The notes under the pieces were generated by a model. That model had not been told where the DNA came from. It made no database searches and saw nothing but the letters and a program-made list of their open reading frames with translations. The translations under genes and the position numbers were made by a program. Of a stretch of 39,020 bases of DNA, positions 1 to 39,020 are shown piece by piece (within the stretch, counting starts at the first letter, position 1; the number at the start of each line of letters is the position of its first letter). The stretch is from an uncultured Prevotellaceae bacterium (GTDB lineage: Bacteria > Bacteroidota > Bacteroidia > Bacteroidales > Bacteroidaceae): positions 1-39,020 of the forward strand of contig CACXFT010000108.1 of assembly GCA_902767045.1 (NCBI GenBank). The letters run 5' to 3'.

Positions 1-1
1 A

Positions 2-160
2 GACTATTATATCACCAGCCAGCATCTTCCAATGTGGATAGAGTTCATCCTCATTGTCGCAGTCTGTGTCTTGTCGGTTGCCGCCAGCAGCTGGTTTCTC
101 GGTCTTACTCATGAAATGTGCTTGAAGGTGTTGGAAATGGTAAGAGCGAAGATACGGTAA
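2..160 (+). CDS. C-terminal end of a probable polysaccharide flippase (Wzx), cut by the window edge
   Basis: The frame is open from the left edge to a TAA at 158-160 and gives 52 residues. It contains one hydrophobic helix (around WIEFILIVAVCVLSV), then SSWFLGL and a short basic tail ending in RAKIR. A last membrane helix followed by a short basic cytoplasmic tail is how Bacteroidetes Wzx-type flippases end, and a flippase is the usual neighbour of a pyruvyl transferase in a polysaccharide locus. Only the tail is visible, so another polytopic membrane protein such as an acyltransferase or polymerase is possible. The match to the decayed copy at 266-478 supports a repeated membrane-protein tail here. 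Confidence 0.5.
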   Translation, partial: DYYITSQHLPMWIEFILIVAVCVLSVAASSWFLGLTHEMCLKVLEMVRAKIR

Positions 161-265
161 ACGCAAATATTCTCTAAATCAGAGGCTGAGGCTTCATCTT
201 TTACGGCAATCCAACTAAAATCCACATCCGTTAGGACAACATTCGGAAAGAAGTTGCATCTTTGA

Positions 266-478
266 ACTCGACTTAGTGTAACAAACTTGTTTGAAAGTAA
301 CAATTTATCACTCATGGCCTATTGCTTACTAAAAGACAATAATAGTACCATTCTGTCTTTCTGTACGATCACCATAGTAAGTGTGCTTTCTGTAATTTGT
401 GCCAGTTGGTATATTGGAATGAACAAGGCTATGAGGCAGAATTTAGTTATGGCTATACAGAAAAAATTAAACCATTAG
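266..478 (+). pseudogene. Decayed second copy of the same membrane-protein C-terminus
   Basis: The frame is open from just after a TGA at 263-265 to a TAG at 476-478. No good start exists: TTG at 287, ATG at 314. The last 35 or so residues line up with the end of the protein at 2-160: VLSV, then ASW, then an aromatic residue, I/L, G, L/M, with a basic tail (AIQKKLNH against MVRAKIR). The upstream part does not resemble a transporter. I infer a fossil of another flippase allele left by recombination at the locus. It could instead be a small real membrane peptide of about 55 residues. Nothing else is seen between 161 and 491. Confidence 0.45.
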
Positions 479-491
479 GAATATTGATTCT

Positions 492-1616
492 ATGAGAATC
501 GGAATACTCACACTTCCGTTGCATACCAACTATGGTGGCATTCTTCAGGCATACGCTCTGTGTAAAGTGTTAGGTGCTTCAAATCATGATGTCGAACTTC
601 TTTATTTGGTGTATCCTTTCAAACCAACACTATGGAAATTGGTAAAAAGGGGGATACAATATCTGGAAGGCAGAAATGTTGATTGGTTTTACGAATATAA
701 TTACCCAAAGAAAATGGCTCCTTCCACTTTGTATACAAGTATGTTCGTATCAAAACACATACCGCATACAAAACCAATAAGGAGTAAATCAGAACTACGC
801 AAAACAGCATCTGAATACGATGTGATTATTGTCGGATCAGACCAAGTGTGGAGACCTCTCTACGCACAGTATATAGATATATTTTTCTGTTCATTCCTAC
901 CAAAGGGTTCTCGCATTAAGCGGATTGCCTATGCAGTATCTTTTGGAACAGATATTCCTGAATATACACCATATTATAGGAAATTGTGTGGGAAGTTGAT
1001 AAAAGAATTTCAAGCTGTATCTGTTAGGGAGTCTTCTGGAATTGAACTTATAAAGCAATATGATTGGAATTGCCATCCTATACAAGTGTTAGATCCAACG
1101 CTATTGTTGAGAAAGGAGGACTATATAAAGTTGACACCTTTCGCTAACATTGCAGGAGTAGATTCCTCCGCATGTTTATTCTATTATATGTTGGATATGG
1201 ATGACGAGAAACAGAGTCTGATTAGAGAAATAGAATTAAATACAGGTATGAGTTCTTTCACGGTTTTTGAAAAAGAGTATTCGTATTATGACAGTGAAAT
1301 ACTTCCACAAAAGCCTGTCGAAGATTGGCTCGGAGCATTTATAAAGGCAAAGATGATAGTAACAGATTCCTTTCATGGATGCGTTTTCTCTATAATTTTC
1401 AACAAGCCCTTCGTGGTAATTACAAATGCGACAAGAGGTAGGGCACGTTTTCAGAGCCTTCTCAATTTGTTCGGACTTGAAGAAAGACTTTTGCTGAAAT
1501 ATGAAAAAGGGCAAACCATACAAATCGTGAATAAACCGATAAACTGGGAAATTGTTAATAAGAAAAGAGCAGAATTGATTACCAAATCCTTGTCATTCCT
1601 GTATTCAAATTTATGA
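492..1616 (+). CDS. Polysaccharide pyruvyl transferase family protein
   Basis: This 374-residue protein begins MRIGILTLPLHTNYGGILQA, the typical start of the polysaccharide pyruvyl transferase family (CsaB/WcaK-like). GSDQVWRP at residues 115-122 and TDSFHGCVFS near residues 290-300 are two further family signatures, the second being the donor-binding region of the GT-B-like fold. Family members move pyruvate from phosphoenolpyruvate to a sugar as a ketal, giving the polymer a negative charge. It acts in the cytoplasm on lipid-linked repeat units. The stop overlaps the next start by 4 bases (ATGA), so it is co-translated with the downstream glycosyltransferase. The sugar acceptor cannot be told from sequence. 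Confidence 0.9.
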   Translation: MRIGILTLPLHTNYGGILQAYALCKVLGASNHDVELLYLVYPFKPTLWKLVKRGIQYLEGRNVDWFYEYNYPKKMAPSTLYTSMFVSKHIPHTKPIRSKSELRKTASEYDVIIVGSDQVWRPLYAQYIDIFFCSFLPKGSRIKRIAYAVSFGTDIPEYTPYYRKLCGKLIKEFQAVSVRESSGIELIKQYDWNCHPIQVLDPTLLLRKEDYIKLTPFANIAGVDSSACLFYYMLDMDDEKQSLIREIELNTGMSSFTVFEKEYSYYDSEILPQKPVEDWLGAFIKAKMIVTDSFHGCVFSIIFNKPFVVITNATRGRARFQSLLNLFGLEERLLLKYEKGQTIQIVNKPINWEIVNKKRAELITKSLSFLYSNL

Positions 1617-2587
1617 AACCTTTTATATCAATAATCGTTCCTGTCTACAATGTAGAGAAGGAACTGTCCCGATGTATTGATTCCATTCTTCAACAAACCA
1701 TTGAAGATTGGGAACTTATTTTGATAGATGACGGGAGCAGTGATCAATCACCCCAAATCTGTAATCAATACCAATCAAAAGACAATCGCATCAAGGTCTT
1801 TCATAAGAAAAATGAAGGTGTGAGTGCTGCTAGAAACAACGGTATTGACCTGTCAAACGGCACATGGCTTACATTTGTTGATAGTGACGACTATATAACA
1901 CCTGCATTTTTAGAAACTTTTGTTGATTCTTACAATAGTCAGCATTTTGATTTGTTTATGGGGGATGTACAGCAAATAGGTCTTGACGGAACTTCATTTG
2001 TTGAATATGGCTTGGTTGATACAACTTGTGATTTAAAAGATGCTGTTCTTAAACATAAAATTCTGAGAAGTGGTGATTTACATGGAAAGCTATTTAAGCG
2101 TGATATTATTAGTACAGATTTGCGCTTTAATACAAAGGTGAAATATTCTGAAGACAGAATTTTCTTCGATTTATATTTGGCGAAGTCGAAACATATATGC
2201 TTTCGTCATGATGTTTGTTATTGTTATTATAGAAACCCAGAAGGTTTGTCCTACAAGTTAAATTCATTTGCTTCAGAGCATGAGGGATATTTGCAGTTGA
2301 AGAAAGGTTTAAAGAGCATTGGAGAAAATATTGAAACGGATTACCGGTCATTGATACATTACAATCCTGTTATACGTACTTTAAAGGCTGCAGTCAATGA
2401 TTTAGATTATACTGAATTTAAGTCGTTCTGTGAAATACAGGACAAAGATGACCTGTTCGTGTTTTCTCGTTTCTTTTCTTTAATGAGGTTTGGTTCTTTT
2501 GTCGAAAGAGCATATCGAAACGGGCATTATAGAATCTTGTTTTGTTTTCTATTAATCTATTTTAAATTGAAAAATTGTAAATTATGA
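1613..2587 (+). CDS. Family 2 glycosyltransferase
   Basis: The protein has 324 residues. The N-terminal GT-A domain shows SIIVPVYNVEKEL, the nucleotide-binding DDGSSD at 39-44, and the metal-binding FVDSDDY around 88-94. NEGVSAARNNGID lies between them, as in family GT2. It should transfer one sugar from a nucleotide donor to the growing undecaprenyl-linked repeat unit on the inner face of the cytoplasmic membrane. The C-terminus is basic and hydrophobic (FCFLLIYFKLKNCKL) and may touch the membrane. It overlaps both neighbours by 4 bases, so it sits in one transcription unit with them. Donor and linkage cannot be predicted. Confidence 0.92.
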   Translation: MKPFISIIVPVYNVEKELSRCIDSILQQTIEDWELILIDDGSSDQSPQICNQYQSKDNRIKVFHKKNEGVSAARNNGIDLSNGTWLTFVDSDDYITPAFLETFVDSYNSQHFDLFMGDVQQIGLDGTSFVEYGLVDTTCDLKDAVLKHKILRSGDLHGKLFKRDIISTDLRFNTKVKYSEDRIFFDLYLAKSKHICFRHDVCYCYYRNPEGLSYKLNSFASEHEGYLQLKKGLKSIGENIETDYRSLIHYNPVIRTLKAAVNDLDYTEFKSFCEIQDKDDLFVFSRFFSLMRFGSFVERAYRNGHYRILFCFLLIYFKLKNCKL

Positions 2588-3489
2588 TATCACAAAATGA
2601 CTTCATAGAATCTCTGAAAGGGAAAAATAGACTAAAAGAAAAATACTATGTTAAATCTCTAAGGAAAATATGTGATATAATTCCGATTTCTTTCCCTTAT
2701 GAAAAGAAACAGATAAAAGAATTTGTATTTCTGTCAATTTGCCGAAAAGAGGACTTTGACATGTTCAAGTTTTCTCTTTACACGTTTTACAAACATTCAT
2801 CTTATTTGCCAAGTAAAGTAATTCTTGTTTCAGATGGTTCTTGGGAGCCTGATGAAGCAAAAGATTATTTCCCAAAGAGTCGTTTGCCATTAGAACCTGT
2901 GAAATGGGATGAGTGTAGTTCTTATTACAATACGAAGTGTCCATCGTTGACATCATGGGCAGAGAAACATATTTGGGGAAAGAAAATGGCTGCAATACTA
3001 TATTTTTCCGAAAAATATAAAGTTCTTTTCTCCGACCCTGATGTTTTATGGTTTAACACACCTTTAAATGAAGAGGAAATCAATAATTCTAAATTCAAGG
3101 TTACCATTGATAACTCTCATAATTATGATGATGATTGCATAAAAGAATTAGGGTATGACTATCTGTATAAGACGAGTGAACCAATTAATTGTGGCGTGGT
3201 TTTTATTCATGGAGGTTTGGGGCTGCTATCAGATGAGGCTCTAAAATGTATTGAGTATGAAGGGACTCATGCTGGTCCTTTTGCTGAACAAACCGTTTTC
3301 GCATTAATGGACAGACAGTATGATAATCGTTGGTCTATGCAACAGATTACATCTGAAATAAGTGATATCCCCAACATTCTTTCATTCCGTCCAATCATTC
3401 ATTATAAAAACATGGTCGCTCGTCACTATTTATGGAGACTGAAATGGATATATTGGAGGACTGTATTTAAAGAAATAGTTTTCAGATGA
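2584..3489 (+). CDS. Putative GT-A-fold glycosyltransferase of unknown specificity
   Basis: The 301-residue protein matches no family that I can name with certainty. Residues 40-80 give a beta strand, LSICRKEDFDMFKFSLYTFYKH and then VILVSDGSW, the pattern of a nucleotide-sugar-binding GT-A domain that recruits a donor. LFSDPDVLWFN places a DPD (D151, D153) where the metal-binding DxD is expected. CGVVFIHGG and AEQTVFALM further on resemble proteins of the DxD sugar-transferase type. It has no signal peptide or membrane helix. It overlaps both flanking transferases by 4 bases, which supports a role in building the same repeat unit. The glycosyltransferase call is inference from DxD, fold pattern and context. 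Confidence 0.7.
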   Translation: MISQNDFIESLKGKNRLKEKYYVKSLRKICDIIPISFPYEKKQIKEFVFLSICRKEDFDMFKFSLYTFYKHSSYLPSKVILVSDGSWEPDEAKDYFPKSRLPLEPVKWDECSSYYNTKCPSLTSWAEKHIWGKKMAAILYFSEKYKVLFSDPDVLWFNTPLNEEEINNSKFKVTIDNSHNYDDDCIKELGYDYLYKTSEPINCGVVFIHGGLGLLSDEALKCIEYEGTHAGPFAEQTVFALMDRQYDNRWSMQQITSEISDIPNILSFRPIIHYKNMVARHYLWRLKWIYWRTVFKEIVFR

Positions 3490-4718
3490 GAATATTATTT
3501 TGCTCGCCTTTGAAATTATTAAATACGAAAGGAAATGTATATAATGGAGGTGGTTGGATATCATCCCTTATCGGGATGATATGTATGAATTCTGATTATA
3601 AAATCGGTGTTCTGTCTATTGATGACAAACATAGTATTGATACGATTATAAATGATATCCATTATTATACAATCATACGAAAACCAAGAAAAATAGTTGA
3701 ACAACTAAAACTTTTTCTTGGTGCTGATAGCGTTCGTGCAGAAAGAAGTAGCTGGACCTACTATAAGCATGAATTCATAAGAATAATAACAGACTTCAAA
3801 CCAGACGTAATTTATGTTTTTGGCTCAGAAACTGAATTGGGGTTGATATCACTTGTTACCAAAATACCAATTATTCTCCACATCCAAGGTATATTAAATC
3901 CCTATTTAAATGCATATATGCCTCCAGGTTTTTCTTGGCATGATAATAGATGTGGTCTATTAAGTTTCTATAAAAACCGTATGGGTAGAATAGATTGGAA
4001 TCGTCGGTGTTATAGAGAACGAATTATCATTGAGAATATTAATAATTATTTTGGGAGGACAACGTGGGATAAACGACTTGTTAGGTTGATGAATCCAACT
4101 TGTCATTATTATGAATGTTGGGAAATCCTGAGGAATGAATTTTATATAAGTGGATGTAGAACGATTCCAGAACGTCCAGTAATAGTATCTGTGATTTCTT
4201 CACCCCACTATAAAGGTTTCGATGTGATATTGAAGACTGCAAAGTTATTAAAAGAATTTGTTTTTAAAGATTTCGTTTGGTCTGTATATGGAAATGTTCA
4301 GCCTGCAAGTGCTGAACAACATACGGGTATTCTTCATGATAAGGTAAATGTGTGTTTAAGAGGAGTCGCAACCGCAGGAAATATGGTGAAAGAACTACTC
4401 AACTCGAGTGTCTATGTTCATCCCTCTTATATAGATAATTCGCCAAATAGCCTTTGCGAAGCTCAAATATTAGGTTGTGCTGTCGTTGCAACCAACGTAG
4501 GTGGTGTTTCTTCCTTAATAGAAGAAGGGAAAACAGGTTTCCTTGTTCCTGCAAATGATCCATATCAGCTTGCTTTTTTAATAAAAGAACTGTGTACTGA
4601 TTTTAATCTTAATCAGACGATTGGTTCAGAAGCTAAAAGAGTTGCAACGAAGAGGCATAACGGACAAAAGATCTCAAATAGTATTATAGAGGCACTTAAT
4701 AATATAATTACTATATGA
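3486..4718 (+). CDS. Family 4-like (GT-B) glycosyltransferase
   Basis: The 410-residue protein has the two-domain GT-B layout. The N-terminal half starts [23 protein letters not shown], the glycine-rich acceptor-side loop. The C-terminal half has [22 protein letters not shown], then [29 protein letters not shown] and [14 protein letters not shown], which are the donor-binding signatures of glycosyltransferase group 1 (Pfam Glycos_transf_1). It should add a sugar with retention of configuration to the lipid-linked oligosaccharide. Overlaps of 4 bases on both sides tie it to the operon. Substrate is unknown. Confidence 0.92.
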
Positions 4719-5329
4719 TTAGACAGTTTCTTCGTGTATATAGATGGATGTACTGGAGAACATGGGCAAAAGCCTTAAACTTCTGCCTATACATAAAACT
4801 GAAAGTAAATAAGATTGCATATGGAAAAGATGTAACAACTATTCATGGCATACCAAGTATCGTTATAGATGATAATAGCCATATTACGATTGGAAACGGA
4901 GTTACATTTAATAATTATGGGCTAACCTCATGGAATAATAATTGCTCGCTGGTCTCACGCTTAGGAGGGCATCTTATAATCGGTGATGGAACAGGGATTA
5001 ATGGCAGCCAAATTGTATGTGAATGTTCGATAATCATTGGACAGCATGTTATGATTGGAGGAGGATGTAGGATCTTTGATACAAATTTCCATCCGATATG
5101 CTGGCAAGACCGACGTGATTCCAGTAAAAGGAATATAGGGAAAAGAGCCCCGGTGATCATTGAAGATGATGTGTTCATTGGTACAAATTGTATAATACAA
5201 AAAGGGGTGAGAATAGGAAAAGGAGCTGTCATCGCGGCGGGATCTGTGGTTGTAAAAGATGTTCCCCAAAGTTGTGTTGTAGGTGGTAATCCTTGTAAAG
5301 TGATAAAGTACATTGAAAAGATAAAATGA
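4715..5329 (+). CDS. Left-handed beta-helix O-acetyltransferase (WbbJ/maltose acetyltransferase-like)
   Basis: The 204-residue protein carries hexapeptide repeats from about residue 50 to the end, for example [62 protein letters not shown] and [20 protein letters not shown] contains the histidine that serves as catalytic base in acetyl-CoA-dependent sugar acetyltransferases of this type. It probably O-acetylates a sugar of the repeat unit in the cytoplasm. The N-terminus starts with a basic amphipathic stretch ([20 protein letters not shown]), also seen in acetyltransferases of other polysaccharide clusters. It overlaps both neighbours by 4 bases. Confidence 0.88.
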
Positions 5330-6582
5330 CTAATTCCGTTTCGAATAGAATAAAAAGAGGAACACCGTTCTACTTTTATACTTTCTTGATGTTAATGTGG
5401 AGTAGTAGAACTAGTGGATATTGGGATTTATACTCTGCTACTGGTATAATGACGATAGTTTATTTGTTTGTTAATTATTTCTTTTATCAAAAGTATTGCC
5501 AGAAATCAGATCATAAGCAATTATATCAGTTCATTTCACTAATCTTGATATGGTACTTTATTAGTTGTATTAAATATGGAACGATGCTTCACCTTCCATA
5601 TTCAATAATATATGATGGCATTATTGTATTTATTGCCTATCAGATGATGCAAGAAAGATTCTTCCATTATTTTGATCAAGTATTGGCTGATATAAGTTTG
5701 ATATGTCTTATTGTTTGGCTAGGAGCAGTGCTGTTTCCTACATTTGTGCCAAATCTTGTGCATAAAATCTCTATAACGCCAGTTGGAGGTCTTCCAATGG
5801 ATTGCAATTTTTTTGTGTTTGGACTTTCTGGACAATACGAACTGGGTATTCGACGTAATTTGGGCTTTACATGGGAACCAGGAAGATACTCTTGTTTTCT
5901 ACTACTTGGTCTAATCGTTAATCTGACAATAAATAAATTTAGAATAGGAGGAAACAAAAATTTCTGGATACTGTTTATTAGCTTGTTCTCAACCTTTTCC
6001 ACAACAGGCTATGTATCGTCTGCAATCGTCTTGTTGTATTATGCAATGAACCGCCATGTGGCAACCAAAACATGGGTTTTACTTATCTTTTCAATAATAT
6101 TGCCAACAATAATTGCTTTGCCTTTTATGCGAGAAAAAATGACCACTTATGTTTTAGAATTATCGTTTGATCAAGCAATTAGTGAAGTGTTGTATCGATC
6201 GAAATTTGAATCACAGATTGTTCCACAACGTGGATTTGGGGCCATGATGGATTTTTATAATGCAAAAAATGACCCTCTTTTGGGGTATGCTGTGTTTGAA
6301 AATTCCTATTGCTATACAACATTGATGAAAGGAATTAGAGTAATTAGCTCAAACGGTTTCCTCAATATTTTTGCACAGTTTGGAATCTTTGTGGCTCTTT
6401 ATTTTTATGGTTTACTCATCCTGTCTTCTATTCGTTTTGGTAAAATTTGGAATGTCAAATGTTCGTGGCTTTTTGCTGTTTTATTTTTTATGATAAGTGT
6501 CAGTTACGATTTTTGGGGAGGAATAGCATTATATTTTGTTCTGTTCGCTCTGTATGATAAAAGAAGTCTGGTAAAAACATAA
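5326..6582 (+). CDS. O-antigen/capsule repeat-unit polymerase (Wzy-type) membrane protein
   Basis: This 418-residue protein consists largely of hydrophobic segments, about ten membrane helices by eye, with one larger polar loop at roughly residues 265-340. [17 protein letters not shown] in the middle matches the E-x-G pattern near a periplasmic loop in O-antigen polymerase/ligase-like proteins. Wzy proteins join lipid-linked repeats in the periplasm and vary strongly in sequence, so the call rests on topology, length and position as the only large polytopic protein in the cluster. An O-antigen ligase is the alternative. A 22-base gap separates it from the next gene. Confidence 0.8.
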
Positions 6583-6604
6583 AATGTATTAAATCAAATG
6601 AGTA

Positions 6605-7312
6605 ATGAAACAGTATCCTCTTATTAGTGTAGCGCAAGTAACTTATAATTGTGTTAAAAGTATAGAAGAGTCCTTGTTGTCTGTTATAAATCAAACATAT
6701 AATAAACTAGAATATGTCGTTATCGATGGGGGAAGCAGTGACGGGACACTTGAGCTGCTTGAGAAATACAAAGAAAAGATAGATGTCTTAGTCTCTGAGC
6801 CAGACAATGGAATCTACGATGCCATGAACAAGGCTCTGAAATATGCGACGGGAGATTATATTATTTTCCTTGGAGCTGATGACCATTTCATGTCTTGGCG
6901 TACATTGGAGAAGGTGGCACCAAAATTGACGGATCAGGAACACGTGTTTTATGGTCAGATATATTTCGAGTCATATAATTTGTTACATAAAGGTAAGTTC
7001 GACCGTTTTAAACGTGCTAGATTCAACTATTGCCATCAGTCCATCTTTTACCCTAGTTCGGTATATAAAAACTATCAATACGATTGTAAGTTTCGCTTAT
7101 ACGCCGATAATGAATACAATTTCCGCGTTAGCGAAACCCATCCTTTCGTGTGGATAGGCGAGACTGTGTCTTTCTATGCTACTGGTGGTGAGAGTACCAA
7201 AAGAAATGATGAGGAATGGAATAAAATAGAAAAGAAAATAACCATCAAGCACTGTGGGAAAATGGCATGGTGCTACAGATGCTTATGGAAGATGTACAAG
7301 AAGTTAAAATAG
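6605..7312 (+). CDS. Family 2 glycosyltransferase (short, WcaA-like)
   Basis: The protein has 235 residues. PLISVAQVTYNCVKSIEESL, then VVIDGGSSDGTLELL (D41 onward), EPDNGIYDAMNKA and FLGADDHF (D92-D93) form the compact GT2 domain that is common in exopolysaccharide loci. It lacks a long C-terminal domain, so it is essentially just the catalytic module. It should transfer one sugar to the lipid-linked repeat. The start is ATG at 6605, 22 bases after the polymerase stop. The next gene may begin inside its end or 14 bases after it, depending on the start chosen. Confidence 0.92.
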   Translation: MKQYPLISVAQVTYNCVKSIEESLLSVINQTYNKLEYVVIDGGSSDGTLELLEKYKEKIDVLVSEPDNGIYDAMNKALKYATGDYIIFLGADDHFMSWRTLEKVAPKLTDQEHVFYGQIYFESYNLLHKGKFDRFKRARFNYCHQSIFYPSSVYKNYQYDCKFRLYADNEYNFRVSETHPFVWIGETVSFYATGGESTKRNDEEWNKIEKKITIKHCGKMAWCYRCLWKMYKKLK

Positions 7313-7326
7313 ATAATGTTGAAATT

Positions 7327-8268
7327 ATGAACGAAGCAAAAGTGGCTATAGTAATTGTCTGCATGAATAACATGAAAAACCTTGTTACATGTTTAGACAG
7401 TATAGCAAAATATACAAAGATTGAACATGAGGTGTGGGTCAATGCCTATATGTTCTCTGATGAAAATCTGAAGATAGCACAAGAAAAATATCCTTATGTA
7501 CATTGGGTTATAAATAATGAGATAGCTGGATTTGCGGAGAATAACAATATGATTCTCCGCCAGATAAAGACGGAATATGTGCTTGTTCTCAATGATGATA
7601 CTGAATTTAAGGAACCAGTATTGGATAAACTGATGGAAACTATAACTCAGCATGAGGAGATTTCCATTTTATCACCAGTTCTATATCTAGCAGACGGTTC
7701 TGTGCAGTTCTGTGGTAGAAATCCAATTACGATATGGGATTTCATAATGATAGATACATCTTTGGCAGATACGGCAAAACGCCCATCGAAATATATTAAT
7801 CAAAAAGGGTTATTTCAAACGTATAATATTTCAGGTGCTTGTTTTCTGATACGTATGTCCGATTTTCGTGAGCTTGGCTTGTTTGATGAATACTATTTCT
7901 TTAGCCCTGAGGACACTGCTCTTAGTACTCTAGCAAATAAGAAAGGTTATCAATGTTGGGTGGATACAAATGTCGGCGTGACTCACTATTTCGGAAAGAC
8001 AAGAAAAAGTAAAGTGAAACAAGCTGTTTTGCCGGCTCTAAGAGCGGGTTGTATTAAGTTCTATAGCGAAGGCCTTCTATGGAAGTCACTTCTGCTTAAA
8101 ACTATCATTATTATCCAATCTACATTAAAAACTTTTTATTTCTTTGTAAAAGGAGATATTATAGAATATCATGCGCAAAAAAACTGTGTTGCTACTATTT
8201 TTTCAAAAATGACACCTAAAGAAATCTTTGTCTATTATTATAATCAAATTAATCAAAATGAGAAATAA
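7327..8268 (+). CDS. Family 2 glycosyltransferase (rhamnosyltransferase-like)
   Basis: From ATG 7327 the protein has 313 residues beginning MNEAKVAIVIVCMNNMKNL, directly at the first beta strand of a GT2 domain. The frame extends up to 7267, but that would overlap the previous gene by 46 bases and add 20 residues that fit no domain. VLNDDTEF supplies the DxD-type metal site, and GACFLIRMSDFRELGLFDEYYFFSPEDTALS is the acceptor region typical of rhamnosyltransferase-like GT2 enzymes (WbbL group). The C-terminus has a hydrophobic stretch (SLLLKTIIIIQSTLKTFYFFV) that may anchor it to the membrane. Donor unknown. Confidence 0.88.
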   Translation: MNEAKVAIVIVCMNNMKNLVTCLDSIAKYTKIEHEVWVNAYMFSDENLKIAQEKYPYVHWVINNEIAGFAENNNMILRQIKTEYVLVLNDDTEFKEPVLDKLMETITQHEEISILSPVLYLADGSVQFCGRNPITIWDFIMIDTSLADTAKRPSKYINQKGLFQTYNISGACFLIRMSDFRELGLFDEYYFFSPEDTALSTLANKKGYQCWVDTNVGVTHYFGKTRKSKVKQAVLPALRAGCIKFYSEGLLWKSLLLKTIIIIQSTLKTFYFFVKGDIIEYHAQKNCVATIFSKMTPKEIFVYYYNQINQNEK

Positions 8269-8285
8269 ATGTTGAAAATTCTTTA

Positions 8286-8493
8286 ACTCATAAACTTATG
8301 AATGAGTCCACTCCGAAAAGTCCCTACGCTAAAAACGCCTTTCATCCTATCACCTTTATGGATGGTATTGCTATGAATATAGTGGTTTCCATTGATGTTT
8401 TGCCCGATAAAGACACAGGTTCGCGTCAAAATAAAAGCACAATTTGGGGCAATTCTCGATATGAGGGGTTTTCAGAGTGGACTCGTTTATGAG
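8286..8493. repeat. Imperfect terminal inverted repeat around a 208-bp non-coding block
   Basis: The left arm (8286-8320) reads ACTCATAAAC, eight extra bases, then GAGTCCACTCCGAAAAG. The reverse complement of the right arm (about 8468-8493) reads GCTCATAAAC directly followed by GAGTCCACTCTGAAAAC. The arms therefore agree over about 27 bases apart from the 8-base insert. The interior has no credible gene. The whole stretch from 8269 to 8638 is the longest gene-free gap within the cluster. It resembles a MITE or the joined ends of a deleted insertion sequence. I do not recognise the family. Confidence 0.55.
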
Positions 8494-8638
8494 CCAAAGA
8501 AAGAATGTAACCCACTCTTTGAAAGTGAGTGTGACAAGTATATTGTCAAGGACGAGATCCTGTCCAAATAGAACAATCTTATCAAATGCAGCGGATGACA
8601 TGTGTACCAAGTTGTTTTTTAACGATTACAAAATAAAA

Positions 8639-9787
8639 ATGAAAAGAATCCTAGCTTTACTTGATAGTGTCAATTTATATGGAAAAGAATTGTCAAATAT
8701 TGAAGTCTGCAAAACCTTAAAAAGTAATGATTTCGACGTTGTTATGCTTTGCAATTGTGGAGCAAGTAAAGAATTGTATTTAGAATTGTCACTGTTTAAA
8801 AAATATAGAATTCATTTTGCAAGGAATCTTGAAAAAAATAGGTTTTATAAGGTATTCTTGTATTTCTATTATATTATCAAGTCCAACATAGAGATTAATA
8901 ATGTGATTGTTAAAGAAAGACCGAATTATTTCTTAATTCCCACGGAAATAGAAATATTTTTTCTTTATCCTATATTAATTAAGCACAAAAACTTACCTGT
9001 TATTTTTAGAATGGGAGACGCTCCGATTTCATACAGGAAAAAAGGATTAGGTGGCGCAATTTACGGATTACTATGGAAACATTTCTTACTACCTAGAGTT
9101 ACATGTATCGTATCAATATCTAACTTTATTAAAGAAAAATTGAAAGAATCAGGACGCAAAGATAGTAACAAAGATGTTGTGATATATAATTATCCTCCTC
9201 AGAGGACGCTTAATTTAAGCAATCCTATTACTGTTGATGAAGGATGTGTGAAGATCGGATATGCAGGGAGAATAGTTCCAGAAAAAGGAGTTAAAGAACT
9301 CGTAGAGTCTTTTATTAATCTGTGGAATAATGGTTATAAAATCAAATTGTTTATTGCGGGGAACATTGGTGATGACACCTGTTACTATGAAAACATTCTT
9401 AGACTGATAAAAAAAGAAGGAACTATTGAAAATATTGTTTTCTTAGGGAAACTGAGCAACACAGATAGTTTCTATCATATTATGGATATAATTGTATCAC
9501 CTTCAATTTATGAAGAACCATTGGGTAATGTTCTTGTAGAAGCAAAAATTCACCATAAACCTAGTATTATTTTCAATCGTGGTGGTATGCCAGAAATTGT
9601 GGAGCACAAAAATACTGGCTATATCTGCCCGGATGTCTCTGTTGAAAGTCTTGCTGAGGGTATCAAATTCTATCTTGATAATCCTGATCTAATTAAAGTG
9701 CATGGTGAGAATGCTTATAAATCCATTGAAGAATTAGGCCTTACGAAAGAGAGTTATACAGAGAAGTGGTTGAAAGTGTTCTCGTAA
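8639..9787 (+). CDS. Family 4 (GT-B) glycosyltransferase
   Basis: I start it at ATG 8639, giving 382 residues from MKRILALLDSVNLYGKELSN. The frame stays open up to 8477, but those 54 residues lie over the inverted-repeat remnant and have no domain. The C-terminal donor domain is clear: IGYAGRIVPEKGVKELVESF, FIAGNIGDD, IVFLGKLSNTDSFYHIMDI, then PSIYEEPLGNVLVEAKIHHKPSIIFNRGGMPEIV, with EEPLGNVLVEA carrying the paired glutamates of GT4 enzymes. It should add the final or branching sugar of the repeat unit. It is the last glycosyltransferase gene before the defence-like genes, which start 37 bases downstream. Confidence 0.9.
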   Translation: MKRILALLDSVNLYGKELSNIEVCKTLKSNDFDVVMLCNCGASKELYLELSLFKKYRIHFARNLEKNRFYKVFLYFYYIIKSNIEINNVIVKERPNYFLIPTEIEIFFLYPILIKHKNLPVIFRMGDAPISYRKKGLGGAIYGLLWKHFLLPRVTCIVSISNFIKEKLKESGRKDSNKDVVIYNYPPQRTLNLSNPITVDEGCVKIGYAGRIVPEKGVKELVESFINLWNNGYKIKLFIAGNIGDDTCYYENILRLIKKEGTIENIVFLGKLSNTDSFYHIMDIIVSPSIYEEPLGNVLVEAKIHHKPSIIFNRGGMPEIVEHKNTGYICPDVSVESLAEGIKFYLDNPDLIKVHGENAYKSIEELGLTKESYTEKWLKVFS

Positions 9788-9824
9788 AGGAAAGTTGATT
9801 GGCAATTGATTTTAATCTCAAATC

Positions 9825-11894
9825 ATGGCAAAGCAGAAAGTTACACTGACGGATAATAGCATCAAGAGTGGTGTCACGAGTGATGCAAATAAGGCTATCT
9901 GTGAGTATATCTGGAATGGTTTTGATGCTCATGCCAGGCATGTCGCCATAGATTATACCGCAACAGTGTTGGGGGCTATAACTTCGCTAAAGATTGTAGA
10001 TGACGGTGAGGGTATCAACCGATCTAAACTACATGAGACGTTTGGACGATATCAGGATTCGGTCAAGAAAAAGTCTTTTCAGTGGAGTTCACAGGTGAAG
10101 GGGCACAAGGGTAAGGGACGCTATTCATTCAATTGTTTTGCGACAAGGGCTGACTGGACTTCGGTCTATAGGGATGGAGAGAATCTTCTGAAGCATATAG
10201 TGTCGATCAACGCTGGCGACAACGACCATTATAATGACCATTCGGATGAAGGGGGGCAGTTGATAGTTCATAATACAGATACTGGTACGGTGGTGAGTTT
10301 TGTCAACGTAAGACTGTCGGCCGAATTCTTTGAGTCAGATGCTTTTATTGACTACCTGAAAAAGGAATTCGCAGTATTCTTGAAGTTGAATGAGCATAGA
10401 GGTTATTCTATCAAGGTAAATGGAAAGGCTTTGGATTATGAAACGGTCATAGCCGATTCGGATACCAAGGAGACTCGGATCTATGATGAAGACGATGGCA
10501 TGTCATACGACTTCGAGATGACATTTATCAGGTGGACGGAGAAGATGAAGGAGAACTACAGCATCTACTACCTGAACAGCGAGGGTCTGGAACGCCATAA
10601 CGAGACAACTAAACTGAATAGGAAGGATACGGGATTCCACCATAGTGTCTATGTGGTTTCTTCTTATTTTGAGAATTTCGCCTCATCGGCCAAGAAGAAG
10701 GAAAAACAGAAAGAAAAAGAGGAAGGACACTTGGCGTTAGAATTCGATGAGTTCAAAATATTAAAAACGGAAAAGGAACGTACATTCAAAGAACTCAGCA
10801 AACGAGTTTCTGCTTGGATACTTGATAAACAAAAGGATTTTATCTCTGAGGTTGCTGGCAAGGAGCTATGGGACAGGTTTGAAAAAAACGGTGTCGTAGA
10901 ATTGCCTCTCAATGAATACGAAGAACCGCTGTTCTATGAACTTAGGGATACCGTGAAGGGTATATATTCTGTGCAACCGAAGATTTTTCAGAATATCAAA
11001 AATGATCAGGCAAAGGCATTGGTGGGCTTTCTGAAACTCCTGCTTCAGACCAACAAAAGAGATGATGTCTTAAAGATTTTAGAGGGTATCGTGGAGATGT
11101 CTGATGAGGAGCGTCATCGTCTGGCGGAGATCTTGAAAGTGACGGAATTGTCGCGAATAACAGATACTATAGCCTTGCTCGAAAACCGGTTGAAAACGGT
11201 CTCTGCGTTAAAGAAGATGGTTTTTGACAAAGACCTTAAAGCATACGAGGTGCAAGATGTACAGAAGATGATAGCATCGGCATTTTGGCTCTTTGGCGAG
11301 CAATACAATATTGTGACAGAGGCTGAACCCGATTTTCAACAGGCACTGGAGGCTTACCTGGAAAAGATTCACACAGAAGTGAAGGGGGTAAGCAAGAGCA
11401 AGATTAATGCGGAAAAGATAGAGCATCCCGATGTGAACAAGGAGATGGACATCTTCGCATTCAGACAGAACAGCCATAGCCAGACGTTGGAAAATATAGT
11501 TATAGAACTGAAGCGCCCCAGCGTAAAGTTAGGGGAGGTGGAGGTCAGCCAGGTGAAGGCTTATATGGGATTGATATATCAAGAGCATCAGTTCAATTCT
11601 CCCGATGCACAATGGACATTCATCTTGGTAGGCAATGAGTTTGATACAAGCAGATACATTCAGAGAGAGCTAAAGTCTAATAAGGCATGGGGTAAGAAGA
11701 ACCTGATACAGCATGTAGACGAAGATGGGCAGCATTATGAGATCTATGTCAGGACATGGAGTTCCATCTTCGATGATTTTGAGAAACGTCATCAGTTCCT
11801 GCTTGACAGACTGAACTTCAAGAGGAGGGAACTGACGGCAAAATACAATAACAAGCAGGATCTGCATCGGATAGTTGAGGAGGCAAGGGAATAA
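9825..11894 (+). CDS. GHKL ATPase fused to a PD-(D/E)XK nuclease (defence-like)
   Basis: The protein has 689 residues. Residues 1-120 hold all Bergerat-fold ATP-binding motifs: EYIWNGFDA (E27, N31, D34), VDDGEGI (DxGxG at 59-63) and GHKGKG (GxxGxG, 93-98). Domains of this shape occur in MutL, Hsp90 and prokaryotic MORC-like proteins linked to DNA restriction. A charged linker (about 285-330, KKKEKQKEKEEG) leads to a helical middle. At the C-terminus D542, then E561-L-K563 and a QxxxY motif (QVKAY) form a PD-(D/E)XK nuclease core. I infer ATP-gated DNA cleavage or recruitment together with the two downstream genes. ATG 9825 is the natural start. The next gene starts only 7 bases after its stop. 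The exact role is unknown. Confidence 0.85.
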   Translation: MAKQKVTLTDNSIKSGVTSDANKAICEYIWNGFDAHARHVAIDYTATVLGAITSLKIVDDGEGINRSKLHETFGRYQDSVKKKSFQWSSQVKGHKGKGRYSFNCFATRADWTSVYRDGENLLKHIVSINAGDNDHYNDHSDEGGQLIVHNTDTGTVVSFVNVRLSAEFFESDAFIDYLKKEFAVFLKLNEHRGYSIKVNGKALDYETVIADSDTKETRIYDEDDGMSYDFEMTFIRWTEKMKENYSIYYLNSEGLERHNETTKLNRKDTGFHHSVYVVSSYFENFASSAKKKEKQKEKEEGHLALEFDEFKILKTEKERTFKELSKRVSAWILDKQKDFISEVAGKELWDRFEKNGVVELPLNEYEEPLFYELRDTVKGIYSVQPKIFQNIKNDQAKALVGFLKLLLQTNKRDDVLKILEGIVEMSDEERHRLAEILKVTELSRITDTIALLENRLKTVSALKKMVFDKDLKAYEVQDVQKMIASAFWLFGEQYNIVTEAEPDFQQALEAYLEKIHTEVKGVSKSKINAEKIEHPDVNKEMDIFAFRQNSHSQTLENIVIELKRPSVKLGEVEVSQVKAYMGLIYQEHQFNSPDAQWTFILVGNEFDTSRYIQRELKSNKAWGKKNLIQHVDEDGQHYEIYVRTWSSIFDDFEKRHQFLLDRLNFKRRELTAKYNNKQDLHRIVEEARE

Positions 11895-11901
11895 ATTAGA
11901 A

Positions 11902-13665
11902 ATGAATCGAGAAATTATGCCATTAAAATTTAAACTGATACCAGTTTGCTACCAGGACGCTAAATATTATGATAGCATGGATGCAGACTTCCTGCTGGAG
12001 TACGATGACTGGAATGACTATGGATATCGGACAACCTTCCATCTTCATGCCAGTAAGAAGCTAACAGGAAGAAAAACACAATACCTTGGCACAATACATA
12101 TCATGCATTATGGGCAAACGACATCTGAGGGGAGTCTTGCCAAATTTGGGCTCAAAGTGGATTCAAGGTTTGAAACTTTACCTGACGAAGTGGTATCGAT
12201 CTCTTTCGCACAGGATTTATATCGTGGTGTCAGCCAACTGCTTCAGCAAAGAGAACGGCGATTGGGGTTCGTGAAGGCGTTGAGGCTCTTACTGGGTACG
12301 GACGATTCACGTTACGAGAAACTGAAGGAGGACAAATGCTTCAATACTTCAATCCTACGGAATGCCACGATGGATTCTTTCGCATTGAAGAAGGGCAGGC
12401 AGTACTTGCTGGATGAAGGCATTTTGTACGACCTGGAAAAAAAAACGCTGACAGTTAAGTTTGCGAGATCGGAAGAGCCAATCCTTCTCAATTTTGATAC
12501 ACCTTTGGCTGATGGCAGTGAAGAAACCGTGCCTTATGGGATGATTGCCTTTATTGGTCATAACGGGAGTGGCAAGAGCACGCTGCTCTATCAAATAGCG
12601 CGATGTCTGTATGCTTCGCCGTTGGACAGAGCGAAACTGAAGGACATCAGAATAGAGCCATCTGACGTGGGTATAACTAAGCTGATGATGTTCTCATATA
12701 GTGCATTCGACAATTTCCTATTTCCTGGCATAACGTTGTCCGACTACCGCTTGATGGCAGAAGGAGTGGAAAGTAGGAAGGGAAGGTTCGTCTACTGTGG
12801 TGTCAGGGATGTCCGAAAGGAGATGGAGAATTATATTCAAGGCTATTTAGCCAAGAAAGGCAGAAAGAAACAGGATGAAGGCGCTAATGAAGAACAGGAG
12901 AATCCTATCATCGTACAAGATGAAAGGACGGACGAGGTAGTTCTGAAGCCTATATCGGAATTGGCCAGTGAGTTTTTTGAGGCTTTGCAGGTTATCGGGA
13001 GCCATGAATCAATCCGCTCACGATGGATGGAAATGGGGACGCGGTGCGAAACATTACAGCCTTCGCTTTATTCGGATATAAAGCCTTTTGTGGAGCATTA
13101 CTTTCTGTGGAGTGATATTACTCCAGAGGAGTATCTGAGGTTATCGACTGGCGTGAAGTTCTTCTTGCATATCATGAGCCATATATATGCCTACAATGAG
13201 GACAACAGCATATTGTTATTTGACGAGCCGGAGAACCATCTTCATCCGCCCATGTTATCGTTTATGATGAACGAGATACGTCAGACAATTCGGCAGACGC
13301 ACAGTGTCATGCTGATTGCTACGCATTCTCCAGTGATTCTTCAAGAATTGTTTGCACGAAATGTATATGTGGTAAGGCGCGGTGGTGAGCACCTTTCATT
13401 CCGGCATCCTGTTACGGAAACTTTTGGAGAGAACTTTGGATATATCAACAATCTGGTGTTTAACCTGAATAGCGACATGACCAACTTTCAAGAAGTATTC
13501 AATGTGCTCTACAATAAATGGAACTGTAGGTCGGTGGATTCGCCAGAGGGTGTTATCAGGATGTTTGAGGAAAAATTGCAATGCCAGTCTATGAGCAGTC
13601 AGATGGTTACTTATTTGGCAAATATGCATTTTAATAAAAGATTGGATGGGCATGTGGATTCTTGA
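11902..13665 (+). CDS. PtuA-like ABC/SMC-type ATPase of a Septu-like module
   Basis: From ATG 11902 the protein has 587 residues. The longer frame starts at a TTG at 11875 inside the previous gene, so I prefer the ATG. Walker A is GHNGSGKST (G219-T227, K225), the ABC signature-like LSTG is at 414-417, Walker B is ILLFDEPENHLHP with D441 and E442, and the switch histidine lies in ATHSP (H475). The gap between Walker A and the signature is short, with no long coiled coil, which fits the PtuA/RloC-like 'AAA_21' group rather than true SMC proteins. Known PtuA proteins bind PtuB nucleases and control them by nucleotide binding. It overlaps the HNH gene by 20 bases, pointing to a fixed ratio complex. 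Confidence 0.85.
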   Translation: MNREIMPLKFKLIPVCYQDAKYYDSMDADFLLEYDDWNDYGYRTTFHLHASKKLTGRKTQYLGTIHIMHYGQTTSEGSLAKFGLKVDSRFETLPDEVVSISFAQDLYRGVSQLLQQRERRLGFVKALRLLLGTDDSRYEKLKEDKCFNTSILRNATMDSFALKKGRQYLLDEGILYDLEKKTLTVKFARSEEPILLNFDTPLADGSEETVPYGMIAFIGHNGSGKSTLLYQIARCLYASPLDRAKLKDIRIEPSDVGITKLMMFSYSAFDNFLFPGITLSDYRLMAEGVESRKGRFVYCGVRDVRKEMENYIQGYLAKKGRKKQDEGANEEQENPIIVQDERTDEVVLKPISELASEFFEALQVIGSHESIRSRWMEMGTRCETLQPSLYSDIKPFVEHYFLWSDITPEEYLRLSTGVKFFLHIMSHIYAYNEDNSILLFDEPENHLHPPMLSFMMNEIRQTIRQTHSVMLIATHSPVILQELFARNVYVVRRGGEHLSFRHPVTETFGENFGYINNLVFNLNSDMTNFQEVFNVLYNKWNCRSVDSPEGVIRMFEEKLQCQSMSSQMVTYLANMHFNKRLDGHVDS

Positions 13666-14494
13666 AAAACCGCTGATAGATGAAGCTTTGAGCGACATCG
13701 CACGCGTTATAGCGGAGAGCAATGCTAGCCTGACAGGTACAGATGGAACCAGTCTGAATAGCCTTTATCGCCTATATGACAGACAGGGTGGAACTATCTC
13801 GAAACAGCAAGATGAGACGCTGAGCGCGTCTGCCCGCAATACTCTCTACAACTTATATGATAAAACACAGGAAGGACGGAGACTGTCATACATTCGCACA
13901 CAGCTGTTCAAGGCTGTTGATGTATGTCCGATGTGTGGCATACAGCCGCCAAGCCAACTTGACCACCAGATGCCTCGCTCAAAATACAAATCTCTTTCTG
14001 TCTGTCGTCTGAACCTTGTCCCTTTATGTGGGGTTTGCAATAACAAGAAAAAAGCGTCTGATGCCTCTACTTTTGTACACCCCTATTATGACCATGAGTT
14101 ACAAGACCTGCCTTTCTTCATTATAGATGTACACTCCAGTCCTGTAACCCATAGATTGTCGTGGAAGTTCTCTATCAATGAACAGGTGGTAGGCAATCCT
14201 ACGCTTGCTGCAAAAATCAGTACTCAGGTAGGGGTGGTGAAGCTTTTTAGAAGACTTTACAAGGAGACAAACAATTTGCTTTCTGATTTGCTCTTTGATG
14301 CTGAAGGCTGGAACGAAGAGACTTTTGAGTTCATAATGCAGCGAGAGTATAGAAAACATCTTTGCCTTCGGGGAACTAATGACTGGCATACGTTATTCAT
14401 AAAAGCACTTTTAGACTCTCCGCGCTTCTCGCTTCAGGAAGCCAAAGTCTATGCACAGAGAATCACGCCTGTTAATCAAGGCCTTAACGGGTAA
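13646..14494 (+). CDS. PtuB-like HNH endonuclease of a Septu-like module
   Basis: The protein has 282 residues. A zinc-ribbon-supported HNH site is plain: CPMCG (C94, C97), then LDHQMPRSKYKSLSV with D106 and H107, LNLVPLCGVCNNKKK with N123, C128, C131 and N132. The pattern 'DH-x-x-P-x-S-x-[YF]-x-x-[LF]-S-V ... NLVP-x-C-x-x-CN-x-K' is what PtuB nucleases of Septu show. Residues 1-80 hold a low-complexity leader that may dock on the ATPase, and about 130 residues follow the HNH core. It should nick or cut DNA when the ATPase complex is triggered. It starts 20 bases inside the PtuA-like gene and is the last gene of the three-gene set. Confidence 0.87.
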   Translation: MGMWILEKPLIDEALSDIARVIAESNASLTGTDGTSLNSLYRLYDRQGGTISKQQDETLSASARNTLYNLYDKTQEGRRLSYIRTQLFKAVDVCPMCGIQPPSQLDHQMPRSKYKSLSVCRLNLVPLCGVCNNKKKASDASTFVHPYYDHELQDLPFFIIDVHSSPVTHRLSWKFSINEQVVGNPTLAAKISTQVGVVKLFRRLYKETNNLLSDLLFDAEGWNEETFEFIMQREYRKHLCLRGTNDWHTLFIKALLDSPRFSLQEAKVYAQRITPVNQGLNG

Positions 14495-14520
14495 AAAGGC
14501 ATGAGCATGAATGAAATGTT

Positions 14521-14658
14521 ATGAAAAGAATATCGATTATTGATTATCTCCGTGGCATCAGCATCTTTACGATTGTGTTGATGCATCTGTGCCAGAGTCA
14601 TTTTTGGGGATACGGCTACAGCAGGCTATCTGTTTTGCTCCATCAGCTCCTGAGATAG
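14521..14658 (+). pseudogene. 5' stub of an acyltransferase-3 gene
   Basis: ATG at 14521 starts a peptide of 45 residues, MKRISIIDYLRGISIFTIV and onward, ending at TAG 14656-14658. The opening, with its conserved arginine in DYLRGISI and H in MH, is the first membrane helix of acyltransferase-3 (O-acyltransferase, OafA/WecH-like) proteins, which are normally 320-400 residues long. The rest is missing: from about 14600 on, the sequence belongs to the 3' side of a minus-strand gene. I read it as a polysaccharide O-acyltransferase gene truncated when the DUF3791/DUF3990 block arrived. Confidence 0.65.
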
Positions 14659-14853
14659 ATAGTGATAAACATAGCCGGAACTTTGGGTATATAGAAGGGA
14701 AGTGGGACGCAAAAGGGCACGATAAATGTTGGAGTTATACACTGCTTCAATGGCCTTGGGTAGTGTATAATGCTTCTTGTCCATGAGCATCTGGATAAGA
14801 TCAGCAGTGATGCTCTCCGTCATAAATCTGAATTCTTGTTCACTGATGTTCAT
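14626..14853 (-). CDS. Small protein of the DUF3990 operon, possibly DUF3791-related
   Basis: From ATG at 14853 (reverse strand) the protein has 75 residues beginning MNISEQEFRFMTESITADL. The frame is open to 14895, but that would overlap the DUF3990 gene by 56 bases, while 14853 gives a 14-base overlap. It is helical, with EAVYNSNIYRALLRPTSLLYTQSSGYVYHYLSQEL, a pattern I associate with small partner proteins next to DUF3990 genes. It has no known catalytic motif. It is likely co-transcribed and could be an antitoxin or accessory partner. Its 3' end lies over the acyltransferase stub. Confidence 0.7.
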   Translation of the reverse strand: MNISEQEFRFMTESITADLIQMLMDKKHYTLPKAIEAVYNSNIYRALLRPTSLLYTQSSGYVYHYLSQELMEQNR

Positions 14854-15331
14854 ATCTTGCAAGTTGGTTAATGGCTTTTTGGGTACAGAACGCATATTGG
14901 AAAGTGATACCTTTCATGTACTGCAAACGGCGGAGAAATTCTTTTTTGTCGATAGTCCCCAATCGGTAATTGCGGATTTGAAGGCCTACACGGTCGTTAG
15001 CAATTGGGCCGTAAACTACATCATAGTCGTGCATGAAAGGTGGGGAGATTGTCTCGTCGCGATGCTTATAGACAAAATTTGCCCATTCTTCTGTATAGCT
15101 GTCAAAAGATTTAAAGCGCAGTGTTCCATCGGTGAGTAGGCGGTCTTCGAAGTCAAATTCATATACAATGGGCATGCCTCCAAAAATATCTACCCTGGCA
15201 TTAGCTACGATTAAAGCCTGATTGGAATCTGCTGTCAAATAGAATGCCTGACCGAAATCTTTATATGGATTGCAACAAGAGAGGTTAATTTGCGTAAAAT
15301 GCTTGTTTGAACCATGATAAAGCTTAATCAT
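14840..15331 (-). CDS. DUF3990 protein, possible ADP-ribosyltransferase-fold toxin
   Basis: The 163-residue protein begins MIKLYHGSNKHFTQINL and continues YKDFGQAFYLTADSNQA, the defining pattern of DUF3990. The family is placed with ADP-ribosyltransferase-like folds: LYHGS resembles the NAD-binding histidine strand and FYLT the second-strand tyrosine. YTEEWANFVYKHRD further on is the family core, and its glutamate could play the role of the catalytic acid. The toxin role is inference from the fold and from the small genes on both sides. It overlaps the upstream DUF3791 gene by 4 bases and the downstream small gene by about 14. Confidence 0.75.
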   Translation of the reverse strand: MIKLYHGSNKHFTQINLSCCNPYKDFGQAFYLTADSNQALIVANARVDIFGGMPIVYEFDFEDRLLTDGTLRFKSFDSYTEEWANFVYKHRDETISPPFMHDYDVVYGPIANDRVGLQIRNYRLGTIDKKEFLRRLQYMKGITFQYAFCTQKAINQLARYEHQ

Positions 15332-15540
15332 AATGTTCCTCCTTTCCTCCGACAGTAGGCTGAGATGTCGCGTATGTTTGACTCAAACGATTGTGTATGC
15401 AAATAGTCGTATTGCCTGTCATAAAGATCGAAAGCCCCATATCGGTTGATATAGCGTACTGCCTCAGTGGTTGTGAGGCCGAAATGGGAAGCGAACTCTG
15501 ATATGAGAGCTACGACATATTGTGTTTTATCTGTTGCCAT
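15328..15540 (-). CDS. DUF3791 family small protein, possible antitoxin
   Basis: The protein has 70 residues: MATDKTQYVVALISEFASHFGLTTTEAVRYINRYGAFDLYDRQYDYLHTQ and so on. The pattern 'helix, EFA, LTTTEAVRYI, GAFDLYDRQYDYLHTQS' is typical of DUF3791, small helical proteins commonly encoded just before DUF3990 genes. It is the first gene of the minus-strand operon and overlaps DUF3990 by 4 bases. A consensus Bacteroidetes promoter ends about 28 bases upstream of its ATG. An antitoxin role is a guess from small size and position in front of the putative effector. Confidence 0.78.
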   Translation of the reverse strand: MATDKTQYVVALISEFASHFGLTTTEAVRYINRYGAFDLYDRQYDYLHTQSFESNIRDISAYCRRKGGTL

Positions 15541-15568
15541 ATCTGATTAATTGATTAATTATCCGAGG

Positions 15569-15599
15569 CAAAGTTACGAAAAGTCGAGAGCAGAACAAA
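15569..15599 (-). promoter_or_regulatory. Bacteroidetes-type promoter for the DUF3791/DUF3990 operon
   Basis: Read on the minus strand, TTTG (15599-15596) is followed by exactly 19 bases and then TAACTTTG (15576-15569). This matches the -33/-7 consensus TTTG-N19-TAnnTTTG of the Bacteroidetes primary sigma factor. The DUF3791 ATG at 15540 lies 28 bases downstream. Confidence 0.75.
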
Positions 15600-15652
15600 A
15601 TAAATTCATTTATTTTTTATGCCGAAACCGTAGTAAGTTCGCCACATAGTGG

Positions 15653-15684
15653 CAAAGTTACGAAAAGTTTTTAACATGAACAAA
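15653..15684 (-). promoter_or_regulatory. Second minus-strand promoter-like site over the wecG start
   Basis: TTTG (15684-15681), 20 bases, TAACTTTG (15660-15653) on the minus strand. The 18 bases around the -7 box (15651-15668) are an exact direct repeat of 15567-15584, the first promoter. It could be a tandem upstream promoter for the DUF3791 operon. It overlaps the start codon of the plus-strand gene at 15676, so the two transcripts would interfere. Confidence 0.4.
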
Positions 15685-16476
15685 TCTAAGATACTGAATG
15701 TTGAGATAGACAACCTTTCTCAGGAGGAACTGTTGGCACAGCTGAAACGTGGTGTGCTGGTGACTCCTAACGTGGACCAGGTGGTGAAAATGCAGCACGA
15801 TCGTGAGTTCTACGATATAACACGGCGGGCTGAATGGGTGGTGTGCGACTCGAAGATTCTCTATTTATGCACGGTGTTGGCAGGGAGACCGCTCAAGGGG
15901 GTGATACCTGGCAGTAGTTTCTTTCCTGCTTTCTATGAATACCATAAGGATGACCCTGACTGTCGGATATTCCTGCTCGGTGCCATGGACGGGGTGGCCC
16001 AAAAGGCGATGGCGCGTATCAATGAGAAAGTGGGGCGCAGAATGGTTGTTGGGGCATACTCGCCTTCGTATGGTTTCGAGAAGAAACAAGAAGAAAACGA
16101 GGAGATTCACAGGATGATTAACGAGTCGGGGGCGAATGTGGTGCTGGTTGGCGTGGGTTGTCCGAAGCAGGAGAAATGGATAGACGCGCACAAGACACAA
16201 ATGCCGGGGGTGGATATCTGGATGGCGCTTGGCGCAACCATCGACTTTGAGGCAGGTAACGTGAAGCGGGCTCCGAGGATTTGGCAGAAGCTCTACTTGG
16301 AGTGGTTCTACAGGTTTTTGCAGGAGCCACGACGAATGTATAAGCGGTATTTCGTGGACGACCCGAAGTTTTTCTGGTATTTCCTCAAGCAGCTACTTGG
16401 AGCGTACAAAAATCCGTTTGAGCCGAATGAAAACAGCCATTGGGAGGGTGAGGGTGAAAAAGAAAAAACACACTAA
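15676..16476 (+). CDS. WecG/TagA/CpsF family glycosyltransferase
   Basis: From ATG 15676 the protein has 266 residues. A GTG at 15649 in frame would add nine residues encoded by a repeated promoter-like sequence, so I reject it. NVDQVVKMQ near residue 32, then WVVCDSKILYLCTVLAGRPLKGVIPGSSFF, FLLGAMDGVAQKA, VVGAYSPSYGF and VLVGVGCPKQEKWI are the signatures of the GT26 family. Members add N-acetylmannosamine or its uronic acid to an undecaprenyl-linked GlcNAc. It probably adds an early sugar of the polysaccharide, and genes like it commonly end Bacteroidales capsule loci. The last ten or so residues (EGEGEKEKTH) come from repeat-like DNA. Confidence 0.9.
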   Translation: MNKSKILNVEIDNLSQEELLAQLKRGVLVTPNVDQVVKMQHDREFYDITRRAEWVVCDSKILYLCTVLAGRPLKGVIPGSSFFPAFYEYHKDDPDCRIFLLGAMDGVAQKAMARINEKVGRRMVVGAYSPSYGFEKKQEENEEIHRMINESGANVVLVGVGCPKQEKWIDAHKTQMPGVDIWMALGATIDFEAGNVKRAPRIWQKLYLEWFYRFLQEPRRMYKRYFVDDPKFFWYFLKQLLGAYKNPFEPNENSHWEGEGEKEKTH

Positions 16477-16590
16477 CCCATTGAGCAAAAGCAGAAAAAT
16501 AACAGAGAATCGTTTCATGGGCGCAAATTTACGAAAATAATAATTGACTTCATTTAACCTCTGTGGGGTTAGCGAAACGTGAATTATAAT

Positions 16591-17049
16591 CTATCGACTG
16601 CTTTCTAATATCTGGCGCAAGGGCTTCATCACGAAGTCGCGCTGGTGCATGAGGGGATGGGGAATCTGCAGGTCGGGTTCATCTACCCGGAGATTGTCGT
16701 AAAGGAGAATGTCGATGTCGATGGGACGGTCGGAATATTGGGGGGTACGAGGGGACGAGGGTGAGAGGGTGCGGGGATGAGAGGGTGCGGGGGTTTTATG
16801 CGTTCGCCCTAACTGCTGTTCAATGCTTTGTGTGGCTTGCAACAGCTGGCGTGGTGTGAGGTTGGTTTCCACACACACGGCCGCATTGAGGAACTTGTTG
16901 GGCGATGAGAATCCCCAGGGTTCAGTTTCAAAAAGAGCAGATTGGCGCACAACGGTGCCAATCTGCTCTTTTATTTTTTCTATGGCCCGGCCAATGAGTT
17001 GCTGGCGGTTGCCAAGATTGCTTCCTAAACTCAAATATACAATGGCCAT
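16591..17049 (-). CDS. folK: 2-amino-4-hydroxy-6-hydroxymethyldihydropteridine diphosphokinase
   Basis: The protein has 152 residues. IVYLSLGSNLGNR at the start, FETEPWGF near 40, FLNAAVCVET, and DRPIDIDILLYD with the two magnesium-binding aspartates (D111, D113), then IPHPLMHQRDFVMKPL, are the FolK signatures. It transfers pyrophosphate from ATP to hydroxymethyl-dihydropterin in folate synthesis. It is the last gene of the ftsX-to-folK operon, 12 bases after queA. Residues about 86-104 (PAPSHPRTLSPSSPRTPQ) are an extra, repetitive insertion that FolK proteins normally lack, placed just before the catalytic strand. Confidence 0.92.
   Translation of the reverse strand: MAIVYLSLGSNLGNRQQLIGRAIEKIKEQIGTVVRQSALFETEPWGFSSPNKFLNAAVCVETNLTPRQLLQATQSIEQQLGRTHKTPAPSHPRTLSPSSPRTPQYSDRPIDIDILLYDNLRVDEPDLQIPHPLMHQRDFVMKPLRQILESSR
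16738..16794. repeat. GA/GT-rich imperfect tandem repeat inside folK
   Basis: The plus strand shows repeated GAGGG(T/A)G and GATGAGAGGGTGCGGGG-like units in this stretch. The reading frame is kept and codes for a Pro/Ser/Arg-rich loop. A short related sequence (GGGAGGGTGAGGGTG) occurs at the 3' end of the gene at 15676-16476. Confidence 0.65.
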
Positions 17050-17061
17050 GACGGGAAACTG

Positions 17062-18228
17062 TTAATCGTTGACGATGAGAAGGGCATCACCGAAGCAGCC
17101 GAACTTATACCCATGCTCTACTGCCAGTTCATAGGCGTGCATCACCAAGTCGTAACCACCAAAGGCGGCTGTTTCCATCAGCAGAATCGACAGCGGGTGA
17201 TAGAAGTTGGCAATCATGGAGTCGGCAAGGCCGAAGTCGTAAGGCGGGAAGATAAACTTATTGGTCCACCCTTCAAACTCCTTGAGCATACCATCGGTGC
17301 CCACGGCTGTCTCAGTGGCTTTTACTACACTGGTGCCCACGGCACAAACATGGTGGCCGGCACGCTTGGTGGAGTTCACTATCTGACAAGCCTCGGCACC
17401 GATAAACATCTGTTCAGAGTCCATTTTGTGCTTGGTGAGGTCTTCCACCTCAATACCATGGAAGTTGCCCAGTCCGCAGTGAAGGGTGATGAAAGCGAAA
17501 TTCATGCCCCTTATTTCCATCCGCTTCATCAGTTCTCTACTGAAGTGCAGTCCGGTGGCGGGAGCTGTTACCGCGCCTTCGTTCTTGGCAAAGATGCACT
17601 GGAAGTCTTCCATGTCTTGCGCATCGGCATGGGGCTGTTCGCGGCGGTCGATGATATAGCGGGGCAGCGGCGATTCGCCCAAGGCAAAGAGTTCGCGTTT
17701 GAACTCGTCGTGCGGACAGTCGTAAAGGAAGCGCAGCGTGCGCCCGCGGCTGGTAGTGTTGTCAATCACCTCGGCCACCATGGAGCCACTCTCGTCGAAG
17801 AACAGCTTGTTGCCGATGCGAATCTTGCGGGCAGGCTCAACGAGTACATCCCAAAGGCGCATTTCCTCGTTGAGTTCGCGCAGCAGGAACACCTCTATCT
17901 TGGCATCGGTTTTCTCTTTGGTGCCATACAGACGGGCCGGGAACACCTTGGTGTCGTTGAAGATGAACGTGTCGCCCTCGTCGAAATAGTCGAGCACGTT
18001 GCGGAAGTCCATATATTCCCCTTCGATGGGATTTCCTTTCTCATCTTTTTTATACATCTCTATGCGCTGCGACTTCCGGTGCAGCACCATCAGTCGGCAT
18101 TCGTCGCGCCGCGTGAAGCGCACAGTTTCCTTGGTGCCGTCTTCGTTTTCGAACTCGCGATACAGACTATGCGGATAGAGTGCTATAAGCTCTTCGGGCA
18201 GTTTGAACTTGAATTGTGATAACTTCAT
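17062..18228 (-). CDS. queA: S-adenosylmethionine:tRNA ribosyltransferase-isomerase
   Basis: The 388-residue protein begins [20 protein letters not shown], as QueA does. It continues with [70 protein letters not shown] and [40 protein letters not shown]. These cover the whole family. It moves the ribosyl part of SAM to preQ1 in tRNA to make epoxyqueuosine in the anticodon wobble position. It is longer than the usual 340-360 residues because of an N-terminal insertion (about 24-70). It lies 43 bases after truB and 12 before folK, in the same transcription unit. Confidence 0.95.
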
Positions 18229-18271
18229 AGGTGAAATTTAAACGATGATAGATGATTGTTGATATAGTTCA

Positions 18272-18964
18272 TTAGGCTGTTTGATTGAGCCACTCGCGGA
18301 AATGGTCGAACGAAACACAGTCTTCCACCCGAAAGTTGCCTACGCGGGTTCGCCTAAGGGCTGTGAGGAAGGCCCCACTCCCGAGTGCCTGTCCGATGTC
18401 GCGTGCAAGCGACCGGATATAGGTACCCTTTCCACACACCACACGAATGGTAAGCTGCATGGTTTGCGCATCGAAGCTAACGAGTTCTATTTCATCGATG
18501 CGCACCGGTTTGGCAGCCAGCTGCACCTCATCGCCACGTCGAGCCATCATATAGGCCCTGTCGCCCGACACCATACACGCCGAATAGATGGGCGGAACTT
18601 GCATTTGGTCGCCCACAAAGCCCAGCAGTTTTTCTTCTATCAGTTCGCGGGTGATATGGCGGGTGGGGTAAGTCATATCTACAGTGTGTTCGCGGTCGAA
18701 GCTGGCCGTTGTAGCCCCCAGCTGCAGGGTGGCAGTATATTCCTTGGTATGGCTCTGCAGCTGTTCAATCTGCTTGGTGCAACGTCCGGTGCAGATGATC
18801 AGCACCCCTGTGGCCAAGGGGTCGAGTGTGCCGGCATGCCCCGTCTTCACTCGTTTCACGCCCACCTTTTTTGAAATGAGGTAGCGCACATGGGCCAGGG
18901 CACCGAAGCTCGACATACGATAGGGTTTGTCGATGGCAAAAATCTCTCCTTCTTGAAAATTCAT
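18272..18964 (-). CDS. truB: tRNA pseudouridine-55 synthase
   Basis: The 230-residue protein shows FAIDKPYRMSSFG, then KTGHAGTLDPLATGVLIICTG with the catalytic aspartate at D48. YTATLQLGATTASFDREH and GTYIRSLARDIGQALGSGAFLTALRRTRVGNF follow. It converts U55 of the T-loop of tRNAs to pseudouridine. It ends soon after the catalytic domain and lacks the C-terminal PUA extension of longer TruB proteins, as is usual for short forms. Its ATG shares one base with the stop codon of uppP (TAATG), which suggests translational coupling. Confidence 0.96.
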   Translation of the reverse strand: MNFQEGEIFAIDKPYRMSSFGALAHVRYLISKKVGVKRVKTGHAGTLDPLATGVLIICTGRCTKQIEQLQSHTKEYTATLQLGATTASFDREHTVDMTYPTRHITRELIEEKLLGFVGDQMQVPPIYSACMVSGDRAYMMARRGDEVQLAAKPVRIDEIELVSFDAQTMQLTIRVVCGKGTYIRSLARDIGQALGSGAFLTALRRTRVGNFRVEDCVSFDHFREWLNQTA

Positions 18965-19839
18965 TAGTCAACCATTACAAGTGAATGTCCGCTGAGCAGC
19001 ATGGCAATGATGATGCCGCCCACAATGATGCGATAGTAGCCGAATGCCTTGAAACCATACTTGGTGAGGAACGAAACGAACCACTTCATGGCAAGCAGGG
19101 CCACCACAAAGGCCACCACGCAGCCCAGCAGCAACATGGCAATGTTGTGACTGGTAGCCCAGGCAGCATCTTCCTTGAGCAGGTCGAGCAGGTCGAGCAG
19201 GGTGGCTCCGGCCATGGTGGGTACTGCCAGGAAGAAAGAAAATTCGGCCGCACGCTTGCGGGTGAGCCCCTGAGTCATGCCACCCACGATGGTTGCCATG
19301 GAACGCGACACTCCCGGAATAACTGAAATGCACTGAAACAAACCAATGTTAAAGGCACGTTTCTCGTTGATTTTATTTTCTTCGCTGCCTTTATTGAAGA
19401 GCTTATCGCAGAAAAGCATGAACACACCCCCTGCCACAAGCATCACTGCCACCACCTCTACACTGTCGAGGAGCCAGTCGAGCAATCCCGACTTCTTGGC
19501 TGCCAGCCCAATAACCACGGCAGGCAACACCCCCACAAAGAGCAGCCAGTAGAAGCTGAACCTGTGCTTCAACTTGCCCCACATGCCGCTTCCGGCCGGG
19601 ACAGGCGTATTGTCGAACTGGAAGAAGTGTTTCCAGTAGAGACACACCACCGAAAGAATGGCACCAAACTGAATGATGAACGTGAAAGCGTGAACAAAAG
19701 CCTTGTCGGTTTCGTTCATGCTCTCGGGGGTGAGCCCCAGCAGGTTTTGGGTGATTATCATGTGGCCCGTAGAAGACACGGGCAGAAACTCGGTGAGGCC
19801 TTCAACAACTGCAATGATAATGGTTTCTATCCAATCCAT
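18964..19839 (-). CDS. uppP: Undecaprenyl-diphosphatase (BacA/UppP family)
   Basis: The 291-residue membrane protein has the two family signatures: VEGLTEFLPVSSTGHMII near residue 13, and PGVSRSMATIVGGMTQGLTR near 170. At least seven hydrophobic helices are visible. It removes a phosphate from undecaprenyl pyrophosphate at the periplasmic face and so recycles the lipid carrier used for peptidoglycan and for the polysaccharide made by the locus at the left of this window. It is 3 bases downstream of the DUF3098 gene and overlaps truB by one base. Confidence 0.97.
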   Translation of the reverse strand: MDWIETIIIAVVEGLTEFLPVSSTGHMIITQNLLGLTPESMNETDKAFVHAFTFIIQFGAILSVVCLYWKHFFQFDNTPVPAGSGMWGKLKHRFSFYWLLFVGVLPAVVIGLAAKKSGLLDWLLDSVEVVAVMLVAGGVFMLFCDKLFNKGSEENKINEKRAFNIGLFQCISVIPGVSRSMATIVGGMTQGLTRKRAAEFSFFLAVPTMAGATLLDLLDLLKEDAAWATSHNIAMLLLGCVVAFVVALLAMKWFVSFLTKYGFKAFGYYRIIVGGIIIAMLLSGHSLVMVD

Positions 19840-19842
19840 TCC

Positions 19843-20070
19843 TTATTTGATTTTGGGTTTGTGAATAATTGCATAAACCATCGAAACAAAACCGATGAAG
19901 CACACCACCGGTGCCACCTTGATGCGCATGGGACTAAAGATTTCGGGGTCGTAGGCAGCGTCGGTCGATTCGCCTCCGCTCATCAAAATGAAACCTATCA
20001 CCACAATCAACATTCCCACGCCCAGCAGGATGAAGTTGCTCTTGCCAAAAGCTAAATTCTTATTCTCCAT
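19843..20070 (-). CDS. DUF3098 small membrane protein
   Basis: The 75-residue protein has two membrane helices (FILLGVGMLIVVIGFILMSGG and VAPVVCFIGFVSMVYAII) separated by a loop with DAAYDPEIFSPMRI. That loop motif, the size and the position between ftsX and uppP identify DUF3098, which is restricted to Bacteroidetes. Function is unknown. Its fixed place suggests a link with cell-envelope growth or division, but this is inference from context. It follows ftsX by 14 bases. Confidence 0.9.
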   Translation of the reverse strand: MENKNLAFGKSNFILLGVGMLIVVIGFILMSGGESTDAAYDPEIFSPMRIKVAPVVCFIGFVSMVYAIIHKPKIK

Positions 20071-20084
20071 ATATTTTTCTTTGA

Positions 20085-20963
20085 TTATATCTTATATAAT
20101 TCGCCTGCTTTCATGCGCAGGAACTTATTGACCGAAATGTTGGTGCAGATGGTTGTGATGGCTATGCCGAAGAAGAAAACGGCCCCTCCCGTGACGGCCA
20201 TCACCTGCCAAGTGAGCACCGTCGCTACTCCTGGCTCATAGACGAACAGGGCATAGATGAAACCAGCCAGCACACAGCACGACAACACCGACGCCAGCAA
20301 ACCGAGCAACATGGCTTGGCGCACAAATGGCCAGCGTATGAAACTCCACGAAGCTCCCACAAGCTTCATGGTGTGGATGGTGAACCGGCGCGCATAGATG
20401 TTGAGCCGCACCACATTATTAATTAAAGAGAAGGAAATGAAGGTGAGCAGCACTGCCAACACCAGCAAGCACAACGAAACCTTGGCCAGGTTGCGGTTCA
20501 CCGTGTCAACGAGTTCTTTCTGATAATTCACCTCGGTAACTTTGGGATAGGCTTGCAATTCTTTGCCTATCCACAGCAGCGAATCGTTGTTGGCATAATC
20601 GGCCTTCAACGTCAGTTCCACGGAAGAGAGGAAGGGGTTGATGCCCACAAACTCGGTGGGGTCAGCCCCCAGCTCGCGAATGCCTTCTTTCAAGGCGGCC
20701 TCTTTGCTCACATATTGCAGCTGCTTGATATAGGGGCGGCCCTGCAGCTTTTTGCAAAGCTGCTGGGCTTCAGATTCAGTCATATCCTGCTCAAGCATCA
20801 AGGTAACGGCCAGGTTCTCCTTCATATAGGAAGAAAGGTTCTGACCTGTGAGCACGGTCATCACCACCAGCCCCAGCAATACAAGCACCATCGCCGTGCT
20901 GATGCACAGCGTCACGGTCTGCAAGCCACGATGGTTACGGGGTTTATTGCGTCTTTTTTTCAT
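20085..20963 (-). CDS. ftsX: FtsX-like cell-division permease
   Basis: From ATG at 20963 the protein has 292 residues starting MKKRRNKPRNHRGLQTVTL. The frame runs on to 21098 but crosses the promoter at 20996-21003, so the longer form is not used. One N-terminal helix (ISTAMVLVLLGLVVMTVL), an extracytoplasmic domain (about residues 45-150, EQDMTESEAQQLCKKL ... KYVSKEAALKE-type), then three C-terminal helices give the FtsX topology. FtsX pairs with the ATPase FtsE, encoded elsewhere, to regulate septal peptidoglycan hydrolases. It is the first gene of the operon ending at folK. Confidence 0.92.
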   Translation of the reverse strand: MKKRRNKPRNHRGLQTVTLCISTAMVLVLLGLVVMTVLTGQNLSSYMKENLAVTLMLEQDMTESEAQQLCKKLQGRPYIKQLQYVSKEAALKEGIRELGADPTEFVGINPFLSSVELTLKADYANNDSLLWIGKELQAYPKVTEVNYQKELVDTVNRNLAKVSLCLLVLAVLLTFISFSLINNVVRLNIYARRFTIHTMKLVGASWSFIRWPFVRQAMLLGLLASVLSCCVLAGFIYALFVYEPGVATVLTWQVMAVTGGAVFFFGIAITTICTNISVNKFLRMKAGELYKI

Positions 20964-20995
20964 TCCAAAAGGGTATAACACACCAAATTTAGGTG

Positions 20996-21026
20996 CAAAG
21001 TTAAAGAAAAAAGAGCAGAACAGAAA
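20996..21026 (-). promoter_or_regulatory. Promoter of the ftsX-folK operon
   Basis: On the minus strand a -7 box TAACTTTG lies at 21003-20996, 33 bases before the ftsX ATG. Nineteen bases upstream is TTTC (21026-21023), one base off the -33 TTTG. It is divergent from the promoter at 21046. Confidence 0.6.
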
Positions 21027-21045
21027 AGGAATTAACTTTTTTTTG

Positions 21046-21053
21046 TAACTTTG
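21046..21053 (+). promoter_or_regulatory. -7 box of the radical SAM gene
   Basis: TAACTTTG matches TAnnTTTG and lies 31 bases before the ATG at 21085. It follows a run of T residues, and there is no clear -33 TTTG. Confidence 0.5.
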
Positions 21054-21084
21054 CGCCAACCAAACAGAAAAAACATCAACAGCT

Positions 21085-21870
21085 ATGAGCACCATCATCT
21101 ATCCTGCCCCTATCTTTGGCCCAGTTCACAGTCGTCGGCTCGGCGTTTCGTTAGGCATCAATCTGATGCCGGCCGACGGTAAAGTGTGCACGTTCGACTG
21201 CATCTACTGCGAATGTGGCTTCAACCACGACTTCCGCCCTACCCTGCCCCGCCCCACACGCGAAGAAACGGCGCACGCACTGGAGCTGAAGCTTCAAGAG
21301 ATGCAAGCCCAGGGACTGTTGCCCGACGTGCTTACCTTTGCAGGCAACGGCGAACCAACCGGGCACCCGCAGTTTGCCGACATCATCGACGATACCATCC
21401 GCCTGCGCAACCGCTATTGTCCGGAGGCCAAGGTGTCGGTGCTGAGCAATGCCACACAGCTTCACCGGCGGGATGTGTTCGATGCCCTACTGCGGGTTGA
21501 CAACAACATTCAGAAGCTTGACACCGTTGACGAGGCTTTCATACGCCACATCGACCGCCCCACGGGTCACTATGCTGTGAGCGAAGTGGTGGAGAACCTG
21601 CGCCGCTTCAAGGGGCAGGTAATCATTCAAACCATGTTTTTGAAAAGACTGTCAACAGCCCAAGGGGTTCCCGCCATCGACAACACCACCGACGCATACG
21701 TTGAGCCATGGCTCAGAGCCGTGGAACTGATTGCCCCCCGGCAGGTGATGATTTACACCATAGACCGCGAAACTCCCGACCGCACATTGGCCAAGGCAAC
21801 AAAAAAAGAACTCGACCGCATCCGCGACCGAGTTCTTGCAGCAGGCATCAACTGCACAGCCAGCTATTGA
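21085..21870 (+). CDS. Radical SAM protein (COG0731, wyosine-type group)
   Basis: The protein has 261 residues. After SRRLGVSLGINLMP, the iron-sulfur motif CTFDCIYC (C35, C39, C42; C-x3-C-x2-C) opens the radical SAM domain. LTFAGNGEPTGHP is the GxP/'GGE'-like SAM-binding strand, and VSVLSNATQLHRRDV and LDTVDEAFIRHIDRPTG follow. Proteins of this group resemble the TYW1/wyosine core enzyme, but bacterial members have no proven substrate. It is transcribed alone, divergent from ftsX and convergent with the lipoprotein gene ending 9 bases beyond its stop. Confidence 0.9.
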   Translation: MSTIIYPAPIFGPVHSRRLGVSLGINLMPADGKVCTFDCIYCECGFNHDFRPTLPRPTREETAHALELKLQEMQAQGLLPDVLTFAGNGEPTGHPQFADIIDDTIRLRNRYCPEAKVSVLSNATQLHRRDVFDALLRVDNNIQKLDTVDEAFIRHIDRPTGHYAVSEVVENLRRFKGQVIIQTMFLKRLSTAQGVPAIDNTTDAYVEPWLRAVELIAPRQVMIYTIDRETPDRTLAKATKKELDRIRDRVLAAGINCTASY

Positions 21871-21879
21871 GCGGCTGAA

Positions 21880-23094
21880 TCAATAGTAAACAATTGTGCG
21901 CTTCTCTACCGAGGTGCCACCCTCCTGGTTCTTGGCCTTGCGCTCTGTCCAGTTGCCGTGGTCATCGTACTTCACGTCTACATAGGTGGTTTTCCATTCT
22001 CCATCCATGTCCGACGATACCACCGAGGTCATGTTGCCTTTGTCATCGTATTTATAGGTTTCGTTGCTCACATCATCGAAATAGTGGTAGCAGTACGATT
22101 TCTTCGAGCCGTCACTGTTGTAGGCATAGTCCTCGCCATTGTTGTCGGTGTCCATCAGGCCCTGTACGATGCGCTTTTGGCTGTCGCGCTTGATGCCGGA
22201 TGTGTAGATGGCCGATAGCGCCTGCCCGTCGTTAGTTTTCCAGAACCCGTTTTCATCGAAGGTGCGCACAATTTTGGTGCCATCGTAGTTCCATGTACAT
22301 TGCTTCACCTTACCCTTGAGTTCGAATAGTCCAAGCTCGCCGATGTAGCCCGTTGGTTGTCCACTGGCATCGGTCACACTTGCACCTTCCCAGCTAATAA
22401 CAATCTTTTCCACATCCATCCATTCGTCGAACCACTGACAGTTATCCTGTGCAATGTCACGGAATGCTCTGCTAAGTTCAAATTCAAACTCCACCTCGCC
22501 ATTGGATTCCACATGCGGATGCCCCCACATTTTCTGTTCGATGGCAACGCCATCCTTGGTGTAGCCCTCTACGATAATATTTCCATAGTCAGCGCCTACC
22601 TTCTGTATCTGAGCCACCCCGACCGTTGTTTGGGCTTCTGCTTCGAAGATGACCTTCACCGTAGGCGAATCGAACACGATATCCTTCAGGTGCACCGGTT
22701 CCTTGATTTTCAGCGGTGTGCCGTCGGCCACTTCTGTAGGTATCTCAGTGCCTTCAAGCTCGTCTGCCAGGGCATCCCATTTCTCGCCGAACTTGTCCAA
22801 CTCTTCCTTATAGCCTTTGGTGGCTTCGTTCACGTCTTTCATGTAGTCGTCCACCATGTCGAGTGTTTCTCTCTTCGACTTGCCCTCCGATTTCTTGTCG
22901 TATTCCTTGGCTACCTCGTCTTTGGCCTCCATGATTTTGTTTTCCAAATCGGCCTGATCTTTGGCCAGTGCCTTCACTTTAGAGAGCACTTCGCCCATTT
23001 TGGTGCCGCTTTTGTTTTCAACAGTGTTCTTGGTTCCGTCGCCGCAAGCCACCAACAGCAACGCTGCAGCAGTCATCATCAAAAGTTTCTTCAT
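21880..23094 (-). CDS. Lipoprotein with coiled-coil N-terminus and YD-repeat-like C-terminus
   Basis: The 404-residue protein starts MKKLLMMTAAALLLVACGDG, a signal peptide with lipobox cysteine at 17. Residues about 35-110 are highly charged and helical (KVKALAKDQADLENKIMEAKDEVAKEYDKK), a likely coiled coil. Residues 125-260 look like a beta-rich domain. The end (YAYNSDGSKKSYCYHYFDDVSNETYKYDDKGNMTSVVSSDMDG) has Y-x-x-x-G/D-N repeats like YD or WG-type repeats of surface proteins. It is probably exposed in the envelope. I do not recognise a named family. It has its own promoter and a leader of about 100 bases. Confidence 0.8.
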   Translation of the reverse strand: MKKLLMMTAAALLLVACGDGTKNTVENKSGTKMGEVLSKVKALAKDQADLENKIMEAKDEVAKEYDKKSEGKSKRETLDMVDDYMKDVNEATKGYKEELDKFGEKWDALADELEGTEIPTEVADGTPLKIKEPVHLKDIVFDSPTVKVIFEAEAQTTVGVAQIQKVGADYGNIIVEGYTKDGVAIEQKMWGHPHVESNGEVEFEFELSRAFRDIAQDNCQWFDEWMDVEKIVISWEGASVTDASGQPTGYIGELGLFELKGKVKQCTWNYDGTKIVRTFDENGFWKTNDGQALSAIYTSGIKRDSQKRIVQGLMDTDNNGEDYAYNSDGSKKSYCYHYFDDVSNETYKYDDKGNMTSVVSSDMDGEWKTTYVDVKYDDHGNWTERKAKNQEGGTSVEKRTIVYY

Positions 23095-23169
23095 TGTTAT
23101 TGGTTTTAGTTAATTAAATTCAGTATCACAATCTTTTACAAGGTGGAAAAGTTATTTGTTCTGTTCCAT

Positions 23170-23199
23170 GCAGAATAGTTCCTTGCAGAATAGTCCCTT
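23170..23199. repeat. Two tandem 15-bp repeats in the lipoprotein leader
   Basis: GCAGAATAGTTCCTT (23170-23184) is followed directly by GCAGAATAGTCCCTT (23185-23199), which differs at one base. The pair lies just downstream of the -7 box of the lipoprotein promoter, around the expected transcript start. Confidence 0.7.
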
Positions 23200-23200
23200 G

Positions 23201-23232
23201 CAAAGATAAATCAAAAAATCCGAACCGCCAAA
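23201..23232 (-). promoter_or_regulatory. Promoter of the lipoprotein gene
   Basis: On the minus strand TTTG (23232-23229) is followed by 20 bases and TATCTTTG (23208-23201), a TTTG/TAnnTTTG match. The -33 box lies in the loop of the terminator hairpin of the upstream lpxA-like gene. Confidence 0.6.
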
Positions 23233-23245
23233 GCGATTCGGATTT
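23216..23245 (-). terminator. Hairpin terminator of the lpxA-like gene (or bidirectional)
   Basis: AAATCCGAA (23216-23224) pairs perfectly with TTCGGATTT (23237-23245) across a 12-base loop. Read on the minus strand the stem is followed by a run of T. It lies about 55 bases downstream of the lpxA-like stop. Confidence 0.7.
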
Positions 23246-23299
23246 TATTTTATCCGCCAGTACTCTTCAAAGTGGTGTTGGAGTAGCAATGCAGACGAA

Positions 23300-24088
23300 T
23301 CAGAACATCGTCTTTCCTATAATGCCAAGTTTGGTGGAATCAAGGAAGCTGATGATGGTTCGAATCTCTTCACTGTCGGGCACCTGGTCTTTGATTTGCA
23401 GCACAGCATCGAACACGCTGTTCTGCCCATTGAACACCAGCCGGTAAGCATTGGCAATATGCTTCTGCACTTTCTCGTCGATGCCATAGGCCGTCATCAT
23501 GGTTGTGTTAGTACCATGATAGGCCACGGGAGCACCACCAGCCACAATGTATGGGGGCACATCCTTTGAGATGGTAGTGCCAGCCTGCACCATGGCTCCC
23601 TCGCCTACGCGGGTTTTGGCATTGGCAATGGCCGAAGTAGAGAATATGGCACCATTGCTTATTTCACAGTCGCCGGCAATTTTGGCTCCATAGCCAAACA
23701 CGCAATGGTTGCCCACCTTGGTGTCGTGAGAGATGTGGGCACCTTCCATCAAGAAGTTGTGGTTGCCAATAACCGTCTGTCCGCCCGTGTGGGTGGCGCG
23801 GTTGATAACCACGTTCTCTCTGATGATGTTGAAATTGCCAATCACCATCTCACTCTTTTCACCGCGGAAGTTGAAGTCTTGTGGCAACGCTGCCAGCACA
23901 GCCCCTTGGTGCACCTTATTATTATTCCCCATGCGGGTGCCGTTGAGGATGCTCACAAAGGGGAAGATGATACAGTTGTCGCCAATGACCACATCGTCTT
24001 CGATATACACGAAGGGAAAGATTTTGCAATTATCGCCAATCTTCGCCTTGGGGCTAATCTCGGCTTTAGGACTTATTTCACTTGCCAT
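23300..24088 (-). CDS. LpxA-like acyltransferase, divergent paralogue
   Basis: The 262-residue protein has a left-handed beta-helix (ISPKAEISPKAKIGDN, EDDVVIGDNCIIFPFVSI, IRENVVINRATHTGG, MEGAHISHDTKVGNHC) followed by an alpha-helical C-terminal domain, the LpxA layout. LpxA adds a 3-hydroxyacyl chain to UDP-GlcNAc in lipid A synthesis. The catalytic base region is kept (H118, H121, matching E. coli H122, H125). Aligned from memory, E. coli H144 and H160 are replaced by D140 and N156. It stands away from any lpxC, lpxD or fabZ gene. I infer a second acyltransferase of related but different specificity. It follows the efflux operon by 45 bases and may share its transcript. Confidence 0.8.
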   Translation of the reverse strand: MASEISPKAEISPKAKIGDNCKIFPFVYIEDDVVIGDNCIIFPFVSILNGTRMGNNNKVHQGAVLAALPQDFNFRGEKSEMVIGNFNIIRENVVINRATHTGGQTVIGNHNFLMEGAHISHDTKVGNHCVFGYGAKIAGDCEISNGAIFSTSAIANAKTRVGEGAMVQAGTTISKDVPPYIVAGGAPVAYHGTNTTMMTAYGIDEKVQKHIANAYRLVFNGQNSVFDAVLQIKDQVPDSEEIRTIISFLDSTKLGIIGKTMF

Positions 24089-24133
24089 TTTCTTGTTACC
24101 ATTTAAAAAATTCTACTTTTCTACCCTTTTACT

Positions 24134-25531
24134 TTATTGTGCGCCACCGCCAAGAGCCTGGTAGAGGCTCACCACGGCCTGCATCTTGCTGAAGTCGTCG
24201 GCAATTTTCGACAGCTGCGCATTCAGCAGACTGCTCTGTGCCTGAATCACTTCAAGATAGGTGCTGTTTCCAGCACCGGCAAAAAGTTCACGGGTGTCGT
24301 TCACATTCTGGCGCAGCACCTCAATCTGCTGTGCCTCCACCTTGCTTTTCTCGTCGGCCGAGTTATACTGCACCAGTGCATTCGAAACTTCGCTTCCGGC
24401 CGTGAGCACGGCATTCTGCCACGAGTTGTAGGCCTGCTCATACTGTGCCTTGGCCACTCGCAGTCCCATGGTGAGCTGTCCTTTCATGAAGATGGGCTGT
24501 GTGAGTGCGCCCACGGCCGAAAGGAGCCACTTGCCGGGGTTCACGATGCCCATGCCGCCGCTGTTGGTGAAGGTTCCCGATGGTGAGATGGTAATTTGCG
24601 GATAGAAGCGGCTGCGAGCAGTTTCAATGCCATAGAAACATTGTGCGAGCTTCATTTCAGCTGCATGCACGTCGGCACGGTTGGCCAAGAGCTGAATGCC
24701 CACGCCGAGCGAGAACTCAGAAGGCAGCACCTGATTTTCCAGTTTGCCGCGGGCAATGGTTTGAACGGGCTGACCGAGCAGCAGCGAGAGCGAGTTCTCC
24801 ACTTCGCGAATCTGTCGCTGCATGTCGATGCGCTGTGCCTGCACAGAGTAGTAGTTAGCCTGCGCACTCTGCACGCCGGTAGAGCGGTAGCCCACGCGAG
24901 TTTCCTTGAGCGTTTGCATCGTTTGCCAGGTTTCGTGTGTGAGCTGTTCCATGTTGGTGATCACTTTCATCTGTTCATCAAGCATGAGCAGGGTATAATA
25001 CATATTGGCCACGCCCGATATGATGTTGGCCTGCACTGACACCTGATAGTCTTTCGATGCAAGAAGCGCCACCTGAGCGGCACGTTTCTGCGAGAGCAAG
25101 TTACCAAAGAGGTCAACATTCCACGAAGCAGCAATGGGCAGCTGATAGGTTTTGGTTGCTTTCTGCCCATCCCACGATGCAATGGTTCCCTGAGGAGTGA
25201 AAGTGAACTGGGGGAGGAAAGCCAAGCGCGAAGCCTTCAGTTGTGCTTCGGCCATGTTCACATTGATGGCTGCGTTCAGCAGGTCGGGGTTATTGGCAAG
25301 TGCGGTTTCAATGAGCTGCTGCAGCTGCGGGTCGGTGAACACGCTGCGCCAGGGCAGGTTGCCAAAGGTTTCACCGGCCTGTCCCTGCAGTGTATCGGTG
25401 AGCGACACCGGGTCGCGCACAATTCCCTCGGCATTCACGTCGGGGCGCTCATACTTGCCATAGAGGCTCTTGCAGCCAGTCATTACAACTGCTGCAAGGC
25501 CAATGAATATCATATTGAGTTGTTTCTTCAT
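24134..25531 (-). CDS. Outer-membrane efflux channel (TolC/OprM/NodT type lipoprotein)
   Basis: I start it at ATG 25531, giving 465 residues from MKKQLNMIFIGLAAVVMTGCKSL, a lipoprotein signal with cysteine at 20. The upstream in-frame ATG at 25579 would overlap the pump gene. LPWRSVFTDPQLQQLIETALANNPDLLNAAINVNMAEAQL is the start of the outer-membrane efflux domain and its repeat recurs in the second half (LANRADVHAAEMKL, ARSRFYPQITISPSGTF). Long helices form the periplasmic tunnel, and the barrel spans the outer membrane. It works with the two upstream genes as a tripartite exporter, with a gap of 7 bases to the pump gene. Confidence 0.94.
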   Translation of the reverse strand: MKKQLNMIFIGLAAVVMTGCKSLYGKYERPDVNAEGIVRDPVSLTDTLQGQAGETFGNLPWRSVFTDPQLQQLIETALANNPDLLNAAINVNMAEAQLKASRLAFLPQFTFTPQGTIASWDGQKATKTYQLPIAASWNVDLFGNLLSQKRAAQVALLASKDYQVSVQANIISGVANMYYTLLMLDEQMKVITNMEQLTHETWQTMQTLKETRVGYRSTGVQSAQANYYSVQAQRIDMQRQIREVENSLSLLLGQPVQTIARGKLENQVLPSEFSLGVGIQLLANRADVHAAEMKLAQCFYGIETARSRFYPQITISPSGTFTNSGGMGIVNPGKWLLSAVGALTQPIFMKGQLTMGLRVAKAQYEQAYNSWQNAVLTAGSEVSNALVQYNSADEKSKVEAQQIEVLRQNVNDTRELFAGAGNSTYLEVIQAQSSLLNAQLSKIADDFSKMQAVVSLYQALGGGAQ

Positions 25532-25538
25532 AACACAC

Positions 25539-28500
25539 TTATTTCTGCAATTCATATTCTTCGGGTTTACCATGCGCATACTGCTCCAGTTCAGCAGCAG
25601 CCTCCGGGTTGGTTTCGTCGTCGAACTTCATCGGGCGCAGCTTCTCTTGCAGGCTTTGGAAGATGACGAACAGGGCAGGCACCACAAACAGCTGACAGAT
25701 GGTACCAATCAGCATACCACCCACGGCAGCGGCACCCAGCGTTTGGTTACCATTCTTTCCCACACCGCTGGCAAACATCATGGGCAACAGACCGATGACC
25801 ATGGCGAGCGATGTCATCAAGATAGGACGCAGACGGGCTGCCGAGCCCAGCACTGCCGACCACGAGATGGCCATACCAAGCTGGCGGCGCTCCAGGGCAA
25901 ACTGCACAATCAGAATGGCGTTCTTGGCCAAGAGGCCAATGAGCATGATGAGCGAAATTTGCATGTAGATGTCGTTGGAGTGCCCGAAGAGCTGTGTGAA
26001 GGCAAAGGCACCGGCCAGTCCGAAAGGCACTGAGAGCACCACCGAGAGCGGGAGGATGTAGCTTTCATACTGTGCTGCCAGAATCAAATAGATAAACACG
26101 ATACAGAGCACGAAGATGAGTGCCGTGGAGTTGCTCGACTGAGCCTCGGAACGGGTCAGTCCCGAATAGTCGTAGGTGTAGCCCTGGGGCAGACTGGTAG
26201 CAGCAACCTCCTGACAAGCCTTGATGGCTTCACCCGTTGAATAGCCGTCGGCAACGGTTGCCGTTACGTTGATGGCGGTGAAGAGGTTGAAGCGGTTGAT
26301 GTTTGAAGGACCGTAAACACGCTCCATGTTGCAGAACTCTTTCACGGGCGACATGCCGGCCGGGGTTCGCACATAAACGCTGTTGAGCGACTCGGGGGTC
26401 ATGCGTGTTTCGGGCGAACCCTGTATCATCACACGGTAGAGCTTACCGTAGGCATTGAAGTTGGAGGCATAGAGACCGCCATAGTAACCTTGCAGAGTGG
26501 TGAGCACGGTGTTGGGCGAAATGCCCACCTGCTTACACTTGGCCACATCCACATGAATCATGTACTGGGGATAGTTGGGGTTATAGGAGGTCATAGCCAT
26601 CTGAATCTCCGGCCGCTTGTTCAGTTCAGCCAGATAGTCTTTCACCACGTCGAAGAAGCGGGTGAGGTCGCCGCCCGTTCGGTCTTGCATCACCAACGAA
26701 ACACCGTTGTTGGCCGAGAAGCCGGGAATCATAGGCGGAGCGAAAGCCAAAATCTGAGCATCCTTGATGTGGGCTGTCTTCATATAGATTTGTGCCAGCA
26801 CACCCGATGCCTCATAGGGGTTGAGGAAGAATCGATAGACACCGTCGCCCTGCCAGAGTCCGGAAATCTTCCACCACAGTCCCTTCTGTCGTTCCGAGAA
26901 GGGCTTCAGCTTGATGATGAAAGTGGCCTGGTCGGAACCCGAACCGGCAATAAAGTTGTAACCCTGAATCTGCTCACGACTCAGAATGGCGGGGTCGGCA
27001 GCCAGAATGGAGTCTACCTGCGAGATGACCTGCTTGGTGCGTGCCACTGATGTTGCAGGCGGCATGGAGATGGTGCAGAAGATGGTACCAGTGTCTTCGT
27101 CGGGCACAAGACCGGTTTTGGTGGTAGACATGGTAACAACGAGCAAGGCTATTCCCACAATAACAGAAACGCCGATGACAATGGGGCGGTGCACTAATTT
27201 TTCAACAATGCCTTTATACTTACCGAGCACTTTGTCGTAGGAAGTATTGAAAGCAGTGTGGAAACGGTCTATCCGCGACATTTTCACTTCGTGACCGTTT
27301 GTGTCGTGTGGTTTCAGGAAGATGGCACACAGGGCCGGCGAAAGCGTGAGGGCGTTCAGAGCCGAAATGAAGATGCTCACGGCCATGGTAACACCGAACT
27401 CGCGATAGAATGTTCCGCTCGTACCACCAATGAACGATACAGGAATGAACACCGAGGCCATCACCAGAGTAATGGAGATGATTGCGCCCGAAATTTCGTT
27501 CATGGCATCGATAGAAGCCGTGAGCGAGCTCTTATAACCCTGGTCGAGCTTGGCATGCACGGCTTCAACCACCACAATGGCATCGTCGACCACAATGGCA
27601 ATAGCCAGCAGCAAGGCCGAGAGCACCAGCAGGTTGATGGAGAAGCCAAACAGTTCGAGGAAGAAGAATGTGCCGATGAGCGATACCGGAACGGCAATCA
27701 GGGGGATGAGCGTAGAGCGGAAGTCTTGCAGGAAGATGTAAACCACGATGAACACCAGCACAAGGGTCATCACCAGGGTGAACACCACTTCTTCGATACT
27801 GGCATAAAGGAACTCTGTAACATCATAGTTGATTTTATACATCATGCCCGGCGGGAACGACTTGGCCTGTTCTTCCAATTCCTTCTTCACGTTCTTGGCA
27901 ATATCGTTGGCATTGGAACCGGCAATCTGCTGCACCATACCCATCACCGAGGGGATGTTGTTGTTCTTCATCGAAACGGTGTATTGCTGTCCGCCAAGTT
28001 CAATTCTGGCCACGTCTTTGAGCTTGAGGGTTTGTCCGTTGGCATCGCTTGAGATTACGATGTTGCCAAACTCTTCGGCAGTTTTCAGTCGGCCGGTATA
28101 GCGCATGGCATATTCGTATGCCACGTTGCTCTGCTCGCCAAAGGTACCAGGTGCAGCCTCGATGTTCTGTTCGGCCAGCACGCCGCTGATGTCGCTTGGC
28201 ATCAGGTTGTATTGCTTCATCACATCGGGTTTCAGCCAAATGCGCATAGAGTAGGTTTTCAAACCCGGGCTCTGCACGTCGCCCACACCTTCAATACGCT
28301 TCAGGGCGGGAATGATGTTGATGTTGGCATAGTTGGTGAGGAACTCGTCGTCGTAGCGTCCGTCGGAGGTGAGGGTGTACATAATCACCTGCGATGTCTG
28401 TCGCTTCATCACCGTCACACCCACTCGTGTTACTTCAGCAGGCAGCAGTGCCTGTGCCTGGCTCACACGGTTCTGCACGTTCACGGCACACATGTCGGCA

Positions 28501-28796
28501 TTGGCTCCCTGGCGGAAGAGAATCTGGATTTGTGCCGAACCGGTTGAAGCGGTAGAGGTCATATAGTCCATGCCTTCCACACCGTTAATGCTCTCTTCCA
28601 AGGGAGCAACCACCGAGTTTTTCACTGTTTCGGCATCAGCACCGGGATATTGCGTATACACCACCACGGTGGGAGGCGCAATGTTGGGGTACTGCTCGAT
28701 GGGCAGTGTGGCAAGGCCTATGAAGCCCAGCAGCACGATGAGGATAGAAATCACCGTGGAAAGCACTGGGCGTTTAATGAATGTTGTAAAAGTCAT
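25539..28796 (-). CDS. RND efflux pump, inner-membrane transporter (AcrB/MexB type, HAE1)
   Basis: The 1085-residue protein opens FIKRPVLSTVISILIVLLGFIGLATLPIEQYPNIAPP, the classical HAE1 start, with a large periplasmic loop and twelve membrane helices in two halves. The proton relay is intact: VVDDAIVVVEAVH gives the paired aspartates of helix 4 and LAKNAILIVQFA the lysine of helix 10. PSVMGMVQQIAGSNANDIAKNVK and SLPQGYTYDYSG are porter-domain motifs. It exports drugs, bile salts or other amphiphiles using the proton gradient. It is 66 bases after the adaptor gene and 7 before the channel gene. The real substrate is unknown. Confidence 0.97.
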   Translation of the reverse strand: MTFTTFIKRPVLSTVISILIVLLGFIGLATLPIEQYPNIAPPTVVVYTQYPGADAETVKNSVVAPLEESINGVEGMDYMTSTASTGSAQIQILFRQGANADMCAVNVQNRVSQAQALLPAEVTRVGVTVMKRQTSQVIMYTLTSDGRYDDEFLTNYANINIIPALKRIEGVGDVQSPGLKTYSMRIWLKPDVMKQYNLMPSDISGVLAEQNIEAAPGTFGEQSNVAYEYAMRYTGRLKTAEEFGNIVISSDANGQTLKLKDVARIELGGQQYTVSMKNNNIPSVMGMVQQIAGSNANDIAKNVKKELEEQAKSFPPGMMYKINYDVTEFLYASIEEVVFTLVMTLVLVFIVVYIFLQDFRSTLIPLIAVPVSLIGTFFFLELFGFSINLLVLSALLLAIAIVVDDAIVVVEAVHAKLDQGYKSSLTASIDAMNEISGAIISITLVMASVFIPVSFIGGTSGTFYREFGVTMAVSIFISALNALTLSPALCAIFLKPHDTNGHEVKMSRIDRFHTAFNTSYDKVLGKYKGIVEKLVHRPIVIGVSVIVGIALLVVTMSTTKTGLVPDEDTGTIFCTISMPPATSVARTKQVISQVDSILAADPAILSREQIQGYNFIAGSGSDQATFIIKLKPFSERQKGLWWKISGLWQGDGVYRFFLNPYEASGVLAQIYMKTAHIKDAQILAFAPPMIPGFSANNGVSLVMQDRTGGDLTRFFDVVKDYLAELNKRPEIQMAMTSYNPNYPQYMIHVDVAKCKQVGISPNTVLTTLQGYYGGLYASNFNAYGKLYRVMIQGSPETRMTPESLNSVYVRTPAGMSPVKEFCNMERVYGPSNINRFNLFTAINVTATVADGYSTGEAIKACQEVAATSLPQGYTYDYSGLTRSEAQSSNSTALIFVLCIVFIYLILAAQYESYILPLSVVLSVPFGLAGAFAFTQLFGHSNDIYMQISLIMLIGLLAKNAILIVQFALERRQLGMAISWSAVLGSAARLRPILMTSLAMVIGLLPMMFASGVGKNGNQTLGAAAVGGMLIGTICQLFVVPALFVIFQSLQEKLRPMKFDDETNPEAAAELEQYAHGKPEEYELQK

Positions 28797-28862
28797 GTTA
28801 CTATTTCTGAATTTAAGTTCATCAGCGCCAAAGCGATAACTCTTCTCCTTAACTCTTGATGC

Positions 28863-30044
28863 TTATTTTTTCATCTCGTTCACAATGTCGCCGGCTGTCA
28901 TAGCCTTGGCCTGCTCGCTAATCTTCTGCTGATACTTGGCAGGCGTGATGGGCACAATTTCCATACCGTCGGAGAGTTTGGTGATGCCGTTGGTAACATA
29001 GCGGTCGCCCACCTGCAAACCGCTGGTAACAATGTAGTTCACTCCATCGTTCTGCGGGGCCACGGTAATTTCGGTATACTTCACCTTGTTGTCTTTGCCA
29101 AGGGTGTAAACAAACTTCTTGTCCTGCACCTCGGTAACGCAACTCTGTGCAATAATCACCGAGTTGGCAGCTTCGTGTGGCACCACCACTGCACCTGAGC
29201 CACCGCTCTTGAGCAGCTGTTCGGGGTTTTGGAACACGGCAATCATCTGCACGCTACCTGTTGCAGGGTCGATAACACCGCTCATCTTGGTAACGGTTCC
29301 GGGATGGGGATAGATGGTGCCGTCGGCCAACTGCAGCTTCACCGTGGGCATGGCACCGATAGCTGCCTGTGCCGAACCGCTCGCCTTGGTCATTTCAAGG
29401 ATGTCTTTCTCGGTCATCGAGAAATAAACCTCCATGCTGCTGATGTTGGAAACAGTGGTGAGGGGCTGCGCATTCGATGCGCTCACCAGGGCACCCACCT
29501 TGAAGGGGAGTGAGCCCACCACACCGGCAGCAGGGCTCTTCACATAGCAATAGCTCAGTGTTTCTTGTGCCGAGGCAAGGGCTGCCTGAGCCTGGGCGAG
29601 TGAGGCCTGTGCGGTTTGATAGGAGTTCTCGGCTGTGGAGAGTTCAAACTGGCCGATAATCTGCTTCTCGAACAGCTGCTTGTTGTTCTCGTAGGTGAGC
29701 TTGGCGGTGTTCAGCTGCGCCTTGGCGGTGTTCACAGCTGCCTGAGCTTGGCGCACCTGTGCCTGATAGGTGGCATTGTCGATGACAAACAAAAGCTGAC
29801 CGGCACTAACGGCCTGCCCTTCCTTCACACACACCTGTGTGATAAAACCGGAAACTTTTGGGCGAATCTCTACATCCTGAACACCTTTGATAGTGGCGGG
29901 ATAGGTCGACTGCATGGCAGCACTCTTGGTGCTCACGGTTTCTACGGGATATTCGTTATCGCCGAAAGAGGGCCGACTGCCGCTGCCACAAGACGAAACG
30001 ATAGCCGCAAGAACCGAAAACATGATACAATTCTTTATCTTCAT
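28863..30044 (-). CDS. RND efflux periplasmic adaptor (AcrA/MexA type lipoprotein)
   Basis: The protein has 393 residues. The signal MKIKNCIMFSVLAAIVSSCGSG gives a lipid cysteine at 19. IKGVQDVEIRPKVSGFITQVCVKEGQAVSAGQLLFVID is the lipoyl-type beta-strand motif, residues 95-165 form the alpha-hairpin (AQVRQAQAAVNTAKAQLNTAKL, ENSYQTAQASLAQAQ), and KSPAAGVVGSLPFKVGALVS closes the lipoyl domain. It bridges the pump to the outer-membrane channel in the periplasm. It is the first gene of the operon, with a consensus promoter about 60 bases upstream. Confidence 0.96.
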   Translation of the reverse strand: MKIKNCIMFSVLAAIVSSCGSGSRPSFGDNEYPVETVSTKSAAMQSTYPATIKGVQDVEIRPKVSGFITQVCVKEGQAVSAGQLLFVIDNATYQAQVRQAQAAVNTAKAQLNTAKLTYENNKQLFEKQIIGQFELSTAENSYQTAQASLAQAQAALASAQETLSYCYVKSPAAGVVGSLPFKVGALVSASNAQPLTTVSNISSMEVYFSMTEKDILEMTKASGSAQAAIGAMPTVKLQLADGTIYPHPGTVTKMSGVIDPATGSVQMIAVFQNPEQLLKSGGSGAVVVPHEAANSVIIAQSCVTEVQDKKFVYTLGKDNKVKYTEITVAPQNDGVNYIVTSGLQVGDRYVTNGITKLSDGMEIVPITPAKYQQKISEQAKAMTAGDIVNEMKK

Positions 30045-30105
30045 ACCTTATTAATATTATATAGTTTTCAAAAACTTTATCAAGGAGCTTAGTTTTTTCG
30101 AGGTA

Positions 30106-30136
30106 CAAAATTACTAATTATTCTATTATGCGCAAA
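30106..30136 (-). promoter_or_regulatory. Consensus promoter of the efflux operon
   Basis: On the minus strand TTTG (30136-30133), exactly 19 bases, TAATTTTG (30113-30106). This fits the Bacteroidetes -33/-7 consensus fully. The adaptor ATG is 61 bases downstream. Confidence 0.75.
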
Positions 30137-30172
30137 ATATATTACACCTCTTTTATATTTAATTAACGAGCA

Positions 30173-30216
30173 ATTGCCAATGGCACACATGTACTATGTC
30201 TGTGGCCATTGGCAAT
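30173..30216. repeat. 12-bp perfect inverted repeat between the lipoprotein gene and the efflux promoter
   Basis: ATTGCCAATGGC (30173-30184) is complementary to GCCATTGGCAAT (30205-30216), with a 20-base spacer. It has no T-run on either side, so it is a weak terminator at best. It sits about 35 bases upstream of the -33 box of the efflux operon and could be a regulator site. It may also end transcription from the lipoprotein gene. Confidence 0.55.
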
Positions 30217-30247
30217 GATTGTATTGATGTGAGTGCTCTTTGAAAAT

Positions 30248-30892
30248 CTAATTAGACTGTTTGGGGGTGAGCTGCTCACCGGGGTTGTTGGTGTTGGCAT
30301 CTTCTTCTTGCTTGTTGGCTGCCGGATTATAGCCCAGCCGCGTGTAGCGGCATGCAATCTGTTCGCCGGTTGATTCGAAGAGATAGCTGCAGGTCATGCT
30401 GGTTTCGGTGAGTTCCACCACGCGCATGGCGAGTGTGCAATCGCTGTCGATGGCCGGTTGCCAGTCGTCGATGAGCGTGAGCATACCACTGATAATGCGC
30501 ACGGGACCGTGGCCCGATGTGTTTCCCACCCCTTTCTGCTGCCATGTCCAGGTGGTGTAGTCGGTTTCGGCAGCTCCTTCTCCCAATACGGGAGCATAAG
30601 CGGTGAATGTGGTATCGGCCGAACTGATGGCCAGCAACACAGGGGCTGCCAGCTTGGTGAGTTCGCTCACCCTGGTGGCGCTCACGCTTTTGCCATCCTT
30701 GCTTCCTGTGGCCTGCATGAGCAACCAGGCACCACCGGCCATGTTTTTCAGTTCAACACTCAGTCCGCGCGTGGTTTGTCCGCCAGAGGAACTACTACTG
30801 GAACTGTCGTCTGAACTGCAAGAGGCCAAGCCCAACAATGCAAGGCAGCACAAGACAGCACAGCAAGTTTTAAAATTGAAAAAAATCTTCAT
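30248..30892 (-). CDS. Hypothetical lipoprotein
   Basis: From ATG 30892 the protein has 214 residues beginning MKIFFNFKTCCAVLCCLALL. The frame extends to 31018 but that part lies inside the next gene, so I reject it. The lipobox LASCSSDDSSSSSSSGG gives a lipid cysteine followed by a Ser/Asp run, close to the acidic surface-export signal of Bacteroidetes lipoproteins. The rest is a soluble domain with beta strands (LSVELKNMAGGAWLLMQATG, MTCSYLFESTGEQIACRYTRLG) and no family that I recognise. It lies 19 bases downstream of the polymerase-like gene and may be co-transcribed with it. Confidence 0.75.
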   Translation of the reverse strand: MKIFFNFKTCCAVLCCLALLGLASCSSDDSSSSSSSGGQTTRGLSVELKNMAGGAWLLMQATGSKDGKSVSATRVSELTKLAAPVLLAISSADTTFTAYAPVLGEGAAETDYTTWTWQQKGVGNTSGHGPVRIISGMLTLIDDWQPAIDSDCTLAMRVVELTETSMTCSYLFESTGEQIACRYTRLGYNPAANKQEEDANTNNPGEQLTPKQSN

Positions 30893-30911
30893 CTTCTTTA
30901 TTGATTTGAAT

Positions 30912-32414
30912 TTAAACATGAACGGAACTAACATCGAACCCCATCTTGCGGGCTTTCTCCAAGAGCAGCTGCATGAGTGGTTCGCGCTCGTTGGGCACGC
31001 GGTTGTCGAGAACGGCATCTTTCAGGGCTTGCTTGAGTGCTCCCACCTCTCTCGAAGGTTTCAGGTTGAACATCTGCATAATTTCGTTTCCGTCGATAAC
31101 GGGTTGCAACAGCCGTTTATAGTCACGCTCCTGCAGGTCGATGATTTTTTCGCGCACCAACCTGAAGTTATCGAGAAACTTCTGCTTGCGCACCTGGTTT
31201 TTCGATGTGATGTCGGCTTCGCAGAGCAGCATCAGGTCGTCGATGTCGTCTCCGGCATCGTTCACCAACCGGCGCACGGCACTGTCGGTAACCTCTTCGT
31301 CGGCAATCACAATGGGGCGCATGTGCAGGTCTACGAGCTTCTGCACATATTTCATTTTGGCATCCATGGGCAGTTTGAGCCTGCGGAAAATCTGCGGCAC
31401 CATCTTTGCTCCCAAGAAGTTGTGGTTATGGAACGTCCACCCCTGCGGCACTTCCCAGCGTTTGCTCTTGGGTTTGCCAATGTCGTGGAGCAGTGCCGCC
31501 CACCGCAGCCACAAGTCGTTGTCGTGGGTTGCGCCATCTTCCTGCGTTTCTTTTCGTGCCTGCTGCCGTTGCACCACATTTTCGAGCACCTCCAGTGTAT
31601 GGTAATAGTTATTCTTATGTGCCCTTCCGTTGCGTGTTTCCACCATGTCGAGTGCCGTCAGTTCGGGCAGAATCAGCTCGAGCAGTCCGCTCCGGTAGAG
31701 ATAGTCGAACCCGGTGCTGGGGTGTGGGGCCATGATAATTATGTTCAGCTCGTCTTGCACGCGCTCGCCGCTGATGATTTCCAACCGGTGGGCATTGCGC
31801 TGCAACGCTTCGAAGGTGTCGTCTTCGATATAGAATCCCAGCTGGGTGGCAAAGCGCACGCAACGCAGCATGCGCAAGGGGTCGTCGGAGAAAGTGATGT
31901 CGGGGTCGAGGGGTGTGCGAATGATTCCGTCTTCCAGGTCGTAGATGCCGTTGAAGGGGTCTACGAGTTCTCCAAAGCGGCTTTGGTTCAAACAAATGGC
32001 CATGGCATTGATGGTGAAGTCGCGCCGGTTCTGGTCGTCTTCGAGCGTACCGTCTTCCACGATGGGTTTGCGCGAATCATGACTGTAGCTTTCTCGCCGT
32101 GCCCCCACAAACTCCACTTCTGTTTCTTGTCCTTCGGCCGGTCCGAACACCTTCAGCTGGGCAGTGCCAAAGTTTCTGAACACCGAAAGATGTGCCCGCT
32201 GCCGGATGCTGCGCTGCAGTTCCTCGGCCACGCTGATGCCACTGCCCACCACCACCACGTCGATATCTTTCGACGGGCGTTCGAGAAACAGGTCGCGCAC
32301 ATAGCCTCCCACCACATAGCATTCAACGCCAAGCCTGTCGGCTGCCGCTGAAATCTGGCGAAATATATCCTGATCGAGTATTTGTGCCAATTCGGCATCA
32401 CTATATAATCTCAT
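30912..32414 (-). CDS. cca: CCA-adding tRNA nucleotidyltransferase / poly(A) polymerase family with HD domain
   Basis: The protein has 500 residues. VVGGYVRDLFLERPSKDIDVVVVG (residues 34-57) is the nucleotidyltransferase site with the paired carboxylates D50 and D52. RRDFTINAMAICLNQ, LVDPFNGIYDLEDGIIRTPLDPDITFSDDPLRMLRCVRFATQLGF form the RNA-binding head and neck. An HD phosphohydrolase domain follows (LLHDIGKPKSK near residue 310). Such enzymes add or repair the CCA end of tRNA. Bacterial poly(A) polymerases look alike, and the HD domain favours a CCA enzyme. It is transcribed on the minus strand, divergent from the lipoprotein at 32538. Confidence 0.92.
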   Translation of the reverse strand: MRLYSDAELAQILDQDIFRQISAAADRLGVECYVVGGYVRDLFLERPSKDIDVVVVGSGISVAEELQRSIRQRAHLSVFRNFGTAQLKVFGPAEGQETEVEFVGARRESYSHDSRKPIVEDGTLEDDQNRRDFTINAMAICLNQSRFGELVDPFNGIYDLEDGIIRTPLDPDITFSDDPLRMLRCVRFATQLGFYIEDDTFEALQRNAHRLEIISGERVQDELNIIIMAPHPSTGFDYLYRSGLLELILPELTALDMVETRNGRAHKNNYYHTLEVLENVVQRQQARKETQEDGATHDNDLWLRWAALLHDIGKPKSKRWEVPQGWTFHNHNFLGAKMVPQIFRRLKLPMDAKMKYVQKLVDLHMRPIVIADEEVTDSAVRRLVNDAGDDIDDLMLLCEADITSKNQVRKQKFLDNFRLVREKIIDLQERDYKRLLQPVIDGNEIMQMFNLKPSREVGALKQALKDAVLDNRVPNEREPLMQLLLEKARKMGFDVSSVHV

Positions 32415-32473
32415 GCTCTTTGCTGTTGCTTAATTTCTGTAACATTACTTCCCTCACGCATCTTTCGAGTCTG

Positions 32474-32481
32474 CAAAATTA
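32474..32481 (-). promoter_or_regulatory. -7 box of the cca gene
   Basis: TAATTTTG on the minus strand fits TAnnTTTG and lies about 60 bases before the ATG at 32414. No TTTG is seen at the -33 distance. Confidence 0.45.
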
Positions 32482-32524
32482 CAAAAATAATCTTAAACGT
32501 ACCTTTTAATTCATTTTTATTTAT

Positions 32525-32532
32525 TACTTTTG
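32525..32532 (+). promoter_or_regulatory. -7 box directly in front of a small lipoprotein gene
   Basis: TACTTTTG fits TAnnTTTG. The ATG at 32538 is only five bases further, so the transcript would have almost no leader if this box is used. Confidence 0.4.
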
Positions 32533-32537
32533 CCACC

Positions 32538-32942
32538 ATGATGAAGAAAATAATAATATTGGCTGCAGCCATCGCAGTGCTTGCAGCATGCTCGGCAAAC
32601 GACGATGAGAAAGCCGAAAAGCTGATGCAGCAGATTGAACAGCTCTACGAGCAGAAACAATACAGTGCCACACTCGACTCTATAGAAGCACTCAGAAACC
32701 AATTCCCCAAGGCAGTTGAAAGCCGCAAACGGGCACTTGTCATCTGGAACGATGCCTCACTGCAAATGGCACGGGCCGACATTGCCAAAACCGACTCGGC
32801 GCTGCTCGCCACAGAAGAGCTGATGAAAAACGAAACCGACATATACAAACACAACATCTTAGGACTGCAACGCGATTCGCTGAAAGCACGCTACGAAGCC
32901 CTCTGCGGAGTGGTGAAGATGATACTACACCGCAAAAAATAG
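32538..32942 (+). CDS. Small coiled-coil lipoprotein
   Basis: The 134-residue protein begins MMKKIIILAAAIAVLAACSANDDEKAEK, with a lipid cysteine at 18 and acidic residues after it. The remainder is almost entirely helical (KLMQQIEQLYEQKQYSATLDSIEALRNQFP, then SLQMARADIAKTDSALLATEELMKNE), which looks like a tetratricopeptide-like or coiled-coil helical bundle. ATG at 32538 is followed directly by a second ATG at 32541. I do not recognise the family. It is 47 bases upstream of the DUF1599 gene, which has its own promoter box. Confidence 0.8.
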   Translation: MMKKIIILAAAIAVLAACSANDDEKAEKLMQQIEQLYEQKQYSATLDSIEALRNQFPKAVESRKRALVIWNDASLQMARADIAKTDSALLATEELMKNETDIYKHNILGLQRDSLKARYEALCGVVKMILHRKK

Positions 32943-32973
32943 TATAAAATAGCGCACTATCAACTTTTTTTTG

Positions 32974-32981
32974 TACCTTTG
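32974..32981 (+). promoter_or_regulatory. -7 box of the DUF1599-tpiA-folE cluster
   Basis: TACCTTTG fits TAnnTTTG. The ATG at 32990 is eight bases downstream, again leaving nearly no leader. It follows a run of T, and no -33 TTTG is found. Confidence 0.5.
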
Positions 32982-32989
32982 TCGCGATT

Positions 32990-33538
32990 ATGGCACAGCA
33001 GAACACCCAACAACAGTTTGAAGACGTGATGCAAGAGTGCCGCACGCTCTTCCAAAAGAAGCTTCACGACTATGGAGCTTCGTGGCGCATCCTGCGCCCA
33101 AGCTCGCTCACCGACCAGCTCTATATCAAAGCTAAACGCATACGGTCGCTCGAAATTAAAAAGGAGTCGCTCGTGGGCGAAGGCATCAGACCCGAATTCA
33201 TTGCACTCATCAACTATGGCATAGTGGGACTGATACAGTTAGAGAACGGATTTGCCGATCAGGTAGACATCACCCCCGAACAGGCTATGGCGCTCTACGA
33301 CCAGCATGCCAAGCAAGCCCTGCAACTCATGCTGCGCAAGAACCACGACTACGACGAGGCATGGCGACACATGAGGGTGAGCTCCTACACCGACTTCATC
33401 CTCACCAAACTGCAACGCGTGAAGGAGATTGAAGACATCAACGGCGCTACCTTGGTGAGCGAGGGTATCGATGCCAACTACATGGACATCATCAACTATG
33501 CGGTCTTTGGGGCCATTAAACTGAAAGAAACTGAGTGA
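32990..33538 (+). CDS. DUF1599 family protein
   Basis: The 182-residue protein consists of two similar halves: KLHDYGASWRILRPSSLTDQLYIKAKRIRSLE and KNHDYDEAWRHMRVSSYTDFILTKLQRVKEIE. Each is followed by a 'VGEGI/VSEGI ... INYGIVG/INYAVFG' segment. This internal duplication, with DY and W in each copy, is the DUF1599 signature. The family is related in pattern to nucleotide modification or MazG-like helical proteins, but no activity is proven. It is the first gene of a cluster whose order (DUF1599, DoxX-like, tpiA, SPOR, folE) is common in Bacteroidales. Confidence 0.93.
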   Translation: MAQQNTQQQFEDVMQECRTLFQKKLHDYGASWRILRPSSLTDQLYIKAKRIRSLEIKKESLVGEGIRPEFIALINYGIVGLIQLENGFADQVDITPEQAMALYDQHAKQALQLMLRKNHDYDEAWRHMRVSSYTDFILTKLQRVKEIEDINGATLVSEGIDANYMDIINYAVFGAIKLKETE

Positions 33539-33560
33539 AGAAAAAGTGAAAAGCCCGGCA

Positions 33561-34715
33561 ATGAAAGAAAAACTTCTGAAAGTGGGGGTCAACCTCGCGC
33601 GGTTAGTGATAGCCGCCACGTTCACCTTCTCGGGCTATGTGAAAGCTATAGACCCGCTGGGCACACAATATAAAATTACCGACTACCTGGGGGCGGTGGG
33701 ACTACACGGGATGCTTCCCGACTGGCTCACGCTCGCCCTGTCGGTGGCGCTCTCGGCAACGGAGTTCACACTTGGCGTGATGATGCTCTTTGCCATTCAC
33801 CGCCGACTCACCACCAAAGCCACACTGGGCTTCATGCTCATCATGACTCCGGTGACGCTGTGGCTCTATCTGGCCAACCCTGTTGAAGACTGCGGGTGCT
33901 TTGGCGATGCGGTGAAACTCTCTAACGGAGAAACGCTGCTGAAAAACCTGGTGCTCACAGCATGCGCCGTGGTCACCTTGAAATGGCACAGCTTCATGCG
34001 CCTCATCTTCCTGAAACGGGCACAGTGGATCATCATCAACGGAACACTGCTCTTCATAGGGGCTTCAAGTCTCTATAGCCTCTACTTCCTGCCGCCATTC
34101 GACTTCCGCCCTTACCATGTGGGAGCCAACATCCGGAAAGGCATGGAAATTCCACAGGGAGCCGAGCAACCGAAGTTCGAAACAACTTTCCTGCTCCGCA
34201 AAAACGGAGAAACAAGGGAGTTCACACTCGAAAACTATCCCGACTCTACCTGGGAGTTCGTAGACTCAAAGACAGTGCAAACGAGCAAAGGATATGTGCC
34301 GCCCATACACGACTTCTCAATCGTGCTCAACGAAACGGGCGAAGATATTACCGAACAGGTGCTCGACGAAGAGAAACCGGTGCTGCTGCTCGTGGCTCCA
34401 CACCTGGAACAGGCCGACGACTCGAACTTCGGACAGATTGACCAGATCTACGAACTGACGCATGATCAGGGATGGCTTATGTATTGCCTGACGGCAAGCG
34501 GCGAACGGGCCATAGCACGGTGGATTGACATGACGGGGGCCGAATACCCTTTCTGCACCACCGACGACATCACGCTGAAAACCATCGTGAGGAGCAACCC
34601 CGGACTACTCATGCTCCAACAAGGGGTGATAGTGGGAAAATGGAGCCACAACAGGCTGCCATCGGAACAGCAACTGATGGAACTGGCACAAGGCAAAACA
34701 GCCCACAACAACTGA
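33561..34715 (+). CDS. DoxX/BT_3928-type membrane protein
   Basis: From ATG 33561 the protein has 384 residues. A GTG at 33546 adds five residues and is also possible. The first 150 residues carry four membrane helices with ARLVIAATFTFSGYVKAIDPLGTQYKITDYL and VEDCGCFGDAVKLSNGETLLKNLVL, a DoxX/MauE-like domain with a CGC site. A further helix (IIINGTLLFIGASSLYSLYFL) precedes a long soluble domain that resembles a periplasmic thioredoxin-like part without a CxxC. The BT_3928 group keeps this layout. It may take part in redox balance in the envelope. It starts 22 bases after DUF1599. Confidence 0.88.
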   Translation: MKEKLLKVGVNLARLVIAATFTFSGYVKAIDPLGTQYKITDYLGAVGLHGMLPDWLTLALSVALSATEFTLGVMMLFAIHRRLTTKATLGFMLIMTPVTLWLYLANPVEDCGCFGDAVKLSNGETLLKNLVLTACAVVTLKWHSFMRLIFLKRAQWIIINGTLLFIGASSLYSLYFLPPFDFRPYHVGANIRKGMEIPQGAEQPKFETTFLLRKNGETREFTLENYPDSTWEFVDSKTVQTSKGYVPPIHDFSIVLNETGEDITEQVLDEEKPVLLLVAPHLEQADDSNFGQIDQIYELTHDQGWLMYCLTASGERAIARWIDMTGAEYPFCTTDDITLKTIVRSNPGLLMLQQGVIVGKWSHNRLPSEQQLMELAQGKTAHNN

Positions 34716-34769
34716 AAAGATTCAAACGAAACCATATAAACTTTCATTTCTAAATAAAACAAAACAACA

Positions 34770-35528
34770 ATGAGAAAGAAAATTGTAGCAGGCAACTGGA
34801 AAATGAACATGAACCTGCAAGACGGTATTGCTCTGGCTAAAGAGCTCAACGACACACTTAACGCTGAAAAGCCTAACTGTGATGTGGTTATCTGCACGCC
34901 CTTCATCCACCTGGCTTCGGTGGCTCAGTTCCTCAACCAAGACATCATCGGACTGGGTGCCGAAAACTGCGCCGACAAGGAAAAAGGTGCTTTCACCGGT
35001 GAGGTGAGCGCAGAAATGGTGAAGTCGACCGGTGCCAAGTATGTGATTCTGGGACACTCAGAGCGCCGCGAATACTACCACGAAACACCCGAAATTCTGA
35101 AAGAGAAAGTGCTGCTCGCACTGAAGAACGGACTGAAGGTGATCTTCTGCATTGGCGAAACTCTGGCCGAACGCGAAGCCGAAAAGCAGAACGAGGTGGT
35201 GAAAGCTGAACTCGAAGGCAGCGTGTTCAACCTCACTGAAGAAGAGTTCAAGAACATCATCATTGCCTACGAACCCATCTGGGCCATCGGAACAGGCAAA
35301 ACCGCTACCGCAGAGCAGGCAGAAGAGATTCATGCCTACATTCGCAGCATCGTGGCTGAGAAGTATGGAGCTGCCGTGGCCGAAGAAACCAGCATCCTCT
35401 ACGGCGGAAGCTGCAAGGCAAGCAACGCTCCCGAACTGTTTGCCAAACCCGACATCGACGGTGGTCTCATCGGCGGTGCTTCGCTGAAATGTGCCGACTT
35501 CAAAGGCATCATCGATGCCTGGAAATAA
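34770..35528 (+). CDS. tpiA: Triose-phosphate isomerase
   Basis: The 252-residue protein begins [15 protein letters not shown], with the substrate-binding asparagine and lysine K11. [11 protein letters not shown] holds the catalytic histidine H96, and [17 protein letters not shown] the catalytic glutamate E168 with loop 6. [31 protein letters not shown] forms the phosphate grip. It interconverts dihydroxyacetone phosphate and glyceraldehyde 3-phosphate in glycolysis. It follows the DoxX-like gene by 54 bases and precedes the SPOR gene by 18. Confidence 0.98.
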
Positions 35529-35546
35529 TCACCAACCTTTTTGAAG

Positions 35547-36128
35547 ATGAAAAAATTCATCATAGCATTCATCGGTCTGTGCGCTGCCACCTGCGGCAAC
35601 GCACAGACTTACCTCGACCACCTGCAGCACAAAGAGCAGGGACAGGCAACCGTAACCGTTACCGAAAGCAAAGAGATTGACGCTCTGGTGAATGGGAAAC
35701 CGACCGCGCAGCCTACCCCACCTGCGAAAAAAACAACACCCAAACCGGAACGGACAACACCCAAGGAGACCAAAAACACCGAACCGAAACATCAGGCGGC
35801 TGTCACCAACGACGAGGCAGAGCCCACTACCGTTGACACCAGCCACAAGGTGATGCGGCAGGGATATAAAGTGAACGGCTATCGCATCCAGGTCTACTAT
35901 GGCGGAAACACCCGCGAAGACAAAAACAAAGCGCAACAGATTGGCAACAGCATCAAAATGAGATTCCCCAGCCAACCTGTTTACACACATTACTATAATC
36001 CACACTGGACATGCCGCGTGGGCAACTTCCGCACATACGAAGAGGCCAACGACATGCTGCAGGCCATCAAGAAGGCGGGCTTCACACAGGCCACCATCAT
36101 GAAAGGGAAAATTACAGTTCAATACTAA
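35547..36128 (+). CDS. Exported SPOR-domain protein
   Basis: I start at ATG 35547 (193 residues) rather than the TTG at 35541. The signal peptide is MKKFIIAFIGLCAATCGNAQ. Residues 40-100 form a Pro/Thr/Lys-rich linker (KPTAQPTPPAKKTTPKPE), followed by a SPOR domain from about 105: GYRIQVYYGGNTREDKNKAQQIG, WTCRVGNFRTYEEANDMLQAIKKAGF. SPOR domains bind glycan strands lacking stem peptides at division sites. It probably sits in the periplasm. Its stop is followed immediately by the folE start (TAA ATG). Confidence 0.92.
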   Translation: MKKFIIAFIGLCAATCGNAQTYLDHLQHKEQGQATVTVTESKEIDALVNGKPTAQPTPPAKKTTPKPERTTPKETKNTEPKHQAAVTNDEAEPTTVDTSHKVMRQGYKVNGYRIQVYYGGNTREDKNKAQQIGNSIKMRFPSQPVYTHYYNPHWTCRVGNFRTYEEANDMLQAIKKAGFTQATIMKGKITVQY

Positions 36129-36716
36129 ATGATCGAAACAGAAATCTATGTCCGCGAGGGGGTTGACGAACTCGCGGCTCATTATAAAGAAATCATCAGT
36201 CTGCTGGGCGAAGACCCTTCGCGCGAAGGACTGGAAAAAACACCCATGCGGGTGGCAAAAGCCATGCAGGTGCTCACACGCGGCTACACACAAGATGCAC
36301 ACAAGGTGCTCACCGATGCGCTCTTCGAAGAAAAATACAACCAGATGGTGATTGTGAAAGACATCGACGTGTTCTCACTCTGCGAACACCACATGCTACC
36401 TTTCTACGGGAAGGCTCACGTGGCCTACATCCCCAACGGCTACATCACGGGCCTTTCTAAAATTGCACGGGTGGTGGACATCTACAGCCACCGACTGCAA
36501 GTGCAGGAAAGACTCACCCAACAAATCAAAGACTGCATTCAGGAAACGCTCAAACCGCTGGGCGTGATGGTGGTGATTGAGGCCAAACACATGTGCATGC
36601 AGATGCGAGGGGTGGAAAAACAGAATGCCATCACCACCACCAGCGACTTCAGCGGGGCGTTCAATCAGGCTAAAACACGCGAGGAGTTCATGAACCTGCT
36701 GCGCTCGAACAAATAA
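36129..36716 (+). CDS. folE: GTP cyclohydrolase I
   Basis: The protein has 195 residues. [23 protein letters not shown] gives the zinc ligands C85 and H88, and [11 protein letters not shown] gives C156. [40 protein letters not shown] and [13 protein letters not shown] cover the rest of the active site. It makes dihydroneopterin triphosphate from GTP, the first step of folate synthesis, whose later step enzyme FolK is also in this window. The ATG adjoins the preceding stop without a gap. Confidence 0.97.
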
Positions 36717-36777
36717 AAGCAACTACGCCCACAACACCACATACAAACAGAAACGATAATAATAATTAATAAGGTAT

Positions 36778-37392
36778 ATGAAGAAAACTTTTTCCATGAT
36801 GCTCATGATGTGCTGCACAGCGGCACTCATGCTCGTCTCTTGCAACGACGACAACAGCGGCAACACCATGTCGGATTCGGATGCAAAAATCACTATCGAT
36901 GAAATGCAGGGCACCTATCAGGGAGTGCTCTATGCCAAGATTGACAGCCGCGACACAATGAAAATCAACCTCACATGCGTGGTGGACTCGGTAATTAAAC
37001 TACAGTTCCCCGACACGCTGCTGGCCAACACCACATCGAACCGGGCTCTGCAAATGGCACTCAACGCTGCCAACGACTCGCGCGAACTGAAGGCTGAATA
37101 CCTGATGGGGGGATGGTACGATAGCAACCACACCACCACCTTCATCTACCTCTTCCCACAGTCTATCGTGAAAGAGAACCTGTTGGTGAGCGATACGCAC
37201 CACAAGGTAACCTTCGCCTTTTACACGGGGGTGGATTCGCCGGGGCTCTTCTTCCGCCAGTCGGGGGCACTGAACTTTGAAATGACCGTCGGGGGCATCT
37301 ACTACGACGACAAGCTGCAGAGCGACCTGAACCGCCGACTCACTTTCTACTTCAAAGGCACCAAGCTCAGACATAGCACCCAAGATGTATGA
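36778..37392 (+). CDS. Lipoprotein, DUF4840-like
   Basis: The 204-residue protein begins MKKTFSMMLMMCCTAALMLVSCNDDNSGN, with lipid cysteine at 22 followed by NDD, like the surface lipoprotein export signal of Bacteroidetes. ITIDEMQGTYQGVLYAKIDSRD and FEMTVGGIYYDDKLQSDLNRRLTFYFKG suggest the DUF4840 family, known from Bacteroidales only and without a defined role. Length and layout fit. It starts 61 bases after folE and overlaps xthA by 4 bases (the xthA ATG at 37389 precedes its TGA). Confidence 0.82.
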   Translation: MKKTFSMMLMMCCTAALMLVSCNDDNSGNTMSDSDAKITIDEMQGTYQGVLYAKIDSRDTMKINLTCVVDSVIKLQFPDTLLANTTSNRALQMALNAANDSRELKAEYLMGGWYDSNHTTTFIYLFPQSIVKENLLVSDTHHKVTFAFYTGVDSPGLFFRQSGALNFEMTVGGIYYDDKLQSDLNRRLTFYFKGTKLRHSTQDV

Positions 37393-38141
37393 TGAAGCTC
37401 ATTTCATGGAACGTGAACGGACTGAGGGCCTGCGTGGGAAAAGGGTTCGAAGAAACGTTTAAACAGCTCGATGCCGACTTCTTCTGTCTGCAGGAAACCA
37501 AGATGCAGGCCGGACAGCTCGATCTTTCCTTTCCCGGCTACGATTCTTATTGGAACTATGCCGACAAGAAAGGCTACTCGGGTACGGCCATCTACACCCG
37601 CCACAAGCCTCTGACGGTGAGCTACGGACTGGGAATTGAAGAGCATGACCACGAAGGACGTGTGATTACGCTTGAAATGGACGATTTCTTCCTGGTTACC
37701 GTGTACACACCAAACTCGCAGGATGGGCTGCGCCGGCTCGACTACCGCATGCAGTGGGAAGATGATTTCCGTGCCTACCTGCTCAAACTTGATGCACTGA
37801 AGCCGGTAATCGTGTGCGGCGATATGAACGTGGCACACAACGATATTGACCTGAAGAACCCGGCAACCAACCACCGCAACGCGGGATTCACCGACGAGGA
37901 ACGGGAGAAATTCTCCGCCCTGCTCAACAGCGGCTTCACCGACACCTTCCGACAGCTCTATCCCGAACAGGTTACCTACTCGTGGTGGTCGTACCGCTTC
38001 CATGCCCGCGAAAAGAACATAGGCTGGCGCATCGACTACTTCGTGGTTTCTAACCGCCTGCAAGAACGCCTGCAAGACGCTGCCATACACACTGAAGTGA
38101 TGGGGTCGGACCACTGCCCGGTGGAACTCGTTCTCAAATAA
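37389..38141 (+). CDS. xthA: Exodeoxyribonuclease III
   Basis: The 250-residue protein begins MMKLISWNVNGLRACVGKGF. The catalytic residues are seen in CLQETKMQ (E36), CGDMNVAHNDIDL and GSDHCPVELVL at the end; YSWWSYRFHAREKNIGWRIDYF is the usual DNA-contact stretch. It removes nucleotides from 3' ends and cuts at abasic sites during base-excision repair. Either of two adjacent ATGs (37389 or 37392) could be used. The stop TAA lies inside the left end of the large inverted repeat that follows. Confidence 0.97.
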   Translation: MMKLISWNVNGLRACVGKGFEETFKQLDADFFCLQETKMQAGQLDLSFPGYDSYWNYADKKGYSGTAIYTRHKPLTVSYGLGIEEHDHEGRVITLEMDDFFLVTVYTPNSQDGLRRLDYRMQWEDDFRAYLLKLDALKPVIVCGDMNVAHNDIDLKNPATNHRNAGFTDEEREKFSALLNSGFTDTFRQLYPEQVTYSWWSYRFHAREKNIGWRIDYFVVSNRLQERLQDAAIHTEVMGSDHCPVELVLK

Positions 38142-38435
38142 ACCCAAATCGATCATTAGGGTGCGACGAAAGACGGGGCGACATAATTACAGGCAGGCGG
38201 TGTAGCGTAGCGGAACCCCTGCTAATAGGGCACCCCACCACAACCAAAGCCCCGACGGGGCGACATCAATAAAATCATCAAGTGAACGATTTGATTATGT
38301 CGCCCCGTCGGGGCTTTGGTTGTGGGGGGGTACCTGTTCGCAGGGGTTCCGCTTCACTCCACCGCCTGCCTGTAATTATGTTGCCCCATTGGGGCTTTTG
38401 ATGTGTGTTACATTCTAATGACCGATTTGGGTTTA
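38139..38435. repeat. Large inverted-repeat element (about 297 bp)
   Basis: The outer ends (38139-38158 and 38416-38435) are 20-bp inverted copies of TAAACCCAAATCGATCATTA with one mismatch. The inner arms (38172-38266 and 38297-38390) are about 95 bp each, near-complementary (over 80 percent by eye), around a 30-base centre. The arms contain GCCCCGACGGGGC, itself a palindrome. As RNA or extruded DNA this would be one very long hairpin. No coding potential is seen. It is like a palindromic MITE or a dispersed extragenic repeat. Confidence 0.8.
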
Positions 38436-38485
38436 TAGTAAACAGTTAACAGTGAATAGTTTATAGTGAACAGGGTCATTAGAAT
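38412..38485. repeat. Short inverted repeat joining the large element to the next segment
   Basis: ATTCTAATGACC at 38412-38423 is perfectly complementary to GGTCATTAGAAT at 38474-38485. The stretch between is AT-rich with near-repeats of AGTTAACAGTGAATAG type. The CTAATGACC core recurs at 38917-38925 and, inverted and diverged, near 38151-38159. Confidence 0.6.
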
Positions 38486-38566
38486 AATACAAAAGTCGCG
38501 AAGAGACGTTAGTTGTGTGACACAATTTATAGAATACCCTAATACCAGGAGAAACAATATAGATTG

Positions 38567-38676
38567 GCAGATGACCAAGGGCTGGTCAGCAGATGACCAA
38601 GCAGTGGTCAGCACATGACCAAGCAGTGGTCAGCACATGACCAAAGGCTGGTCAGCAGATGACCAAGGGCTGGTCA
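38567..38676. repeat. Five tandem 22-bp repeats, each with a 6-5-6 palindrome
   Basis: Units begin at 38567, 38589, 38611, 38633 and 38655 and are exactly 22 bases each. They follow GCASATGACCAArSSvTGGTCA. In every unit TGACCA is separated by five bases from its complement TGGTCA. Units 1 and 5 are identical, units 2-4 differ at one to four places in the spacers, and all palindrome arms are kept. This is an array without unique spacers, so not CRISPR. Confidence 0.9.
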
Positions 38677-38697
38677 CCAGTAAACTTTCATGGGGCA

Positions 38698-38897
38698 GCA
38701 CACCGAAGGTGTGCACTTTCAGAAACCGGGGGTTCGAAGTACCCCCGGTAAACACCACCTATACCAATGTCATGACCCTAAAAGGGTCAACGAACCTGAT
38801 GTGCGGGCACTCTTTCAGAGTGCATTCACTTGCTATGGGTTGTGGTCCGGGGGTACTTCGCACCCCCGGTTACTGAAAGTGGACGCTTTCAGCGTCC
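38698..38897. repeat. Hairpin cluster linked by a 36-nt long-range inverted repeat
   Basis: Six short stems lie in 200 bases: 38698-38714 (7 bp, loop of 3), 38725-38749 (ACCGGGGGT/ACCCCCGGT, 9 bp), 38773-38789 (TGACCC-N5-GGGTCA), 38807-38823 (GCACTC-TTTCA-GAGTGC), 38847-38869 (CCGGGGGT/ACCCCCGG) and 38881-38897 (GGACGC-TTTCA-GCGTCC). In addition 38713-38748 pairs with 38847-38882 over 33 of 36 bases, enclosing the two middle stems. Three stems use the same 6-5-6 geometry as the 22-bp repeats. Confidence 0.85.
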
Positions 38898-38917
38898 GAA
38901 GGCCCCTTTCTTGAACC

Positions 38918-38935
38918 TAATGACCAATTTGGGTT
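38918..38935. repeat. Direct copy of the large element's right end
   Basis: TAATGACCAATTTGGGTT matches 38416-38433 at 17 of 18 bases in direct orientation and matches 38141-38158 in inverted orientation. It closes the hairpin cluster on its right side, so the cluster is bracketed by the same end sequence. Confidence 0.7.
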
Positions 38936-38964
38936 AATATAGGTATCACATAGAGGTGCAACAA

Positions 38965-39012
38965 ATAACAATAGCAGCTACAGTCGAATGTGATTGTAGC
39001 TGCTATTGTTAT
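38965..39012. terminator. Perfect 18-bp stem-loop, possibly a terminator
   Basis: ATAACAATAGCAGCTACA (38965-38982) pairs perfectly with 38995-39012 across a 12-base loop. No clear T-run follows on either strand, though the outer ends are AT-rich. It could end transcription from xthA or from a gene to the right of the window, or be the end of a mobile element. Confidence 0.5.
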
Positions 39013-39020
39013 GGTATATA

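Follow-up and report, generated by a model that had tools for sequence, protein, structure and literature searches.

The three genes at positions 9,825 to 14,494 of the window (the whole stretch analysed, 39,020 nucleotides) are probably two separately distributed modules placed head to tail, each likely acting alone against phage: G, a paraMORC3-type GHKL ATPase-nuclease, and A-B, an ATPase-HNH pair of PDC-M01 type (Table 1). This reading comes from sequence comparison and gene neighbourhoods. A first-pass annotation of the same DNA had described the genes as a single defence-like system, in which G would license a PtuA-PtuB (PtuAB) effector. The defence-like character holds, but the single system is not supported by the distribution of the two modules.

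Table 1. Genes and domains of the locus, in window coordinates
Feature	Positions	Strand	Length, residues or motifs
G: paraMORC3-type GHKL ATPase with C-terminal PD-(D/E)XK nuclease (match by motifs)	9825..11894	+	689 aa
GHKL ATPase domain of G	9885..10445	+	residues ~21-207
Transducer/middle domain of G	10446..10859	+	residues ~208-345
Restriction-endonuclease-type domain of G	11247..11774	+	residues ~475-650
A: PtuA-like ABC-type ATPase, Ea59-type, PDC-M01A	11902..13665	+	587 aa
Extra N-terminal domain of A	11902..12417	+	residues ~1-172; conserved W37-N38-D39
B: HNH endonuclease, Ea31-type, PDC-M01B	13652..14494	+	280 aa from conserved start
HNH/zinc core of B	13925..14056	+	C94xxC97, D106-H107, C128xxC131-N132

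The open reading frame list places the three genes where the first-pass annotation had put them, with the same 7 bases between the stop of G and the ATG of A at 11,902; an alternative, shorter start of A at 11,917 suits many relatives in an alignment of 34 sequences. The overlap of 20 bases reported between A and B agrees with the start of B in that list (13,646, 282 aa), but it is reduced to 14 bases from the second methionine (MWILEKP, 13,652), which is the start in most aligned relatives of B. The G+C content is similar across the three genes (42-45%), and their spacing makes co-transcription plausible. Among the flanking ORFs scanned, a glycosyltransferase gene lies upstream, and downstream there are a small ORF and genes of DUF3990 and WecG type. 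The locus sits between glycosyltransferase genes, and a 45-codon acyltransferase-like remnant adjoins it.

Among the Pfam profiles, HATPase_c_3 matches G with an E value of 3.9e-14, while the match to HSDR_N_2 is weak; over 57 aligned G sequences, the two profiles match 57/57 and 44/57, respectively. In this alignment, residues E27, N31, D59, G61, G96, G98, R99 and G154 of the GHKL domain and E475, D542, E561, K563 and Q576 of the nuclease domain are invariant, and Y580 is kept in at least 90% of the sequences. The earlier reading of the first gene, a GHKL ATPase fused at its C terminus to a PD-(D/E)XK nuclease, holds. In a structural comparison, largely confined to residues 7-344 of G and 173-583 of A, the fold of the middle domain of G resembled the Hsp90 middle domain and MORC. 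The variation between G and its nearest relative falls in residues 101-350, mostly inside this domain.

A protein family of this kind has already been described. In the passages on paraMORC3 GHKL ATPase-nucleases in Iyer et al. 2008 (PMC2292703), the family is reported from Bacteroidetes and has an N-terminal GHKL domain, an S5-like middle domain and a C terminus of restriction-endonuclease fold with the signature E-D-ExK; some members stand alone, without a conserved gene neighbourhood. Judged by its motifs, G matches this family: it shares the N-terminal GHKL domain with intact ATP-binding motifs, it has an S5/transducer-like domain after it, and E475, D542 and E561-x-K563, invariant in the 57 sequences, reproduce E-D-ExK, an assignment made by motif and by the HSDR_N_2 match. 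As in the stand-alone members, no constant neighbours surround G in 42 loci, whereas in the window it lies directly upstream of the A-B pair. No difference from the family emerged in the tested features, the family being compared by its published description.

G also resembles VcSduA, a GHKL-Shedu protein of type I-D, which according to the published text protects as a single gene and depends for its activity on both E27, the glutamate of the GHKL domain, and K557, the lysine of the nuclease (PMC12137116). Both proteins join GHKL and PD-(D/E)XK domains, with the catalytic glutamate at position 27 in each and the nuclease lysine at about the same place (K557 in VcSduA, K563 in G), a likeness of architecture as given in the published text. 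Pfam does not place G in Shedu: none of the 57 G sequences matches SduA_C (DUF4263, PF14082) at E 0.01 or better; a genome search with PF14082 gave no match anywhere, controls included, and is uninformative. Because G and its relatives lack an SduA_C match, function can be transferred from VcSduA by architecture only. As to the novelty that had been suggested for this GHKL-nuclease, a GHKL-PtuA-PtuB trio was found in no paper among the titles and abstract openings of the open-access literature, but G itself matches the described paraMORC3 and resembles the single-gene VcSduA.

The catalytic residues of the other two genes are conserved as well. K225, D441-E442-P443-E444 and T474-H475-S476-P477 of A are invariant in 34 aligned sequences and lie in the PtuA-like motifs DEPENHLHP and ATHSP; C94, C97, D106, H107, C128, C131 and N132 of B, hence both CxxC pairs of the HNH protein, are invariant in 29. 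The residues singled out in the first-pass annotation (N31 and K563 of G, K225 of A, H107 of B) all belong to these invariant positions. On the evidence of these alignments, purifying selection acts on G, A and B, which are genuine genes and not motifs that arose by chance.

With Septu, A-B agrees only in part. Septu consists of PtuA and PtuB. The ATPase core of PtuA, with its Walker A and B motifs, is also present in A (K225, D441 and E442), PtuA was the top match of A in a PDB profile search, A matches the PtuA1 model PDLC00282 of PADLOC at 1.2e-51, and an HNH partner follows. However, the best PADLOC matches are PDC-M01A for A (1.7e-69) and PDC-M01B for B (1.3e-30), while no PADLOC family matches G at E 1 or better. 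Furthermore, PtuA starts with the ATPase domain, whereas A carries ~177 residues ahead of that point: residue 1 of PtuA 8ee4 (465 aa) aligns to residue 178 of A. No PtuB model occurs among the best 25 of the 41 PADLOC families matching B (24 PDC-M01B, one PDC-M62B), whereas the canonical PtuB found at another locus (L080) matches PtuB at 2.3e-50.

The Ea59-Ea31 genes of phage lambda are a pair of this same kind, identical in gene order and likewise overlapping at their ends, and score 3.9e-201 and 5.8e-113 in the PADLOC PDC-M01 comparison, although identity is only 24% between Ea59 and A and 19% between Ea31 and B in alignments. By its sequence matches, A-B belongs to PDC-M01, a candidate type in PADLOC, as a pair that stands alone and is distinct from canonical Septu. 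It also differs from retron I-A, which has a reverse transcriptase gene beside ptuAB; none was present among the scanned flanking ORFs. Retron and Septu PtuAB are described as cleaving tRNA-Tyr (PMC13096335). For Ea59-Ea31/PDC-M01 pairs, we found no published target in the open-access literature, and no paper on Ea59-Ea31 as a defence pair among its titles and abstract openings.

In 42 other G loci, searched with BLASTP and the A2/A3 profiles, no A-B pair was found beside G, and none of nine other A-B loci opened has G. The conserved G-A-B trio is thus rejected, as 42 G loci and nine A-B loci keep the modules apart. The 42 loci comprise 29 of the 30 of a first set, 10 of a second set, and L074, L075 and L090; L030 was excluded because the score of its partial G lay above the cut-off. 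Also outside this count are L068 and L076, where G lies at the end of the contig or record and no A or B was seen, and two Paracoccus yeei loci: L088, which has fragments of both G and A, and L089, which has a fragment of G and whose sole A match is short and inside an ABC transporter gene. The 42 loci contain near-duplicates (L001 and L023; L015 and L027), and in several the contig is cut short beside G (L006, L024, L025, L026, L084), so A-B could be missed there. In five loci (L013, L018, L024, L027, L079) G itself is broken.

The nine A-B loci are six on plasmids (L069-L073 and L077, out of 87 plasmid records with A), phage lambda, and L032 and L033 from the window's own order and genus. 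In lambda, ea59 and ea31 overlap by 4 bases, and the record was not found by the G search. L032 and L033 match the A profile at 5.9e-83 and 1.1e-58 and the B profile at 4.1e-34 and 1.8e-28, and G is absent from both genomes. At L035, an HNH gene adjoins a weaker ATPase by the A and B profiles. In single-sequence searches, with the window's genome counted, close relatives of G occur in 6/399 family genomes (E 1e-10) and 7/395 phylum genomes (E 1e-20), and those of A in 1/399 and 1/395 (E 1e-30). The restriction of A to the window's own genome applies solely to the single-sequence search at this last threshold, as the profiles reveal the pairs of L032 and L033; at E 1e-3, A matches in 24/100 relatives, nearly all remote ATPases. 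The viral contigs hold no relative of A and one partial relative of G (L068).

Plasmid records with both G and A were two, when 60 listed of the 87 A records were compared to all 45 G records. In Streptomyces NZ_CP108307, the two genes are ~218 kb apart. On the Paracoccus yeei plasmid, a broken G lies 3 kb from a fragment of A, which could speak for a single system; yet two IS3 elements separate the pieces and no B was found there.

A sign of linkage also came from metagenome contigs, comparing the source-contig sizes of the best 120 of 642 relatives of G, the best 120 of 1059 of A and all 91 of 91 of B. The A and B lists have 26 sizes in common against a background of 0.44, and the G and A lists six against 0.61 (maximum 3). 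One contig size, 8895, is common to the closest relatives of all three proteins, at 89% identity for G, 97% for A and 98% for B (P0001, P0121, P0241), and it fits all three. Judging from this common size, one near-identical contig probably carries G, A and B, so the three genes have probably stayed together over some divergence. Size 6692 (P0060, P0174) may represent another contig with G and A. The other candidates were discarded: contigs 2624 and 2870 (G-A) and 2383 (G-B) are too small for both genes, size 5275 comes from different sources, and size 3595 fails because the start of P0168 is internal to the protein, with too little room upstream for G and A. Apart from the contig of size 8895, the neighbourhood survey gave no intact trio. 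The first-pass annotation had itself named the lack of other trios, and a first protein already belonging to a different named system, as grounds against its model, and these outcomes have largely come about.

A further group of observations concerns what G is coupled to. A same-strand neighbour within 50 bp is present in 18/42 loci (excluding L024, where the neighbour is a piece of G) and absent in 24/42, L024 included. Of these 18 neighbours, 14 belong to defence, candidate-defence or Schlafen/Abi-type genes; the DUFs at L002 and L082 match nothing in PADLOC, and the neighbours at L008 and L087 fall in no class. Besides A-B, G is coupled in this way to about eight defence types, and the neighbour kinds include Abi_alpha, DUF2806, TIR-NLR, AlbA_2/HATPase_c_4, GmrSD_N, HsdR, AbiE, Hachiman-like, PtuAB and DUF4062. 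The A2 profile also matched in G loci, never a PDC-M01 pair: at L004, 102 bp after G, where the ORF is split and the retron I-B ATPase-Toprim model fits best; at L005, 7 kb from G (AriA); at L002 (mad3); at L007 (AAA_15 and OLD TOPRIM beside a UvrD gene, Gabija-like); at L080 (PtuA); and at L010 and L075.

L080 speaks in favour of a joint function. Its order is PtuA-PtuB-G, reversed with respect to the window, with overlaps of 4 and 11 bases, and it represents a second, independent coupling of G with PtuAB. Together with the operon-like spacing in the window and the contig of size 8895, it fits the view that the trio is one system, in which the GHKL protein would sense phage, clamp DNA and license the PtuA-PtuB-like nuclease, with double nuclease output. 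However, the PtuAB of L080 is canonical (PtuA of 408 aa, matching PDLC00271 from residue 1) and belongs to another subfamily than A-B, and the variety of partners and the separation of the modules elsewhere weigh against a dedicated system, which we consider unlikely.

An overlapping proposal is that the paraMORC3 nuclease is a plug-in that adds a DNA-cutting output or a trigger to whatever defence system is adjacent, PtuAB-like ones included. The prevalence of defence genes among its close neighbours is coherent with this, but defence islands are densely packed anyway, and coupling of this kind is rarer for G than for the remaining neighbouring genes in these loci (21/81 vs 197/495 pairs, Fisher p 0.019); moreover, VcSduA works alone. 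This proposal is improbable, and so is its more specific form, namely that paraMORC3 is a licensing partner recruited at least twice, in opposite orders, by PtuA-PtuB-type effectors (window and L080), with an ATP-driven DNA clamp arming the second nuclease. Finally, the position among polysaccharide genes, the adjoining remnant and the broken relatives of G could suggest decaying baggage of a polysaccharide gene cluster, without a present defence role; since G, A and B are all intact and keep every catalytic residue, this is very improbable.

Under the preferred reading of two separate modules, G would dimerise via its GHKL domains on ATP, and its middle domain may then clamp phage DNA or a protein of the phage. 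The clamp would bring the C-terminal PD-(D/E)XK nuclease into position for cleavage of the invading DNA, as has been proposed for VcSduA. A would oligomerise with B and restrain the HNH nuclease until a cue from the phage arrives, and the target of the pair could be DNA or tRNA.

If the licensing reading were true, a GHKL clamp would control a PtuAB effector, in a composite system with two ATPases and two nucleases. If the two-module reading is true, the locus would add an intact neighbouring pair to two thinly characterised kinds, the stand-alone GHKL-nucleases, among which VcSduA is reported to protect (PMC12137116), and Ea59-Ea31/PDC-M01. It would also serve as a warning that close spacing within a defence island does not make one system.

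The stretch 9825–14494 of the window is filled by three genes that represent two adjacent modules, each of a known kind: a GHKL-nuclease gene (G), and a pair encoding a PtuA-like ATPase (A) and an HNH protein (B) of the PADLOC candidate type PDC-M01. The ORF list and the domain matches bear out the first-pass annotation's description of three tandem genes, which lie on one strand: G (689 aa) carries HATPase_c_3 over residues 21–133 (E 3.9e-14) and, over residues 520–583, is matched weakly by HSDR_N_2, A (587 aa, counted from the ATG at 11902) carries AAA_21/AAA_15, and B carries an HNH domain (2.4e-5). The motif residues it singled out are invariant in alignments of 57 G, 34 A and 29 B sequences (Y580 at least 90%). 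The 7-base gap between G and A was also found; the A/B overlap shrinks from 20 to 14 bases when the conserved B start (13652) is used.

Positions of the genes and gene pairs discussed in the text
Feature	Location	Strand	Remark
G	window 9825-11894		GHKL ATPase, C-terminal PD-(D/E)XK nuclease
A	window 11902-13665		PtuA-like ATPase
B	window 13652-14494		HNH protein
45-codon ORF (MKRISIIDYLRGIS...)	window 14521-14658	+	apparently truncated, directly 3' of the trio
DUF3990 gene and small overlapping gene	window 14626-14895, 14840-15331	-	PADLOC PDC-M13, 3.4e-40 and 5.4e-11
A-B pair	L032 274-3029	+	profile; genome of the window's order
A-B pair	L033 457-2846	+	profile; genome of the window's genus
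PtuA, PtuB, paraMORC3-type G	L080 7155-8381, 8378-9010, 9000-11021	+	window's own family
G relative and N-terminal A-relative piece	L088 6352-11932		Paracoccus yeei plasmid; two IS3 elements between
ea59-ea31	phage lambda NC_001416 (L091) 2010-4474	-	PADLOC PDC-M01, 3.9e-201 and 5.8e-113

In the predicted structure of G (mean pLDDT 81.8, pTM 0.57), the N-terminal half resembles Hsp90/TRAP1, MORC and MutL by structure search, and the G profile found Mlh1, PMS2, MutL and MORC2. According to the published description, paraMORC3 proteins combine GHKL, S5 and restriction-endonuclease domains with E-D-ExK, are prevalent in Proteobacteria and Bacteroidetes, and include a stand-alone subset without conserved neighbours (PMC2292703); G fits in all three domains and in E-D-ExK. 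VcSduA, a GHKL-nuclease classed as Shedu type I-D, is reported to protect as a single gene, dependent on E27 and K557 (PMC12137116). G shares its domain plan and E27, with K563 against K557; it lacks a match to the Shedu Pfam domain SduA_C (0/57 G sequences at E 0.01 or better), and a Shedu assignment is not supported by Pfam. Since SduA_C is not matched, G is filed as a predicted paraMORC3, and its mode of action is taken to be only probably like that of VcSduA.

The first-pass annotation had interpreted the trio as one three-gene system, with the GHKL protein licensing PtuAB. This is not supported, because G and A-B were found apart in genome and plasmid surveys. With single-sequence searches, own genome included, G was detected in 6/399 family genomes (E 1e-10) and 7/395 phylum genomes (E 1e-20), and A in 1/399 and 1/395 (E 1e-30); ten G loci from these searches, taken with wide flanks, had neither A nor B by BLASTP. 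At 30 G-relative loci of named species genomes B was absent, as was A by BLASTP, bar one weak match (L007), rejected as an A-B pair: this AAA_15/OLD-TOPRIM gene precedes a UvrD gene and is Gabija-like. When the ORFs at G loci were scanned with profiles, no B and only remote ATPases came up, one of them a PtuA (L080). Among the first 100 relatives, A and B profiles identified true A-B pairs in two genomes (L032 and L033), both missing G. The 72,556 plasmid records included 87 with A and 45 with G; comparing 60 of the 87 with the 45, only the Paracoccus yeei plasmid had G and A pieces about 3 kb apart, and B was not found there.

A same-strand neighbour lies within 50 bp of G at 18/42 G loci (L024 left out, its neighbour being a piece of G). 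In 16/18 it matches a family: Abi_alpha (L001, L023), DUF2806 (L002) and DUF4062 (L082), both without PADLOC match, TIR-NLR (L006), AlbA_2 and/or HATPase_c_4 (L010, L015, L016, L027), GmrSD_N/NsnA (L012), HsdR (L013, L014, L084), PtuA-PtuB (L080), AbiEi-AbiEii (L081) and Hachiman-like HamA-HamB (L090, HamA weak); those at L008 and L087 had no family match. The strongest point for a single system is L080, a second coupling of G with PtuAB in reversed gene order, having canonical PtuA (4.8e-126) and PtuB (2.3e-50, PADLOC) and overlaps of 4 (PtuA/PtuB) and 11 bases (PtuB/G). However, tight packing is rarer for G than for the other neighbouring genes at these loci (21/81 against 197/495 pairs, Fisher p 0.019, with ORFs called mechanically and the L024 piece counted among the 21). 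We consider it improbable that paraMORC3 G is a plug-in partner of PtuAB.

A close relative probably has the trio as well, because the nearest relatives of G (P0001, 89%), A (P0121, 97%) and B (P0241, 98%) all lie on contigs of size 8895. Among the best 120 of 642 G and 120 of 1059 A relatives, six contig sizes were common, 8895 included, against a background of 0.61 (maximum 3); of the other five, three cannot accommodate both genes, one comes from different sources and the fifth, 6692, may be a second G-A contig. G and P0001 are 66–88% identical per 50-residue block over residues 101–350 (window 10125–10874) and 92–100% outside, while A and B are 90–100% identical to the close relative; the clamp region may have recombined or been exchanged, or may be evolving fast.

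The trio is flanked by polysaccharide genes: upstream are glycosyltransferases and a gene that Wzy_C matches weakly, downstream is a WecG-type gene. The G+C steps along the window (1–39020), from 31–38% in the upstream polysaccharide genes to 42–45% in the trio and 48–55% from about 16 kb, suggest lateral arrival. The 45-codon ORF resembles the start of a membrane acyltransferase. The DUF3990 gene and its partner, convergent with the trio, are by their matches a candidate for a third module, of defence or toxin type.

PADLOC also places ea59-ea31 of phage lambda among PtuAB-like ATPase-HNH pairs of PDC-M01 type, so that a candidate defence pair apparently lies in the lambda b-region. By analogy with VcSduA and the GHKL fold, G would act as an ATP-driven dimer and clamp controlling its own nuclease. 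We propose that A-B would form a PtuAB-type oligomer restraining the HNH nuclease; tRNA-Tyr is reported as the target cut by Septu and retron PtuAB (PMC13096335). Co-transcription of the trio may yield a layered defence.
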